From the NCBI GenBank assembly GCA_017623115.1, contig JAGAPT010000013.1:1-63536 (forward strand): a stretch of 63,536 nt of DNA. Reading direction: 5' to 3'. This DNA comes from Alistipes sp. (GTDB lineage: Bacteria; Bacteroidota; Bacteroidia; Bacteroidales; Rikenellaceae). Within the stretch, counting starts at the first letter, position 1, and every line of letters begins with the position of its first letter. This document shows positions 1-63,536 of this stretch, piece by piece. Position numbers and translations under genes: made by a program. Under the pieces are notes generated by a model that was not told the origin of the DNA, made no database searches, and worked only from the letters and a program-made list of their open reading frames with translations.

Positions 1-73
1 CGCGGGCAACGATGGGGTGTTTTTTGGGGGGGGTGGGAGTTTTGGGAGATTTGGGAAGAAGCAGCCTCCCGGG

Positions 74-200
74 CAAACAGAAAGAGGGTCTGCAGAGGAT
101 GAATTGCACGCCAAGCGCAATGCAGAAAACACCTTCCAACCAAACAAAAAGAGGGCCTGAAAAGGATGAATTTCACGTCAAACCTAACGCAGAAATTCGC
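74..200. repeat. Tandem pair of a dispersed intergenic repeat (family 2)
   Basis: Two degenerate 60-bp units lie at 74-133 and 141-200 (period 67). They agree at roughly four of five positions when aligned by eye. The best conserved block, 98-133 and 165-200, starts GATGAATT and ends CGCAGAAA or TGCAGAAA. A third copy of that block is at 3845-3880. The 1-230 interval holds no credible gene; besides these units it has a G-rich stretch at 21-60 (an 8-G run, then TTTTGGGAG-like words) that resembles the G-rich end of the other repeat family. The right-hand unit lies inside the loop-and-stem structure read here as the fucI terminator. Confidence 0.75.
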
Positions 201-214
201 CTCTTCAGGCCCTC
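146..214 (-). terminator. Terminator-like long hairpin downstream of fucI
   Basis: GAGGGCCTGAA at 151-161 and TTCAGGCCCTC at 204-214 form a perfect 11-bp stem around a 42-nt loop. Read on the minus strand, the stem is followed by TTTTTG (from 150 down to 145). It begins 16 nt after the fucI stop codon, as expected for an intrinsic terminator, although the loop is unusually long. Confidence 0.55.
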
Positions 215-230
215 CTACAAAGCGGAGCGA

Positions 231-2003
231 CTACTTATAAACAGGTCCGTAGGTCTCGCAAGCACGATAATCCGAACCCTCGGCGTCCATGCCGAATGCA
301 GCCCATGACGACGGACGGAAAATCTTCTCCGTTGCTACATTGTGCATGCATACCGGGATGCGAAGCATCGAGCAGAGCGTGATAATCTCGGCACCAATAT
401 GACCGTAGCTGATGGCACCGTGGTTGGCACCCCAGTTGTTCATCACCGAGTAAACATCACGGAAAGCACCCTCGCCCGTCAGACGCGGAGCAAACCACGT
501 CGTCGGCCATGTGCGGTCCGTACGCTTGTTAATGACCTCAAAGATGTGCGGATCGGTGTCGACAGCCCAACCCTCGGCAATCTGCATCACGGGGCCAAGA
601 CCCTTCACCAGATTCAGACGGCACATGGTCATCGGCATCTCACCGCGCGTGAGGAAGTGCGACGAGTAACCGCCACCACGGAAGTAACCACGATCTGCGG
701 GGAACCACGTCGTGGCCTTCAAGCACTTCTCGGCTTCCTCGTCGGTAATCTCCCAGAAGGGTTTCATCGTCGGGTTACCCTCCTCGTCGGACTGTTGGCC
801 CGTAGCATCGAGCGTACAAGCACCCGAGTTGATGAGGTGGATGATACCACCGGCAGCCTTGCCCTCGAGCTTCATGCCCGTGACACGCTCAACAGCCTCG
901 GGCGACCAGAAGGTGCGCACGTCGGCAAACATCTGTGCACGATTCGTGAGGAGTTTCATGAGGAGCATCGAAACACCATTGAGCGTGTCGTTCTCCGTAG
1001 CAAAGGCAAACGGCTCGCGGATACCGTTCCAGTCGAACGACGTATTGAGCATCGCCTCGGCGAAGTCGCCATTGGGCTGCCAATCGGTCCACTGACGCTG
1101 GCCCTGGAAACCACCTACGATGGCGTTGTGGCCGCAGCCCTCCTCCTCGAAGCCCATCTCGGTGAGCTTCTCGTTGCCGACCATCAAGTCGCGCATGATG
1201 AGCATCATCTTCACGACGAACTCCCAGTTCTTATCCTTCTGCTCGCGGTCGTAAACCAGATCCTCGCGGTTCCAATCGTGACCCTCGTTCGGTTTAGCAT
1301 ACTTCTCGACCCAGGCCATGGCCTTCTCGAACTCGGCCTGATCGTAGATGCCCTGATCCATGCGGCGCAGAATCTCCGTGCAGTCTACAAACTCATTGCG
1401 CATGCCGAGGTACTCCTGGAAGAAGTCGGGGTTGCAGGTCGAACCGGCAATACCCATCGACACCGAACCAATCGAGAGGTAGGACTTACCCTTCATCTGC
1501 ATCACAGCAACAGCTGCACGACCGAACAAGAGCAACTTCTCCTGCACATCGGCCGGAATCGACATATCCTCCAAATCCTGTACATCACGACCATAGATAC
1601 CGAATGCAGGCAGACCCTTCTGCGTGTGCGCAGCCAGAGCTGCAGCCAAATAAACAGCTCCCGGGCGCTCCGTACCGTTGAAGCCCCAGATAGCCTTCGG
1701 CATCAGCGGATCCATGTCAATCGTCTCGGTACCATAGCACCAGCAGGGGGTTACCGACAATACGGCACCCACATTGTTGTCGCGGAACTTCTCGGCGCAA
1801 GCAGCAGCCTCGGCAACACCACCGATGGTCGTGTCGGCAATGACACACTCAACGGGCGTACCATCCGAATAACGCAAATGCTCGGCATAGAACTTGGCCA
1901 CGGCCTCGGCCATGCCCATCGTCTTCTGCTCCAACGACTCACGAATACCGCGACGGCGACCATCAATCACCGGGCGGATACCAATCTTGGGGTAGTTTTT
2001 CAT
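231..2003 (-). CDS. fucI: L-fucose isomerase
   Basis: This cytoplasmic ketol-isomerase converts L-fucose to L-fuculose (and usually D-arabinose to D-ribulose), the first step of fucose catabolism. The 590-residue product matches the Escherichia coli enzyme in length and numbering: Glu337 (in FATEND), Asp361 (in MFADVR) and His528 (in GANHGA) fall exactly where the E. coli metal and catalytic residues are. The ATG at 2001-2003 fits the family N-terminus. It is transcribed away from the GH28 gene from a shared palindromic promoter. No fuculokinase or aldolase gene is in the window, so the rest of the pathway must be elsewhere. Confidence 0.97.
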
Positions 2004-2056
2004 AACATTGATTAGTTTTTATGGTTTTTATTATGTTGTTCTCAATTTTTTTCGCT

Positions 2057-2072
2057 TATCTTTGCAAAGATA
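2057..2072. promoter_or_regulatory. Palindromic bidirectional promoter, fucI / GH28
   Basis: TATCTTTGCAAAGATA is a perfect 16-bp palindrome. Each half is a full Bacteroidetes -7 box (TAnnTTTG) pointing in opposite directions. Near-matches to the -33 TTTG box sit at the right distance on both sides: GTTG at 2035-2038 for the plus strand, and ATTG (minus strand) at 2096-2093 for fucI. Sharing the same 16 bp should make the two transcripts compete. The same sequence could also be an operator for a dimeric regulator. Confidence 0.7.
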
Positions 2073-2159
2073 GCAATTGTAAATCGTTTTAACAATACAA
2101 AAAATAGGTTATTTTTATCCGTTTTCGATTTTTTTTACAACCAATACCTCTAACCAACT

Positions 2160-3557
2160 ATGAAAAAAACCTTTTATTCGTTGCTGACATTGGCCGTAGC
2201 CACCCTGACAGCCTGCACCTGCCCGACGGCCAGCGAGCGCGCCTGGGCGGAAATCTACCCCGAAATCGAGCGTCACATCGTCGCCCCGACCTTCGCTGAC
2301 CGCACCTTCGACATCCGCGACTTCGGTGCCGAAGCCGGCAAAGCATCTCACGAAGCCATCAACGCCGCCATCGCAAAGTGTAACGCCGAGGGTGGTGGCC
2401 ACGTCATCGTACCGGCCGGCGAGTGGCTCACGGGTGCCATCACGCTCCTCTCGAATGTCGACCTGCATCTGGAAGAGGGAGCCACATTGCTCTTCTCGGA
2501 CAACCTCGACCACTACCCCATCGTCCGCACCCGCTGGGAGGGCATGGACTGCTACAACTACTCGCCGATGATTTACGCCTTCCAGCAGGAGAACATCGCC
2601 GTAACGGGTCTGGGTACGCTCGACGGCGGTGCCTCGATCAAGAATTGGTGGTCGATGGTTTGGAACGTGGAGACCGACTGGGAGCAGGAGCGTCGCAACA
2701 CGCAACGCTACGGCCGTCCGCTGCTTCAGGAGTGGATGGATGCCAAGAAACCCATCGAGGAGCGTATCATGGGGCACGGCTACGGTATGCGTCCGCAGTT
2801 GGTCAGCCCCTTTGAGTGCAAGAATATCCTCATCGAGGGGGTTACGATGATTCGCTCACCCTTCTGGAACCTGCACCCCGTCTTCTGTGAGAATATCACC
2901 GTGCGTGACGTGAAGTTCAACAACGATGGCCCGAATGGCGATGGATGCGACCCCGAGTCGTGCAACTATGTGCTCATCGAGGATTGCTACTTCAATACGG
3001 GCGACGACTGCATCGCCATTAAATCGGGTCGTGATGGCGACGCCCGTGCCATCGACATCCCGAGCCAAAATATGATTGTCCGCAACTGCGAAATGAAGAA
3101 CGGTCACGGAGGTGTGGTCGTCGGCAGCGAAATCGGCAGCGGTTACAAATACCTCTTTGTCGAGAACTGCGTGATGGATTCGCCCGAGTTGGATCGCGCC
3201 ATCCGCATCAAGACCAACGCCCGTCGCGGGGGTGTCATCGAGCATATCTATGTACGCAACGTAACGGTCGGCCAGTGCAAGGAGTCGGTGCTGAAAATCA
3301 ACCTCATCTACGACCAGAAGAGCGTTGGCGATGCTACGGATTACCCCATCGTGCAGGATGTCTACCTGGAGAACATGACGAGCCAGAAGAGCCGCTATGG
3401 TGTATGCGTAACGGCCCTGGACAACGTGAACAACATCCACAATATCTCGGTCAAGAACTGCCGCTTCGAGAACCTCGAGAAGGAGGAGTCGATCAGCGGT
3501 CTGTGCGACCCGATTCAGTATGAGGGTGTCGAGATGACGCTCGCCTCGGCCGAGTAG
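2160..3557 (+). CDS. GH28 polygalacturonase-like lipoprotein
   Basis: A 465-residue surface or periplasmic glycoside hydrolase of family 28 (right-handed beta-helix; acts on galacturonic acid linkages of pectin). The N-terminus is a lipoprotein signal with the lipobox LTAC and Cys19. Family motifs appear in order: PNGDGCD (Asp261/Asp264), GDDC (Asp282/Asp283), GHGG (His316) and RIK (Arg349, Lys351), so the catalytic aspartates and substrate-binding residues are all present. Exo- versus endo-action and the exact substrate cannot be read from the sequence. It is divergent from fucI, and co-control from the shared promoter suggests that its products belong to a fucose- or rhamnogalacturonan-containing glycan. 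Confidence 0.93.
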   Translation: MKKTFYSLLTLAVATLTACTCPTASERAWAEIYPEIERHIVAPTFADRTFDIRDFGAEAGKASHEAINAAIAKCNAEGGGHVIVPAGEWLTGAITLLSNVDLHLEEGATLLFSDNLDHYPIVRTRWEGMDCYNYSPMIYAFQQENIAVTGLGTLDGGASIKNWWSMVWNVETDWEQERRNTQRYGRPLLQEWMDAKKPIEERIMGHGYGMRPQLVSPFECKNILIEGVTMIRSPFWNLHPVFCENITVRDVKFNNDGPNGDGCDPESCNYVLIEDCYFNTGDDCIAIKSGRDGDARAIDIPSQNMIVRNCEMKNGHGGVVVGSEIGSGYKYLFVENCVMDSPELDRAIRIKTNARRGGVIEHIYVRNVTVGQCKESVLKINLIYDQKSVGDATDYPIVQDVYLENMTSQKSRYGVCVTALDNVNNIHNISVKNCRFENLEKEESISGLCDPIQYEGVEMTLASAE

Positions 3558-3576
3558 CCGACAACTGTTACAACCG

Positions 3577-3613
3577 AAAGGCCCCGACCCAAAATGGTCG
3601 GGGCCTTTTTTTT
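3577..3613 (+). terminator. Intrinsic terminator of the GH28 gene
   Basis: A 13-bp perfect stem (AAAGGCCCCGACC at 3577-3589, GGTCGGGGCCTTT at 3596-3608) with a 6-nt loop is followed by a T-run to 3613. It starts 20 nt after the stop codon. This is a textbook intrinsic terminator. Confidence 0.95.
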
Positions 3614-3730
3614 GTTTTGAGCGGACTTACGAGGAGGCGAAAAGCCGGCCCTCCACCACCACCTCCGAAGGCGCATAAAAAAGACTCTTTTCAGGCACGC
3701 GAAGTCCCGCAATCCGCAGCAACACAAGAC

Positions 3731-3765
3731 AAAAAAAGACAACCCCGCAAACACGAGGTTGTCTT
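3731..3765 (-). terminator. Intrinsic terminator of the EF-G-like gene
   Basis: AAGACAACC (3736-3744) pairs with GGTTGTCTT (3757-3765) around a 12-nt loop. On the minus strand the stem runs into a T-run (complement of 3731-3737). It lies 135 nt beyond the EF-G2 stop codon, so the family-2 repeat at 3780-3899 would be transcribed as 3' UTR. The interval 3614-3730, between this and the GH28 terminator, holds no gene I can support; it contains a short GAGGCGAAAAGC word that recurs at 3816-3827. Confidence 0.75.
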
Positions 3766-3783
3766 GACTATTTCAAAAAGTGA

Positions 3784-3899
3784 TTAACAAGTGGGATTTC
3801 AAGGCTTGCGAAGAGGCGAAAAGCGGAGCATACCAAGCGTATGTGAGCATTTTCGCATCAAGCGTAACGCAGAAATCACCTTGTTTGGCTCTTTTTGTT
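3784..3899 (-). repeat. Family-2 dispersed repeat in the EF-G2 3' UTR
   Basis: This block fills the space between the EF-G2 stop codon (3900) and its terminator. Its part at 3845-3880 (reverse complement begins GGTGATTTCTGCGTTACG) matches the two units at 98-133 and 165-200. Its far end, AACAAGTGGGA at 3785-3795, recurs at 35977-35987 at the edge of the family-1 element next to priA. No reading frame is conserved between copies. Confidence 0.65.
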
Positions 3900-6056
3900 T
3901 TACTCTTCGTCTTCGTCAGTGTAAGCCTTCAACAACTTATCCTGTACATCGGCGGGGACCTGCTCGTAGGAAGCGAACTTCATCGAGTAGGTAGCCGAAC
4001 CCGAGGTCAGCGACGACAAGGTGGTCGAGTAGCGATAGAGCTCGGCCAGAGGTACCGAAGCACTCAGGCGATCGAAGCCCTTATCCGACTCCATACCGAG
4101 AATCATGGCACGACGATTCTGCAGGTCGCTCATCACAGCACCCATATAGTCGCTCGGCACGAGCACCTCGACGTTGTAGATAGGCTCCATAATCTTCGGA
4201 CCGGCCGTGCGGAAGGCATCCTTGAAGGCGTTGCGGGCAGCCAACTTGAAGGAGATCTCGTTCGAGTCTACCGGGTGCATCTTACCGTCGTAGATCACCA
4301 CGCGGATGTCGCGTGCATACGAACCCGTCAACGGACCCTGGTCCATCTTCTCCATGACACCCTTCAAGATAGCGGGCATGAAGCGGGCATCAATCGCACC
4401 ACCGACAATAGCCGAGTAGAACTGCAACTTACCACCCCAAGCCAGGTCGTACTCCTCCTTGGTCTTGACATTCACAACCATCTCGCCCTTACCCGGCACC
4501 TTGTAGTTCTTCGGCTCGGGCATACCCTCGTAGTAGGGCTCGATAATCATGTGTACCTCGCCAAACTGGCCGGCACCACCCGACTGCTTCTTGTGACGAT
4601 AGTCGGCCTGGGCTACCTTCGTGATGGTCTCACGATACGGAATCTTCGGAGCGATGTACTCGAAGTCGATCTTATTCTCGTTCTGGATGCGCGAACGCAG
4701 GATGTTGAGGTGGTGCTCACCCTGACCCTGGATGATGGTCTGCTTGAGCTCCTTCGAGTAGTCAACCAGAATGGTCGGGTCCTCGTTCTTGGCATCGTTG
4801 AGAATCTTACCCAACTTCTCCTCGTCGTTCTGCTCCTTGCACTTGATAGCAGCGCGATAGCGCGGCTCGGGGAAGGCAATCGGCTCGATGGTAACCATCT
4901 CGGCCGGAGCAGCCAGCGTATCGTTGGCCTTCGTGCCCTTCAGCTTCACCGTACAACCGATATCACCGGCCGACAGCTCGGTAACCTTTACGCGGTTCTT
5001 GCCGGCAACGGCAAAGAGCTGCGAAATCTTCTCCTTGTTCTGCGTGCGGGCATTCACCAACTCCATACCCTCGGTAACTTTACCACGGATGACACGGAAG
5101 TAGGTAATCTCGCCGATATGCTGCTCGACCTGGCTCTTGAAGACAAAGGCCACAGCCGGAGCGGCCTCGTCAGCCGTAATCTCGGCACCCTCGGTCGAGA
5201 GGAATGCGGGAGCCTTCAGCGGGCCCGGAGCCACGTTGATGATGAACTCCATCAGACGCTTCGTACCGATATCGCGCTTACCGCTGGCGCAGAAGATAGG
5301 CATCACCTCGCGGTTAGCCACACCAATCTTCAGACCGGCACGGATATCATCCTGCGTGAGGGTACCCTTATCGAAGTAGAGCTCCATGAGGGCCTCGTCG
5401 TGCTCGGCGGCCATCTCCACCAACTCGCGGTTCAGCTCCTGGGCCTTCTCCATCTCCTCGGCCGGAATCTCCAGCTCCTCGCGCGTACCATTCTCATCCT
5501 TGAAACGGTACATCTTCATCAGCAGCACGTCGATGAAGGCGTTGAACTCGCCACCCTGGTTGACGGGATACTGCACGATGACAGGCTTCACGCGCGAAGC
5601 AGCCTTGATCGACTCGAAGGTGCTCTCGAACGAAGCCTTATCGTTATCAAGCTGGTTGATGACACCGATAACGGGCTTGTTGAGCAGGCGGGCATAGCGA
5701 GCCTGAATCTCGCTACCTACCTCCCAACCGTTGGCGGCATTGAAGCAGAAAACACCGACGTCGCCCACCTTGAAGGCCGAGAAGAGCGAACCACAGAAGT
5801 CGTCCGAACCCGGGCAGTCGATGATGTTGAGTTTACGATCCATAAACTCGGTGAAGAGAATCGTCGAATAGATCGAGCGTTTGTATTCGTGCTCGATATC
5901 GGTGTTATCCGAGAGCGTGTTGTTGTTCTCGATACTACCCCTGCGATCGATGACCTTCCCTTCGTAAGCCATCGCCTCGGCAAGGGTAGTTTTTCCCGAG
6001 CCGGGCGCACCAATCAGAACGATGTTCTTAATCTCTTTTGCTGAATAGTTTTTCAT
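3900..6056 (-). CDS. EF-G paralogue (EF-G2 type) lacking the catalytic histidine
   Basis: A 718-residue translation factor of elongation factor G length and domain order: G domain, beta barrel, and domains III-V with the usual C-terminal ribosome-contact region. The G domain is altered. The P-loop is GAPGSGKTT (16-24) instead of the usual A/GHxDxGKTT; the switch I RGITI element reads KRSIYS (59-64); the DxPGH motif is DCPGSDD (80-86), with Ser84 where the GTP-hydrolysing His should be; and the NKxD motif is NQLD (134-137). Bacteroides is known to have an EF-G paralogue, EF-G2, that works without GTP hydrolysis and supports gut fitness; this protein looks like its counterpart, so the normal fusA should be elsewhere. 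It appears monocistronic. Confidence 0.88.
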   Translation of the reverse strand: MKNYSAKEIKNIVLIGAPGSGKTTLAEAMAYEGKVIDRRGSIENNNTLSDNTDIEHEYKRSIYSTILFTEFMDRKLNIIDCPGSDDFCGSLFSAFKVGDVGVFCFNAANGWEVGSEIQARYARLLNKPVIGVINQLDNDKASFESTFESIKAASRVKPVIVQYPVNQGGEFNAFIDVLLMKMYRFKDENGTREELEIPAEEMEKAQELNRELVEMAAEHDEALMELYFDKGTLTQDDIRAGLKIGVANREVMPIFCASGKRDIGTKRLMEFIINVAPGPLKAPAFLSTEGAEITADEAAPAVAFVFKSQVEQHIGEITYFRVIRGKVTEGMELVNARTQNKEKISQLFAVAGKNRVKVTELSAGDIGCTVKLKGTKANDTLAAPAEMVTIEPIAFPEPRYRAAIKCKEQNDEEKLGKILNDAKNEDPTILVDYSKELKQTIIQGQGEHHLNILRSRIQNENKIDFEYIAPKIPYRETITKVAQADYRHKKQSGGAGQFGEVHMIIEPYYEGMPEPKNYKVPGKGEMVVNVKTKEEYDLAWGGKLQFYSAIVGGAIDARFMPAILKGVMEKMDQGPLTGSYARDIRVVIYDGKMHPVDSNEISFKLAARNAFKDAFRTAGPKIMEPIYNVEVLVPSDYMGAVMSDLQNRRAMILGMESDKGFDRLSASVPLAELYRYSTTLSSLTSGSATYSMKFASYEQVPADVQDKLLKAYTDEDEE

Positions 6057-6125
6057 ATTGATCTGTTTTAAGGTTTTCGCAAAATCGCATTACGGACTAT
6101 AAAATTACAAAAAAAATGAGAAAAC

Positions 6126-6156
6126 CAAAAAAAATCGCCCGAAATGGGGCGATTTT
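6126..6156 (-). terminator. Intrinsic terminator of the M24 peptidase operon
   Basis: An 11-bp perfect stem, AAAAATCGCCC at 6129-6139 and GGGCGATTTTT at 6146-6156, has a 6-nt loop. On the minus strand it is followed by a run of T (complement of 6126-6133). It begins 22 nt after the peptidase stop codon. Confidence 0.93.
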
Positions 6157-6178
6157 TCACAAAACAACGCGCGTTGAA

Positions 6179-7573
6179 TTATTTACCAACAACCGATTCG
6201 AGTTCCTCGACCGTAATGGGAATCTTCTTCTCGCCACCAAGCATTCGGTTACCCGTTGCCGTTACCACAAGGTCATCCTCGATACGGATACCGCCAAAGT
6301 CGTAGTAGTCGGCCAAACGATCGTAGTTGACGATGCCTTGGTATTTTCCCTCAGCCTTGCACTTCTCGATGAGGGCCGGAATGAAGTAGATACCCGGCTC
6401 ATCGGTGAGCACTGTGCCCGGCTGCAGTCGCCACGTAGCACGGTGGATGCAGGTTGCCGACTGCGCAGCACGCTCGGCAATCATCGAGAAATCGAACGAA
6501 CGCTCGCCCATCGCCTCACAATCGTGGACATCCATACCCAGGCCATGACCCAGGCCGTGCGGCATGAACATCGTCATGGCTCCGCTGGCCACAGCATCCT
6601 CGGCCGTGCCCTTCATGAGGCCGACACCAATCAGCCCCTCGGCCAACGTAAGGTAGGAGGCACGATGCACCTCCGTATACATCATTCCCGGAGCAACCAA
6701 ACGTGCCACATCATCGTGGGCTTTCAATACTATATTATATATAGCACGCTGCTGCTCGGTAAACTTCCCACTCACGGGATAGGTACGCGTATGGTCGGAG
6801 CAATAGCCGCTCAAGGTCTCGCCACCACCGTCAACCAGCAGCAGGCGACCCTCCTCCAGCACACCGTCGCAATTCAGGTTGTGGAGTGTCTCGCCATGTT
6901 GCGACACGATGGTCGGGAACGAAACACCCTGTCCATAGCGTTTCACAATACCCTCGACCGCACCGGCAATCTCGCGCTCGACCACACCCGGGCGGCACAT
7001 CTTCATCGCCAGCGTATGCATCTCGTAACCCAGGAGGAAAGCTCGCTCCATCTCAGCAATCTCCTCGTCCGATTTACATTCGCGCATCTCGGCTACGGCC
7101 ATCATCAAGTCGACCGACTTATAGTCGTGCAGCTGCGCAGGGGCAATGCCCAACCACTCCACCAATTGGAGTTTCGTCTCGCCGCGATAAGGCGGCAAGT
7201 AGTGTATCTTGCGACCCAGGCGAATGGCCATGGCCAGATGCTCGGCCACCTTCGACAAGGGGTAGGTCTTCGCAACACCCACCTCGGCACCCTGCTCTGC
7301 GAGCGTCGGCTGCGGGCCCGTCCAGATGATATCCTCGACCGTGAAGTCATCGCCATAGAGCGCAGCCTCACCCGTCTCGGCATCCATCATACCGACCAGG
7401 GTCGGGGTATTCAGGCCGAAGTAGTAACGGAAGGTCGAATCCTGACGGAAGTAGTAGGCATTGTTGGGATAATTGTTCGGTGAGAAGGTGTTGCCGGGGA
7501 GCAGAATCAGCCCCGAGCCAATCTTCTCGCACAGCGTCTTGCGACGCGACACATAAGTTGTTGCTGCAAACAT
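6179..7573 (-). CDS. pepP: Xaa-Pro aminopeptidase, M24B family
   Basis: This cytoplasmic metallo-aminopeptidase releases an N-terminal residue next to proline. It is 464 residues with an aminopeptidase-P N-terminal domain (about 1-150) followed by the pita-bread catalytic domain. The metal ligands are visible in order: LVDGGG, CSDHTRTYP, PHGLGHGLGMDVHD, LTDEPGIY and RIEDDLVV, giving the expected D-D-H-E-E set. No signal peptide is present. It follows the U32 gene by 17 nt on the same strand, so the two are probably co-transcribed, and it ends in a strong terminator. Confidence 0.93.
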   Translation of the reverse strand: MFAATTYVSRRKTLCEKIGSGLILLPGNTFSPNNYPNNAYYFRQDSTFRYYFGLNTPTLVGMMDAETGEAALYGDDFTVEDIIWTGPQPTLAEQGAEVGVAKTYPLSKVAEHLAMAIRLGRKIHYLPPYRGETKLQLVEWLGIAPAQLHDYKSVDLMMAVAEMRECKSDEEIAEMERAFLLGYEMHTLAMKMCRPGVVEREIAGAVEGIVKRYGQGVSFPTIVSQHGETLHNLNCDGVLEEGRLLLVDGGGETLSGYCSDHTRTYPVSGKFTEQQRAIYNIVLKAHDDVARLVAPGMMYTEVHRASYLTLAEGLIGVGLMKGTAEDAVASGAMTMFMPHGLGHGLGMDVHDCEAMGERSFDFSMIAERAAQSATCIHRATWRLQPGTVLTDEPGIYFIPALIEKCKAEGKYQGIVNYDRLADYYDFGGIRIEDDLVVTATGNRMLGGEKKIPITVEELESVVGK

Positions 7574-7590
7574 ATCTTTCGTTGTTTTTC

Positions 7591-8838
7591 TTAGTTATCC
7601 GTAGGTTCAAATTTATAGAGTTGGTCGCCACGGCGTATCAGTTGTGCCGTGCGGATGGCACACAGTCGCCCCTGTGTCACGGTAGTGGTCGGCTCGCCAT
7701 CGGGGCCATGCAACTCCTCGAGGTGCTGCTCGGCAACACCCGTGGTGGCTCCCAGGAAGAAGATATCCTCACCAACGGTCAGCGGAGCAGCCTCGACCAG
7801 CACCTCGGCAACCGAAATCTTCTTGTAGAAATTGACCACCTTGCCCACATAGACCTTGCGTCGCGTGGCTGCCGAGCCATAGTGTGCGCTATGTTCGGCC
7901 ACGGGGCGACCGGCATAGTAGCCCTCCCAGAAGCCCCGATTGAAGACCTCGGCAAGACGGTCCTTGAGCGAAGCGGCTAACTCGGGGGTATAGCGTCCCT
8001 CCTCCATGGCTCGTAGGGCCTCATCGTAGCACGAGACGACCCGCTTGACATACTCTGCACCACGGGCGCGACCCTCGATTTTGAGCACCCGCACACCGCT
8101 ATTCACAAAGCGGTCGAGGAAATCGACCGTGCAGAGGTCCTTAGGCGAGAGGACATAGCGGCCGTCGATATCGAGTTCGGCACCCGTCTCTTTATCGCGC
8201 ACCGTGTATTTCCGACGACACAATTGGCGACAGGCTCCTCGATTGGCCGAGCAGTTCGTCTCGTAGAGCGAGAGGTAACATTTCCCCGAGATAGACATAC
8301 AGAGGGCTCCATGGGCAAACATCTCTATCTCGACCAACTCGCCCTTCGGCCCTCGGATATCGTTCTCGATAATCTCCCGATGAATCTCAGCCACCTGCTC
8401 CAAGGTCAATTCGCGTGCCAAGACCACCGTGTCGGCCCACTGCGAGAAGAACTTCACCGCCTCGGAGTTCGAGATGTTGCTCTGGGTCGAGATGTGCACC
8501 TCCTGCCCGATGCGACGGGCATAGAGGATAGCGGCCATATCGGTGGCAATGATGGCATCAACGCCCTCTTGGCGAGCACGGTCGATGACCTGCTGCATCG
8601 TGCGCAGTTCATCCTCATAGACCACCGTATTAACCGTAAGGTAGGCCTTCACGCCCGCCTCATGGGCTCGGCGAACAATTTCCGCCAAATCTTCGAGCGT
8701 AAAATTGGCAGCCGAGGCGGAACGCATATTGAGTTTTCCGACCCCAAAATAGACCGAGTCGGCACCCGCATCAATGGCGGCCGCCAACGCTTCATATGAC
8801 CCCACCGGAGCCATCAGTTCGATATCGCTACGTTTCAT
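7591..8838 (-). CDS. U32 family protein (peptidase U32 / TrhP-like)
   Basis: A 415-residue cytoplasmic protein with a TIM-barrel N-terminal part (PVGSYEALAAAIDAGADSVY near residue 11) and the U32 signature around residues 175-192 (EMFAHGALCMSISGKCYLS). Clustered cysteines follow (NCSANRGACRQLC). U32 members include the collagenase-like PrtC and the RNA hydroxylation factors TrhP (tRNA U34) and RlhA (23S rRNA); the conserved Cys cluster fits an iron-sulfur RNA-modifying role better than proteolysis. I cannot decide between TrhP and other subfamilies by eye. The ATG start lies next to a family-1 repeat, and the M24 gene follows. Confidence 0.88.
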   Translation of the reverse strand: MKRSDIELMAPVGSYEALAAAIDAGADSVYFGVGKLNMRSASAANFTLEDLAEIVRRAHEAGVKAYLTVNTVVYEDELRTMQQVIDRARQEGVDAIIATDMAAILYARRIGQEVHISTQSNISNSEAVKFFSQWADTVVLARELTLEQVAEIHREIIENDIRGPKGELVEIEMFAHGALCMSISGKCYLSLYETNCSANRGACRQLCRRKYTVRDKETGAELDIDGRYVLSPKDLCTVDFLDRFVNSGVRVLKIEGRARGAEYVKRVVSCYDEALRAMEEGRYTPELAASLKDRLAEVFNRGFWEGYYAGRPVAEHSAHYGSAATRRKVYVGKVVNFYKKISVAEVLVEAAPLTVGEDIFFLGATTGVAEQHLEELHGPDGEPTTTVTQGRLCAIRTAQLIRRGDQLYKFEPTDN

Positions 8839-8844
8839 GGTTGG

Positions 8845-9060
8845 TTTTTCGGGTTTGGGAGGGAGAGTTGGGAGTTTTGAGAGTTTTGAGAGTGCTACAA
8901 AAAAACGGCACTTCGGACTCTTTGCTCTTTAATCTTTCCTCTTTAATCCTGCTTCGCAGGCTTGACTTTGCTCCGGCTCGGCATACTTCGCAAAAGCGGC
9001 CTCTGCACTCGCCTTAATCGCAAAGTTGCTCTTTCCTCTTTGCTCTTTCCTCTTTGCTCT
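8845..9060 (-). repeat. Family-1 intergenic element, copy A
   Basis: It fills almost the entire 222-bp gap between the prenyl synthase stop codon (9061) and the U32 start (8838). On the plus strand there is a TTGGGAG/TTTTGAGAG array (about 8856-8891), then a core (8941-9036) with the hairpin CCTGC-TTC-GCAGG at 8948-8960 and a second small stem around CGCAAAAGCG near 8989-8998, and then a CTCTTT/GCTCTTT tract reaching the stop codon. Copies B and D share the whole core; copy C has a shortened one. Nothing in it is a supported gene. Confidence 0.85.
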
Positions 9061-10032
9061 TTATTTCTGTCTTCCCATCAGGCTCTCGGCATAGGCACGG
9101 AGCGAAGCGATACGCTCGGCAGGGGCATCGACTGCATCGAGTTGTGCCAGCGCACGCTCAAAGCGCAGGCCGATTTGCTGTTCGGTCAGGTGAGGAACAT
9201 CGAGCATGTCGTAGACCGCCTTGACACGCGCCACCTTCTCGGCATCGGTCAGCGTTGCATCGAGGTGCGTCGAGCGCAGCACTTCACGTTGTGCCTCATC
9301 GGCTCGGCTCATGGCCGTCACCATCAGGTAGGTCTTCTTACCCTCGAGGATATCCCCGCCAATCGCCTTTCCGAGTCGTTCGTCGCCATAGCTGTCGAGC
9401 AGGTCATCCTGCAACTGAAAAGCAAGCCCCAACTCGATGGCAAAGCGACGCAGCGCACGGCAATCCTCCTCCGAAGCTCCACCCAGCAGGGCTCCCATCA
9501 CCACAGCACCGGCCAGCAGCACCGAGGTCTTGAGCTCGATCATGTGCATATACTCGACCACCGAGACCTTCTGACGGTTCTCGAAATCCATGTCATATTG
9601 CTGTCCTTCGCACACCTCCAGCGCAGTCTGATTGAAGACCGACAGCACCTGCGGCAGGCGCGGGCTCTGCACGCGGCACAACAATTGATAGGCGACAATC
9701 ATCATCGCATCGCCCGACAAGATAGCTACATTCTCGCCCCACTTGGCATAGACCGACGGCTTGCCACGACGCAACAGGGCGTGGTCCATGATGTCGTCGT
9801 GCAGCAACGTGAAGTTGTGGAACATCTCCACAGCCGCGGCAGCCGGCAACGCCTGCTGTGTCTCCTCCGAGAAGAGGGCATGCGACAACAACAGCAACAC
9901 GGGGCGCAGGCGTTTTCCGCCTCCGGCCAGCGAGTAACTGATGGGGGTATAGAGCAACTCCGGCTCGGCAGGAAAGTCGGTTTGCGCCAGATAGTTCTCT
10001 ATCAAATCGAGGTAGTTATCTTGTGTCAGCAT
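9061..10032 (-). CDS. Short-chain polyprenyl diphosphate synthase
   Basis: This trans-prenyltransferase condenses isopentenyl diphosphate with allylic diphosphates. The 323-residue protein has both Asp-rich motifs: LLHDDIMDHALLRRGKPS (first DDxxD) and LQDDLLDSYGD (second). The aromatic Phe five residues before the first motif (FTLLHDD) is typical of enzymes that stop at short products (C15-C20), so farnesyl or geranylgeranyl diphosphate is likely. That is an inference; octaprenyl synthase is possible. I chose the ATG at 10032 over the TTG at 10038. It heads a likely operon with U32 and M24 genes, separated from them by repeat copy A. Confidence 0.9.
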   Translation of the reverse strand: MLTQDNYLDLIENYLAQTDFPAEPELLYTPISYSLAGGGKRLRPVLLLLSHALFSEETQQALPAAAAVEMFHNFTLLHDDIMDHALLRRGKPSVYAKWGENVAILSGDAMMIVAYQLLCRVQSPRLPQVLSVFNQTALEVCEGQQYDMDFENRQKVSVVEYMHMIELKTSVLLAGAVVMGALLGGASEEDCRALRRFAIELGLAFQLQDDLLDSYGDERLGKAIGGDILEGKKTYLMVTAMSRADEAQREVLRSTHLDATLTDAEKVARVKAVYDMLDVPHLTEQQIGLRFERALAQLDAVDAPAERIASLRAYAESLMGRQK

Positions 10033-10083
10033 ATCCAAAAAGCGTGATTAGATGGATTTTCTGTCCCAAAAATACAAAAAAAC

Positions 10084-10114
10084 TTTGTGACCACCGAATT
10101 TTGGCGTAACTTTG
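10084..10114 (+). promoter_or_regulatory. Promoter of the ACP-like membrane protein gene
   Basis: TTTG at 10084-10087, a 19-nt spacer and TAACTTTG at 10107-10114 match the Bacteroidetes sigma-ABfr consensus exactly in sequence and spacing. The predicted start point near 10121 leaves a leader of about 140 nt before the ATG at 10264. Confidence 0.8.
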
Positions 10115-10138
10115 AGCACCATAAAGTAACTTAATGCG

Positions 10139-10170
10139 ATTCGGCAGAGGAGGCTCATGCCCCGCCGAAT
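10139..10170 (+). other. Leader hairpin upstream of the ACP-like gene
   Basis: ATTCGGC (10139-10145) pairs perfectly with GCCGAAT (10164-10170), and inside the loop GGC-TCAT-GCC can form a second stem. It lies about 20 nt after the predicted transcription start and is followed by TTGTTTTA. It could be an attenuator, a weak terminator or a processing or protein-binding site; I do not recognise it as a known riboswitch. Confidence 0.45.
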
Positions 10171-10263
10171 TGTTTTAATGATTTGAGTGTTAACAAATTG
10201 GCATCCCAAGGCAAGGATATTGCCGAGCGGTGGGCATGTCGCATAAGCCAACACAACATAGGT

Positions 10264-11160
10264 ATGTTAAAGAGTCAATCACGTGTTTTAATCGCAGGTT
10301 TCGTTGCCATTGTGTTGGTAACCATCCTCTTCAAGGGCTTTTTGGGGTTACCCTATCTGCGTCTGCCCTTCGTAGGTGCCGTGGCCATCTTCTATGTGGG
10401 ATTCCTTCTCTACACGAGCGATTATCTTTCAGAAAGCGAAGCTACACGGTTGAACCGAAAGGACCCGGGCACCGTCCGCCGCTACAAGAAGGACTCCACC
10501 TACCTCTGCGCAGCGTGGCTCTCCATCCTGATTCTGCTCATTCCGACAACCGCCCTGCTTGTCACGATGTTGCTCCGTCAGCGCGAGTTGTACGAGGTAC
10601 CCGTGCTGATTCAGATTGCCATCACCTTCGGCGGATATATCTTTCTGCACCTCATCTCGTGGGCATTCGAAATCGGCCCTACCTACAGCATCGGCTATTC
10701 GGAGACCGAGCGCCGCGTCAACAGCATCAAGCGCCAACGTGAGGAGCAGCGTCACCTACGCGAGAAACGAATCCGCGAAGAGGCCGAATTTGTTGTCAAG
10801 CAGGCCGTTCTGGAGGTGCTCGGCGTTGCGGAGGCCGAGGTTACACCGAGTGCCGATATGGTCAACAATTTAGGATGCGATTGCTATGATTCTCAAGAGA
10901 TTCTCACTTTTTACGACACCTATTTAAGCAATACCTACCATATACAGAACCCCATCGAGCCACCCTACGGCACGGTTCAAGGGGAGCGTATGCGTCGCTA
11001 CGATACGATTCGCATGCGTTACTACTCCGCCCAAGAACGCGGAACGAATATACCGGATGCCAAAAATTGTTTCCATGAACAATTCTTGCAAATCTACCCG
11101 ACCATAGCTGATCAGTGCGAGTTCCTGAGCGGGCTCATTCACTATTATCGCAAAGACTAA
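10264..11160 (+). CDS. Membrane protein with degenerate acyl-carrier-like domain
   Basis: I do not recognise this 298-residue protein as a named family. Four hydrophobic stretches (about 8-26, 34-50, 81-103, 112-134) are followed by a charged helix (145-175, rich in Arg and Glu) and a soluble C-terminus. Residues 176-228 resemble an acyl carrier protein: VKQAVLEVLGV, then EVTPSADMVNNLG, then CDCYDSQEIL, which aligns with the ACP pattern ending in LGADSLDTVEL. The Ser that carries phosphopantetheine is Cys207 (D-C-Y-D in place of D-S-L-D), so normal loading is not expected. The ATG at 10264 is preferred; an in-frame TTG at 10183 would add 27 residues. It has its own promoter and a structured leader, and 29 nt separate it from the ROK kinase gene. 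Confidence 0.75.
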   Translation: MLKSQSRVLIAGFVAIVLVTILFKGFLGLPYLRLPFVGAVAIFYVGFLLYTSDYLSESEATRLNRKDPGTVRRYKKDSTYLCAAWLSILILLIPTTALLVTMLLRQRELYEVPVLIQIAITFGGYIFLHLISWAFEIGPTYSIGYSETERRVNSIKRQREEQRHLREKRIREEAEFVVKQAVLEVLGVAEAEVTPSADMVNNLGCDCYDSQEILTFYDTYLSNTYHIQNPIEPPYGTVQGERMRRYDTIRMRYYSAQERGTNIPDAKNCFHEQFLQIYPTIADQCEFLSGLIHYYRKD

Positions 11161-11189
11161 AGAACATCATCACAACAGCATACAGCATC

Positions 11190-12188
11190 ATGAAAAAACT
11201 CGCTATAGGCATCGATATTGGCGGTATCAACACCGCCTTTGGTATGGTCGACGAACAGGGCGACCTCTATGCCGAATCGGTCATCTCGACCCGCAAATAC
11301 CCCCATGTAGAGGATTATCCGGTCTACGTTGAGGACCTCTGTCGTGCCCTGCGCACCATGGCTCACAGCCTCTCGTTTGAGTACGAGTTGGTCGGCATCG
11401 GCATCGGAGCCCCCAATGCCAACTACCACCGTGGCACCATCGAAACACCGGCCAACCTCTGGAAATTCCGCGACGAGGAGCATAGCCGCGACGAGGCGCG
11501 TCGCATCTTCCCGCTGGCCGAGGATATATCCCGTTGCTTCGGGGGCGTAAAGACACTCATCACCAACGATGCAAATGCCGCCACCATCGGCGAGATGGTC
11601 TATGGCAACGCCAAGGGGATGCGCGACTTCATCATGATTACACTCGGCACAGGCCTCGGCTCGGGATTTGTCGCCAATGGCGAGATGATTTACGGCCACG
11701 ACGGCTTTGCCGGTGAGTTTGGCCATGTGATTGTCGAGCGCAACGGCCGTGAGTGCGGCTGCGGTCGCAAAGGGTGCCTCGAGGCTTACGTATCGGCTAC
11801 GGGCATCAAGCGCACGGCTTTTGAACTGATGTCCACGATGAGTGCACCGAGCAAACTGCGCGAGATTCCCTTTGCCGACTTCGACTCGTCGATGATCTCG
11901 GCCGCAGCAGCCGAGGGCGACCCCATTGCCCGGGAGTGCTTCCGTCGTACGGGTGAGATGCTCGGACGGGCATTGGCCGATGCCGTAACGGTAACCTCGC
12001 CCGAGGCGATCTTCCTCTTCGGCGGATTGGCCAAGGCCGGTGAGTTGATTTTCGAGCCGACGAAGCGATACATGGAGGAGAACATGATGTTCACCTATAA
12101 AAATAAGGTAAAGGTGTTGCCCAGCGGTATTCAGGGTAAAAATGCCGCTATCCTCGGTGCTTCGGCATTGATTTGGCAGGCTCGATAA
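11190..12188 (+). CDS. ROK family sugar kinase (glucokinase-like)
   Basis: A 332-residue cytoplasmic ROK-fold kinase that phosphorylates a hexose such as glucose or N-acetylglucosamine with ATP. It shows the ATP-binding start IGIDIGGINTAFG, the catalytic region ITNDANAATIGE, TLGTGLGSG, and the zinc motif CGCGRKGCLE preceded by GFAGEFGH. The start at 11190 (ATGAAAAAACTCG) is chosen because the frame upstream has no homology. Specificity cannot be read from the motifs. uppP follows by 22 nt. Confidence 0.92.
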   Translation: MKKLAIGIDIGGINTAFGMVDEQGDLYAESVISTRKYPHVEDYPVYVEDLCRALRTMAHSLSFEYELVGIGIGAPNANYHRGTIETPANLWKFRDEEHSRDEARRIFPLAEDISRCFGGVKTLITNDANAATIGEMVYGNAKGMRDFIMITLGTGLGSGFVANGEMIYGHDGFAGEFGHVIVERNGRECGCGRKGCLEAYVSATGIKRTAFELMSTMSAPSKLREIPFADFDSSMISAAAAEGDPIARECFRRTGEMLGRALADAVTVTSPEAIFLFGGLAKAGELIFEPTKRYMEENMMFTYKNKVKVLPSGIQGKNAAILGASALIWQAR

Positions 12189-12210
12189 AGAAGATTATTC
12201 ACAACGATAA

Positions 12211-12993
12211 ATGGATACATTACAAGCCATCTTACTCGGTATCGTCCAGGGCGTTACCGAGTTTTTGCCTGTTTCGAGCAGCGGTCATCTGCAATTGGCC
12301 AAAGAGTTGCTGGGCGTAGAGTTGGAGAACAACATCACCTTCGACGTTACGCTCCATGCCGCCACCGTGCTGAGCACCATCGTCGTGCTGTGGCGTGAGT
12401 TGTGGCGGCTCTTCCTCGGGCTCTTCTCGCGCACGTACAACGCTGAACAGGCCTACGTCGTCAAAATCATCCTCTCGATGATACCGGCCGGCATCATCGG
12501 CATCTGCTTTGGGGAGCAAATCGAAGCCCTCTTCTCGTCGCTCGCCTTTGTCGGAGCCATGCTCCTGCTGACGGCCGCACTGCTCGCCTTTGCCTACTAC
12601 GCCAAGCCTCGCCAGAAGACCACCCTCTCGTATCGGGATGCCTTCCTCATCGGCGTGGCACAAGCAGCCGCCACGATGCCCGGACTCTCCCGCTCGGGCT
12701 CGACAATTGCCACCGGTCTGATTCTCGGCAATGACAAAGCCTCCGTGGCCAACTTCTCGTTCCTGATGGTCATCCCCGTCATCTTGGGCAAGATGTTGCT
12801 TGACATCGCCTCGGGCGAAATGGCCACACTCGATGTGCCAACCGCAGCCCTGGCCGGCGGATTCCTCGCCGCCTTCATCACCGGCACGCTGGCCTGCAAA
12901 TTTATGATTGAAATCGTCAAACGGGGGCGGCTCATCTGGTTTGCCGTCTACTGTCTGATCGTGGGAGCCATCGCCCTGATCCATGCACTCTAA
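12211..12993 (+). CDS. uppP: Undecaprenyl-diphosphatase
   Basis: This integral membrane enzyme dephosphorylates undecaprenyl diphosphate to recycle the lipid carrier of peptidoglycan and other surface glycans (BacA/UppP family). The 260 residues are almost all transmembrane segments, and the two family motifs are present: GVTEFLPVSSSGHLQL near the N-terminus and MPGLSRSGSTIATGLILG in the middle, which hold the catalytic Glu, Ser and Arg. Its end overlaps the listed truB start by 11 bp, so the two are translationally linked. Confidence 0.97.
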   Translation: MDTLQAILLGIVQGVTEFLPVSSSGHLQLAKELLGVELENNITFDVTLHAATVLSTIVVLWRELWRLFLGLFSRTYNAEQAYVVKIILSMIPAGIIGICFGEQIEALFSSLAFVGAMLLLTAALLAFAYYAKPRQKTTLSYRDAFLIGVAQAAATMPGLSRSGSTIATGLILGNDKASVANFSFLMVIPVILGKMLLDIASGEMATLDVPTAALAGGFLAAFITGTLACKFMIEIVKRGRLIWFAVYCLIVGAIALIHAL

Positions 12994-13720
12994 CTCCATG
13001 CCCATGCTGAGCAACAAAGAACTTCGGGGAATCAATTTCGAAGAGGGCTACATAGCCGTCATCGACAAGCCCCTTCACTGGACATCGGCCGACGTGGTGC
13101 GCAAAATAAAATATGCCCTGCGCCACATCGGCTATCGCAAAATCAAGGTGGGTCATGCCGGCACACTCGACCCATTGGCCACGGGCGTATTGCTCGTCTG
13201 CATCGGCCGTGCCACGAAACTCGTCGACTCGCTGCAGGCCGAGGAGAAGGAGTACATCGCCGACATACGTTTCGGCAGCACTACACCGAGTTTCGATTGC
13301 GAGCACACCATCGACCACACCTACCCCTGGCGACACATCACCCGCCCGATGCTCGACGAGGCACTCACATCGCTCACCGGCGAGCGTGAGCAATTGCCTC
13401 CGCTCTACTCGGCCAAGAAGGTCGAGGGGTTGCGTGCCTACGACATTGCACGCGCCGGCGAGACGGTCGAGTTGAAAAAGGCACACATCAACATCTACGA
13501 GATGGAGGTAGAGTCGCTGACACTGCCCGACCTGCGTCTGCGTGTACGTTGCAGCCGAGGCACTTACATCCGTTCACTGGCCGGTGAGATTGGCGAGGCT
13601 CTTCACAGCGGAGCCCATCTTACAGCCCTTCGCCGCACCCGCAGTGGCGGTTTTACGGCCGAGGGAGCCTGGCAATTGCACGATTTTTTGGAAAAACTGC
13701 TGCAAAGTGAAACAAAATAG
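12983..13720 (+). CDS. truB: tRNA pseudouridine(55) synthase
   Basis: Makes the universal pseudouridine 55 in the T-loop of tRNAs. The 245-residue protein carries the catalytic Asp in HAGTLDPLATGVLLV and other TruB signatures (KPLHWTSADVVRKIK, YSAKKVEGLRAYDIAR, RCSRGTYIRSLA). It is shorter than the E. coli enzyme and lacks an extended C-terminal PUA domain, as is common in Bacteroidetes. The listed ATG overlaps uppP; ATGs at 12998 and 13004 are also possible starts and avoid the overlap. Confidence 0.95.
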   Translation: MHSNSMPMLSNKELRGINFEEGYIAVIDKPLHWTSADVVRKIKYALRHIGYRKIKVGHAGTLDPLATGVLLVCIGRATKLVDSLQAEEKEYIADIRFGSTTPSFDCEHTIDHTYPWRHITRPMLDEALTSLTGEREQLPPLYSAKKVEGLRAYDIARAGETVELKKAHINIYEMEVESLTLPDLRLRVRCSRGTYIRSLAGEIGEALHSGAHLTALRRTRSGGFTAEGAWQLHDFLEKLLQSETK

Positions 13721-13773
13721 TCTTTTTTGCGTATTAATATAGATTGTTGTTACCTCAAAACCAACGGTTAACT

Positions 13774-14820
13774 ATGAAATTATCGCAATACGGATACGAA
13801 TTTTCGCCCGAAATGGCGCAATATCCGACCATCAACCGCGACGATTCGCGCCTGATGGTCATCGACCGCAAGACGGGTGAAATCGAGCACCGTCAATTCA
13901 AAGACATCCTCGATTACTTCGACGAGCAGGACCTCTTCGTCTTCAACGACACCAAAGTTTTTCCCGCCCGCCTCTACGGCAATAAGGAGAAGACCGGTGC
14001 CGAAATCGAAATCTTCCTGCTGCGTGAGCTAAACCGCGAGTTGCGGTTGTGGGATGTGCTGGTAGACCCGGCACGTAAAATTCGTATCGGCAACAAACTC
14101 TACTTCGGTGACGACGACCTGCTCGTGGCCGAGGTCATCGACAACACCACCTCGCGTGGTCGCACGCTGCGTTTCCTCTTCGATGGCTCGTATGAGGAGT
14201 TTAAGAAGGCACTCTTCGCCTTGGGCGAAACGCCCCTGCCGCGCTGGGTACGCGAGAAGGTCGAGCCCGAAGATGCTGAGCGTTACCAGACCATCTTTGC
14301 CGCCAACGAGGGTGCCGTAGCGGCTCCGACGGCCGGCATGCACTTCTCGAAACACTTGCTCAAGCGCATGGAGATTAAGGGTGTGGAGAGCGCATTCCTC
14401 ACGTTGCACGTCGGGTTGGGCAACTTCCGCACGGTCGACGTGGAAGACCTCTCGAAGCACAAGATGGACTCCGAGCAATACATCGTATCGGAGGAGGCGG
14501 CAGCGGCCGTAAACAATGCCAAGCGCAACCATCGTCGCATCGTATCGGTGGGCACGACGGTCATGCGCACGCTCGAAACCGTGGTTTCGACCGGCGGTAT
14601 GATTAAGGCAGATACGGGATGGACCAATAAATTCATCTTCGCCCCCTATGACTTTACGGTGGCCGATGCCATGGTCTCGAACTTCCACCTCCCCTACTCG
14701 ACCCAACTCATGATGGTGGCTGCCTTTGGCGGATACGACCTCGTGATGCAGGCCTACAAGGAGGCGCACGAAGCCGGCTATCGTTTCGGCACCTATGGCG
14801 ATGCCATGCTGATTCGCTAA
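13774..14820 (+). CDS. queA: S-adenosylmethionine:tRNA ribosyltransferase-isomerase
   Basis: Transfers and isomerises the ribosyl part of S-adenosylmethionine onto 7-aminomethyl-7-deazaguanine at tRNA position 34, the penultimate step of queuosine synthesis. At 348 residues it is of normal length. Recognisable stretches include [43 protein letters not shown] and [12 protein letters not shown]. The ATG at 13774 is preferred to the in-frame TTG at 13744. It lies 53 nt downstream of truB and may be in the same transcript. Confidence 0.96.
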
Positions 14821-14848
14821 CGGGAACAAAAAATTCGATTTTTTTCAC

Positions 14849-14856
14849 TATCTTTG
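14849..14856 (+). promoter_or_regulatory. Probable -7 box before the GT5-like gene
   Basis: TATCTTTG followed by CA is a perfect -7 element, 22 nt before the ATG at 14878. No TTTG is found at the expected -33 position, so strength is uncertain. Confidence 0.5.
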
Positions 14857-14877
14857 CACTTGTAAATACAGCAAACC

Positions 14878-15687
14878 ATGGCAAACAAGATTCTGTATAT
14901 CTGCCAAGAGATTACCCCCTATCTCCCCGAGACGGAGGGCTCGACGCTGTGCCGCCAATTGACGCAGGCCATGCAGGAACGAGGCAACGAGATTCGCTCG
15001 TTTATGCCCCGCTACGGGTGTATCAACGAACGCCGCCACCAACTTCATGAGGTGATTCGACTCTCGGGCATGAACCTCATCATCGACGACAACGACCACC
15101 AACTCATCATCAAGGTGGCTTCGATTCCCTCAGCGCGCGTGCAGATCTACTTCATCGATAACGACGACTACTTCGCTCGCAAAGCGGTGCTGACCGACCC
15201 CGAAACGGGCGAGGGATTCGCCGACAACGACGAGCGTGCCATCTTCTTCGCACGTGGCGTACTCGAAACGGTCAAGAAGTTGCGTTGGGTGCCCACCGTC
15301 GTGCACTGCCACGGCTGGTTCTCGGCCGTAGCCCCCGTCTATCTGAAGCGCGTCTTCGCCGATGACCCGATCTTCCGCGACGTGAAGGTGGTTGTTTCGC
15401 TCTATGGCGATACGCTCCCCGGAAAATTGGATTCCTCCATGGCTCAAAAAATCGCCGGCGAGGGTGTCTCGGATGAAAATTTGGCTCTTTTGAACGACCC
15501 TTCATACGAAAACCTCTGTCGTTTCGTTCTTGAGTATGTCGACGGTGTCGTGGTGGCCTCGAACGAGGTGCCGGCCAACATACTCGAGATGGCCCGCAAG
15601 AGCGGCAAGCCGATGCTGGAGTATCAGGCTCCCGAGGCAGCAGACTTTTTCGATAATTACAACCGATTCTATGAGCAAATTCAATAA
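14878..15687 (+). CDS. Single-domain glycogen/starch synthase-like (GT5 N-terminal) protein
   Basis: A 269-residue protein resembling only the N-terminal Rossmann half of GT5 glycogen synthase (ICQEITPYLP, then VPTVVHCHGWFSAVAPVYLK and GVVVASNEV). The KTGGL motif that binds ADP-glucose in real synthases is replaced by PETEGST, and the C-terminal nucleotide-sugar domain (about 200 residues) is absent, so catalysis is doubtful. Such short GT5 proteins next to a DUF4270 lipoprotein are a recurring Bacteroidetes arrangement; its role is unknown to me. It has its own -7 box, and the DUF4270 gene begins at its stop codon. Confidence 0.8.
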   Translation: MANKILYICQEITPYLPETEGSTLCRQLTQAMQERGNEIRSFMPRYGCINERRHQLHEVIRLSGMNLIIDDNDHQLIIKVASIPSARVQIYFIDNDDYFARKAVLTDPETGEGFADNDERAIFFARGVLETVKKLRWVPTVVHCHGWFSAVAPVYLKRVFADDPIFRDVKVVVSLYGDTLPGKLDSSMAQKIAGEGVSDENLALLNDPSYENLCRFVLEYVDGVVVASNEVPANILEMARKSGKPMLEYQAPEAADFFDNYNRFYEQIQ

Positions 15688-15688
15688 C

Positions 15689-17308
15689 ATGCAACGTGCA
15701 GTACGGCTCATTGCGGCAGCCGTTGTCCTCCTATTGGCGTCGGCCTGCGATGTCGAAGTGGATGACACGTTGGGTGCAAACCTCGTACCCGAGAACCAGC
15801 AGATGAAGGCCGGTTACACGACCTTAAAACCCTCGGTCGATGCACTCAACCCCCGCAAATATGTCGAAACACGTCTCTACCAGACCGACTCCATCGTCAG
15901 CTCGAATATCTCGAATGGCTACATGGGTTCGATGTTTGATGCCAAGTTGGGACGGCGCACTGCAGCCTTCCTCACGCAATACACCAATTTCTATACGGTC
16001 GACTCGGGTTATTTCGGCTATCTGCCCTTCTTCGACTCGGCACAGCTGACCCTCTCGATCAATACCTATGGCGGTGATACGACCAAGGTGCAACAATTCG
16101 GTATTTTTGAGGTGACGAGCAACGACTACCTCGAGATGAGCGATGACTCGAATAACGATGGTACGCTCGACACGACCTTCTACCTGCGCTTCGACCCCGA
16201 AGAGGCCGGTTGCGTAGCACAGAATCCCATCTTTACCTTTGAGTTGGGTGGCGACAAAGGCCCGGCAACTACCGCCGTAACCCTGACCCCCACCGAAGAG
16301 GGAAAAGCGTTCATCGACCGCCTGTTCTTGAAAGCGGGCACCTACAAGGGGGATTATTCGATCTACTCGCGCGACAGTGTCAAGCAGTGGCTCGAAGAGT
16401 TCAAGGGTCTCTACATCAAGCCCATAAGCGACCCCGAGGGGGAGGGCTCGATTTATGTAACCACGCTCGAGGAGTCGACCCTCTCGATTTATGGTCGTAA
16501 CCGTCGCAAGGAGGATCCGACACTGATTCAGGATACCATCGGCATGGTCTACTACTTCTACGACTCCTACTACTCGACCAATTCGAATGTCTCGATTAAT
16601 ACCATTCATCACGACTACTCGCAGGGGTCGATGAAGCTGGATGTATCGCAGTACAACGAGGCATCGACACAACGCCCCGAGCGTTCGGAGCTCATCGTAG
16701 AGGGGATGGGTGGTCTGCTCTCCGAGATTGCCTTCACGCAGGAGTTCTTCGATGCACTGCAAGCAATTCTCGACGAGGAAAACACCGCCTCGGGTAAGAA
16801 CTTCTCGACGTTGGCCTTCTCGCAGGCGATGATGTACTTCTACCTCCCGTCGAGCATCTACGACTACCTCTCGATAGGGCCTGCCATGGGGGACAAATAC
16901 ACCTCGCTCATCGAGGAGATGGAGTCGGCACAGAGCCGTCTCGGTCTCTACACCGACTACAAGAAGCTGACCGGTATCTCGGATTACGCCTACGCCTACG
17001 AGCAGAGTTACAGCACGACGCTCGACTACGGCGGATACATCAACCGCAGCCACGGCCGCTATACGATGAACATCACGGGCTACATGCAGCAGTTGTGGAA
17101 CAGCTACAAGGAGGAGTGTCGAGTAGCCGTGAAAGAGGGTCGGGCTGTCAATCTCGACAATGTCAAGAAACGTGTCATCTACCTCGGTCCCGAGGCCTAC
17201 AGCATCTACTCCTTCGCAACGAGTTATCTGCAAGGAGCAGACAACGATACAGAGGCACCTCTCGAAGCTCCGATATGGTTTGAGTTTACCTACAACATGG
17301 TACTCTAA
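15689..17308 (+). CDS. DUF4270 domain lipoprotein
   Basis: A 539-residue exported protein of unknown function found across Bacteroidetes. With the ATG at 15689 the N-terminus is a clean lipoprotein signal ending LLLASAC (Cys20), followed by the family opening DDTLGANLVP. The rest looks like beta-rich extracellular sequence with abundant Tyr, Ser and Asp. An alternative ATG at 15671 would add six residues and overlap the GT5-like gene by 17 bp. With the chosen start, one base separates the two genes, which implies a shared envelope-linked job. Confidence 0.88.
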   Translation: MQRAVRLIAAAVVLLLASACDVEVDDTLGANLVPENQQMKAGYTTLKPSVDALNPRKYVETRLYQTDSIVSSNISNGYMGSMFDAKLGRRTAAFLTQYTNFYTVDSGYFGYLPFFDSAQLTLSINTYGGDTTKVQQFGIFEVTSNDYLEMSDDSNNDGTLDTTFYLRFDPEEAGCVAQNPIFTFELGGDKGPATTAVTLTPTEEGKAFIDRLFLKAGTYKGDYSIYSRDSVKQWLEEFKGLYIKPISDPEGEGSIYVTTLEESTLSIYGRNRRKEDPTLIQDTIGMVYYFYDSYYSTNSNVSINTIHHDYSQGSMKLDVSQYNEASTQRPERSELIVEGMGGLLSEIAFTQEFFDALQAILDEENTASGKNFSTLAFSQAMMYFYLPSSIYDYLSIGPAMGDKYTSLIEEMESAQSRLGLYTDYKKLTGISDYAYAYEQSYSTTLDYGGYINRSHGRYTMNITGYMQQLWNSYKEECRVAVKEGRAVNLDNVKKRVIYLGPEAYSIYSFATSYLQGADNDTEAPLEAPIWFEFTYNMVL

Positions 17309-17333
17309 CCTACTGAAAAACAAGCCACAGGCG

Positions 17334-17358
17334 AAACCTATGTCAAGCACATAGGTTT
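17334..17358 (+). terminator. Terminator-like hairpin after the DUF4270 gene
   Basis: AAACCTATGT (17334-17343) pairs perfectly with ACATAGGTTT (17349-17358) around a 5-nt loop, and is followed by a modest T-rich tail (TCGTGTTTAATA). It lies between the DUF4270 stop and topA. Confidence 0.6.
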
Positions 17359-17419
17359 TCGTGTTTAATAACCGGCCGCCACAACGAACGGCCACAAGCG
17401 AAGATTTAGAAGAAGCATT

Positions 17420-19720
17420 ATGCAAGAAAATTTAGTGATAGTCGAGTCCCCGGCCAAAGCCAAAACCATCGAGAAATTTTTAGGCGAAAATTTCATGGTG
17501 CGTTCGAGTTTCGGTCACATCCGTGACTTGGCAAAGAAGGATTTGGGCATCCACATCGAGGAGGGATTCTCACCCATCTACGAGATTCCGGCCGACAAAA
17601 AGAAGGTGGTTGCCGAACTCTCGAAACTGGCGCAAACGAAGACCGTCTGGTTGGCTTCCGATGAAGACCGTGAAGGAGAGGCCATCGCATGGCACCTGAC
17701 CGAAGTGTTGGGGCTCCCCATTGACCAGACGAAGCGTATCGTCTTCCATGAAATCACGAAGAAGGCCATTCTGGAGGCTATCGAGCAGCCGCGCACGGTC
17801 GATATGAACCTCGTACATGCCCAGCAGGCACGTCGTGTATTGGACCGCCTGGTCGGCTTCGAGCTCTCGCCCGTGCTGTGGAAGAAGGTGCGCCCGTCGC
17901 TCTCGGCAGGTCGCGTACAGTCGGTAGCCGTCCGCCTCATCGTGGAGCGCGAGCGCGAGATTATCGCCTTCCGACCCACCCCCTACTTCCGCGTAGTAGC
18001 CCAATTCTTCGCCCAGAACGACCCCGAGAAGACGCTCTTCAAGGCAGAACTCTCGAAGCGTTTCGAGACGGAGCAGGAGGCACGTGCGTTCCTCGAAGGG
18101 TGCAAAGAGGCCACCTTTAAGGTTATTCGCTCGGAGGAGAAACCCGCACAGCGTTTCCCCGCACCCCCCTTCACCACCTCGACCCTGCAACAGGAGGCAA
18201 GCCGTAAACTCGGCATGTCCGTATCGCAGACCATGTCGGTGGCACAGCACCTCTACGAGCAGGGTTTGATTACCTATATGCGTACCGACTCGGTGAACCT
18301 CTCGGTACAGGCGTTGGCACAGTGCAAAGAGGAGATTACGAAACTCTTCGGCGAAGAGTACCACCGCTGGTTCAACTACAAGACCAAGAGCAAGGGGGCA
18401 CAAGAGGCACACGAGGCGATTCGCCCCTCGTACATCGACCGCCAAAGCATCGAAGGCTCGACGGCCGAGAAGCGTCTCTACGACCTGATTTGGAAACGTA
18501 CCGTAGCCTCGCAGATGGTGTACGCCGAATTGGATCGCACGACCATCACCATCGAAATTGGTGGCAGCGAATTGCAATTCATTGCTCAAGGCGAGGTGAT
18601 TCGTTTCGACGGATTCCTCAAACTCTACTCCGAGTCGACCGATGATGACAACGCCACCGAGGGAAGCGAGGGCGTATTGCCGAAACTCACGGCCGGCGAC
18701 CCGCTGACAGCCAAGCAAATTGCCGCCACGGAGCGGTATACGATGCCACCGGCACGCTACAACGAGGCTTCGCTCGTCAAGCGACTCGAGGAGCTCGGCA
18801 TCGGCCGTCCGTCGACCTACGCACCGACCATCACGACCATCATCAATCGTGGTTATGTCGAGAAACAGTCGCGCGACAGCCACAAACGCAACTACCTGCA
18901 ACTGACCCTCTCGAACGGAAAACTGATTTCGAAGAGCCACACGGAGAGTGTGGGCAAGGAGCGCAACCGCCTCTCGCCGACCGACATCGGTATGCTCGTC
19001 AACGACTACCTGGAGACGCAGTTCGGGCCGATTCTCGACTACAACTTCACCGCTTCGGTCGAGAAAGAGTTTGACCGTGTTGCCGAGGGCGAGATTACAT
19101 GGGATAAAATGATTGGCGACTTCTACTCGCCCTTCCATCGCATGGTCGATGAGGCTATCGGCACACAGACCGACCGTCGCAGTCAGGTGCGTGAGCTGGG
19201 CATCGACCCCAAGACAGGCCGCATGGTCAAGGCTCGCATCGGTCGCTACGGCCCGATGGTCGAAATCGAGGCCGAAGAGGGTGGCAAAGCGCAATTCGCC
19301 TCGCTCAAGAAGGGGCAATTAATCGAGGCCATCACCCTCGAGGAGGCACTCGAGCTCTTTGCTCTGCCACGCACCGTAGGGGCGTTGGATGGCGAGGAGT
19401 TGGTGGTCGGCATTGGCCGCTTCGGTGCTTATGTCCGCCACGGTAAGAATTTCGCCTCGCTGCAAAAGGGCGATGACCCCTATACGGTTAGTTACGAGCG
19501 TTGCGTCGAACTGATGAAGGCCAAGGAGGCCACAGCAACGGCTGCTCGCACCCCGCTGCGTACCTTCGAGGAGGATAAGGATATGCTCATCAAGCAGGGT
19601 CCCTATGGTGCCTACATCGCCTACAAGGGGAAGAACTACCGCCTGCCGAAGGGGAGCAAGGCCGAGGAGCTGACGCTGGAGGCCTGCCTCGATATTGTGC
19701 GGAAATCGAAAAAGAAATAG
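17420..19720 (+). CDS. topA: DNA topoisomerase I (type IA)
   Basis: Relaxes negative supercoils by a covalent 5'-phosphotyrosine intermediate. Over 766 residues: TOPRIM domain starting VESPAKAKTIEKFLG with the metal triad in SDEDREGEA (Asp81, Asp83, Glu85), active-site Tyr286 in LITYMRTDS, and the central gate domains. The C-terminus has three TopA-type repeats near residues 595-640, 655-690 and 715-755 (IGRYGPMVEIE, IGRFGAYVRHG, QGPYGAYIAYKG) instead of Cys4 zinc fingers, of which none is present. This is usual for the phylum and differs from E. coli. Confidence 0.97.
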   Translation: MQENLVIVESPAKAKTIEKFLGENFMVRSSFGHIRDLAKKDLGIHIEEGFSPIYEIPADKKKVVAELSKLAQTKTVWLASDEDREGEAIAWHLTEVLGLPIDQTKRIVFHEITKKAILEAIEQPRTVDMNLVHAQQARRVLDRLVGFELSPVLWKKVRPSLSAGRVQSVAVRLIVEREREIIAFRPTPYFRVVAQFFAQNDPEKTLFKAELSKRFETEQEARAFLEGCKEATFKVIRSEEKPAQRFPAPPFTTSTLQQEASRKLGMSVSQTMSVAQHLYEQGLITYMRTDSVNLSVQALAQCKEEITKLFGEEYHRWFNYKTKSKGAQEAHEAIRPSYIDRQSIEGSTAEKRLYDLIWKRTVASQMVYAELDRTTITIEIGGSELQFIAQGEVIRFDGFLKLYSESTDDDNATEGSEGVLPKLTAGDPLTAKQIAATERYTMPPARYNEASLVKRLEELGIGRPSTYAPTITTIINRGYVEKQSRDSHKRNYLQLTLSNGKLISKSHTESVGKERNRLSPTDIGMLVNDYLETQFGPILDYNFTASVEKEFDRVAEGEITWDKMIGDFYSPFHRMVDEAIGTQTDRRSQVRELGIDPKTGRMVKARIGRYGPMVEIEAEEGGKAQFASLKKGQLIEAITLEEALELFALPRTVGALDGEELVVGIGRFGAYVRHGKNFASLQKGDDPYTVSYERCVELMKAKEATATAARTPLRTFEEDKDMLIKQGPYGAYIAYKGKNYRLPKGSKAEELTLEACLDIVRKSKKK

Positions 19721-19746
19721 TCGTAAAACCTTAAACCAAACTTGAT

Positions 19747-20949
19747 ATGAAACTTTTGTTGACACTGCTCGCAGCCCTCATCACGGCATGGAGCGCAATG
19801 GCACAACCGGCCGAGGAGAAGAAGGCCGAGGGGTACATCTTCACCGATCAGAAAATCATCGAAACGACCCCTGTGAAGAATCAGAACCGTAGTGGTACGT
19901 GCTGGTGCTACTCGACGATGACCTTCCTCGAAAGCGAAATTCTGCGTGCCGGTGGGGAGGCCATTCACCTCTCGGAGATGTGGATCGTGCGCCACTCCTT
20001 CATGGAGAAGGCCGAGCGTTATGTGCGCATGCACGGCTCGCTGAACTTTGCCGAAGGTGGTGCGGCTCACGACGTTACGGAGGGTATCAAGAAATATGGC
20101 ATCGTACCCTTTGAGGTCTACAAAGGCCTGAACTACGGCACCGAGCTGCCCGACTTTCACGAGTTGTCGGCCGTGCTGAAAGCCTACCTCGATGCGGTGA
20201 TGCAGGCCGGCGAGAAGTCGCGTCGCCCCCTCTCGACAGCATGGAAGCGTGGTTTCAACGCCCTGCTCGATGAGTATTTCGGTGAGATGCCCGAGACCTT
20301 TACCTGGCAAGGTAAGGAGTACACGCCGCAGTCGTTTGCCAAGTCGCTGCCCATTGACATGGAGGATTACATCGACATCAGCTCCTTCACGCATCACCCC
20401 TTCTACACGAAGTTTATCCTCGAGGTGCCCGACAACTGGATGTGGGGCGAGGTCTACAACCTCCCGCTCGAGGAGATGATGCAGGTCGTAGACCACGCAC
20501 TCGAACAGGGCTACACGCTGGCTTGGGGTACAGATGTGAGCGAGAAGGGCTTCAGCCGCACGAAGGCGATCGGTGTGATTCCCGAGACCGATCCGAAGTC
20601 GATGAGCGGTACCGAGGCCGAGCGTTGGGGTCAACTCACCGCCAAAGAGCGTGAGGCTGCCCTCTACTCCTTCGACAAGCCCGGCAAGGAGCGCGAAATC
20701 AACCAGCAGATGCGCCAAGAGGCCTTCGATAACTACGAGACGACCGACGACCACGGCATGGTCATCGTAGGTACGGCCGTTGACCAGAACGGAACGCTCT
20801 ACTATAAGGTACAAAATTCGTGGGATACGGTGAAGCCGTATGATGGCTTCTGGTACTTCTCGAAGCCCTTCGTAGCCTACAAGACCACCGACCTGATGGT
20901 CAACAAGAAGGCGTTGCCGAAGGCTATTGCCAAGAAGCTCGGTCTCTAA
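19747..20949 (+). CDS. Secreted C1B (bleomycin hydrolase-like) cysteine peptidase
   Basis: A 400-residue papain-fold peptidase of the aminopeptidase C/bleomycin hydrolase branch. The catalytic set is visible: Gln46 and Cys52 in KNQNRSGTCWCYS, the His in TDDHGMVIVG and the Asn in KVQNSWD. Unlike PepC it has a signal peptide (about 1-20, ending SAMAQ), so it acts outside the cytoplasm. The start ATG is 26 nt after topA. It converges with the phosphopantetheinyl transferase gene, the stop regions overlapping by 4 bp. Confidence 0.92.
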   Translation: MKLLLTLLAALITAWSAMAQPAEEKKAEGYIFTDQKIIETTPVKNQNRSGTCWCYSTMTFLESEILRAGGEAIHLSEMWIVRHSFMEKAERYVRMHGSLNFAEGGAAHDVTEGIKKYGIVPFEVYKGLNYGTELPDFHELSAVLKAYLDAVMQAGEKSRRPLSTAWKRGFNALLDEYFGEMPETFTWQGKEYTPQSFAKSLPIDMEDYIDISSFTHHPFYTKFILEVPDNWMWGEVYNLPLEEMMQVVDHALEQGYTLAWGTDVSEKGFSRTKAIGVIPETDPKSMSGTEAERWGQLTAKEREAALYSFDKPGKEREINQQMRQEAFDNYETTDDHGMVIVGTAVDQNGTLYYKVQNSWDTVKPYDGFWYFSKPFVAYKTTDLMVNKKALPKAIAKKLGL

Positions 20950-21542
20950 CGGCAATCGACCACTTCGACGATTACATAATCGGACTCCACATCGACGGTG
21001 AGCCACAACGGCTCGCCGTCTTTTATTTGTGCCCGCAACTGCCCCTCGGCACGGCCGGCATCCAAACAGAGCAAGCGCAGGTCTTGTGTAAAATCGAGTT
21101 CTCGCTCACCGGCATACTTATACAACGCCTCCTTGGCGCACCAGGCGATAGCCAAAAAATGAGGATGGTCGCTCAACGCCAACTCCTCATCGGTCAGATA
21201 TTTGTGACGGATGCGTTGAAAGCGGCGATTCGTCTCTTCCATGTCGATACCGCAGCGATACTCGCTGAGCAACACGGCAACAGACGTTTTCGTATGGGAA
21301 ACAGATAGATACCACTCGGGGTGGTCGACCACATAGGGGGCTCCAAGCGCATCATAGGCAAATTGAAGGTCGTGGCCATAGTATTGGCGAACGAGTGCCC
21401 GCCAGGTCAAATACTCCGCACGGCGACGGGGCGAACCAAAGCCCTCGGCTGTTCGTTTCTCGGCAGCAGTGACCCACCCCTCGTACTCCTCAGGCTTCAT
21501 CAGGGGGGACATCAGCCTATCGTGAGCTCCCGGGCTTCTCAC
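20946..21542 (-). CDS. 4'-phosphopantetheinyl transferase superfamily protein
   Basis: Transfers the phosphopantetheine arm from CoA to a carrier-protein serine. The 198-residue, Sfp-like protein has the family motifs SVSHTK, CGIDMEETNRRF (Mg-binding Asp and Glu) and WCAKEALYKYAG. The start is a GTG at 21542 that overlaps the gldE stop as GTGA, indicating coupled translation; an ATG at 21512 is an alternative. It is longer than AcpS-type enzymes (about 120 residues). The carrier protein it serves is not in the window, as the ACP-like protein at 10264 lacks the serine. Confidence 0.9.
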   Translation of the reverse strand: MRSPGAHDRLMSPLMKPEEYEGWVTAAEKRTAEGFGSPRRRAEYLTWRALVRQYYGHDLQFAYDALGAPYVVDHPEWYLSVSHTKTSVAVLLSEYRCGIDMEETNRRFQRIRHKYLTDEELALSDHPHFLAIAWCAKEALYKYAGERELDFTQDLRLLCLDAGRAEGQLRAQIKDGEPLWLTVDVESDYVIVEVVDCR

Positions 21543-22819
21543 AGCACCTCGACTTTAATTTTGTCGATGCGGTGACGCTCCATCTCGCTCACCGTGAAAC
21601 GGATATCGTGGGCAACAAACGAATCGCCCTTACGCGGAAAATCACGTTTCAATTCGAGCATCATGCCGGCCAACGTCTCCGCCTCGCCGCGTACATCGGA
21701 GAAGGTATCCTCGTCCAAATCCAGAATGCGCTCAAAATCGACGATGTGCGCCTTCCCCTCAAAGAGGTAGCACTTCGGCCCCAGCGTCGTATAGAGTTTT
21801 TCATCCACGTCGCTCTCGTCGGAAATCTCACCGACAATCTCCTCGATGATATCTTCGAGCGAAATCAGGCCCAGGGTCGAGCCGTACTCATCGACTACGA
21901 TGGCCATGTGTACCTTATTCGACTGGAAATCCTCCAACAGGTCGTTAATCTTCTTATGCTCGGGGACAAAATAGGGCTTGCGAATCAGCTGCTGCCAGCC
22001 AAATTCGTTGCCACGGCCGATGTAGGGCATCAAATCCTTGACGTAGAGCACGCCTCGAATATGGTCGATATCCTCGTCGTAGACCGGAATACGCGAAAAG
22101 CCCGAGGTCATAATCAGCGTCTTGAGCACCTCGTAGTCGGCCGTCAGTTCGATGGCAGCGATGTCGACACGCGGCTTCATAATCTCCTGCACCTCCGTGT
22201 TGACGAAGTTGACAATGCCGGACAACATCTCATGCTCCTCGCTGTTCTCGGCATGGGTCATATCGACTGCATCGGCCAACTCGTCGAGCGAAATCTCGTG
22301 GCGGTGGGAGGCGTGTTCGCTAATCGTGTTGCCCGTACGCACCAACACCATGGCAAAGGGGTAGACCAATGTACGCATCACCAGCAAGGGACGAGCCGCA
22401 AAGCGGGCAAAATGCAGCGGCAGCGTCTGGGCAAAGACCTTCGGCAGCACCTCGCCAAAGAGGAGCAACAAGAAGGTAACCAGCACGGTCTTGAATAGAA
22501 ACTCGAAATGGTTGAAACTGAACAGGCGGTCGACAATGGCCGAGGTGAGCAACGTGATGCAGATATTGACCAGATTATTGACCACCAAAATCGTGGCTAG
22601 CAGCAGGTCGACATTTCCCAGCAAGCGCAGAGCCGTCGATGCCGAAGGGCTCTCCATCCGCTTCAACTCCTGAATATCTTGATGCGAGAGCGAGAAAAAC
22701 GAGGTCTCGGAGCCCGAAACAAGGGCCGACACCAAGAGTAGGCAGAGGGTTGCGACCCCCATCCCTATTACCTCGGGCGTCACCCCATGAAAAATAATCC
22801 AGGCCAAAGAGTTCTCCAT
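21539..22819 (-). CDS. gldE: GldE-like CNNM/CorC membrane protein with CBS domains
   Basis: A 426-residue inner-membrane protein. Residues about 15-180 are a CNNM (DUF21) domain with four hydrophobic segments, followed by a CBS pair (about 200-330, with SGFSRIPVYDEDIDHIRGVLYVKDL) and a CorC/HlyC C-terminal domain (340-426). The family is tied to divalent-cation transport or efflux, and the Bacteroidetes version is called GldE from gliding studies; no gliding function is implied here. It follows ftsZ by 79 nt and overlaps the phosphopantetheinyl transferase start. Confidence 0.88.
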   Translation of the reverse strand: MENSLAWIIFHGVTPEVIGMGVATLCLLLVSALVSGSETSFFSLSHQDIQELKRMESPSASTALRLLGNVDLLLATILVVNNLVNICITLLTSAIVDRLFSFNHFEFLFKTVLVTFLLLLFGEVLPKVFAQTLPLHFARFAARPLLVMRTLVYPFAMVLVRTGNTISEHASHRHEISLDELADAVDMTHAENSEEHEMLSGIVNFVNTEVQEIMKPRVDIAAIELTADYEVLKTLIMTSGFSRIPVYDEDIDHIRGVLYVKDLMPYIGRGNEFGWQQLIRKPYFVPEHKKINDLLEDFQSNKVHMAIVVDEYGSTLGLISLEDIIEEIVGEISDESDVDEKLYTTLGPKCYLFEGKAHIVDFERILDLDEDTFSDVRGEAETLAGMMLELKRDFPRKGDSFVAHDIRFTVSEMERHRIDKIKVEVL

Positions 22820-22898
22820 TTTGAGTAATCAGTAATCATTTTATAGGGAATAGTTACGGGGTAGCATTGGTTGCGGCTATCCGTTCAGCCCCTGCGGT

Positions 22899-24200
22899 TT
22901 AGAAGAGCGAGCCACCCTGCTCTTGTTGCTCGTCAGGCTGCTCCTGCGGCTCCTCGCGCAGCACCTCTTTACGTGCCGTGGAGGTCTGCACAATAAATTT
23001 CGCATTACGCGCCTGATAAGCCGGTTTGGCCAACCGCACCTCGATATGCTCGTAGCGTTTCGGCGGAGCACCCAGCACCACCGGCTCCTGCGAGCGAGGA
23101 GTCTGGCGCGGTTGCACCGGTTTAATAGGCTCCAAATCCGTTTTCGGCTGTTCCACCGAAACAGGGGGCAGCACCGGCTCGGGAATCAAGGCCGAGGTAG
23201 GATGCTCCTCGAAACCCGTAGCAACGACCACCAACTCCAAGGCGTCGCCCAACGAAGGTTTCTCACTCGTACCCCAAATAATATTCGCCGTATGCACCGA
23301 GCCATCTGCCTGCTTGACACTGGCGTGTGCCTGAATGAAATTCAAAATCTCAATAACCTCCTGATAGATGAGGTTCTCGGCCTTGTCCACCGAGATATTG
23401 AGCAGAATATTCTTCGCACCGGCAATTTGATTGTGGTCGAGCAGCGGAGACTCCAACGAGGCTTGTGCTGCCTGCAAGGCACGATCTTCACCCTCAGCAA
23501 GGGCCACGGCCATATGAGCACGGCCACTATTACGCATCACCCGCGACACATCGGCAAAGTCGACATTGACCAAATCACTCTCCACGGTAATAATCTCGGC
23601 GATACCCTTCGTGGCCAACGACAAGATGTCGTCAGCCTTGCCGAAAGCCTGCTTGAGCGACAGACGACCATAGAGTTCCAAGATATTCTCGTTATTGATA
23701 ATCAGCAGGGAGTCGACCGTCTTGCGTAACTCCTCAATGCCGCGGAGAGCTTGCTCATAACGCGGCTTACCCTCAACGGCCAACGGCGAGGTAACGATAG
23801 CAACCGTCAACAGCCCCATCTCCTTGGCCAACTGAGCAATCACAGGCGATGCACCCGTACCTGTACCACCGCCCATACCGGCCGTGATAAAGACCATGCG
23901 TGCGCCCGCCTCGGCCAAGGCTTGACGAATATCCTCCAACGACTCGATGGCCAACTGGCGACCCGTTTCAGGGTCACTGCCGGCTCCCAGACCATCTTTT
24001 CCCAGCTGGATTTTCTGCTCCACGGGGCTGATATTCAACGCCTGACGATCTGTATTGCAGACCATGAAGGTTACACCTTCGATTCCCATGTTCCACATGT
24101 GGTTCACAGCATTGCCGCCGGCACCACCGACACCCATCACCGTGATAATCGACCCCTCGTTACGTATTGCTTTGATTTCAGACATCAAATCGGCTGTCAT
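22899..24200 (-). CDS. ftsZ: Cell division protein FtsZ
   Basis: Tubulin-like GTPase that forms the division ring. Of 433 residues, the N-terminal 330 are the conserved core, with GVGGAGGNAVNHM (23-35) and the tubulin signature GGGTGTG (110-116). The C-terminal 100 residues form a long, Pro/Gln/Glu-rich linker (EEPQEQPDEQQEQGG) ending SLF; I do not see the classical FtsA/ZipA-binding peptide, though the PAYQARN segment may do this job. A second ATG at 24185 gives MSEIKAIR. It is the last classical division gene of the cluster. Confidence 0.97.
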   Translation of the reverse strand: MTADLMSEIKAIRNEGSIITVMGVGGAGGNAVNHMWNMGIEGVTFMVCNTDRQALNISPVEQKIQLGKDGLGAGSDPETGRQLAIESLEDIRQALAEAGARMVFITAGMGGGTGTGASPVIAQLAKEMGLLTVAIVTSPLAVEGKPRYEQALRGIEELRKTVDSLLIINNENILELYGRLSLKQAFGKADDILSLATKGIAEIITVESDLVNVDFADVSRVMRNSGRAHMAVALAEGEDRALQAAQASLESPLLDHNQIAGAKNILLNISVDKAENLIYQEVIEILNFIQAHASVKQADGSVHTANIIWGTSEKPSLGDALELVVVATGFEEHPTSALIPEPVLPPVSVEQPKTDLEPIKPVQPRQTPRSQEPVVLGAPPKRYEHIEVRLAKPAYQARNAKFIVQTSTARKEVLREEPQEQPDEQQEQGGSLF

Positions 24201-24288
24201 ACTCTTCTTCTTTCTCTATCGCTTATTACTACAAGGCCGCAAGGCCTCACTTTCATTCGTTGCTTGCAACTCGATTGCTGGTTGCAGA

Positions 24289-25797
24289 TTAAATCTCCTC
24301 GTCACCCGGCGACTCAAAGTTCTCGGTCAGGGTTTTAATCCATCCCCAGAAGCCACCCTTCTTCTCTTCGGTCGTGTTCGGCTGGGGCTCAACCTGCGTC
24401 TTTTCATCGACATTCGATGCAGGTTGCTCATCGACCGAGGATTTGGCCGGTTGCTGCACCGGTTCAACAGCCGGCACATAGGGTTTCTCAATCGGGGGTG
24501 GTACAACAGGTGTTGTCGGCGCTGAAACCGGACTCTGGCGGGGAGCCACCGGCGTGCTTACCGGAGGTTGCGGCACCGCAGGACGGGCTGGTGTCGGGGT
24601 TACGGGCGTCGTCTGCGAACGAGGGCTGAGCACATAGGCCGTACCCCCCTTGCTACGCTCGGCTCCCTGCAACAGCAGACCCACCACCGTAGCATAAGAC
24701 GGATCTGCCACACGCTCCAACGAAGTCTCCACCAAGCCGTTCTCGGGCTGTGCAACACGCACATCCAGCCCCGTGCCGATGCGGAAGAGTTCATCGAGGT
24801 CCTTCAGATTGGCCGAGCCTCCTGTCAGTACCAAGCCATAAGCCAACTTATTTTCATAGCCCGAAATCTTGAGTTCATCCTTCACGAAATCGACAATATC
24901 CATCGCTCGCGACTCGATAACCGTGGCCAGGTTGCGCAACAAAATATCGCGTGATTCACGCGCCGTGCGCCCCGTGATGCTGATTAACTTCGCCTCCGAG
25001 ACCCGCTCGGCCACAGCCGAACCATACTTCTGTTTCAGGCTCTCAACGAATCGCTCGGGGACTCCCATCGTGCGAATATCGTGGTTGATGGCTGCCGAGC
25101 CCATCGGTATCGAGGCTACATAGCGCACCACATTGCGGTAGTAGACCGTCACATCGGTTACCCCGCCACCGATATCGATGACCGCAACACCCTCCTCCTT
25201 CTCGTCAGGTGTGAGCACCGCTTCGGGTACAGCCAGCGTATTGGGCAGGATGCCGGCCAACTCGACGCCGGCACGCTTGAGTGCCATCTCGATACGCTCC
25301 ATCGGGGTCGTACCGCACAGCACATAGTTAAAGGTCGACGAGAGTTTACGACCAAACGAACCGATGGGATTGGAGACCTCCTGACTATCATCGACCAGAT
25401 AGTTTTGCGGAATATACTCCATGATAACCTCTTTCTCGGGGGCTTGGAGGTTACGCATGCGGTCGAACAGGCTCTTCACATCCTGCTCGCTCACCCCATT
25501 TTGCGGATTGGCCACAAAGACATAATCCGAACGGCGGGCACAACGCACAAATTCGCCCGAGATGCCGGCATAGGCCTCCGTAATGCGGATGCCGACCTCG
25601 GCTCCCGCCTCCGCAAAGGCGGCAACAACAGCCTGCCCCACCTGTTCGATATTATCAATCTGGCCCGCACGCACTCCCTGCACGGGTTTCGACACCAAGG
25701 CTTTCAATTCGAGCCCCTCCTCCTGCTTCACGGCAACCGCCACAACCACATTCGTAGAACCCAAATCGACCGCTGTGATATAACTCTTTCTTTCCAC
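24289..25797 (-). CDS. ftsA: Cell division protein FtsA
   Basis: Actin-like ATPase that tethers FtsZ filaments to the membrane. The 502-residue protein has the actin phosphate motif AVDLGSTNVVVAV at the start, VIDIGGGVTDVTVY in the middle and LTGGSANLKDLDELF near residue 340. Downstream of the fold is a Pro-rich linker of about 80 residues, then a terminal amphipathic helix (FWGWIKTLTENF) that fits the membrane-targeting sequence. The start is GTG at 25797; no upstream ATG fits the family N-terminus. Confidence 0.96.
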   Translation of the reverse strand: MERKSYITAVDLGSTNVVVAVAVKQEEGLELKALVSKPVQGVRAGQIDNIEQVGQAVVAAFAEAGAEVGIRITEAYAGISGEFVRCARRSDYVFVANPQNGVSEQDVKSLFDRMRNLQAPEKEVIMEYIPQNYLVDDSQEVSNPIGSFGRKLSSTFNYVLCGTTPMERIEMALKRAGVELAGILPNTLAVPEAVLTPDEKEEGVAVIDIGGGVTDVTVYYRNVVRYVASIPMGSAAINHDIRTMGVPERFVESLKQKYGSAVAERVSEAKLISITGRTARESRDILLRNLATVIESRAMDIVDFVKDELKISGYENKLAYGLVLTGGSANLKDLDELFRIGTGLDVRVAQPENGLVETSLERVADPSYATVVGLLLQGAERSKGGTAYVLSPRSQTTPVTPTPARPAVPQPPVSTPVAPRQSPVSAPTTPVVPPPIEKPYVPAVEPVQQPAKSSVDEQPASNVDEKTQVEPQPNTTEEKKGGFWGWIKTLTENFESPGDEEI

Positions 25798-25840
25798 AGT
25801 TCGCTATCTTTTTTATTCTCTTTTATGCTCTTTTCTTCAT

Positions 25841-26938
25841 TCATCGACAAACCACCTGGTTTGAGAAGCGGACATCGACCTCACGAAAACAATCCCACCC
25901 CACCACACGCAATCCGTCGCGATAGAAGCGGTCGAGTTTTTCGAATTTCTCCTCCACCTGCTCGATGCGACCGAATTGAATCGTAAAATGGCCGCTGCGG
26001 GGTATGAGCGCCAGTTCTAATGCTCCGCTGGAGGTCGTAGATGCGATGATTTCCACCAACTCCGACCCCCAAAAATCGTTCTGCTCGACTTGTTCTACAA
26101 AGGTAAGGAGTTTCATGAAATCTTCGTACTTTTTTTTCAACTTTTTTTGTTCGGCACGCAGTTGCTCCTGTTGCATCTCGATACGGTCAATCTCGGCCTG
26201 AATCTGGCGGCCCCGATAACGATACATTTTGCGCAAAGCAGCCTTCTCGGCTCGCAGCACCTTGACGCGCGCCTGAAACCGCTCTTCCCGTTCGAGTCGC
26301 CACCAATGTTTCGAGGTGCGCTTGCGACTGACCCCTCGCAAATTGCGGTCATTTTGCCGCTCAGCGGCATAGTGGGGCAACTTCGACCGCTCAAGAGCCA
26401 GAATCATCGTATCGATTTTCCACAACTCGTGGTCGATATAATCCCGTACACGACCCGTATAGCGCAACGGCACAGGCGGGCGATAACTTCCCGTTACAAC
26501 CGGCACATAGCGTGCCGAGCGAGGCGGAACAGCAAAGAGGTATCCCTCCCGGGTCAGGTAACTGTCCATCCCTTCCAGACGCAGACGCAACAGCGGTTGA
26601 CGCTGGGTCAGGCGCACCGACAACAGCCCCTCGCCTTGCAGGCTCGCCTCGGCCGTAGCCACAAAACCATTCTTCAGAATCAGGTGTTCGATAGCGGCCA
26701 GGTCGATTGAATCGCAAGGCTGTCCGACGAGTTTCCGGCCTTGGCGTTTCATCCATCGCAACACCTCCTCGGATTGCACCAACGAGCCATACACCGAGCT
26801 GTCTGCCACCACGATATCGAGTCGCTGCACCACCGCCTCACGATGTTCGGCACGCGCCAGCAGGGCGGCATAACCGACATAGGCTACCACCCCACCCCAC
26901 AGCAGGCTCAACAACAGGTATCGCAGGAATCGTTGCAT
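25841..26938 (-). CDS. ftsQ: FtsQ-like division protein with coiled-coil insertion
   Basis: A single-pass membrane protein (hydrophobic 5-28) of the divisome, placed by its position between murC and ftsA and by POTRA/FtsQ-like sequence (KNGFVATAEASL, SVRLTQRQPLLRL, and near the end IQFGRIEQVEEKFEKLDRFY). At 365 residues it is about 100 longer than usual. The extra sequence, about residues 184-273, is highly charged and helical (ERFQARVKVLRAEKAALRKM and EMQQEQLRAEQKKLKKKYED), consistent with a periplasmic coiled coil splitting the C-terminal domain. Confidence 0.88.
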   Translation of the reverse strand: MQRFLRYLLLSLLWGGVVAYVGYAALLARAEHREAVVQRLDIVVADSSVYGSLVQSEEVLRWMKRQGRKLVGQPCDSIDLAAIEHLILKNGFVATAEASLQGEGLLSVRLTQRQPLLRLRLEGMDSYLTREGYLFAVPPRSARYVPVVTGSYRPPVPLRYTGRVRDYIDHELWKIDTMILALERSKLPHYAAERQNDRNLRGVSRKRTSKHWWRLEREERFQARVKVLRAEKAALRKMYRYRGRQIQAEIDRIEMQQEQLRAEQKKLKKKYEDFMKLLTFVEQVEQNDFWGSELVEIIASTTSSGALELALIPRSGHFTIQFGRIEQVEEKFEKLDRFYRDGLRVVGWDCFREVDVRFSNQVVCR

Positions 26939-26949
26939 GGTCAGTCGCG

Positions 26950-28368
26950 TTATTCACTCTTCATGTCATGCGGCTCGGAGCCCAAGACCTTGCCCGAGAG
27001 CACCTCGGCCACCGCTCCGCAGCAGGCATCAATATTCCCCGCACCAAAGGTAATGACGACATCCGTAGGCACCTCACGCAGCCACTCGGCCAACGCCTCA
27101 CGCTCCACGATGCGGCACGGAATGGTTACCTCGGCAGCAATCATCTCCGAGCAGACCCCCTCGATAGGCTCCTCACGTGCCGGATAGATAGGCAGCAGCA
27201 CCACCTCATCGGCCTGCGAAAGAGCCTCGGCAAATTCCCGATAGAGGTCGCGTGTACGGGTGTAAAGGTGTGGCTGGAAAATAGCCATGATACGTCGGCC
27301 GGGGAACATCCCACGCACCGAGGTCAAAGCTGCCGACAACTCACGCGGATGGTGGGCATAATCATCCATATAGACCTGCGTGGGGGTATTCACATAGAAC
27401 TCGAAGCGACGCTTCACCCCCTGGAAATGGGCCAGCCCCCAGCGGAGTCGCTCCTCGTCGAAGGCTACACCCTCCCGACGGGCTGCCACCCAGCACATCG
27501 CCACGGCAGCCACGGCATTTTCGATGTTTACCCATCCGGGAATACCCAACGTGCAATCCTGTACCGTGCGGTCGGGCATCACCAAATCGAACCGATAGTG
27601 GCCACCCTCTTCGAGGCGGATATGCGTGGCATAGAAGTCGCTCGGCGTGTCGTAAGCGTAGCGGTAAAGCGTGATATCACGATTGTTGACAGCCACATCG
27701 ACCCCCTGTTTCAATACCAACGCACCCCCCACCTTGATGCGGTCGACAAATTGCGAGAAGGCCTCCTTCACCGCTTCGTGGGTGCCATAAATGTCGAGGT
27801 GGTCGGCATCAGCCGAAGTAATAACGGCCACATCGGGCTGTAGGCGCAGGAAAGAACGGTCAAACTCATCGGCCTCGACCGCCAGACGATTGCCCCGCTC
27901 ACCGAGGTAGAGGTTGCTCTCGAAATTCTTCGAGATACCCCCCAGGAAGGCCGAGCCCCCTTCGGTGAGAGCCAGATTGAGCCAAGCCGTCAGCGTCGAG
28001 GTGGTCGTCTTGCCATGCGTACCCGCCACAGCCATCACATAGTGTCCCTCGGAGAGGTGGCCCAGCATCTGCGACCGTTTCTCAATAGTGAATCCGTGCT
28101 GCAGGAAATATTGATACTCGGCATGCTCCGTCGGCACGGCCGGCGTATAGACCACGATGGTCGTCGCGGCATCCCGCATCGCAGCAGGGATAGCCTCTAC
28201 CGACTCCTCGTAGTGAATCTCGGCACCCTCGGCCACGAGTTGGCGTGTCAATGGGCTCTCCGTGCGGTCGTAGCCCGCCACACGACACCCCTCATGCAGG
28301 AAGTAGCGCGCCAAGGCACTCATGCCAATGCCGCCAATGCCCAAAAAATAGTAGTTCTTCTTCTCCAT
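26950..28368 (-). CDS. murC: UDP-N-acetylmuramate--L-alanine ligase
   Basis: ATP-dependent ligase that adds the first amino acid (L-Ala) of the peptidoglycan stem peptide. The 472-residue protein has the dinucleotide-like start FLGIGGIGMSALARYFL, the ATP loop AGTHGKTTTSTLTAW and the Mur-ligase motif MDDYAHHPRELSAAL. The order murG-murC-ftsQ-ftsA-ftsZ with tight spacing marks it as part of the division/cell-wall operon. Confidence 0.97.
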   Translation of the reverse strand: MEKKNYYFLGIGGIGMSALARYFLHEGCRVAGYDRTESPLTRQLVAEGAEIHYEESVEAIPAAMRDAATTIVVYTPAVPTEHAEYQYFLQHGFTIEKRSQMLGHLSEGHYVMAVAGTHGKTTTSTLTAWLNLALTEGGSAFLGGISKNFESNLYLGERGNRLAVEADEFDRSFLRLQPDVAVITSADADHLDIYGTHEAVKEAFSQFVDRIKVGGALVLKQGVDVAVNNRDITLYRYAYDTPSDFYATHIRLEEGGHYRFDLVMPDRTVQDCTLGIPGWVNIENAVAAVAMCWVAARREGVAFDEERLRWGLAHFQGVKRRFEFYVNTPTQVYMDDYAHHPRELSAALTSVRGMFPGRRIMAIFQPHLYTRTRDLYREFAEALSQADEVVLLPIYPAREEPIEGVCSEMIAAEVTIPCRIVEREALAEWLREVPTDVVITFGAGNIDACCGAVAEVLSGKVLGSEPHDMKSE

Positions 28369-28372
28369 CGCC

Positions 28373-29479
28373 TTAAAGCAATTTCAATATCTCATCGACA
28401 ATATCCTCGGCTGCACGGGGACGAGCCAATCGCTCTAAATGGGTGCGCATCGAGGCCAGACGTGCCTCATCCTCCAACAGAGCCAAAGCCTGCGGCACAG
28501 CCTCCTCCTCACAGGCAGCATCGCTCACCACAACGGCTGCACCCTCACGCTCCAAGGCGCGGGCATTCATCGTTTGATGATCCTCGGCTACATTGGGTGA
28601 GGGGACAAACAGCACCGGTTTGGCTACGAGGCACAACTCCGAGACCGTACCTGCGCCACTGCGCGAAATCACCAAATCGGCCGCCGCATAGACCAAATCC
28701 ATGCGGTCGATAAAGGCTCCCTGCCAAATGTTGGTCGTGGGATGCGCCGCAAGAAACGCACGCATCTCCTGCTCGTAATATTTTCCCGTCTGCCAGATGA
28801 CCTGCACGGGGCACTCCCCATCGAGTGAGGCTATCCAGCGTTTCATCATCTCATTCAGGCGTCGTGTACCGAGCGAACCTCCGACAACGAGCAGCGTCTT
28901 GCGCTCGGCCGTAAACCCATAGTGCGCCAGCGCCGCTTGGCGGTCGGCACCCTCCTTCGAGAAGTTTCCTCGCAAGGGGTTACCCGTCAGGCGGATGCGG
29001 TCGGCAGGGAAAAATCGCTCCATACCCTCATAGGCGGTGCAAATCTTGCGAGCACGCTTGCCTAAAATCTTATTCGTCAGCCCGGCATAGGAGTTCTGCT
29101 CCTGGATGAGCGTCGGCACCCCCATGCGCTGGGCGGCCCACAGCACCGGCGCACTGGCATAACCGCCAAAGCCCACCACCACATCGGCTCCAAACGAGCG
29201 AATCGCCTCCTTGGCACGGCGGATGCTGCGCAACACCTTGAAGGGCACCAGCAGATTGTGCCAATCGAGGCGACGTTGCAATCCGGCAATCGGAAGCCCC
29301 ACAATCGAATAGCCCAAGGCGGGCACCTTCTCCATCTCCATCTTCCCCTCGGCACCTACGAAGAGGAGTTCCACGGCATCGCCTAAGCGACGACGGAGTG
29401 CCTCGGCAACAGCCACGGCCGGGTAGATATGGCCACCTGTGCCACCTCCCGAAAGAATGATTTTATACTGTTTTTTCAT
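28373..29479 (-). CDS. murG: UDP-GlcNAc:lipid I N-acetylglucosaminyltransferase
   Basis: Inner-face GT28 enzyme that turns lipid I into lipid II. The 368-residue protein has the glycine-rich loop SGGGTGGHIYPAVAVA at its start, VGFGGYASAPVLWAAQ, and the donor-site region ISRSGAGTVSELCLV. The ATG at 29479 is chosen; the frame stays open upstream but only because it reads through the 9-bp repeat (giving PKLPKL). ftsW and earlier cluster genes are absent upstream; a family-1 repeat and comM are there instead. Four nucleotides separate it from murC. Confidence 0.96.
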   Translation of the reverse strand: MKKQYKIILSGGGTGGHIYPAVAVAEALRRRLGDAVELLFVGAEGKMEMEKVPALGYSIVGLPIAGLQRRLDWHNLLVPFKVLRSIRRAKEAIRSFGADVVVGFGGYASAPVLWAAQRMGVPTLIQEQNSYAGLTNKILGKRARKICTAYEGMERFFPADRIRLTGNPLRGNFSKEGADRQAALAHYGFTAERKTLLVVGGSLGTRRLNEMMKRWIASLDGECPVQVIWQTGKYYEQEMRAFLAAHPTTNIWQGAFIDRMDLVYAAADLVISRSGAGTVSELCLVAKPVLFVPSPNVAEDHQTMNARALEREGAAVVVSDAACEEEAVPQALALLEDEARLASMRTHLERLARPRAAEDIVDEILKLL

Positions 29480-29489
29480 CGTTGTCTTT

Positions 29490-29685
29490 TTTTTGAGTTT
29501 TGGGAGTTTTGGGAAAAACACGCTCCTCTCACTTCTCACCTCTCACCTCTCTCTCCTCTATCCTCTTTCCTCTTTCCTCTTTCCTCTATCCTCTTTAATC
29601 CTGCTGCGCAGGCTTGACTTTGCTCCGGCTCGGCATAGTCCGCAAAAGCGGCCTCTGCGCTCACCTTAATCGCAAAGTTCCTCTT
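29490..29685 (-). repeat. Family-1 intergenic element, copy B
   Basis: It fills the gap between the comM stop (29686) and the murG start. TTTTGAGTTTTGGGAGTTTTGGG lies at about 29490-29513, a pyrimidine tract of CTCTTT and CTCAC words at 29519-29598, and the core at 29593-29687 with hairpin CCTGC-TGC-GCAGG at 29600-29612 and CCGC-AAAA-GCGG at about 29640-29651. The end of the core abuts the comM stop codon directly. Confidence 0.88.
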
Positions 29686-31221
29686 TTACTTCCCCCACGC
29701 TTCGCGGTCGAGACTTCGGTAACCGATGGCCTCGGCCACATCCGACGCAGCAATCTGCTCACGCCCCTCGAGGTCGGCAATCGTGCGAGCCACCTTCAAA
29801 ATGCGGTCATAGGCACGTGCCGAAAGCGACAAGCGTTCCATGGCACGGCGCAGCAACAGATCCGAGGCCTCGTCCAAGCGGCAATAGTCACGCAGCATGG
29901 CCGTATTCATACGGGCATTCGTATAGACCCCCGCAACCCCCTGAAAGCGGGCTCGCTGAATGGCACGGGCACGAGCCACACGCTCGCGAATCACCGACGA
30001 AGGCTCCCCCTCGGCTGCCGACTGCAACTCCTCGGGAGCAATCGGCGTTACCTCGATGTGCATATCAATACGATCCATCAGCGGCCCCGAGATACGTCCC
30101 ATATAGCGATGTACCGAGCCGGGCGAGCAGACACACTCCTTCGTGGGGTGATTGTAGTAGCCACACGGGCAGGGGTTCATCGCAGCCACCAGCGTGAAAT
30201 TGGCCGGATAGCTGACGTTATAGCGGGCACGCGACACGACAATCTGCTTCTCTTCGAGTGGCTGGCGCAGCACCTCCAATACCGAGCGGCCGAACTCGGG
30301 CAACTCGTCGAGGAACAGCACCCCGTTGTGAGCCAACGACACCTCCCCCGGGCGAGGCGATTGTCCTCCACCGATGAGCGAGACGGGCGAGGCCGTATGG
30401 TGGGGTGCCCGGAAGGGACGCAGGTGCATCAACCCTTCGAAGCGTTGCAATCCCGCCACCGAGTGTATCTTGGTCGTTTCGAGCGCCTCGTCGGTTGTCA
30501 GCGGCGGCAGAATCGTCGGCAGACGACGTGCCAACATCGTCTTTCCCGAGCCCGGGGAGCCAATCATCAAGACGTTATGTCCACCGGCAGCGGCAATCTC
30601 CAGCGCCCGTTTCACATGGCTCTGCCCCTTCACATCGGCAAAATCCTCGGCATAGCGGGTTGCGGCATCCGCGGCCTGTCGCTCCACAGGCTGCGTAGGC
30701 AGGAGCGTACAATCGTCGTTCAGGAAGTCGATGGTCTGGCGCAGGCTCTCAACACCGATGACCTCCAACCCCTCGACCACCGCCGCCTCGGCAGCATTCT
30801 CGGTCGCCACAATCAGCCGTTTCAGCCCCACCTCACGAGCCGTAAGGGCCATCGGCAGAATACCTCGCACGGGCATCACCGTGCCATCGAGCGACAACTC
30901 GCCACACAACATCGTCTCGCCCAGTTTGCGCTCCGAGACACGTTGCATGGCAGCCAAAATACCGACCGCTATCGGCAGGTCGAACGATGCACCCTCCTTG
31001 CGCAAATCGGCCGGAGCAAGGTTCACAACGACCTTCCGTCCCGACATCTTCTCGCCCGAATTCTCGAACGCAGCACGGATACGTTGCTCACTCTCCTTGA
31101 CGGCATTGTCGGGCAGGCCGACCAGATAGAGGCCCAGCCCGCCACCGGCGATATTGACCTCGACGGTCACACGCACGGCATCAATCCCCACTACGGAGGC
31201 TGCATAGGTTCGGATAAACAT
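29686..31221 (-). CDS. comM: YifB/ComM family AAA+ ATPase (Mg-chelatase-like)
   Basis: A 511-residue hexameric helicase-like protein; ComM promotes branch migration during integration of incoming DNA in naturally transformable bacteria. It has an N-terminal Lon-protease-like domain (about 1-170; IDAVRVTVEVNIAGG), Walker A GSPGSGKTMLARRL near residue 220, Walker B LFLDELPEF, and a C-terminal domain with CPCGYYNHPTKEC zinc-like cysteines. The ATG at 31221 matches the family start. It is 23 nt downstream of dnaB and likely co-transcribed. Confidence 0.93.
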   Translation of the reverse strand: MFIRTYAASVVGIDAVRVTVEVNIAGGGLGLYLVGLPDNAVKESEQRIRAAFENSGEKMSGRKVVVNLAPADLRKEGASFDLPIAVGILAAMQRVSERKLGETMLCGELSLDGTVMPVRGILPMALTAREVGLKRLIVATENAAEAAVVEGLEVIGVESLRQTIDFLNDDCTLLPTQPVERQAADAATRYAEDFADVKGQSHVKRALEIAAAGGHNVLMIGSPGSGKTMLARRLPTILPPLTTDEALETTKIHSVAGLQRFEGLMHLRPFRAPHHTASPVSLIGGGQSPRPGEVSLAHNGVLFLDELPEFGRSVLEVLRQPLEEKQIVVSRARYNVSYPANFTLVAAMNPCPCGYYNHPTKECVCSPGSVHRYMGRISGPLMDRIDMHIEVTPIAPEELQSAAEGEPSSVIRERVARARAIQRARFQGVAGVYTNARMNTAMLRDYCRLDEASDLLLRRAMERLSLSARAYDRILKVARTIADLEGREQIAASDVAEAIGYRSLDREAWGK

Positions 31222-31244
31222 CGGCTACGGTGTTGCTTGGTTCA

Positions 31245-32831
31245 TTAGAAGGGAGCCTCGTCATCGAGTTGGCGCGGCTTCGTATTGACCGGCCCCTGTG
31301 GCGGCAGGGCAAACTCGTCGTCGCCACGCGCCGAGCCGAGGCCGCCACCCATAGCACCCCCACCGCCCATGCTGCTCGTATAGTCGTCGTAGGCTTGGTT
31401 CATATCGGCCGCTTGTGCCGGTGGCAACATGGCATCATCGACATCCATGAAGCGGGCCTGCTCCTTGATGAAGCGCAGATTCACATCGCACACCGCACCG
31501 TTACGGTGCTTGGCCAGGATAATCTCGGCCATACCGGCGGTCGGCATGCCGTTTTCATCCTGATTGATGCCGTAGTACTCGGGGCGGTGGATGAAGGCTA
31601 CGATATCGGCATCCTGCTCGATGGCTCCCGACTCACGCAGGTCAGAAAGTTGCGGTCGCTTCGAGCCACCACGCATCTCGGTCTGACGGCTGAGCTGCGA
31701 CAGGGCGATAATCGGCACATTGAGCTCCTTGGCAATCGCCTTCAGGGTACGCGAGATGAAGGCCACCTCCTGCTCGCGGTTGCCGTTCTTTGTCTCGGAG
31801 TTACCGGTCATGAGCTGCAGGTAGTCGATGATGATAATCTTGATGTCGTTGTGAATCTTCAGACGGCGTGCCTTCGAGCGGAACTCGAAGACCGAAAGAG
31901 CCGGCGTATCGTCGATGAAGAGTGGGGCCGACGAGAGGGGCTTGGTGGCCGATTCGAGGTGTCGCCACTGCTCGGGCGACAAGCGACCCGACTTCACCTC
32001 CGTACCCGAAAGGCCCGTCTCGGCAATAATCAGACGCATCATGAGCTGCACGGCCGACATCTCAAGCGAGAAGAAGGCCACGCCCTGCTCGTAATCGACC
32101 GCCATGTTGCGAGCCATCGACAAGACGAATGCGGTCTTACCCATCGAGGGACGGGCGGCGATGATAATCAGGTCGGAGAGTTGCCAGCCGAGCGTCACGC
32201 GGTCGATGGCCATGAAACCCGACGGCACGCCGTTGAGCGACGAGTCGTTCTTCGAGGCCTCCTCGATTTGTGCCAGCGCACGAGCCAGGATATCCTTCGA
32301 CGACTGCACCGAACGCTTCACATGCCCCTCGGAGACCTTGAAAATCTCGCCCTCGGCATAGCCGATGAGTTCCGTGACGTCGGTCGACTCGTCGTAGGAG
32401 CGTTTCTGAATCTCGGTAGCCGAACGAATCAGTTCACGTTGCACATACTTCTGGGCAATAATCTTGGCGTGAAACTCCACATTGGCGGCCGAGCCGACCT
32501 TCTGGGTCAGCTGTGCCAGATAGGCCGCACCACCCACCTTCTTAAGCTCCTTCTTCACCTTCAGACGCTCGGTCACCGTGTAGAGGTCGATGGGCTTGAG
32601 TTCCATCGACAGCTCGTTGATGGCCCGATAAATCAGGCGGTGAGGCTCGGTATAGAAGGCCTCGGGCGTAACATATTCCTGCACGGCGATGATGCTGTCC
32701 TTCTCGAGCATCAAGGCACCGAGTACAGCCTCTTCCAATTCGACCGCCTGTGGGGGTACGTTACCCACCGTGTCGGTCAGTGCTTCGAACGCCTCCCGAT
32801 TGCGGGAAGCCGGAGTGTAATTTGTTGCCAT
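31245..32831 (-). CDS. dnaB: Replicative DNA helicase
   Basis: Hexameric 5'-3' helicase at the replication fork. The 528-residue protein has an N-terminal helical domain (30-160; PQAVELEEAVLGALML), a linker and the RecA-like domain with Walker A ARPSMGKTAF and IIIDYLQLM. The tail after residue 480 is Gly-rich with few fixed positions. No intein is present. The start ATG at 32831 is supported by a consensus promoter 28-58 nt upstream; the frame is open further upstream, but the promoter argues against starts beyond it. Confidence 0.97.
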   Translation of the reverse strand: MATNYTPASRNREAFEALTDTVGNVPPQAVELEEAVLGALMLEKDSIIAVQEYVTPEAFYTEPHRLIYRAINELSMELKPIDLYTVTERLKVKKELKKVGGAAYLAQLTQKVGSAANVEFHAKIIAQKYVQRELIRSATEIQKRSYDESTDVTELIGYAEGEIFKVSEGHVKRSVQSSKDILARALAQIEEASKNDSSLNGVPSGFMAIDRVTLGWQLSDLIIIAARPSMGKTAFVLSMARNMAVDYEQGVAFFSLEMSAVQLMMRLIIAETGLSGTEVKSGRLSPEQWRHLESATKPLSSAPLFIDDTPALSVFEFRSKARRLKIHNDIKIIIIDYLQLMTGNSETKNGNREQEVAFISRTLKAIAKELNVPIIALSQLSRQTEMRGGSKRPQLSDLRESGAIEQDADIVAFIHRPEYYGINQDENGMPTAGMAEIILAKHRNGAVCDVNLRFIKEQARFMDVDDAMLPPAQAADMNQAYDDYTSSMGGGGAMGGGLGSARGDDEFALPPQGPVNTKPRQLDDEAPF

Positions 32832-32858
32832 GTTTGAGTTTCTTCGCATTCTAACCTT

Positions 32859-32889
32859 CAAAAGTAGCAAAATGCCGTGAGATTTCAAA
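32859..32889 (-). promoter_or_regulatory. dnaB promoter
   Basis: On the minus strand, TTTG (32889-32886), exactly 19 nt, then TACTTTTG (32866-32859) match the Bacteroidetes -33/-7 consensus. The predicted transcription start is near 32852, giving a 5' UTR of about 20 nt before the ATG at 32831. Confidence 0.8.
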
Positions 32890-32908
32890 ACCGAACCATA
32901 GGTTCGGT
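32890..32908 (-). terminator. Compact hairpin, probable comF terminator
   Basis: ACCGAACC (32890-32897) and GGTTCGGT (32901-32908) form a perfect 8-bp stem with a 3-nt loop, and on the minus strand it is followed by TTTG. Those bases double as the -33 box of dnaB, so the priA-comF transcript would end exactly where the dnaB promoter begins. Confidence 0.6.
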
Positions 32909-33004
32909 GTTAAAAAGATTGTTCACAACCCCACGAATCGGGACAAGAGCCCAAGGAGAGGCCTCCTCGGGTGTCGATAACTTGTAGTATTTTTCGGGAA
33001 AAGA

Positions 33005-33727
33005 TTATCGGTCGATACCCAACTCCCTACGGGAGACGGCCAACACCGCCAAACTCACACGGCAATCGGGAGCGGCTGCCTGCATCGCCTCGACAGCCGC
33101 CGTAAGGGTGCTTCCGGTTGTCAGCACATCATCCACCAGCAGCACATGACGGCCTGCCAAAGCCGCCTCATCCCCCACCGAAAAGGCTCCGGCTACATTG
33201 GCAGCACGCTCACGACGTGGCGTACGAGCCTGCGACGAGGTGTGGCGATGGCGACGGAGTGCACCACGCACTACCGGCACGCCCAACGAAGCGGCAATCC
33301 CCTCGGCCAGATACTCCGACTGATTATAGCCTCGCAGGATGCGTTTCCAGGGGTGGAGTGGCAGCGGCACAACCACATTGACATCATCGTACAAACCGCC
33401 ATCCCGCAGTAATGCACCATACCACCGCCCCATCGTATAGGCCAATCGCCAACGATGGTGATATTTGAAACTGTGAATGAGTCGTTGCCATCCGCTCCCC
33501 CGCACGAAATAGAGCATCGCCGAGGCGCGTTCGATGGGGACGAAAGCGGCCACTTTTTCAAACACGGGGTTGTCGTACGCCCGCCAAAAGCCGGTCAGTG
33601 GAGCCGTCACTCGACAGAGCGTACAGAGGCTCTCCTCACCCTCGGCCAACGGCTCGCCGCAAACGGCACACGAGGGTGGATAGAGGAGCGACCAAAGTGC
33701 TGAAAACCAACTATTGAGGATCGACAT
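33005..33727 (-). CDS. comF: ComF family phosphoribosyltransferase-like protein
   Basis: A 240-residue cytoplasmic protein with a Cys4 zinc-ribbon start (CAVCGEPLAEGEESLCTLC) and a phosphoribosyltransferase fold carrying the PRPP loop LLVDDVLTTGSTLTAA. ComF proteins are linked to DNA uptake and primosome function, and in many bacteria interact with PriA-type helicases. Here the gene overlaps the end of priA by 17 bp, consistent with a joint role. Its true substrate is unknown. Confidence 0.92.
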   Translation of the reverse strand: MSILNSWFSALWSLLYPPSCAVCGEPLAEGEESLCTLCRVTAPLTGFWRAYDNPVFEKVAAFVPIERASAMLYFVRGSGWQRLIHSFKYHHRWRLAYTMGRWYGALLRDGGLYDDVNVVVPLPLHPWKRILRGYNQSEYLAEGIAASLGVPVVRGALRRHRHTSSQARTPRRERAANVAGAFSVGDEAALAGRHVLLVDDVLTTGSTLTAAVEAMQAAAPDCRVSLAVLAVSRRELGIDR

Positions 33728-35975
33728 TCACGGATATGGTTATCGACTTGAAATCGGGATGTTGCGCCATCATCTGCAACGCCTCACGCAACAACGTATT
33801 GGCTCGTCCCAGCGAGGCTCCCGCCTCGATTTTCAACCGCACCGAGAGTAGATACTCGCCACGAATGCGATCGACAGGAGGGGGCACCGGACCCGCTACA
33901 CGACGGCCAAAACGGGCTCGCAGTTGGTCGGTAAAGGCCACCGCCCCACGTCGCAACAGCGAAAGGTCGCGATGGCGCAACGTCACCATCGTCAGACGCG
34001 CAAAGGGGGGATAGCCAAAGTCGCTTCGCTCGGATAGCAATGCAGCAGCCATCTGCTCATAATCCCCCTGCAGCACCTGCTGCAAGATGGGATGATGCGG
34101 GTCGGCAGTCTGGATGACCACCTCTCCTTGTGTCGAGCGACGGCCGGCACGTCCTGCAACCTGCGTCAGCAGCTGAAAAGCACGCTCCGTAGCACGGAAA
34201 TCAGGGTTGTTGAGCAGGTTGTCGGCATTGAGCACGCCTACCAACGCAACTCCCTCGAAATCAAACCCCTTGGTCACCATCTGCGTACCCACCAATAGAT
34301 CGGTGCGACGGGCTGCAAAGTCGGCGATAATCGCATTGAAGGCTCGCTCCGAGGTAACACTGTCCCGATCCAGACGCGCAATGCGTGCCTCGGGGAAAAA
34401 CTCGGCAAGCTGCTCCTCCAATTTCTCCGTACCGAAGCCCATCGGCTGCAACTCCACCACCCGACACGAAGGGCATCGGGTCATGGCCTCGGCCGTATGG
34501 CCACAATAGTGGCAGAGAAGCTGGTTGCGTTGCTTATGGTAGGTCAGCGAGACATTGCACTCCGGGCAGCGAGCCGTCCAGCCACACTCGGGGCACTCGA
34601 GGTAGAGGGCAAAGCCTCGTCGATTCTGAAACAGAATCACCTGCTCGCCTCGTTCGAGCGTTTGGCCGATTTTATCGAGCAGCAGTTTGTTGAAGTGGCC
34701 GCCCCGCTCGTTGCGACGTGCTGCACGACGAATATCCGAGAGGTAGAGCGTCGGGAGTGCTGCACCCCCATAACGCTCCGTCAGGCTGGCCAAACCATAC
34801 TTACCCCGCCGAGCGTTATACCACGTTTCGAGCGAGGGTGTCGCACTGCCCAGCAAGGCATGGATGCCCTGCTGATGCGCCACGTAGACCGCCACATCAC
34901 GCGCCTCGTAGCGGGGTGCAGGCTCCGTCTGCTTATAACTGGCATCGTGCTCCTCATCGACAATGATGAGTTGCAGGTGTTTCAACGGCAGGAAAATCGA
35001 CGAGCGCACACCCACGACAAACTCCCCACCCTGCGAACGATTCAGCTGCAGGTAGGTCTGCGAACGACGATGGTCCGTAAGGCGGGAATGGTAGGCCGTC
35101 ACACGGCTCCCAAAGATGCGCTCCATGCGCTCGATGAGTTGTGCCGTGAGGGCTATCTCGGGCACCAGGAGCAGCACATCGCCACCCCGAGCCAGCACCT
35201 CGGCAATCAGGTGGATATAGATTTCGGTCTTCCCCGAGCCCGTAACTCCATAGAGCAGCGAGGCGGTCTTCCCCGCAGCAAACTCCGCTTGGAGCGTTGC
35301 GAGTGCCTGCCGTTGCACTTCGCTCAACACAGGCAGACGGAATTGACCTGCGGTATAATCCTCGCTCCGAGGGTGTTCGTGCAGGGTCAAAATCCCCTTT
35401 CGGCAGAGCGTCAGCAGCGGTGTGCTCTCAGCCGAGAGCAAGCGTCGGGCCACCTCGCCACGACTGCGCAACCCCTCGTTCGACGCAACCTCCAGCAACG
35501 CCTCATAAAGGCGTGGAGCACGTCGCTCGAAACGGTCGAGTTGCTCGCCGAGAGCCTGCTCATCGGAGGCATAGGGCTCGGCCAGCGAGAAATAGCGTTC
35601 CGTGCGAGGATGAAATTCATCGTCAAGCAGTTGCGCATCACTATCGGCCGAGGGTTTCATCAGCGCAGGCAGCGCACAACGCATCACCTCGCCCAGCGTA
35701 CACAGGTAGTAGGAGGCCATCCACTCCCAGAGGTCGCATTGCGCCTGCGAGAGCAGTGGTCTGTCGCATAATTTTCGGAGAATGGATTTGACCCGTTTGA
35801 CGGGCGGACGCTCATCATGCAGCCGCCACACGATGCCCGTATAGTAGCGTCGAGGGCCGAACTGCACCGACACGGCGTCCCCCACCTCAACCGTCACATC
35901 ATCGGGGACAGCAAAGGTGTAAGCCGGTTGTGCCAACGGCAGGACAATATCGGCATAACGAGTCAAAGTTAGCAA
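33711..35975 (-). CDS. priA: Primosomal replication-restart helicase PriA
   Basis: Reloads the replisome at stalled forks. The 754-residue protein has the DNA-binding N-terminal domain (1-100), Walker A GVTGSGKTEIY, DEEHD box, a zinc-binding insertion with eight cysteines (CPECGWTARCPEC, CHYCG, CPSC) and GTQMVTKGFDF. The frame has a TGA just before a TTG at 35973-35975, and the family N-terminus begins right there, so TTG is the likely start. The bases immediately upstream belong to a family-1 repeat copy. Confidence 0.96.
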   Translation of the reverse strand: MLTLTRYADIVLPLAQPAYTFAVPDDVTVEVGDAVSVQFGPRRYYTGIVWRLHDERPPVKRVKSILRKLCDRPLLSQAQCDLWEWMASYYLCTLGEVMRCALPALMKPSADSDAQLLDDEFHPRTERYFSLAEPYASDEQALGEQLDRFERRAPRLYEALLEVASNEGLRSRGEVARRLLSAESTPLLTLCRKGILTLHEHPRSEDYTAGQFRLPVLSEVQRQALATLQAEFAAGKTASLLYGVTGSGKTEIYIHLIAEVLARGGDVLLLVPEIALTAQLIERMERIFGSRVTAYHSRLTDHRRSQTYLQLNRSQGGEFVVGVRSSIFLPLKHLQLIIVDEEHDASYKQTEPAPRYEARDVAVYVAHQQGIHALLGSATPSLETWYNARRGKYGLASLTERYGGAALPTLYLSDIRRAARRNERGGHFNKLLLDKIGQTLERGEQVILFQNRRGFALYLECPECGWTARCPECNVSLTYHKQRNQLLCHYCGHTAEAMTRCPSCRVVELQPMGFGTEKLEEQLAEFFPEARIARLDRDSVTSERAFNAIIADFAARRTDLLVGTQMVTKGFDFEGVALVGVLNADNLLNNPDFRATERAFQLLTQVAGRAGRRSTQGEVVIQTADPHHPILQQVLQGDYEQMAAALLSERSDFGYPPFARLTMVTLRHRDLSLLRRGAVAFTDQLRARFGRRVAGPVPPPVDRIRGEYLLSVRLKIEAGASLGRANTLLREALQMMAQHPDFKSITISVNVDPQ

Positions 35976-35976
35976 T

Positions 35977-36095
35977 CAACAAGTGGGAGGTTTGGGAGGT
36001 TTGGGAATTTTGGGAGAGGACACCGACAAAAAACTTTTTGCTCTTTAACCCTGCTCTGCAGGCTTGACTTTGCTCTCTCCTCTTTGCTCTCTCCT
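35977..36095 (-). repeat. Family-1 intergenic element, copy C (short form)
   Basis: It fills the 120-bp gap between the yitT stop (36096) and the priA start (35975). AACAAGTGGGA and three TTTGGGAGG/TTTTGGGAG words lie at 35977-36017. Then comes a partial core at 36053-36080 with hairpin CCTGC-TCT-GCAGG at 36060-36072. It lacks the middle of the core present in copies A, B and D, and ends in CTCTTTGCTCTCTCCTCT against the stop codon. Confidence 0.8.
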
Positions 36096-36995
36096 CTAAA
36101 TCTTATTCAGCGTCTCGAAGCCCTGGCCATAGACCCCCATCACCGAGCCCACGGTCATGAAGGCTCCCGCATCGACCGTCTTGACATATTTGAGCAACAT
36201 CGGGGTCTCACGCTTGCGGCACACCACCATCACCACCTTTGTGTCGGTCTTCGAGTACCACCCTTGTGCATCGAGCAAGGTTACGCCACGGTGGATGTTA
36301 TGGGCAATGGCATCGGCCATCTTCTCGGGATCTTTCGTCACGATAAGCACCTGATTCGACTGCTGGCTACCCTGCTGGATGGCATCGACCGTATAACCCA
36401 CGACAGCCGTCATGATATAACCATAGATGACCGTAGCAATCTCATAGCCCACGAAGAGTGCCGAACCGATGATAAACAGGTCGCTATAAATCAGAATCTT
36501 ACCATAACTTACCGTGCGGTAGTGGTTGATAATCACGGCCGCAATATCGGTACCGCCGGTCGAGCCACCCTGTGAGAAGCAAATCACGATACCCATACCC
36601 GCGCAGACACCACCAAGCACGATGGCGACAATCTGGTCCTCCAAGCCCAGGAAATTACCGGCCGGCAAGATGGATTGCCACATATTCATGCTGAGCGAAA
36701 GCACCAACACGCAAAAGACGGTCTTGATGCCAAAATTCCACCCGACGATGAAACCGGAAATCAAGAGCAACACCACGTTGATAATGAGCACCATCGTACC
36801 GATACGCATATCGACGATACCGGCCTGCGCCAACGCCTTGGTCAGCACCAACGCCAAACCCGATGCACCGCCACCCGTACCATTGTAGGGAAGAATGCAA
36901 GCCACCCAGCCAAACGAGTAGAACAACATACCCGAGGCCATGATGATATACTCCTTGAGGGTCTTAAAAGCCTTTTCTACCGTAAAATCAGCCAT
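36096..36995 (-). CDS. YitT family membrane protein
   Basis: A 299-residue integral membrane protein of the YitT/DUF161 family, function unknown. Five to six hydrophobic segments occupy residues 15-200, including the family stretch GTGGGASGLALVLTKAL and CFSQGGSTGGTDIAA; the last 90 residues form the soluble DUF2179 domain (QVLIVTKDPEKMADAIA, RGVTLLDAQGWYS). I took the ATG at 36995; an ATG at 37001 and a GTG at 37004 are in frame just upstream. A -7 box at 37037-37044 could give it its own transcript. Confidence 0.92.
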   Translation of the reverse strand: MADFTVEKAFKTLKEYIIMASGMLFYSFGWVACILPYNGTGGGASGLALVLTKALAQAGIVDMRIGTMVLIINVVLLLISGFIVGWNFGIKTVFCVLVLSLSMNMWQSILPAGNFLGLEDQIVAIVLGGVCAGMGIVICFSQGGSTGGTDIAAVIINHYRTVSYGKILIYSDLFIIGSALFVGYEIATVIYGYIMTAVVGYTVDAIQQGSQQSNQVLIVTKDPEKMADAIAHNIHRGVTLLDAQGWYSKTDTKVVMVVCRKRETPMLLKYVKTVDAGAFMTVGSVMGVYGQGFETLNKI

Positions 36996-37027
36996 CACCA
37001 TCACTTGTTAAATTGCCGTTGAAATCG

Positions 37028-37987
37028 TTATCGTTGCAAAGGTATAAAAAATTCGCCTTGATAGGCATCAACCTCGCCCAATCTTTTTTCGAGCATGGCC
37101 AACAACTGCTCGTTGCGTACCCCCTGCCACGTCGGGCCACAGTGGTAGCGCGGGGGTGCCTCGGAGGCAAATCGCTCGACCACCAAATCGGGTCGCAGAC
37201 GGCGTAGCACCTCGACAAAAAAGTCGATATACGCCTCCACCGTCCAGAAGCGAAACAGCGAAGGGTCTGCAGCATAGGCCTCGGCCATCGCCGTACCCCG
37301 AAAGAGTTGCAGCTGATGAAACTTCACCGTCGTCAGGGGCAAGGCATTGATACGCTCAACCCCCTCAAGCAATCGCTCCTCACTCTCCCCCGGAAGCCCC
37401 AGGATGAAGTGTCCCCCGACAGCCAATCCACGCTCGGCCGTCATGTGCACCGCCCGCTCGGCCGCAGTGAAGTCATGACCTCGGTTGATCGCCTTGAGCG
37501 TATCGTCGTAGACCGACTCGATACCATACTCCACAGCCACATAGCAACGCTTGCCAAGTTCGGCCAGGTAGTCCAGCTTCTCCGCATCAACACAGTCGGG
37601 GCGTGTGCCGATAACCAACCCGATGACCCCCGGGTGCGCCAACGCCTCCTCGTACAACGCGCGCAGGCGTTCGAGCGGAGCGTAGGTATTCGAGAAGGAT
37701 TGGAAGTAGACCAGATAGTGCTCGGCCGTACGATAGCGACGGGCGTGAAAGGCAATCCCCTCCTCGATTTGCCGACTGACCGACAACCCCCTCCTGCAAT
37801 AGGAGGGGGTGAAGGCACTGTTGTCGCAGAAGGTGCAACCTCCCGTGGCAATGCTCCCATCCCGATTCGGGCAGGTAAAACCTGCATCGACCGAGAGTTT
37901 CTGTATCCGATGGCCGAAACGACGACGAAAATACCCCGCATAGGAGTTCCATCGCCGTTCGTCGCCCCAGGCGTAAGGAGTTTTCAG
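37028..37987 (-). CDS. Radical SAM protein, YhcC/TIGR01212 family, CTG start
   Basis: With the start at CTG (37985-37987) the product is 319 residues, the family length, and carries the 4Fe-4S cluster motif Cys39-x11-Cys51-x2-Cys54 (CPNRDGSIATGGCTFC). A gene call using the in-frame TTG at 37786 gives 252 residues and loses this motif. No ATG or GTG lies between the upstream TGA (about 38002) and the motif. Downstream family stretches are intact: YFQSFSNTYAPLERLRALYE, VIGTRPDC, INRGHDF and HFILGLPGE. The family's reaction is unknown. It lies 38 nt after the nuclease lipoprotein gene, across a short repeat. Confidence 0.85.
   Translation of the reverse strand: MKTPYAWGDERRWNSYAGYFRRRFGHRIQKLSVDAGFTCPNRDGSIATGGCTFCDNSAFTPSYCRRGLSVSRQIEEGIAFHARRYRTAEHYLVYFQSFSNTYAPLERLRALYEEALAHPGVIGLVIGTRPDCVDAEKLDYLAELGKRCYVAVEYGIESVYDDTLKAINRGHDFTAAERAVHMTAERGLAVGGHFILGLPGESEERLLEGVERINALPLTTVKFHQLQLFRGTAMAEAYAADPSLFRFWTVEAYIDFFVEVLRRLRPDLVVERFASEAPPRYHCGPTWQGVRNEQLLAMLEKRLGEVDAYQGEFFIPLQR
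37037..37044 (-). promoter_or_regulatory. Possible yitT -7 box
   Basis: TACCTTTG on the minus strand (complement of 37037-37044) lies within the 3' end of the radical SAM gene, about 41 nt before the yitT ATG. No good -33 match was found at the correct spacing. Confidence 0.35.
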
Positions 37988-38019
37988 TTTACAGTTGTCT
38001 CAGTTATCAGTTTACAGTT
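37984..38019 (-). repeat. AACTGTAAACTGA direct repeats at the radical SAM start
   Basis: Two perfect 13-bp copies of TCAGTTTACAGTT (plus strand) lie at 37984-37996 and 38007-38019, 23 bp apart, with a further CAGTT word between them. They occupy nearly all of the 38-bp gap between the nuclease stop (38026-38028) and the radical SAM coding sequence, and the end of the array overlaps the CTG start codon. Confidence 0.8.
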
Positions 38020-38025
38020 ATCCGG

Positions 38026-39840
38026 TTATAAGCCCCAAGACGAAGCCTTGTAGGTATCCTTCGGGGCATTGGGCACATTACCGAAATAGACAAAGCCGGT
38101 CAACTTCTCCAGATCGGCGACCGACATAGCAAAGGTCGACAAGGCTGGCAACGAGTCCCAATTCTTATGCTCCATCATGATGGCAATACACTCCAACTCA
38201 TCCTTCGAGCAGTTCACTACCCACTTATTCACACCCGCCTTGGCGCGCAACATGACCATGTAGTAGTGCGTCGGCACCTTCGTACCGCTCACAATCTCCT
38301 TGCCATTGGCCTTATCCCAATAGCAACCATAAACAGCATAGGTGGTATCCGAACGGCTCTCCCACTGCTGGTCCATGACATTATCCACACTACCCCAATC
38401 ACCCGAGTTGAAGTTGCTCAACTGCGGAGCGATATTCGAGTAATAGAAAGCCTGACGATTCACCAAGCCCGACGAGGTAACACCCGCATGGCGGTTGTTC
38501 GAGGCGATGAGGTGACCGCGGGTATAACCCGACCACTTTCCGGGTTGCGTGAAATCGAAATTCGGGTCGGTGCCATAGTCGTCCGTACGACCATGCGATC
38601 CCTTAATATAGAATTTATGCATCGGGGCTGCTACCCACATCGTACACATCTTATCCTTGCTATAGCATACCGAATAGTTACGGGCCTTGTTGCCGTTCGA
38701 ATACTTCGCATCGGTGATGTGCCAGGTGTAGTAGTAGTCGCCCGCCTTTTCGAGTGTCTCGGGCAACTCGGCCCAACCCGACACAAGCGTCTTGCCGGTC
38801 GGCGCAGGAGGCGTTACGGGGTCATCCGTGCCACCTTCATCTCCACCTCCCTCCACGGGAGTGAGATTCTCGAAGGCCGTACCCGCTGCATTGAGTTTGA
38901 AGAGCATTGGCTTTTCACCCGCTGCACTGCTCGAAATGACATTGCTAAAATTGCCATCCCACTGAATCCAATACTGCTTGTCTACATTCATAATAGTCCA
39001 AGTACCATCGCTATTCGAAGCGAAGCTCCAATGATAGCTCAACCCCGTATTCGCCAGGCCATCATCCGTATTAAACGATTTGTAGTCGCCTTTCATCGCA
39101 TAATACTTATTGTCTGAACCCTTCAAGGTGTATTCACCCGACTTGGCTGTAGCCTCCACCGTCCAAATAGCACTCTCATTGCCAGCAACTGCAATCGTAT
39201 GATTCGAGACGGTCACCGGTTGCGTAAGAACATAATAGGGGGTCGTCGAGGCGTGATTCACCGTCGTAGCGGCCAGATGAGAGCCGTTGATATACCACAC
39301 CATCAGGTACTTACCATCCATCTCACCCGTCGCAGGAGGTGTCGGAGGAGTTACCGGATCGTCGCCTTCGCCGTCATCCTCGCCATCATCATCACCCTCA
39401 TTGTCATCGCCCTCGTCGCCTTCATCCTCCGGCGAGCCGGCCGGCTGGCGCACGGTGAGCTCCACCGAACTATATCCGGCATAACGAATCGTCAACGTTG
39501 CCTCACGCGCCTCGCCTTTGTTGGCGGAAATCTTGTAGGAGATTTTGGCCGTCACCATCGGATAGCCCAAGGTCGAGGTGGTGTGGGTCAGCGAAGTGGA
39601 AATTGTCGGACGCAGCCACGAGGCACTACTCTCGGCCGTAGCAATCACCTCACCGATGGGGTGTACCACCTCATAGGTCAACGTACCCTCCGTAGCATTG
39701 CTACTCGGCAGGTTAATCGTAGGATTACACGTCACGCTGATGGTGGGCGTAGTATCCACCATAAGCGATGCTTCATCATCGCAGCCAAAGCCCGCAAAGG
39801 CCAGGGCAGCAACCACAAACAAAGCAAGAAGTCTCTTCAT
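38026..39840 (-). CDS. Lipoprotein with DNA/RNA non-specific endonuclease domain
   Basis: A 604-residue surface or periplasmic protein. Lipobox GFGC (Cys20); a beta-sandwich, BACON-like domain (30-133); a very acidic linker of Asp, Glu and Gly (138-162); a beta-trefoil-like domain (175-325, with YTLKGSDNKYYAM and QYWIQWDGNFSN); a second short linker; then the nuclease domain (350-604). The catalytic DRGH box reads TRGH (440-443), with His443 and the metal-binding Asn469 (YYSNIAPQ) kept but Asp replaced by Thr. It may degrade extracellular nucleic acid for nutrition; activity needs testing because of that change. Confidence 0.85.
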   Translation of the reverse strand: MKRLLALFVVAALAFAGFGCDDEASLMVDTTPTISVTCNPTINLPSSNATEGTLTYEVVHPIGEVIATAESSASWLRPTISTSLTHTTSTLGYPMVTAKISYKISANKGEAREATLTIRYAGYSSVELTVRQPAGSPEDEGDEGDDNEGDDDGEDDGEGDDPVTPPTPPATGEMDGKYLMVWYINGSHLAATTVNHASTTPYYVLTQPVTVSNHTIAVAGNESAIWTVEATAKSGEYTLKGSDNKYYAMKGDYKSFNTDDGLANTGLSYHWSFASNSDGTWTIMNVDKQYWIQWDGNFSNVISSSAAGEKPMLFKLNAAGTAFENLTPVEGGGDEGGTDDPVTPPAPTGKTLVSGWAELPETLEKAGDYYYTWHITDAKYSNGNKARNYSVCYSKDKMCTMWVAAPMHKFYIKGSHGRTDDYGTDPNFDFTQPGKWSGYTRGHLIASNNRHAGVTSSGLVNRQAFYYSNIAPQLSNFNSGDWGSVDNVMDQQWESRSDTTYAVYGCYWDKANGKEIVSGTKVPTHYYMVMLRAKAGVNKWVVNCSKDELECIAIMMEHKNWDSLPALSTFAMSVADLEKLTGFVYFGNVPNAPKDTYKASSWGL

Positions 39841-39861
39841 AACTCTTTTTATTTAAATTTT

Positions 39862-40311
39862 TTATCGTTGTTTCGAATCCATCCACACCGTAACAGGCCC
39901 ATCGTTCGTGAGCGACACCTGCATATCGGCACCAAACTCACCCGTAGCGACCTTACGACCCGTCAACGCCTCGACACGTTGTACGAAACGCTCGTACATC
40001 GGGCGTGATACCGCCTCGGGTGCCGCTGCAATATACGAGGGGCGGTTTCCCTTGCGGGTCGAGGCCAGGAGCGTAAATTGGCTCACGACCAGCACATCGC
40101 CACCCACCTGCTGCACATCGAGGTTCATCACCCCCTCCGCATCATCGAAGAGGCGTATCTTCGTGAGTTTCTGGGCCAGATATTCCAAATCCTCCTCCGT
40201 GTCGTCGTGCGTCACACCGAGCAGCACCAGAAAACCCTTTCCGATGCGGGCCACCTCTTTGCCATCAATCGAGACCGAGGCCTCCTTTACGCGTTGAATC
40301 AGTTGTCGCAT
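39862..40311 (-). CDS. dtd: D-aminoacyl-tRNA deacylase
   Basis: Removes D-amino acids (and mischarged glycine) from tRNA. At 149 residues it matches the family length. The two signature motifs are present: VSQFTLLASTRKGNRPS and, near the C-terminus, LTNDGPVTVWMDSK (the cross-subunit Gly-Pro pair). It follows the RluA-type gene by 5 nt in the cdd-initiated operon. Confidence 0.96.
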   Translation of the reverse strand: MRQLIQRVKEASVSIDGKEVARIGKGFLVLLGVTHDDTEEDLEYLAQKLTKIRLFDDAEGVMNLDVQQVGGDVLVVSQFTLLASTRKGNRPSYIAAAPEAVSRPMYERFVQRVEALTGRKVATGEFGADMQVSLTNDGPVTVWMDSKQR

Positions 40312-40316
40312 CGTCG

Positions 40317-41003
40317 CTATCGTGTTTCAAAGTGTGCCCACAGGTTATCGCCTTTCGGTACGGGAGCCGTCACCTCAATCCACTCGTGGCGCACAGGGTG
40401 GTCAAAGCCCACCCGACGCGAGTGCAGTGAGATACCACCACCCGGAATCGAGCGTTTGGCTCCATATTTCAGGTCGCCACGTATCGGACATCCGATGGCC
40501 GAAAGTTGCGCCCGAATCTGGTGATGACGCCCCGTGAGCAGCTCCACCTCCAAGAGGGTGTAGTGCGTACCGGCGCCAATCATCTCATAGTTCAGCCGCG
40601 CCTCCTTGGCATCGCCCTTCGGTTGGGCATAGGCCTTCGAGCGATTTGTGCGGCCATCCCGCAGGATGTAGTGGCGCAACTCGCCGCGCTCGGCCGCGGG
40701 ACGCTGCTCAACCAACGCCCAATAGTGCTTCTTAATCTGCCCCTCACGAATCATCTCGTTGAGGCGCGTGAGTGCCTTCGAGGTCTTGGCAAACACCACA
40801 GCACCGCTCACCGGACGGTCGATGCGATGCACCACACCCAGAAAGACTCGCCCCGGCTTGGCATCACGCTGACGGATAAACTCCTTGATCTGGTCTTCAA
40901 GAGCCGACTCACCCGAGGGGTCGGGTTGCACCAAATCGCCGCTATGCTTATTGACCACCAGGAGGTGGTTGTCTTCGTAGAGAATATCGTCAGCAGAGAA
41001 CAT
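40317..41003 (-). CDS. RluA-family RNA pseudouridine synthase
   Basis: A 228-residue enzyme that isomerises uridine in rRNA or tRNA. The catalytic Asp lies in VVHRIDRPVSGAVVFAKTSKA; other family motifs are LYEDNHLLVVNKHSGDLVQ and TGRHHQIRAQLSAIGCPIRGD. There is no S4 domain at the N-terminus, so it belongs with the short RluA/TruC-type enzymes; the target base cannot be told. I chose the ATG at 41003 over the TTG at 41012. Confidence 0.93.
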   Translation of the reverse strand: MFSADDILYEDNHLLVVNKHSGDLVQPDPSGESALEDQIKEFIRQRDAKPGRVFLGVVHRIDRPVSGAVVFAKTSKALTRLNEMIREGQIKKHYWALVEQRPAAERGELRHYILRDGRTNRSKAYAQPKGDAKEARLNYEMIGAGTHYTLLEVELLTGRHHQIRAQLSAIGCPIRGDLKYGAKRSIPGGGISLHSRRVGFDHPVRHEWIEVTAPVPKGDNLWAHFETR

Positions 41004-41015
41004 CGTTGTCAAGGG

Positions 41016-41477
41016 TTAGAGGATAAAGGTAAAGGGCAAGAGCAGTTCGGCCGATTTCACCACACTCGCCGACCCGCCACCATACATAATGATGCGCATC
41101 GGGCTCTTCTGTCGACGCTCGACATCGACCAGCACCTGACGGCACTGACCGCATGGATAGCACTCTCGCTCCGACGGGTTCGAAGCGATGGCCAGCGTCA
41201 CAATCGGATCATCGGCATAGTTGGCCTGTGCGTAGAAGAGCAGCGACCGCTCGGCACACAAGCCTGCGGGGAAGACCTCGCTCTCGGAGTTGCTTCCCGT
41301 CAGGATGCGCCCACTGCGCAGTCGGGCTGCCGCACCGACCTGAAAATGCGAATAGGGGGCATAGGCTCGCTCGGTGGCAGCCACAGCCTCATCGACCAAC
41401 GCACGATCCTCCGCTGAAAGTTCTTCGCGGGAGGTGTAATGCTCGTATGCAAAAGAAAACTGCTTCTCCATAGCCAT
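41016..41477 (-). CDS. cdd: Cytidine deaminase
   Basis: Converts cytidine and deoxycytidine to uridine and deoxyuridine for pyrimidine salvage. The 153-residue protein is of the small tetrameric type: zinc motif CAERS (the Glu is the proton shuttle) and PCGQCRQVL, giving three Cys ligands. It has an N-terminal extension of about 25 residues relative to the Bacillus enzyme. It is first in an operon cdd-RluA-dtd and has a consensus promoter. Confidence 0.96.
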   Translation of the reverse strand: MAMEKQFSFAYEHYTSREELSAEDRALVDEAVAATERAYAPYSHFQVGAAARLRSGRILTGSNSESEVFPAGLCAERSLLFYAQANYADDPIVTLAIASNPSERECYPCGQCRQVLVDVERRQKSPMRIIMYGGGSASVVKSAELLLPFTFIL

Positions 41478-41499
41478 TTGCTTTTACCTGTAAAGTCAA

Positions 41500-41530
41500 C
41501 AAAGATAGTGATAAATCTGCAATTCGCAAA
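41500..41530 (-). promoter_or_regulatory. cdd promoter
   Basis: On the minus strand, TTTG (41530-41527), 19 nt, TATCTTTG (41507-41500): an exact match to the Bacteroidetes promoter consensus. The coding sequence starts 22 nt further on. The promoter lies between the gene and repeat copy D and so isolates cdd from the SIMPL gene's transcript. Confidence 0.85.
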
Positions 41531-41559
41531 AAAAGCAGAGGCAAACAAGGGTGCGAGGT

Positions 41560-41784
41560 GGAAATTTTGGGAGGTTTTTTTGGGAGGGGCTGCGAGTTTT
41601 GGGAGTTTTGGGAGTTTTGGGAATTTTGGGAATTTTGCGAGTACACCCAAAACATGTTCTACTCTTTGCTCTTTAACCCTGCTTTGCAGGCTTGACTTTG
41701 CTGCGGCTCGGCATAGCCCGCAAGCGGCCTCTGCACTCGCCTTAATCGCAAAGTTGCTCTCTACTCTTTGCTCTTTGCTCTCTC
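41560..41784 (-). repeat. Family-1 intergenic element, copy D
   Basis: It occupies most of the 307-bp gap between the SIMPL gene stop (41785) and cdd. The G-rich array is the longest in the window: consecutive TTTTGGGAG/TTTTGGGAA words at about 41594-41638. The core at 41671-41760 has hairpin CCTGC-TTT-GCAGG at 41678-41690 and a shortened second stem CCGC-AA-GCGG, two bases shorter than in copies A and B. The CTCTTTGCTCTTTGCTCTCTC tract abuts the stop codon. The remaining 41478-41559 holds the cdd promoter. Confidence 0.88.
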
Positions 41785-42474
41785 TTACTCCAGGATAAAC
41801 TTCGCCTGCACCCGATAGGTCAATTTGATGGAGGCAAACTCCAAAGAGGGCTCTGCAGCCTCCTCCGCAACAGCAAAATCAGCCCCCGAAGCGCGTGCCA
41901 TCATCACATTGCTCTTGAAGAGGGGCTCGCCATCCTGCGTCATATCGAAAATATAGAAACATTTACCGACCCGTTGACCGATGGCTTCGGCCAGCTCCTC
42001 GGCTTTACGTTTTGCCGCACGCATCGCCTCTTGACGCACCTCGGTGCGATAGTGTGCCATCTTTGAGTGGCTCATCCGCTCGACCGATACCTGCGAGATA
42101 CCCAGCGCATCCAGTGCCTGCCAAGCACGTGTCACGGTGGCAGCATCGTGCAGCTCCAGGCGATATTGAGCCGTGGCCAACGCATTGTTTTTCTTAAAGA
42201 ATGCACTCGACAAATCAACCATCTTGAGTTGCTCCTCGACGTTGATGCCCAAACGTTTGAGGGCGGCAATCATCTCGCGTTGCTGCTGCTCGACAGTGAT
42301 TTTTCCCTTCGAATCGCGTTCGGTAATCGTAATCGAGAGGTAGATTTCATCGGGCGTAATCTCCTGCTCGGCCGAGCCATTAACCTGCACATAACTCGGA
42401 AAGGCCTCCTCATGCTGCGCAAAGAGGGGCAACGACAGGGCGACCAGCACCCACAAACAAACCAACTTTTTCAT
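41785..42474 (-). CDS. SIMPL domain (DUF541) exported protein
   Basis: A 229-residue protein with a signal peptide (about 1-20, ending LPLFAQ) and a SIMPL/DUF541 domain (VQVNGSAEQEITPDEIYLSI, then ITERDSKGK and FFKKNNALATAQYRLELHD). Family members are periplasmic or outer-membrane proteins of poorly defined function; the name comes from a mammalian signalling protein and should not be taken as function. No lipobox is present. It is followed by repeat copy D. Confidence 0.88.
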   Translation of the reverse strand: MKKLVCLWVLVALSLPLFAQHEEAFPSYVQVNGSAEQEITPDEIYLSITITERDSKGKITVEQQQREMIAALKRLGINVEEQLKMVDLSSAFFKKNNALATAQYRLELHDAATVTRAWQALDALGISQVSVERMSHSKMAHYRTEVRQEAMRAAKRKAEELAEAIGQRVGKCFYIFDMTQDGEPLFKSNVMMARASGADFAVAEEAAEPSLEFASIKLTYRVQAKFILE

Positions 42475-42519
42475 GCTATCTACTATTCATTTAAGGTTAC
42501 ACATCTGCAAAGAGAACGC

Positions 42520-42554
42520 CAAAGGGAGCCGACATATTGCATCGACTCCCTTTG
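42520..42554 (-). terminator. Hairpin after trmD
   Basis: CAAAGGGAG (42520-42528) and CTCCCTTTG (42546-42554) form a 9-bp perfect stem with an additional CGA/TCG pairing inside. It is 24 nt after the trmD stop. The T-tract on the minus strand is poor (GCGTTCTCTTTG), so termination may be partial. Confidence 0.55.
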
Positions 42555-42578
42555 ACATCGGTTTCTTCGCCTGTTCCG

Positions 42579-43256
42579 CTACTCCTCCAGCAAGTCGGGG
42601 CGCAGGCGTTGTGTACGCTCGAAGGCTTGCGCATCCTGCCACTTCTCAATCTCGCCAAAGTTGCCCGAGAGCAAGACATCGGGGACCCGCCACCCACGAA
42701 ACTCGGCCGGACGGGTATAGACCGGCGGAGCCAGCAGGTTATCCTGGAAGCAGTCCGTAAGGGCCGACGACTCGTCGCCAATCGCCCCCGGCACGAGGCG
42801 CACAACCGAATCGGCGATGATGCAGGCCGCCAACTCGCCACCCGTCAGCACGTAGTCGCCAATCGAGATTTCACGCGTGATGAGGTGTTCGCGAATACGA
42901 TGGTCGATGCCCTTATAATGACCGCAGAGAATGATGATATTGTCGAGCGTCGAAAGGCGGTTCGCCTCGTGTTGGTCGTAGCGGATACCATCGGGCGAGG
43001 TGTAGATAATCTCGTCGTAGGTGCGCTCGGACTGTAATTTTTCAATCAACTCGAAGACCGGTTCGCACTTCATCACCATGCCCGCCTCGCCCCCAAAGGG
43101 GTAGTCGTCGGTCGTCTTGCGCTTATCGTGTGCATAGTCGTGCAGGTTGTGCACAACAATCTCGACCAGCCCCTTCTCCTGCGCACGGCGCAAAATCGAC
43201 TCGTTGAGCGGAGAGGTCACCAGGTCGGGTACCGAAGAGATGATGTCTATTCTCAT
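42579..43256 (-). CDS. trmD: tRNA (guanine(37)-N1)-methyltransferase
   Basis: Methylates G37 next to the anticodon to prevent frameshifting; SPOUT (trefoil-knot) fold. The 225-residue protein has [30 protein letters not shown] and [17 protein letters not shown], which build the knot and S-adenosylmethionine site. It is not next to rpsP, rimM or rplS as in many bacteria, and instead follows an MBL hydrolase by 5 nt. Confidence 0.97.
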
Positions 43257-43261
43257 AGTAA

Positions 43262-43927
43262 TTAATCCACTTTGATTTGTTCTTGCAGCACCTCCACGAC
43301 AAAGGGGTTGTACATCGACTCGTGGCCGATGGTCGAGGATTCGGCATGACCCGGATAAATCGTCACCTCATCGCCCAAGGGGAGGAGCACATGCAGGATG
43401 GAACGCATGAGGGTCGGATAATCGCCCCCTTCGAGGTCGGTGCGACCAATCGACTCCCGGAAGAGCGTGTCGCCCGTGAAGGCGACCTTCTCCTCCGCAT
43501 GGAAGAGCACCACTCCGCCCGGTGTATGCCCCGGAGTGGGCAACACCTGCAGGGTCGTATGGCCGAAATGCACCTCGGAAGTGGTGGCAAGGTCGATATC
43601 AATCGCCGGCATCTCATGGGTCGGGATGCCGTAAATCTGGCCGGCCTCGCGTGCTCCGTCGAGCAGGTATTGGTCCTTCGAGGAGCAGGCAAAGGGGATT
43701 CCGTAGCGTGCTTGGAGGTGGCACACACCCAGCACATGGTCGAAGTGGCCATGCGTATTCACAGCCACAACAGGTTTCAGTCCATGCTCCAACAAAAAGT
43801 TGTCGAGCGCAGCCTTTTCGGCTGCCGTCGAGGCGCCGGCATCGATGATGGCGCACTCCTTGGTCTCGTCCCACACAATGTAGGTATTCTCGCCAATGGG
43901 GTTGAATATTAAGGTCGCAAGTTGCAT
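43262..43927 (-). CDS. MBL-fold metallohydrolase (glyoxalase II-like)
   Basis: A 221-residue cytoplasmic metallo-beta-lactamase fold hydrolase. Metal ligands are in order: [10 protein letters not shown] (HxHxDH), [15 protein letters not shown] and YPGHAESST. The YcbL-like length and lack of the glyoxalase II C-terminal domain suggest a thioester hydrolase of unknown substrate. I chose the ATG at 43927; a longer frame to 43957 would run through the promoter palindrome. It is divergent from rlmD. Confidence 0.92.
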
Positions 43928-43944
43928 AAAAAACGTATTTCCGA

Positions 43945-43973
43945 CAAAGATAGGCAAAATTTACCTATCTTTG
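43945..43973. promoter_or_regulatory. Palindromic bidirectional promoter, MBL / rlmD
   Basis: CAAAGATAGG (43945-43954) and CCTATCTTTG (43964-43973) are a perfect 10-bp inverted repeat around a 9-nt AT-rich centre. Each arm contains TATCTTTG, a -7 box facing outwards: rlmD begins 19 nt to the right and the MBL gene 18 nt to the left. No TTTG box is found at the standard spacing on either side. Confidence 0.65.
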
Positions 43974-43991
43974 CAGACAAAGCGTCTTTTT

Positions 43992-45404
43992 ATGGCAAGA
44001 AAGAAACAGAACTACCCCCTCTTGGAGGGTCTTGAAATTACAACGCTGGCTGCCGAAGGCAAAGCCATGGGGCGTTGGAACGAGCAGGTGGTCTTCGTAC
44101 CGATGACCGTGCCGGGAGATGTGGTCGATGTGCAGATTCGCCAGAAACGTCGTCGTTTCATGGAGGGATATGTCGTCAATTATGTGAAGCGTTCGCCCCT
44201 GCGGGCCGAGCCCTTCTGCGCCCATTTTGGTGTCTGTGGCGGTTGCAAATGGCAGAATCTGCCCTACGAAGAGCAACTGCGCTTCAAAACCGAGCAGGTG
44301 CGCGACCAGCTGACCCGCATCGGGAAGGTTGAACTGCCCGAAATTCAGCCCTGCCTCGGCTCGGCCGAAACACGTTACTACCGCAACAAACTCGAATTTA
44401 CCTTTGCCGAGCGACGTTGGCTCACCTTCGAGGAGGTGGCCTCGGGAGCAGATCTCGAAGCGACGCCTGCCCTCGGATTCCACATTCCGAACATGTTCGA
44501 CAAGGTGCTCGACATCGAACTGTGCCACCTGCAGGGTGATCCCTCGAACGCCATTCGCAACGAGGTGCGCCGCTACTGCATCGAGCACGGGTACACTTTC
44601 CACAACGCCCGTGAGCATCGCGGTTTGATGCGTAACATCACCATCCGCACCGCCTCGACCGGCGAGGTGATGGTCATCGTGGTCTTTGGTGCCACCGAGA
44701 TGGAGCGCATCGAGGCGTTGCTCGACCACCTCACGGAGCGTTTCCCCGAGATCACCTCGCTCTTCTACGTCATCAACACGAAGTGGAACGATTCGACCAG
44801 CGACCTGGAGCACATCTGCTACCGCGGCAAGGATCACATCCTCGAAGAGATGGAGGGGCTGCACTTCAAGGTGGGGCCGAAGAGCTTCTACCAGACCAAC
44901 TCGAAGCAGGCCTATGAACTCTACAAAGTGGCCCGCGAGGCGGCCGACCTGAAGGCCGACGACACGCTCTACGACCTCTACACAGGGACCGGCACGATTG
45001 CCAACTTCTGCGCCCGACGCTGCAAGAAGGTGGTCGGCATCGAGTATGTGGCCGAGGCTATCGAAGATGCCAAGGTCAACTCGGCCATCAACCAGATTGA
45101 CAACACATCGTTCTTTGCCGGCGACATGAAGCAGGTGCTCGACGACCGCTTTGTAGCCGAGAACGGCCACCCCGATGTGATTATCCTCGACCCGCCACGC
45201 GCCGGTGTCGACGAGCCCGTGCTGGAGGTGATTCGCCGTGCTGCTCCCGACCGTATCGTCTACGTAAGTTGCAACCCTGCCACGCAGGCGCGCGACCTTG
45301 CGTTGCTCGATGCCGATTATCGGGTCGTGGCGGTGCAACCGGTCGACATGTTCCCCCACACACACCATGTCGAGAATGTGGTAAAACTCATCAAACGACC
45401 ATAG
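43992..45404 (+). CDS. rlmD: 23S rRNA (uracil(1939)-C5)-methyltransferase family
   Basis: RlmD/RumA-like S-adenosylmethionine enzyme with an iron-sulfur cluster. The 470-residue protein has an N-terminal TRAM domain (10-70), cluster cysteines in CAHFGVCGGCKWQ plus the later ELCHLQG, the methyltransferase motif DLYTGTGTIANFCAR and the catalytic VSCNPATQARDL. The ATG at 43992 follows the promoter palindrome. In phyla with a single RumA-type enzyme it may also modify U747 or tRNA U54. It is first in an operon with lpxB, one base downstream. Confidence 0.94.
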   Translation: MARKKQNYPLLEGLEITTLAAEGKAMGRWNEQVVFVPMTVPGDVVDVQIRQKRRRFMEGYVVNYVKRSPLRAEPFCAHFGVCGGCKWQNLPYEEQLRFKTEQVRDQLTRIGKVELPEIQPCLGSAETRYYRNKLEFTFAERRWLTFEEVASGADLEATPALGFHIPNMFDKVLDIELCHLQGDPSNAIRNEVRRYCIEHGYTFHNAREHRGLMRNITIRTASTGEVMVIVVFGATEMERIEALLDHLTERFPEITSLFYVINTKWNDSTSDLEHICYRGKDHILEEMEGLHFKVGPKSFYQTNSKQAYELYKVAREAADLKADDTLYDLYTGTGTIANFCARRCKKVVGIEYVAEAIEDAKVNSAINQIDNTSFFAGDMKQVLDDRFVAENGHPDVIILDPPRAGVDEPVLEVIRRAAPDRIVYVSCNPATQARDLALLDADYRVVAVQPVDMFPHTHHVENVVKLIKRP

Positions 45405-45405
45405 C

Positions 45406-46536
45406 ATGCGATACTACCTGATTGTCGGCGAGCCCTCGGGCGACCTGCACGGTGCCAACCTGATGAAGGGGCTGAAAAAGGCTGACCCCGAAGCCTCGTT
45501 CCGCTTTTGGGGTGGCGACAAGATGGCCTCGGTCGGAGGGTCGGAGAACCTCGTCAAGCACTACCGCGAGACCTCCTTCTTCGGATTCCTTAACGTACTG
45601 AAAAACCTGCGCACCATCGGCCGGCAATTCAAGGAGTGTCAGGCCGACATTGCCGCCTACAAGCCCGATGTGGTGATTCTGATCGACTACCCGGGCTTCA
45701 ACATGAAGATGGCTCGATGGGCTCACGAGCAGGGCATTCGGGTCTATTATTACATCGCCCCGAAGGTGTGGGCCTGGAAGGAGTGGCGCGTGAAGCAGAT
45801 TCGTAAGTATGTCGACCGCCTCTACATCATCTTCCCCTTCGAGCAGGCCTATTTCCCCCGCTTCGGCATCACGCCCCACTTCGAGGGGAACCCTCTGGTC
45901 GATGCCATCGAGGAGCGTCGTCCGTCGCTCCCCACGCCCGAGCAGTTTCGCTCCGAGCATGGGCTCGACGAGCGTCCGATTGTAGCTCTGCTGGCAGGCA
46001 GTCGCCCCACCGAGATTCGCTGCAACCTCCGCCTGATGGCCGAGTTGGCACAGCGCATTGCCGACCGGCAATTTGTCGTGGCAGGGGTATCGTGGCTCGA
46101 CCGCTCGCTCTACGAACACTACACGGCCAACTACCCCATCCGTTTCGTGCAAGACCAAACCTACGAACTGCTCTCGGTAAGCGAGGCAGCCGTGGTTACC
46201 TCGGGGACAGCCACGCTCGAAACAGCCCTGATGGGGATTCCCGAGGTGGTGGTCTACGAGATTCCGTGGCTCTATGAGAAGTTGCGCCCGCTGGTGGTTA
46301 AAATCCCCTTCGTATCGCTCGTAAACCTCAATTTGGGGCGCGAGGCAGTGCGTGAGATTGTCGAGCACAACCCCGCCCCCGCCATGAACGAGGAGGAGCT
46401 GCGCAAGATTCTCGTCGGTGGGTCGGAGCGCGAGCGGATGCTCCGCGATTTTGACGAGTTGCGCTCGATTATCGGCGACCGAGGGGCCAGCGACCGCTTT
46501 GCGGCGGATATGGTAAAAGCCATCAAGGGCCACTAA
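45406..46536 (+). CDS. lpxB: Lipid-A-disaccharide synthase
   Basis: Peripheral membrane GT19 enzyme that joins UDP-diacylglucosamine and lipid X into the tetraacyl disaccharide of lipid A. The 376-residue protein starts YLIVGEPSGDLHGANLMKGL and contains YIAPKVWAWKEWRVKQIRKY and TSGTATLETALMGIPEVV, all family hallmarks. It follows rlmD by 1 nt. Confidence 0.97.
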   Translation: MRYYLIVGEPSGDLHGANLMKGLKKADPEASFRFWGGDKMASVGGSENLVKHYRETSFFGFLNVLKNLRTIGRQFKECQADIAAYKPDVVILIDYPGFNMKMARWAHEQGIRVYYYIAPKVWAWKEWRVKQIRKYVDRLYIIFPFEQAYFPRFGITPHFEGNPLVDAIEERRPSLPTPEQFRSEHGLDERPIVALLAGSRPTEIRCNLRLMAELAQRIADRQFVVAGVSWLDRSLYEHYTANYPIRFVQDQTYELLSVSEAAVVTSGTATLETALMGIPEVVVYEIPWLYEKLRPLVVKIPFVSLVNLNLGREAVREIVEHNPAPAMNEEELRKILVGGSERERMLRDFDELRSIIGDRGASDRFAADMVKAIKGH

Positions 46537-46567
46537 AACCCACACACCCAAATTCCAAAAACTCCCC

Positions 46568-47197
46568 ATGAAAATCATCTGCATAGGTCGCAACTACGAC
46601 GAACATATCGCCGAGAAAGAGCTCGGGGGCGGAGGAGTACGTCCCTCCGAGCCGCTCTTCTTCATGAAGCCCGACACAGCGATGTTGCGCAACAACGACC
46701 CCTTCTATATCCCCTCTTTCTCCGAGGAGATTCACTACGAGTGTGAACTCATCGTGCGCATCAACCGCGTCGGTCGCTGCATCGAGGAGCGATTTGCACA
46801 CCGCTACTACGACGAGGTAGGCCTCGGCATCGACTTCACGGCCCGCGACCTGCAACGCCGTGCCATTGCCGAAGGGTTACCGTGGGAGTGCTGCAAATCG
46901 TTCGATTACTCGGCCGCCCTCTCTCCCCAATTTCTGCCGCTGGCCGAATTGGGTGGCAAGGTGCAAGCCCTCGACTTCACCCTTGAGGTCAATGGCCAGG
47001 TGCGCCAACAAGGCAACACGGCTCACATGCTTTGGACCGTAGACCAGCTCATTGCGCACGTCTCGAAGTTTATCACCCTGCGCATGGGCGACCTCCTATT
47101 CACGGGCACACCGGCCGGTGTCGGGAAGGTCAACCCGGGCGATAACCTCCGCGCCACGCTCTGCGGACACGAATTGTTGAACTTCGATATTCGCTAA
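46568..47197 (+). CDS. Fumarylacetoacetate hydrolase family protein
   Basis: A 209-residue cytoplasmic FAH-fold enzyme. Family features: CIGRNYDEHI near the start, KPDTAML, the metal-binding Glu pair in FSEEIHYECELIVRI, GIDFTARDLQ, and the C-terminal LLFTGTPAGVGKVNPGD. Close relatives include oxaloacetate tautomerase/decarboxylase and acylpyruvase (FAHD1-like), and the size fits those. The substrate is not decidable here. It is the third gene of the rlmD operon. Confidence 0.92.
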   Translation: MKIICIGRNYDEHIAEKELGGGGVRPSEPLFFMKPDTAMLRNNDPFYIPSFSEEIHYECELIVRINRVGRCIEERFAHRYYDEVGLGIDFTARDLQRRAIAEGLPWECCKSFDYSAALSPQFLPLAELGGKVQALDFTLEVNGQVRQQGNTAHMLWTVDQLIAHVSKFITLRMGDLLFTGTPAGVGKVNPGDNLRATLCGHELLNFDIR

Positions 47198-47201
47198 AGG
47201 C

Positions 47202-47804
47202 ATGCTGCTGCACGAGAAACTCGCCACCTGGCACCTGCTACTCGCCTCGCAATCACCCCGTCGTCGGGAGTTGATGTCGGGGTGCGGAATCCCTTATGAG
47301 TTGGCTCCCCGCTATGCCTGCGAGGAGTGCTATCCCTCCTCGCTTCCGGCCGAGGAGGTTCCGGCCTACCTTGCACGCCTCAAAAGCGAGGCCTACCCCA
47401 CATCGCTGGCACCCCGCGACCTGCTCCTGACGGCCGACACGGTGGTGATTCTCGATGGTGCGGTACTCGGGAAACCGGCTGACCGCAACGAGGCTCGGCA
47501 GATGCTCGGTCGCCTGTCGGGAGCCCGACACACGGTCATCACGGGCGTCACCTTACGCTCGGCAACCACCTCACACACCTTCTCGGCACGCAGCGACGTG
47601 TGGTTTCGCACGCTCACCGAGGAGGAGATCGACTACTACATCGACCATTTCCACCCCTATGACAAGGCCGGCTCGTATGGCATTCAGGAGTGGATTGGCT
47701 ATGCCGCCATCGAGCGCATCGACGGCTCGTTCTATAACGTGATGGGACTCCCCATCCAACGGGTATATATTGAATTAGAGAAATTTATCAACGCACACGA
47801 ATAA
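47202..47804 (+). CDS. maf: Maf-like nucleotide pyrophosphatase
   Basis: A 200-residue house-cleaning enzyme that hydrolyses non-canonical nucleoside triphosphates (dTTP/UTP pyrophosphatase type is most common). It has the start LLLASQSPRRRELMSGCGI, the catalytic Asp in LTADTVVILDG, GKPADRNEARQMLGRLSG and DKAGSYGIQEWIG. It starts 4 nt after the FAH gene and ends 4 nt before the S46 peptidase gene, deep inside one operon. Confidence 0.94.
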   Translation: MLLHEKLATWHLLLASQSPRRRELMSGCGIPYELAPRYACEECYPSSLPAEEVPAYLARLKSEAYPTSLAPRDLLLTADTVVILDGAVLGKPADRNEARQMLGRLSGARHTVITGVTLRSATTSHTFSARSDVWFRTLTEEEIDYYIDHFHPYDKAGSYGIQEWIGYAAIERIDGSFYNVMGLPIQRVYIELEKFINAHE

Positions 47805-47808
47805 CACT

Positions 47809-49866
47809 ATGAAGAGACATCTGCTGACCCTGCTGTTTGCACTCACCGTGCTACTGCCTGCCACTGCCGATGAGGGCATGTGGCTTCCGAGCCTCGTTTC
47901 CGACCGCATGAAGGAGATGCGGAAGAAGGGATTCCGCCTCACAACCGAGGATATCTACAGCATCAACCGCGCCTCGATGAAGGATGCCGTGGTGCTTTTC
48001 GGAGGCTTCTGCACGGGCGAAATCGTATCGACCGAGGGGTTGGTACTCACGAACCACCACTGCGGTTATGATGCCATCCAATTCCATTCGTCTGTCGAGC
48101 ACGACTACCTCACACACGGTTTTTGGGCCCGCAACCGCCAGGAGGAGCTCCCCAACGAGGGGCTCTTTGTCCGCATCCTGGTACGCATGGAGGATGTGAC
48201 GGACCGCATCGCCTCGGGCGAAACAGCCGGAGCGATTATCGAGGCAGCCCAGCGGGAAGGCAAAGGCTATCGTGCATCCATCGAGCAGATGTACTATGGC
48301 AACCAGCAGTTCCTCTTCGTCTACCAGCAGTTCGACGACGTGCGTCTGGTGGGTGCTCCCCCCTCGTCGATCGGTAAGTTTGGAGGCGACACGGACAACT
48401 GGATCTGGCCGCGTCACACGGGCGACTTCTCGCTCTTCCGCATCTATGCCAATGCCGACAACGAGCCGGCAGCCTACTCGCCCGAGAACAAGCCCTACCA
48501 GCCGAAACGCCACTTCCGAGTCTCGACACAAGGCATCGAGGAGGGTGATTTCACGATGATTTACGGCTTCCCGGGCAACACCCAGCAATACATCACGTCG
48601 GATGCCGTGAAGTATGTGCAGCATCGCTCCGACCCGATGAAAATCGACCTGCGCACACGTCGCCTCGACATCATCGGGGCCGCGCAGGAGGCCGACCCGA
48701 AGGTGCGTATCCAGTATGCCGCCAAGCATGCCAACATCGCCAACGCTTGGAAGAAGTGGCAAGGCGAGGTGATGGGATTGCAACGCCTCAACACGATTGC
48801 CAAGAAGGAGGCCTATGAGGCACGTTTCCGCGCCTGGGCAGCCGACAAACCGGAGTACCGACACCTGCTCGACTCGCTCTCGGCAGCCTATGCCGCAACG
48901 GCCGATTGGTACTGCATGGAGGAGCTCAAGAACGAGACGTTGCGTACCATTGAACTGGCTACGCTGGCCGGTCGCACGGTGGCCGCCCTGAAACTCGACC
49001 CCAAGTCGGAACGTCGGGCAGAGGCATTCAAAGCCATCGAGGGGCTCTATAAGGATTACGATGCGACGGTGGACCGCGCCTTGACGCAGTGTGTGCTGCA
49101 AGGCTTTACCGACTATTGCCCCGAGGAGGCCTATCCGACCTCGCTCCGTGAGCTGATGGCAGCACAAGGGGGTACGATTGAGGGATACACCGACCACCTC
49201 TACACCCATTCGCGCTTCACCTCGCTCGAGGCGGCGAAGCAGGCAACCATCGAGGAGCTCGAGCAAGACCCCGCATACGCCCTTTACAAGGTGGTGCGCA
49301 ACACGCAGGGTCGCCTGCCCCGCAACCTGAGCAATGTCAAGGCTATCGAGCGGTGGTATCGTCCCTACCTGAAGGCACTCATGGAGTTTGACCCGCAGCG
49401 TGCCTTCTTCCCCGATGCCAACATGACGCTGCGTGTGTCGTATGGTGCCATTGCCGGCTACGAGTATGCCGACGGTGAGTACCACATCCCGCACACCACC
49501 ATCGACGGCATCATCGCCAAGGATAATCCTGCAATCTATGACTACGACATCCCGCAGTCGCTACGCGACCTCTATGCCTCGAAGGAGTATGGTCGTTGGG
49601 CCATCGAGATGAATGGCAAAACGACCGTTCCGGTCTGCTTCCTCGCCACCAACCACACGACGGGTGGTAACTCGGGTTCGCCGGTGCTCAATGGCCGAGG
49701 CGAACTCATCGGCATCAACTTCGACCGCACATGGCGTTCGACGATGAGCGACATCGACTTCGACCCGACCCTCTGCCGCAATATCGCCGTCGACATCCGC
49801 TATGTGCTGATGGTCATCGACCGCGTAGGTGGTGCAGGCTACCTCGTCGAGGAGATGTTGCGATAA
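47809..49866 (+). CDS. S46 dipeptidyl-peptidase, DPP11 (Asp/Glu-specific) type
   Basis: Periplasmic serine peptidase that releases dipeptides from peptides, allowing amino-acid use. The 685-residue protein has a signal peptide (about 1-20), catalytic His84 region (LTNHHCGYDA), FGGDTDNWIWPRHTGDF with the Asp, and catalytic Ser622 in TGGNSGSPVLNG. Arg640 (INFDRTW) lies 18 residues after the Ser, the same offset as Arg673 from Ser655 in Porphyromonas gingivalis DPP11, so cleavage after Asp/Glu is predicted; DPP7 has Gly there. It is last in the rlmD operon. Confidence 0.92.
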   Translation: MKRHLLTLLFALTVLLPATADEGMWLPSLVSDRMKEMRKKGFRLTTEDIYSINRASMKDAVVLFGGFCTGEIVSTEGLVLTNHHCGYDAIQFHSSVEHDYLTHGFWARNRQEELPNEGLFVRILVRMEDVTDRIASGETAGAIIEAAQREGKGYRASIEQMYYGNQQFLFVYQQFDDVRLVGAPPSSIGKFGGDTDNWIWPRHTGDFSLFRIYANADNEPAAYSPENKPYQPKRHFRVSTQGIEEGDFTMIYGFPGNTQQYITSDAVKYVQHRSDPMKIDLRTRRLDIIGAAQEADPKVRIQYAAKHANIANAWKKWQGEVMGLQRLNTIAKKEAYEARFRAWAADKPEYRHLLDSLSAAYAATADWYCMEELKNETLRTIELATLAGRTVAALKLDPKSERRAEAFKAIEGLYKDYDATVDRALTQCVLQGFTDYCPEEAYPTSLRELMAAQGGTIEGYTDHLYTHSRFTSLEAAKQATIEELEQDPAYALYKVVRNTQGRLPRNLSNVKAIERWYRPYLKALMEFDPQRAFFPDANMTLRVSYGAIAGYEYADGEYHIPHTTIDGIIAKDNPAIYDYDIPQSLRDLYASKEYGRWAIEMNGKTTVPVCFLATNHTTGGNSGSPVLNGRGELIGINFDRTWRSTMSDIDFDPTLCRNIAVDIRYVLMVIDRVGGAGYLVEEMLR

Positions 49867-49882
49867 GCAGGCAACACGATAC

Positions 49883-49926
49883 AACAACAAGGGTGTCCAA
49901 CACGAAAGTTGGACACCCTTGTTGTT
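49883..49926. terminator. Bidirectional intrinsic terminator
   Basis: A perfect 19-bp stem (49883-49901 with 49908-49926) around the loop ACGAAA lies between two convergent genes. On the plus strand it is flanked by GTTGTTT, and on the minus strand by a TTGTTG-rich side. It can terminate both the DPP11 operon and the GH2 operon. Confidence 0.88.
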
Positions 49927-49945
49927 TATGGAGGGCTCACGCCCT

Positions 49946-52900
49946 CTATTGCTTTGTAAAGCGCACGCGAATCGTATAGGGTCGCTTCTCGATGGCATAC
50001 TTCTTCAGCACACCCGGACCACACGAACTATTCCCCAGACCCAACACCGCCGCATTGAGCGTGACGAAGTTGGCTGTGGGATGCTCCTCCAGGAAACAAT
50101 CATGCGAGGTGGCAGCCAACTGCTGTGCCGTATAAGGCAGCACCTTGGCCGAGAAGGGAGCATCGAGGGCTGTGATAACCACACCCTTGCCCTGCGCATC
50201 GAGCAATTTAAGTTCGGTTACCTGCTCCTTGTTGCCCGAATCCTGCGGACGCGGATAGTGCGTATACTGACGGGCTATATCGCTCGTCCATCGAGCAACA
50301 CGGGCGGCACGATAGCGGTCGGGGTAGCTCTCCATCGGGCCATAGCCATACCAATCGATGCGTTTCAGCGTCTTATTCACAGCCCACACCGAGCCCAACG
50401 AGGCCAATTCGGGCAGTGTACCCTCGGGAGTATAACACTGCTCGAAGTCGAGCGTACCATCGCCATAGAGCGTATAACGGCTCACAACGCCTATCGCCCC
50501 CTCAGCATAACCATACCGCTGCTCGACCACCACCTCGGCTCGCTCGGTCGAGGGTTGCTCAACCGTAAAACGTACCAACTCGACCTTCGGCGAAGCCATG
50601 CCGTGGCGGGTCCAATCCTTGGCTAACCAATTACCAAACGAGCGGTCGTTGTCGGTCGGGGCACGGAAGGCCGAGAAGTGGTTGGCGGCAAGGGTGTCGG
50701 TCGCCATGAATACAGGACGATTGCCATAGGCCAATTGGTTCAAAGTGCCCGTTTGGCGATTCCACGATACGGTGGTCGTAGCGGCTCGCAACACCACCTC
50801 ATCACCCTCGGTGCAGGTTACCGCTCCGCCTTTGGCCACCACACGCTGTGAGACGGCCAATTGTCGATCGTTGAGCGTCAAGCAATCGCCGGCCACCTCA
50901 TAGCCCGCCTCGGCCCAAGCCGTAGCCTCACGCAACGAAACCGAGAGGCGCAGGCGCAGGTCATGCTGGGTCACATCGATATTGCGCAAGGCGTTCTTCA
51001 GCGGAATGGCTACCACCTCCGAGGCTCCGGGCAGCACATTCGGGAGGTCAAACTTTCCCTGATGCAGCGTGCTGCCATCGACCACCAAGGCCCACGAGCC
51101 CTGATAGTCGGCCAGACCGATGTGGTGGTGATGGTTGGTTACCTTCACGCGGCACACATCCTCTTCAAAGCGGTGCAGTGCAAAGTAAATCGGTTGGTAA
51201 ACCCGCTTCACCTCGTCGTATTTCGGCCCGTAGGTGCGATCGGCAAAGATGACACCATTCATGCAGAAGGCCTTCAGGTTGGGCTGATCACCAAAATCTC
51301 CGCCATAGGCATATTGCTGACGGCCATCGGGCAGTGTGCGGAGAATCGCCTGATCGACCCAATCCCAGATGAAGCCGCCCAGCATACGCGGATGGCTGTA
51401 AATCTCGTCCCAATACTCCTGGAAGTTGCCCAGGGCATTACCCATCGAGTGGGCATACTCGCTCGTCAAGACAGGGCGCGTATCATTTTCACGTTCGGCA
51501 ATCTCCAGCAGACGCTCCCAACGGGCATTCTCGGCTCGCTCGGCATCCGTACCCTCGGGGATGCCCGGATTGAGGTACTCGGCCTTCACGCGCGGATAGA
51601 AGCGTGAAATCACATCGACCGTAGCCGGATCGGAAGCCCCGCCGACACCCTGCGCACCCTCATAATGCACGGGGCGGGTTGGGTCGAAGTCGTGCAGCCA
51701 AGCCGAGATGGCGGCGAAGTTGGGGCCATAGCCACTCTCGTTGCCCATCGACCAGAAGACTACCGACGTGCAGTTCTTATCACGCTCGGCCATGCGCACG
51801 GCACGATCCATGAAGGCGGCATGCCAATCGGGGGTCGAGGCCAACGTGCCACGCAGACCATGCTCCTCGATGTCGGCCTCGTCCATGACGTAGATACCCA
51901 GCGAGTCACACAATTCGTACCAACGCGGCACATCGGGATAGTGCGCCGTGCGCACAGCATTGATATTGGCACGTTTCATGAGCAACACATCCTGCAACAT
52001 CCGCTCCTCGGTCATCACACGTGCCGTGAGCGGGTCATGTTCGTGACGGTTGACACCCCGAAAACGAATCGGAGCACCATTGATCAGCACCTGCCCTCCT
52101 TTGACCTCGACCGAGCGGAAGCCCAGGCGTTGCTCGGCACGCTCGACCACCTTGCCCGCAGCATCTTTCAGTGCCAGCTGCAACGTATAGAGGTAGGGGG
52201 TCTCGGCTGTCCAGCGATGCGGAGCGGCAATCTCGGCCGTCATGCGTCCCAACTTACGCGGGCCACGCTGCGGGAACCACTCGTTCATCAGGGCAGCCTT
52301 ATGGTTCAAATCCAACACCGGCTCAATCGGAATCGCGAGGTGCTCAATCTGCGCGCCCTCGGCATCCGTAAGCGTGGCCTCGAAGGTGTACCCCTCGCCA
52401 CGCTCCCCATTGTAGACCGAAAATTCGGGGTCGATTTGGAGCGTAAAGTCGCTATAGGCCGCATCGGGCAGCGTCCGCACGGCATAATCCATGAGGCGCA
52501 CATCGCCCGTATGATAGAGCATCACATCGCGATGGATGCCGCCAAAACGCCAGAAATCCTGATCCTCGAGGTAGGAGCCGTCGCTATAACGATAGACCTC
52601 GATGGCTATTTGGTTTGCTCCCTCACGCAGATACGGCGTGATATTGAACTCCGAGGGCTCCATGCTTCCCTGTGAGTAGCCGACCCGCTCGCCATTGATC
52701 CAGACATAGAAGGCACTCATCACCCCCTCAAAGCGCAGGAAGGTCTGACCCTCACGCCACCCCTCGGGCAGCGTAAACGTGCGCCGATACTGACCCACGG
52801 GATTGCGCTCATCGAAGGTCGTAAACTTCTGTTTCGGCGCACCCATCACACGCGGTGGGTCAATCTTAAAGACGTAGCCCGCCGAGGCGTAAATCGGCGT

Positions 52901-53197
52901 GCCAAAACCATTTATCTCCCAGTTGGCCGGCACCGGAAAATCGACCCACGCACGGTCATCGAAGTCGGTGCGGTAGAAATCCGTCACACGCTCATCGGGT
53001 GTTTGGGTCCAGCGGAAACGCCACGTACCATTGAGCGAGAGCATGCGGTCGCCCTTCACCTCACCAAAGGGGATAAATGCCGCTCGCGCCGGCTCGCGGT
53101 TGATGTGCAACACATGATGGTTCTCCCAATCGGGCACATCGGCTCCTACGGTCATCGTGAGCGACAAAGCACTCAACAAAGCAAAAATCTTCTTCAT
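49946..53197 (-). CDS. GH2 beta-galactosidase, LacZ-like, exported
   Basis: A 1083-residue family-2 glycosidase with a signal peptide (about 1-19, ending TVGA). Five-domain LacZ layout: sugar-binding domain (50-225), immunoglobulin-like domain (230-365), TIM barrel (370-660), a further beta domain, and Bgal_small_N (about 800-1080). Acid/base Glu487 (WSMGNESGYG) and nucleophile Glu580 (LTSEYAHSMGN) are present, as is GVNRHEHDP. It probably removes terminal beta-galactose from a plant or host glycan. It sits 3 nt downstream of the fusion glycosidase gene, last in the operon. Confidence 0.95.
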   Translation of the reverse strand: MKKIFALLSALSLTMTVGADVPDWENHHVLHINREPARAAFIPFGEVKGDRMLSLNGTWRFRWTQTPDERVTDFYRTDFDDRAWVDFPVPANWEINGFGTPIYASAGYVFKIDPPRVMGAPKQKFTTFDERNPVGQYRRTFTLPEGWREGQTFLRFEGVMSAFYVWINGERVGYSQGSMEPSEFNITPYLREGANQIAIEVYRYSDGSYLEDQDFWRFGGIHRDVMLYHTGDVRLMDYAVRTLPDAAYSDFTLQIDPEFSVYNGERGEGYTFEATLTDAEGAQIEHLAIPIEPVLDLNHKAALMNEWFPQRGPRKLGRMTAEIAAPHRWTAETPYLYTLQLALKDAAGKVVERAEQRLGFRSVEVKGGQVLINGAPIRFRGVNRHEHDPLTARVMTEERMLQDVLLMKRANINAVRTAHYPDVPRWYELCDSLGIYVMDEADIEEHGLRGTLASTPDWHAAFMDRAVRMAERDKNCTSVVFWSMGNESGYGPNFAAISAWLHDFDPTRPVHYEGAQGVGGASDPATVDVISRFYPRVKAEYLNPGIPEGTDAERAENARWERLLEIAERENDTRPVLTSEYAHSMGNALGNFQEYWDEIYSHPRMLGGFIWDWVDQAILRTLPDGRQQYAYGGDFGDQPNLKAFCMNGVIFADRTYGPKYDEVKRVYQPIYFALHRFEEDVCRVKVTNHHHHIGLADYQGSWALVVDGSTLHQGKFDLPNVLPGASEVVAIPLKNALRNIDVTQHDLRLRLSVSLREATAWAEAGYEVAGDCLTLNDRQLAVSQRVVAKGGAVTCTEGDEVVLRAATTTVSWNRQTGTLNQLAYGNRPVFMATDTLAANHFSAFRAPTDNDRSFGNWLAKDWTRHGMASPKVELVRFTVEQPSTERAEVVVEQRYGYAEGAIGVVSRYTLYGDGTLDFEQCYTPEGTLPELASLGSVWAVNKTLKRIDWYGYGPMESYPDRYRAARVARWTSDIARQYTHYPRPQDSGNKEQVTELKLLDAQGKGVVITALDAPFSAKVLPYTAQQLAATSHDCFLEEHPTANFVTLNAAVLGLGNSSCGPGVLKKYAIEKRPYTIRVRFTKQ

Positions 53198-53200
53198 ACG

Positions 53201-56200
53201 TTATTGTACATCCAGGGATTCAAAGGCCAAACCACCCATCTCCTCTCCCGAGAGGATGATGCGGTATTCGCCGGCATTGATATAGGTTCCCGAGGTGGTG
53301 CTCAACACACGCCACTTCTCGCCCATGTCGGGTAGCAGCACCTCCTGGTCGCGCAACGTCACGCCATTCGGAGCGATGAGTTGCAGGCGAAGGGGCACTT
53401 GACGACCCGTGAAATTCACATACTTAAATCGGAAGGCATAGACCTGTGCCAGACCCGTCTGCACGGTCCACTCGATACGACCTGCACCCCCCTCGAAGAA
53501 GAGCCCCTCCTTCTTGCGGAGCAGTTCGATGTGGTGCTTGCCCTCGACTTTGGCCGCTTCGGCCTCATAGGTTACCGTTGGGCGGGTATCGGGCTCCTCG
53601 GGCAGCAACTCCTTCGGTGTCTTGGCCAGCACCGTGCGCTCGGCCTCGGCCCAACTCCACGACGAGGGTTCCAAGGCAGCCACCTTCGCCTCCCTGTCGG
53701 TCGTGGCGATGGCAATGGCCGAGATCACCGCCTGACCCGCCTTCACCTCGGGGAAGTCGATCACGAGCTGACCCTCTTTCGCCTCGGCCTCTACAACGAC
53801 CTTCATCGCTGCATCGTGCCCCTTCTCGGCCCAGATGTCGAGGTCATCGACCACCGTACGGCCATTCACAGCCACATCGAACAGACGCAACCCCTCGCAG
53901 TCGGTACCCCAACCGCCACCCGTTCCATGCCACGGCTCGGCGAAGTAGAGTTCGATGCGGTACTTTCCATCGGGTAAGGCAAAGCGGTAGTTGAGTTTAT
54001 GACGACCAAAGCGGAACGACTGGAAGAGTTCCCAATCGCGCGTGCCACGAATCGGGTCGAAGGTGCGACGCTGACTGGCCAGATAGGGCGAAAGGCCATC
54101 GAAATCGGCACTCCACGAGCGCGAGTAGCGCACGTCATCCGTATTCCACACCTGCCCGAACGAATCGGTATAGCGGTCGCCGCCGCAGTTGACGCGATAG
54201 AGGTAGTTGTACCCCTCGGCACCCTTGACAATCGGCGCAACCTCCTGATAGAGACGCTCAAAGTTCGGAGCCTGCTCCAGCCCGTTCAGCACCAGCACAT
54301 CTTCGGCAACGGCCTTACCTCCGTAGTAGGCCACGGCACGCAACACATTATAGCGCACAGCACGATGCTCCCACATGAAGTGGTGTCCCACGCCCTGCTG
54401 ACGCTTGCGTCCCAGGAAGAGCTTCGGATTATCCACCGCATCGTTGTACAAGAGCACAGAGTCGCAGTTGCTATAGGCCTCGATGGTGGCACGACGTGCC
54501 CCGCTCTCGAAGCGATTAGCCCACGTATGCGACACGAGGTAGACCATCGGGTCTTTTTTCGGCGAGATGAAGTTCGCACGATACATATAATAGACATCGT
54601 TCGGCTCCTCCCACGGCGTTACCAGACCCTTGTTATTGAACGGGCCCACCTTGTCGATGGTGCGATACCCCTCCTCGGGCTGACGACGACCCGGATTGTC
54701 GTGGCTGCTGTATATCCATTGGAACTGACCACAGAGGCGGTCGCGGTGCTCATCAGCCAAGCGCACTTTCGTCTCCATGAGTTGCGTCATGCGGTTCTCG
54801 TTCCACGAACCGGCCGGATCGAACGCCTGCGGCTCTTCGTGGAAGCCCGTGGTGCGCCATGCACCATACTCGCCATTGAGGAGTTGCTCGGGGCGTGAAA
54901 GTTCCTCGCCATAGGCAAACAGGTCGCCACCATACGTTCCACTCCAATTCTGCACCACATTCCAATCCGTACCGACACCGCCATTGCAGGTGGTCACCGG
55001 ACGCATCGTGGCCGACGTGGGATCCATCTCACGGATGATAGCCACACACTCCTCGGCAAAATCGCGCGGCAGCACGCTCTCGTTCTGCAAACCCCACAGC
55101 ATCACCGAGGGGGAGTTGCGACGCTCCTTGACCCAGCGGCGCAACATCGTCTTGAAGTTCTCGCGAAACTCGGGCGTATCGTACCAGATATGGGCCGAGA
55201 GTTGGGTCCAGAACAGGATGCCGTACTTATCCCAATAGCCCTGGTAATCGAGGTGGTGGGGCTGGTGGGCATCACGGAAAGCGTTGAAACCCGCATGGAG
55301 CATCTGCTTGACACGCGCCTCGACCTGCTCGTGCGAGAAGGCATGGCTCTGGCCAAACTGGTGCTCGTATTCGCAGACACCATTGATAAAGGTGGGCTTA
55401 CCATTCACATAGAAGCGACCATCGCCATCCTTGCGGAAGCAGGGCCACGAGAAGGTGCGTACACCAAACGGCGTCGCAAGGTCATCGACTGTGCGCTTCC
55501 CCCCCTCTCGCTTGATAATCGTGTTGAGCGTATAGAGGTAGGGGCGTTCGGGCGACCACAATTCAGCCTGCTCGAGGATAGTCGACTGCTCGACAATCTT
55601 GGTTGCACCGGCAGCCACCTCGACCTGCTCAACCAAACGAGCCACACGATTGCCGTTAGCATTCATCACATTCTGCACCACCTGCACCAGTTCGGGCTTC
55701 GAGGAGTAGTTTTTCACCTCGGTACGAATCTGCACCGTGCGGTTATCCGCTTCGTTCCAGATGTGCACACCAAAGGGCTCAATACGCACCTCGTCGGTCA
55801 ACTCCAACTTCACGGGGCGGAAGATGCCGAGTGGCTGCGAGCCCTCGCTGAAACCCACCTCCGACGAGCAACCGCCACACACCCACGGCATGTCGGCAAT
55901 CAGCGACGGATGCTCGGCCTTGACATGGAGTCGATTCTCGCCCTCCGGTTTGAGGTAGTCGGTAACATCGAGCGATAGGACGGTGCGACCCACGGGATGA
56001 CGACCCAATTCGTGGCCGTTGAGCGTGATGGTGGCATAGGTGCCAACACCCTCGAAATGCAGGAAGGCTCGTTTGCCCGGAGCCACCGCAACCTCGAATT
56101 GCGTCTCGTAGTGCGCTGTGCCATGCAGGTTGCCGTGCAGCAGTTGGCGATAGCCGTAGTAGTCGTCCCAATTATGCGGGACAGCAACCTGCTGCGGTTG

Positions 56201-57385
56201 GTTTTCAGCCCCTTCGAGCCATGTAGTCCACCCCTTTTCCAGTTCCGTCACCACACGACGCCCCTTCGCATCGGGCGCAGGGAACGATAGCTTCGAGCGG
56301 CCCATCGGACGGCTCGTAGCCACCGCAATACCGCGTTGCTCATCCTCATTCACCGCACAATAGAAGTGGTAAACCACCCCATCATGCTTCACCACAAAAC
56401 TTTTGTGGGCAAACAGTTCATCGTAGGGTTTGGTCGGGTAAATCAGGTCGTCGCCCTGCCAATCGTCCCATGTCACCATATCATAGGAGCAGGCGAAGGT
56501 GTTATAGGCCTTGTAGGGACGTGCAGGGTTGAAGGCCGAGAAATAGAACATCACATACAGATCGCCCATCTTGGCAATCTGCGCATCACCCGTGATGGTG
56601 CCTTGCGCCTCGTGCGAGAAGATGGGGTTCCCCTCGTAGCGACACCAATGTTTCATATCCTTCGAGAGGGCGATACCGATGCGCTCACCCTTGAAACCGG
56701 TCTCGGGGTTCTTGCCACCCGCATTGTAATACATCACAAAGGGGGCTCCGAGCCGTTCGCTCTTGTCCCAATAGACCATGCTCTTATACTGCACGAGCGA
56801 CTCCCACCACTGCACCTCCTTGTCGTAAATCGACAGGGCCGGAGCCTTCGCAGCCTCCCACTCGTGGGCCTCGGTCGGATCACCCTTCGTCCAGGCCAAC
56901 CCCACATGCAGCGGGCCATTTACCGCCTCGTAGCCCGTACCTGCACCACCGATATAGGTCATCCAGCGACGACCCTTATAGGCTTGCAGGCTGTACGAAC
57001 CTCCCCACTCCATATCGACCAGCGAGAGGAACCCGCCACGCTGATTCTCATCCCACGCGCCATCACGGTATGACAACACACGACCCAGCGTGCGCCACTC
57101 CAAGAGGTTGTCACTCTCGGCCAGCCACGTCTCGTAGCCACGACCATCCTTCGCCCCCTTGCCATTGTAGAGGACATAGGTCATGTACCAACGGCCGTTC
57201 TCGCGGAAGAGGGTTGGGCAGTCAATTTTGGCTTTATTGGTTTCGGGAGCGATGACCAAGCCATATTTATAGGGGGTACGCACCTCCTCATAGACCTCGG
57301 CCATACGTTCCTGCGACACATGCGTTTGTGCCGAGAGCATAGCAGTAATCAGCAGGCTGCCAAGCAGCAAAACGAGTTTTTTCAT
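53201..57385 (-). CDS. Multidomain glycosidase: GH43-like propeller, GH2, malectin
   Basis: A 1394-residue exported protein. Signal peptide 1-20. Residues 48-370 look like a five-bladed beta-propeller glycosidase (IDCPTLFRENGRWYM, KDMKHWCRYEGNPIF, ACSYDMVTWDDW), GH43/GH32-like. Residues 380-960 are a GH2 enzyme: sugar-binding domain, Ig domain and TIM barrel with acid/base Glu769 (WGLQNES) and nucleophile Glu839 (LLNGEYG). Residues 1055-1215 resemble malectin (YRVNCGGDRYTDSFGQVW), and 1230-1394 a CBM-like jelly roll. Two catalytic modules in one chain is unusual; whether the propeller is active or only binds is not clear, as I cannot assign all three acidic residues with confidence. Confidence 0.88.
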   Translation of the reverse strand: MKKLVLLLGSLLITAMLSAQTHVSQERMAEVYEEVRTPYKYGLVIAPETNKAKIDCPTLFRENGRWYMTYVLYNGKGAKDGRGYETWLAESDNLLEWRTLGRVLSYRDGAWDENQRGGFLSLVDMEWGGSYSLQAYKGRRWMTYIGGAGTGYEAVNGPLHVGLAWTKGDPTEAHEWEAAKAPALSIYDKEVQWWESLVQYKSMVYWDKSERLGAPFVMYYNAGGKNPETGFKGERIGIALSKDMKHWCRYEGNPIFSHEAQGTITGDAQIAKMGDLYVMFYFSAFNPARPYKAYNTFACSYDMVTWDDWQGDDLIYPTKPYDELFAHKSFVVKHDGVVYHFYCAVNEDEQRGIAVATSRPMGRSKLSFPAPDAKGRRVVTELEKGWTTWLEGAENQPQQVAVPHNWDDYYGYRQLLHGNLHGTAHYETQFEVAVAPGKRAFLHFEGVGTYATITLNGHELGRHPVGRTVLSLDVTDYLKPEGENRLHVKAEHPSLIADMPWVCGGCSSEVGFSEGSQPLGIFRPVKLELTDEVRIEPFGVHIWNEADNRTVQIRTEVKNYSSKPELVQVVQNVMNANGNRVARLVEQVEVAAGATKIVEQSTILEQAELWSPERPYLYTLNTIIKREGGKRTVDDLATPFGVRTFSWPCFRKDGDGRFYVNGKPTFINGVCEYEHQFGQSHAFSHEQVEARVKQMLHAGFNAFRDAHQPHHLDYQGYWDKYGILFWTQLSAHIWYDTPEFRENFKTMLRRWVKERRNSPSVMLWGLQNESVLPRDFAEECVAIIREMDPTSATMRPVTTCNGGVGTDWNVVQNWSGTYGGDLFAYGEELSRPEQLLNGEYGAWRTTGFHEEPQAFDPAGSWNENRMTQLMETKVRLADEHRDRLCGQFQWIYSSHDNPGRRQPEEGYRTIDKVGPFNNKGLVTPWEEPNDVYYMYRANFISPKKDPMVYLVSHTWANRFESGARRATIEAYSNCDSVLLYNDAVDNPKLFLGRKRQQGVGHHFMWEHRAVRYNVLRAVAYYGGKAVAEDVLVLNGLEQAPNFERLYQEVAPIVKGAEGYNYLYRVNCGGDRYTDSFGQVWNTDDVRYSRSWSADFDGLSPYLASQRRTFDPIRGTRDWELFQSFRFGRHKLNYRFALPDGKYRIELYFAEPWHGTGGGWGTDCEGLRLFDVAVNGRTVVDDLDIWAEKGHDAAMKVVVEAEAKEGQLVIDFPEVKAGQAVISAIAIATTDREAKVAALEPSSWSWAEAERTVLAKTPKELLPEEPDTRPTVTYEAEAAKVEGKHHIELLRKKEGLFFEGGAGRIEWTVQTGLAQVYAFRFKYVNFTGRQVPLRLQLIAPNGVTLRDQEVLLPDMGEKWRVLSTTSGTYINAGEYRIILSGEEMGGLAFESLDVQ

Positions 57386-57419
57386 CCGTTTGTTTTTAGT
57401 ATACGGCTTCTGTTAGTAG

Positions 57420-60080
57420 TTAGTAAAAGAGCCAATCACACTCCTCATCCGAGCCGGCCAGCCCTGCATTGCGAGTCTTGATATCCGTATCGGTAAAGCC
57501 CAGGACAAGCAGATAGCCGCGGGGCAGGGTTACGCTGTGTGTGCCTGCATCGAACGAATAGGGATGCACATTGGCCAAGGCCCAACCCTTCACGCTGACG
57601 GCATTCGTCAAGAGCGGTTCGGCCTGATTATAATCATTGGCCGTGGCATCGGTTTCGAGTTTCGGGGCGTGCGCAAAGCGTTTGTTATCCCCCTTGAAGT
57701 AACCCACAAGCAGTTTCACGGGCTGCTCACAGGTAAACTCGAAGGTCGTGGCCTCGTCACGCTTACGCTCTCCGTCGAAGACGAAGGCGGTCAGCCCCTC
57801 CAACTCGGGAGCCAGACCATCGACCACCAACTCGGGACGATTCGAGAAGAGCGACACGCCCTCCTTCAAGGTCGCACGGTGGAACGTGCCCTTGAGGTTG
57901 ATCGTAGCATCCTTGGCCTGCACCAACTCCACGTCGGCACCCTTACCCTCGTTCTTCAGCAGTTCCATATTGGCCTTCAAGGCGGTCAACTCGGCCTCAT
58001 AGTGGGGCAACAGCTCCTCCCACGTCTTATTCTTGGCTCCGCCACCGCTAATCGGGATGCGGCGTTGTGCCGTCTGCATGCTGTTGGCGTAGTGATATGC
58101 ATCGCGTGTCAACCCCACCAGACGACGATAGTGCTCCAAACTCTTCTCCAGCAGCGGCACGGCAGCATCGAGGTGCGACAACTCCTTCGACCACTGGTAA
58201 CGCAGCACCTCGGCAGCCGCCAGCACCTTCCAGCGGAAAGCATAGGCAAACTCACGGTAGCAGTGCATGTCGTTCTTCAGGCGGGCCAGCTCCTCCTTAT
58301 TGCGCGTACCACGCACCCCGTCGATCGCCTTCACGGCGGCATCGCCATGGGCAATACACTCCTCGATGAGTGTCAGCGGCATCTCGCCACCCTCGACATG
58401 TGCCTCTCCCTTCCATTCGCGCTCGATGTACTCGATGAGTTTCTCGCCGGCAGGGCCGCAACTCTCGTAGAAGCCCGGGTAAATCGTATATTTATAGGGA
58501 TTCACGAGTTGGCTCATAAACATACCGAGCAGCAGCGTCTGGCGGTTGCCCTCCGTGATACCGAAGCGACGCAGGAATTTCGGTGCAATCTCGCCCGCCT
58601 CCTCATAGGCCGTGCGAATGGCCGCACCATCGGCCTTGCTCGTACCGAAGAAGTCGGCAAAGGCATCGTCCCAATAGGCCATCTCGGCCTCACGATCACG
58701 ACGGCAGTTCCACGCATAGCGACCCCATGCACGATACCAGGCCCAGTCGCGGTCTAACTGCTCGATACGCTCGCCATCGGCCGTCTTATCGGCTGCATAG
58801 GGCCAATCCCAATACGAGGCCTGCGGGTAGAGGTGCAGGGCATTGGCACCATGCACGTCGTGCATCGCCTGCACGGTCTTCTGCGTAAAGTCGGGCGAAG
58901 CCCAACGGAACGGCTCGAGGTTGGCCAGAATATGCACGTTCGAGATGTGGGTCGAGCCGAGCGAACTCAAATCCTTGTGGATGTCGCCCCACGGCCCTCC
59001 GGGGGTATAGGTCGTCAGCGACTCGCCGTTGTATTTGTGCATCGTATAGAGGTTCTTATAAATCGGCAGTGCGGCATCCATCACCATGCGGCAGTTCGTG
59101 TCGTGGGCACGCAGCAGCACAGGCGGCTCATCCGTGCGTCCCAATGCCTTCAAGCCATCCTTCACACCCGGCAGAATGGTCTTCGTGAACCACTCCACAT
59201 CATCCTCATAGGTAGCCATCGCCTCGCCGAGGCAGACCAACAGACCGACGTTGGGATACTTCTCGACAAAGGCAGCCACACTCTTGCGCGTATAGTCGCT
59301 CACGAGCGGCGTGATGGGGCGGTTGCGGTCTTGCGTGCGCATGCCGTAGTGCTCGGCAAAGGGTTTCGAGACCAGGATGTTATAGAACATCTGTATCACG
59401 AAGATGCCACGCTTCGATGCCTCATGGGTCAGGAACGAGAAAATTTCCTCGTTCAGACGGAAGGTCTCCTCATCAACCTCCACGGCAAAGGGGTAATCCT
59501 CCAGCCGCACGAGCGAGGCAAAGGGGTGTCCGTTCCACAGATAGACCGAGTTCATGCGATTCTCGACCAGCATATCGAGGTACTTCACCCACAGCTCCTT
59601 ATCATAGAACCACGGGAAGGTCTCGGGCGTGTAGGGATATTCGTAGACCGTGCGCCCGGGCAGGTAGTAGGGCTTCTGCACACCGATGCAGGTGCCTCGC
59701 AGCACCATCTCGGGGGCATCCTCGAAGTGCGTCGGAGCGGTCAACTCGCCGGCAGCCTCCGTGCGGTCAATCACCTCACGGCAACCATAGAGCAGGCCGT
59801 TGCCATCTTTACCCGTCACACGAATCGTCGTTCCCTCCGACTCGATGCGGAATCCCTCCTTCTTCAGGTCGGCCGTCGTGTCGAGTGCCAGGACAATCGC
59901 TCGTGCACCCCCCTCATCAACCACCTCATAGCCCTCAGCCGTCAAGGCCGCAGCCAGATGTTCGGCAGCAAACAAGGTCTGCTCGGTCGGCTCTTCGGGC
60001 ACGACAATCTCAATGCTCGGCTTCGAGCAGGCACCCACGAGTACGAGGGTCAAGAGCAGCAATATCGGTTTCAGTTTCAT
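57420..60080 (-). CDS. Large glycosidase-like lipoprotein, family unassigned
   Basis: An 886-residue lipoprotein (LVGAC, Cys18). The first 110 residues after the signal look like the GH20/GH67-type N-terminal alpha/beta domain (LFAAEHLAAALTAEGYEVV). The middle (130-480) looks like a TIM barrel (FYDKELWVKYLDMLVENRMN, KRGIFVIQMFYNILV), then a helical part (480-720) and a beta-sandwich end. I cannot place it in a named CAZy family; GH67-like or one of the newer rhamnogalacturonan-II families are candidates. Position between GH78 and the GH2 fusion in one operon strongly suggests an enzyme removing a uronic acid or other side chain. Confidence 0.75.
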   Translation of the reverse strand: MKLKPILLLLTLVLVGACSKPSIEIVVPEEPTEQTLFAAEHLAAALTAEGYEVVDEGGARAIVLALDTTADLKKEGFRIESEGTTIRVTGKDGNGLLYGCREVIDRTEAAGELTAPTHFEDAPEMVLRGTCIGVQKPYYLPGRTVYEYPYTPETFPWFYDKELWVKYLDMLVENRMNSVYLWNGHPFASLVRLEDYPFAVEVDEETFRLNEEIFSFLTHEASKRGIFVIQMFYNILVSKPFAEHYGMRTQDRNRPITPLVSDYTRKSVAAFVEKYPNVGLLVCLGEAMATYEDDVEWFTKTILPGVKDGLKALGRTDEPPVLLRAHDTNCRMVMDAALPIYKNLYTMHKYNGESLTTYTPGGPWGDIHKDLSSLGSTHISNVHILANLEPFRWASPDFTQKTVQAMHDVHGANALHLYPQASYWDWPYAADKTADGERIEQLDRDWAWYRAWGRYAWNCRRDREAEMAYWDDAFADFFGTSKADGAAIRTAYEEAGEIAPKFLRRFGITEGNRQTLLLGMFMSQLVNPYKYTIYPGFYESCGPAGEKLIEYIEREWKGEAHVEGGEMPLTLIEECIAHGDAAVKAIDGVRGTRNKEELARLKNDMHCYREFAYAFRWKVLAAAEVLRYQWSKELSHLDAAVPLLEKSLEHYRRLVGLTRDAYHYANSMQTAQRRIPISGGGAKNKTWEELLPHYEAELTALKANMELLKNEGKGADVELVQAKDATINLKGTFHRATLKEGVSLFSNRPELVVDGLAPELEGLTAFVFDGERKRDEATTFEFTCEQPVKLLVGYFKGDNKRFAHAPKLETDATANDYNQAEPLLTNAVSVKGWALANVHPYSFDAGTHSVTLPRGYLLVLGFTDTDIKTRNAGLAGSDEECDWLFY

Positions 60081-60093
60081 CCTTATAGCAATG

Positions 60094-62199
60094 TTAGTTC
60101 AGGTTAAACGTATAGGTTTGGCCGCACTCGATGCGTTGCGGCTCCTCGCTACCGGGCAGGTAGAGCCAACCAACCCCTTCGGTAGCCGTGAGGGTCAGTT
60201 GCTGCCGGTCCATGCGCAGGCGTATCTCACCCTGGGGCGTGGGAATCGTTCCCTCCATCCACTCCAGGCCACCCAGCGTCGGACGCACCTCATATTCGGC
60301 ATAACCCGCCTTCGTCGGGCGGACACCAAGGTAGTATTTACCCAGCAGATAAATCGGTGAAGCACCCCACGCATGGCAGAGGCTCTTGCCATAGGGACGG
60401 CCATACATCGCCAGATGCTCCGTACCCTGCTCCTCGGGGTTGTACTTCTCCCAGAACGAGGTGGCACCCTCGCGGAGCATACCTCCCCAATAGGCCTTCA
60501 TCTCGCCCATCACAGCCTCCTGCTCACCCAGCGCACACAACGCCTCCAGCTCGTAGAAACGCATATAGGGGGTGGTAATCTTCAGAATCGCATCGTTGAG
60601 CAGCACCGAGTGTTTGATTTGCGCCTGCTCCTCGGGGTTCAGATAGCCGAAGAAGGAGGCAAACATATTGGCATAGCGGGTAACAGCCTCCGACTGCACC
60701 CCCTCGATGCGGTTATGCACCAGTGCCTGCTTGGCCTCCGACCAGAAGGCGGGTTTCAGTTGGGCACGCAGCGTTGCAGCCAACTGTGCGTAATACCTCT
60801 CCGCCTCGGCATCCTCAACGAGCGAGGCACACAAAGCCATCGTCTCGAGGCTCTTGCAGAAGAGTACCTGCTCGATAGCCAATTCACCCTTCTTGTCGAG
60901 ATAGCCATCGGCCCAATCGACAAAGACCCAGTCGCCGGTCATGCCTTCGACCATGCCATTTTGGTTCGTGCGACCCAAGACATACTCCATCATCGTCTGC
61001 ATGCGGGGGAAGATTTGTCGCACAAAGGCCAAATCGCCCGTATACATATAATAGTCGTAGATACCGATGAACCAATAGAAGGTATAATCCATGATCGTAT
61101 TCGTATGGGCTGTCACGGGGTCTTTGCCACGCAGCAACCACGTCGTGCGCTTCACGCACTCCGAATCGAAGAAGAGGTAGTAGTTCATCAGGTAGCTCTG
61201 CACAGCATCGCCACTCCACACCCAGCGGTCCCGCTTGATGCCGTCGATGAAAAATTCGCGCGTCGTAAGGTGCATCGTGTAGGCACCCATCTTCCAGATG
61301 CGGTTCAGTTCCTCGTCGTTGCACTTGAACGAGCCGCGATAGGCGACCGGCGCATACTCATACTCCATCGAGATATGCGCAACCGTAGCACCTTCGGTCG
61401 TCACATAAAGGTAGCGGAAGGCTTTGCTGTTGCCCAGCGTATAGCGTTCGGCAAGCGGGTTCGATACCCCCGTAGCCAGATCGGTAACCGTATCGGCAGC
61501 AACAGCAATGCGGTCAAGCGTCTCACAGTAGGCCGTATCCTGCGCCTCCTCGGGACTCTCGCCATAGTAGAGGGCCACTTCGCCTGCGCCCTGCAACCCC
61601 TCGAGCACGATATAACCGAAGGTCTCACGTCCGAAATCGTACAGACGGCCACCGGCCACCTCCTCGACCGAGACCGCCTCCTCGGGTCGACGGCACAAGG
61701 TATAGGCCGAGGGACGCTCCTCGCGCGTGAAGTTCCACGCACCGGCCTGCATATAGACCGTAGCCGAGGTGTCACTCGCCTTGCCACTTTCGTCGATCCA
61801 CTCCTTATCCTCGAAGGTAACCTTCCACGAGCTGTTCGACTTGACGGTAGCACCCTCGACAAACAGGGCCGGCGGCGTAGCCTGATTCCACACCTTGATA
61901 TGGAGGTGGTGATGACCGGCCGGCAGCAAGAAGGTCTCGGGTTGTCCGAATTGCAGTTTTCCGTCGAGTTTGATATTGAACACACCCTCCACGGCAATCG
62001 TAATCTCCTCGGCCTCGGCCAACTCTACCTCGGTCGAAAACTCCACCGTCACATAGTGGCTGTCCGACTTCCAGAAGGGCGGGAAGAAGGCCCCACGCTC
62101 CGTGCGGCGGTTGTTCATCTTATTGCCGAGCCAAATCTCGTAGTCGCCCGGATACCAAATCCAGGTCGCCTTGTTAGAAGTCATCGCCATAGCGTTCAC
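60094..62199 (-). CDS. Alpha-L-rhamnosidase-like enzyme, GH78
   Basis: A 701-residue six-hairpin glycosidase without a signal peptide or lipobox, so probably cytoplasmic. An N-terminal beta-sandwich (50-120 and 180-290) precedes the (alpha/alpha)6 barrel (290-610), with the family motif FFIDGIKRDRWVWSGD (catalytic acidic residue region, Asp319-Asp331), and ends in a C-terminal beta domain (TLGGLEWMEGTIPTPQGEIRL). It would release rhamnose from imported rhamnosides. The start overlaps the end of the MFS gene by 26 bp (ATG 62199) or 11 bp (ATG 62184). Confidence 0.88.
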   Translation of the reverse strand: MNAMAMTSNKATWIWYPGDYEIWLGNKMNNRRTERGAFFPPFWKSDSHYVTVEFSTEVELAEAEEITIAVEGVFNIKLDGKLQFGQPETFLLPAGHHHLHIKVWNQATPPALFVEGATVKSNSSWKVTFEDKEWIDESGKASDTSATVYMQAGAWNFTREERPSAYTLCRRPEEAVSVEEVAGGRLYDFGRETFGYIVLEGLQGAGEVALYYGESPEEAQDTAYCETLDRIAVAADTVTDLATGVSNPLAERYTLGNSKAFRYLYVTTEGATVAHISMEYEYAPVAYRGSFKCNDEELNRIWKMGAYTMHLTTREFFIDGIKRDRWVWSGDAVQSYLMNYYLFFDSECVKRTTWLLRGKDPVTAHTNTIMDYTFYWFIGIYDYYMYTGDLAFVRQIFPRMQTMMEYVLGRTNQNGMVEGMTGDWVFVDWADGYLDKKGELAIEQVLFCKSLETMALCASLVEDAEAERYYAQLAATLRAQLKPAFWSEAKQALVHNRIEGVQSEAVTRYANMFASFFGYLNPEEQAQIKHSVLLNDAILKITTPYMRFYELEALCALGEQEAVMGEMKAYWGGMLREGATSFWEKYNPEEQGTEHLAMYGRPYGKSLCHAWGASPIYLLGKYYLGVRPTKAGYAEYEVRPTLGGLEWMEGTIPTPQGEIRLRMDRQQLTLTATEGVGWLYLPGSEEPQRIECGQTYTFNLN

Positions 62200-63529
62200 G
62201 GGTAATTTGTTCCAGACTCTTACCTCGGGTCACAGGGGCCCAAATCGTACCGATGAGGAGCGAGATAATGAAGAAGCACATCATAATCGTAGCGGCCAAC
62301 GTGAAGCCCTCGCCGTTTTCGCCATAGATGTAGACGAAGACCAAACCCCAGACTGCCGACAAGGCACGCACGATGAAGAACATCACACCCTGTGCTGCAG
62401 CGCGATACTTCGCCGGGAAGAGCTCCGAGGCCCACAGCGCATAGAACGACTGCACCGAGATACCGGCCTGCAAGCCCCACAGCAGCGTGAAGAACAACAG
62501 TCCCTGCAGGCTGTTGATGCCGATGGTAACGACAATCACCCATGCCAAGACGCCGAAGCTCACGCCAAGGGCATAGAGCCAACGCTGATTGACCTTATCG
62601 ACGATGAGCGAGAAGAGGAAGGTCGTCAGGATAATAATCACCCACTGACCGGCCGAGAGCATGTTGGCATACTCGTTCGAAAGGCCTCCGGCCGTCTCGT
62701 AGATGTGCGGCTGGAAGAAGCCCATCACCGAGCAGACCAGATTCCACGTGAGGTACATACCGGCCAGGAAGAGCATCGTGTAGATGTTCGTGCGATTCGT
62801 GAAGAGTTTACCAAACGACGCAAAGACCGACCCCGCCTTGGGAGCCTTCTCGGCCTCGGCCTTGGCAGCCTGCCACTCGGCCGACTCATCCAGGCGACGT
62901 TGCAGCTGCCATGCAATGAAGGCTACCACGAAGAGCGAGAAGAAGACAATACGGCTCGAGAAGACATGCAGCGCGGCACCCGCTACGCCGAAGAACGAAC
63001 CGACCCACTCCACCAGCGGATAGGCTACGCCACTGGCAGCACCTCCGGTCGGCGGAGCCAAGACCGTACCCGTCAGCAGAATCACGAGCGGGCCGATGCC
63101 CCACGCCATCTGCGAGATACCGATGTTGCGACCACGGTTGCCTACCTCCGAGTTCTCAGAGATATAGGTCCACGATGCCGGCACACCGACACCGACCGAA
63201 ATACCCGTCACGAGGAAGCCCAGAAGCAGCATCGGGAAGTTCACTGACACCATCACCAGCGCAACACCCAGCATATAAATCAGCATGTTGTAGGTATAAA
63301 TCGCCTTACGGCCATATTTATCGGCCAGGAACCCACCGATGATGGCACCGATGGCGGCACCCAGGCAGTTGGCCGAGATGGCGTTGAGCCATCCGAGGTT
63401 ACCCTCGGTCAAGCCGAGGTATTGCTGCCAAAGCGACAAACCGCTCGCTCCGGCGACGATAGCACCCGCATCAAGGTAGTTGGTCAACGAGACCGCAATG
63501 GTGCTTTTCAACGATTTTTTTTGAGCCAT
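62174..63529 (-). CDS. MFS sugar transporter (sugar porter-like)
   Basis: A 451-residue inner-membrane permease with 12 predicted transmembrane segments. The conserved loop GGFLADKYGRKAIYTYNM (D-x-x-G-R-K) is after TM2, the matching loop of the second half is degenerate (LIVDKVNQRWLYAL), and a large cytoplasmic loop (about 205-240) divides the halves. It is the first gene of the glycan operon and should import an oligosaccharide or glycoside for the GH78 enzyme. Only 7 bp upstream of its start are in the window, so its promoter is not visible. Confidence 0.9.
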   Translation of the reverse strand: MAQKKSLKSTIAVSLTNYLDAGAIVAGASGLSLWQQYLGLTEGNLGWLNAISANCLGAAIGAIIGGFLADKYGRKAIYTYNMLIYMLGVALVMVSVNFPMLLLGFLVTGISVGVGVPASWTYISENSEVGNRGRNIGISQMAWGIGPLVILLTGTVLAPPTGGAASGVAYPLVEWVGSFFGVAGAALHVFSSRIVFFSLFVVAFIAWQLQRRLDESAEWQAAKAEAEKAPKAGSVFASFGKLFTNRTNIYTMLFLAGMYLTWNLVCSVMGFFQPHIYETAGGLSNEYANMLSAGQWVIIILTTFLFSLIVDKVNQRWLYALGVSFGVLAWVIVVTIGINSLQGLLFFTLLWGLQAGISVQSFYALWASELFPAKYRAAAQGVMFFIVRALSAVWGLVFVYIYGENGEGFTLAATIMMCFFIISLLIGTIWAPVTRGKSLEQITRERYGDDF

Positions 63530-63536
63530 ATTGTCA

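Follow-up and report, generated by a model that had tools for sequence, protein, structure and literature searches.

A membrane protein with an acyl-carrier-like tail that lacks the carrier serine, encoded between a ROK-family kinase gene and its old promoter motif in Alistipes

What does an acyl carrier protein (ACP)-like domain do when it is joined to a membrane anchor and has lost the carrier serine? The question is raised by a 298-residue protein, P0001, encoded in the window, by which we mean the whole 63,536-nucleotide stretch of Alistipes sp. DNA that was analysed (Table 1). The open reading frame is genuine and stays open through residue 298, with a codon score of 0.19 bits per codon; the remaining forward frames score −1.16 and −1.05, and those of the reverse strand −0.12, −1.25 and −0.85. 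Its codon fit is nonetheless below the 0.27–0.69 bits per codon of nine neighbouring genes, and that of residues 219–298 is weak, at 0.007 bits per codon. Hydropathy marks four hydrophobic segments, TM1 to TM4. The loop between TM2 and TM3 (residues 50–85) holds seven Lys + Arg and five Asp + Glu, the other two loops, both short, hold zero and two Lys + Arg, and residues 141–175, C-terminal to TM4, hold 10 Lys + Arg and eight Asp + Glu. Given this distribution of charge in loops and linker, the C-terminal part should be cytoplasmic, and the predicted topology places the N terminus, the 50–85 loop and the C-terminal part inside. The tail itself is acidic, with 20 Asp + Glu against 10 Lys + Arg in residues 172–298.

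Table 1. Features at and around the P0001 gene (positions in the window)
Feature	Position	Strand	Evidence
Polyprenyl synthetase gene, divergent neighbour	9061..10038	-	PF00348, 2.1e-76
Bacteroidota-type promoter TTTG-N19-TAnnTTTG	10084..10114	+	Motif scan, relatives
Leader between promoter and gene; start conserved with G124	10115..10263	+	Alignment; fold z −1.97, not decisive
298-aa membrane protein with ACP-like tail (P0001)	10264..11160	+	ORF, codon score
Part shared with G124, residues 1–150	10264..10713	+	69/150 identical (46%), no gaps
Predicted TM1, residues 8–26	10285..10341	+	Hydropathy
Predicted TM2, residues 31–49	10354..10410	+	Hydropathy
Predicted TM3, residues 86–104	10519..10575	+	Hydropathy
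Predicted TM4, residues 114–132	10603..10659	+	Hydropathy
Charged helical linker, residues 141–175	10684..10788	+	Low-confidence single-sequence model, charge count
ACP-like segment, residues 175–218 (helix I, loop, first half of helix II)	10786..10917	+	Profile matches, alignment
Codon of Cys207 (TGC), place of carrier serine	10882..10884	+	Alignments, codons
Residues 219–298, without detectable sequence similarity	10918..11157	+	Half profile, matrix, genus search, model
ROK-family kinase gene, downstream, probably same transcript	11190..12188	+	PF00480, 5.5e-52

The NCBIfam ACP model matches residues 175–214 with an E value of 8.6e-6 in a search of the whole library. Scores against the NCBIfam model NF002149 are 25.6 bits for the whole protein and 27.2 bits for the tail alone, short of its cut-off of 106, and those against the Pfam PP-binding model (PF00550) are 12.5 and 15.3 bits, short of a cut-off of 20.8; falling under both and lacking the carrier serine, P0001 lies outside the ACP families. 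ACPs in the PDB match within residues 171–220, at E 0.003 and above. A profile of 18 ACPs (36 loci entered, of which 18 passed a motif and length filter) scores 31.0 bits at residues 177–216, where the best shuffle of residues 144–298 reaches 8.2 bits (2982 scored of 5000); the ACPs were fetched using P0001 itself and picked by motif, so the 31 bits are biased upward, and the NCBIfam E value is unaffected. Five columns invariant in the ACP alignment, L203, G204, D206, D209 and E212, are kept, the ACPs having been selected with a motif that contains these residues. Alignment A2 took in 21 of 48 viral ACPs as well as the ACP of locus L063, and left out L148. A chance likeness in an unrelated helical membrane protein would fit the sub-threshold Pfam score and a match of only about 40 residues, but the whole-library NCBIfam value and the shuffles argue against it, and we regard it as very improbable. 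Judged from the sequence, the resemblance of residues 175–218 is beyond chance and indicates significant homology to ACPs. Sequence matches to ACP profiles end at residues 213–220; of the pattern that the earlier note had traced over residues 176–228, the similarity from about residue 175 stands and the extent to 228 does not.

At the place of the carrier serine the alignment sets Cys207, with Tyr208 over the Leu that follows, giving D-C-Y at residues 206–208 versus D-S-L in ACPs; the codons for residues 205–209 read TGC GAT TGC TAT GAT. Alignments and codons thus bear out the Ser-to-Cys and Leu-to-Tyr replacements read in the earlier note, and the membrane-tethered ACP-like segment without a carrier serine that it described can be seen in the sequence, the charge pattern placing this segment in the cytoplasm. 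With cysteine in place of the serine and tyrosine directly after it, loading by the usual phosphopantetheinyl transferase reaction should fail, and the tail would not be an ordinary carrier. Nor is it needed as one, since the genome has two ordinary ACP genes that retain the serine. Neighbours named by eye place the genome's second acpP (L003, C33:41140-44277) directly before an AMP-dependent ligase-like gene, and the acpP of L002, which is separate from L003, before a fabF-like start.

A further possibility is that an acyl, persulfide or redox mark is placed directly on Cys207, together with Cys205, so that the tail acts as a redox switch or as a carrier that needs no prosthetic group. The cysteine stands exactly at the carrier place and the second lies two residues earlier, forming C-D-C; only the cysteine position would favour such a role, however, since the protein has five cysteines, no adjoining partner enzyme was recognised and no tail-bearing homologue was found that could show either cysteine to be conserved. 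We think this reading improbable.

Beyond the recognisable segment, a matrix for ACP helices III–IV (38 of 40 ACPs were long enough for use) found nothing above shuffles in residues 217–298, with 39% of 5000 shuffles reaching the best window, and a profile of the C-terminal half of ACPs had no match in the ORF frame. A frameshifted second half was sought in six frames of this insert and of that in G124, the genome with the only orthologue found, and none rose above chance; the candidate helix IV motifs 'TIADQCEFL' and 'GTVQGERM' do not exceed shuffles. Searched alone against 180 genomes of the genus at E 0.05, residues 217–298 matched nine, namely the genome itself and eight at 0.009–0.05 (the best crossing stops) that were not counted. 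AlphaFold2 with ACPs in the alignment returns an ACP-type fold with one extra helix, a partly circular result, and in a PDB comparison of this model 44 of 50 among the matches listed name a carrier protein. In this model residues 219–298 complete helix II and add an extra helix at 238–258 and C-terminal helices at 264–277 and 281–297. The ACP fold suggested earlier is therefore recovered with the ACP-built alignment and not from the single sequence, for which the model is poor (pLDDT 55.5, pTM 0.27). We infer from the former model that the tail may adopt a complete ACP fold.

Four transmembrane helices with an ACP-like tail were seen only in this genome among the genomes searched, a single case, and no homologue carrying the tail was found across them. 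In the first search, 46 of 60 relatives (own genome excluded) matched; among the matches listed, all fall within residues 163–227 and come from frames of 76–192 residues, one with an internal stop, and are ACP matches. Across the 180 genomes of the genus, four matched at E 1e-5: the genome itself, G124, G061 and G160, the last two through ACP-region stretches with stops. The alignment of the transmembrane part matched 13 of the same 180 at E 0.1, comprising the genome itself, G124 and 11 partial matches (0.003–0.09) that were not counted. At the level of the order (393 genomes, E 3e-6), the genome itself and four of one genus matched, in the ACP part only. For the class (375 genomes, transmembrane alignment, E 1e-3), the genome itself was joined by a 44-position match (8e-4, in a 498-residue frame), which was not counted. 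In the phylum (375 genomes, residues 171–298, E 1e-3), 170 matched, own included, and among the matches listed all end at or before residue 232 except those in the genome itself, G1124 and G1225; the latter two run through stops. These search sets overlap, and the order, class and phylum sets are samples. In public genome contigs the only match was locus L063, where an acpP is flanked by genes that look by eye like fabG and ffh. No match came from viral contigs, plasmids or phages; a limit of E 10 brought up a single plasmid match, with an E value of 9, and the best PHROGs match was not below 0.08. Among the matches listed from the open-licence PMC literature, there was no membrane-anchored serine-less ACP.

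The surroundings of the gene indicate how it came to its place. In five near relatives (L064–L068), whose neighbouring proteins are 83.1–84.7% identical to those of the window, the polyprenyl synthetase and ROK genes adjoin, with 112–148 bp between matched stretches, and tblastn at E 1e-3 matched no P0001 homologue at this locus. The motif TTTG-N19-TAnnTTTG, which we take to be the Bacteroidota promoter consensus, has three matches in the window against 0.04 expected. In L064, L065, L066 and L068 it ends 34 bp upstream of the ROK start; in the remaining relative, L067, the spacer is 20 when read by eye. Since the motif stands directly before ROK in the relatives and before P0001 here, the P0001 gene is inserted between the ROK gene and the old ROK promoter motif, a clear example of a gene slipped in between an old promoter and the gene it served. 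It is probably co-transcribed with the ROK gene. By eye, the leader (10112–10263) contains a terminator- or attenuator-like hairpin, ATTCGGC...GCCGAAT, followed by TTGTTTT; its z is −1.97, the terminator scan did not report it and it is not conserved in G124, where z is also −1.97 and the fold differs. Rfam gave one match, with 18 of 38 bits and an E value of 0.16.

Among the 180 genomes of the genus, own included, only G124 has an orthologue, a four-TM protein of 164 residues (L087:6725-7219) whose gene likewise stands just before ROK. It ends after '...KRQL', shortly into the linker, with its stop codon 16 bp upstream of the ROK start, and the ACP profile found nothing in six frames of the G124 insert. 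Of the first 41 aligned bases from 10080, which cover the promoter and the first leader bases, 39 are identical. As promoter, leader start and place before ROK are all shared, the two genes are most likely the same insertion. Between them the transmembrane part has dN of about 0.49 and dS of about 2.2 (near saturation), and the first 200 codons of ROK have dN 0.10 and dS 1.04; the transmembrane part is constrained but fast-evolving, and the ACP-like tail is variable within this family of two. Conservation of the aligned ACP region in homologues, which the reading of the earlier note called for, was not borne out, as the only orthologue found ends before that region. In a tree of six neighbouring proteins the outgroup position has a support of 45, so that gain here and loss in G124 are not separable. 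Between the polyprenyl synthetase and ROK genes G124 also has four further minus-strand genes (L087:2639-6091). One encodes a radical SAM/SPASM protein, which exceeds the cut-off at 57.1 and 27.3 bits; by eye, two others encode a membrane-like protein and a secreted-looking one, and the fourth encodes a small protein whose CsgG match is weak (21.5 bits, cut-off 20.8). This site is a possible hot spot for insertions.

The main rival, and one nearly as good, is that the tail is a relic, an ACP-like piece picked up or being lost and now functionless. The G124 orthologue does without the tail, which makes it dispensable, no more than half of an ACP can be recognised, codon fit weakens over residues 219–298, and the gene is absent from the five near relatives. 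Long drift, on the other hand, would erode the 31-bit match at residues 177–216 and the five columns still kept (relative to motif-picked ACPs), and the frame is open to its end. We give a relic a substantial, though minority, chance.

The reading that we prefer, at a probability of roughly 0.42, is a lineage-specific membrane protein whose ACP-like tail serves for docking rather than as a carrier. ACP is a hub, and many enzymes recognise it by shape and charge. An acidic domain, a lost loading site and a cytoplasmic place make a docking or decoy surface the simplest functional reading. The four helices and the charged helical linker would hold the acidic domain at the cytoplasmic face of the inner membrane, where its ACP-like surface could dock a putative partner from among the enzymes and regulators whose usual target is ACP. 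Docking would either retain this partner at the membrane or keep it away. The MmpL5-AcpM complex (PMC11633376) shows an ACP seated on a membrane protein. The fuller proposal, in which a four-helix anchor and its serine-less ACP-like domain, inserted under the ROK promoter, serve at the membrane to dock or decoy enzymes that recognise ACP, is doubtful. If true, an ACP mimic without a loading site could tether or mislead lipid machinery at the membrane; as a general claim this is weak, with one sequence from one genome at present. A docking, sensor or thiol role likewise rests on one genome and is unproven. The tail is best described as a variation on a known fold, an ACP-like domain that lacks the serine and is joined to a membrane anchor.

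Compared with AcpP-type ACPs (NF002149/TIGR00517, PF00550), P0001 shares helix I, the VTP loop, LG.D and the acidic start of helix II within residues 175–218, and, in the model made with ACPs in the alignment, the fold of the tail. It differs in the changes of Ser to Cys and Leu to Tyr, in the four predicted transmembrane helices attached, in additional residues and, in the model, one more helix ahead of the final pair, in a second half that is not recognisable and in scores under the family cut-offs. DUF1493 (PF07377), an ACP-like family without the serine, would share the loss of the carrier serine. In speed-filtered searches at E 10, its profile on the P0001 genome weakly matched the two ordinary ACPs and not P0001, and hmmscan of P0001 did not return DUF1493; across 14 control genomes the profile gave nothing above cut-off. 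The four-TM protein of G124 has the orthologous transmembrane part, the promoter and the place before ROK, but is without the ACP-like tail. In the MmpL5-AcpM complex (PMC11633376) an ACP is placed on the cytoplasmic face of a membrane protein, as would be the case for P0001; there, however, the ACP is a chain of its own that binds a transporter, whereas in P0001 the ACP-like part is a domain of the same chain.
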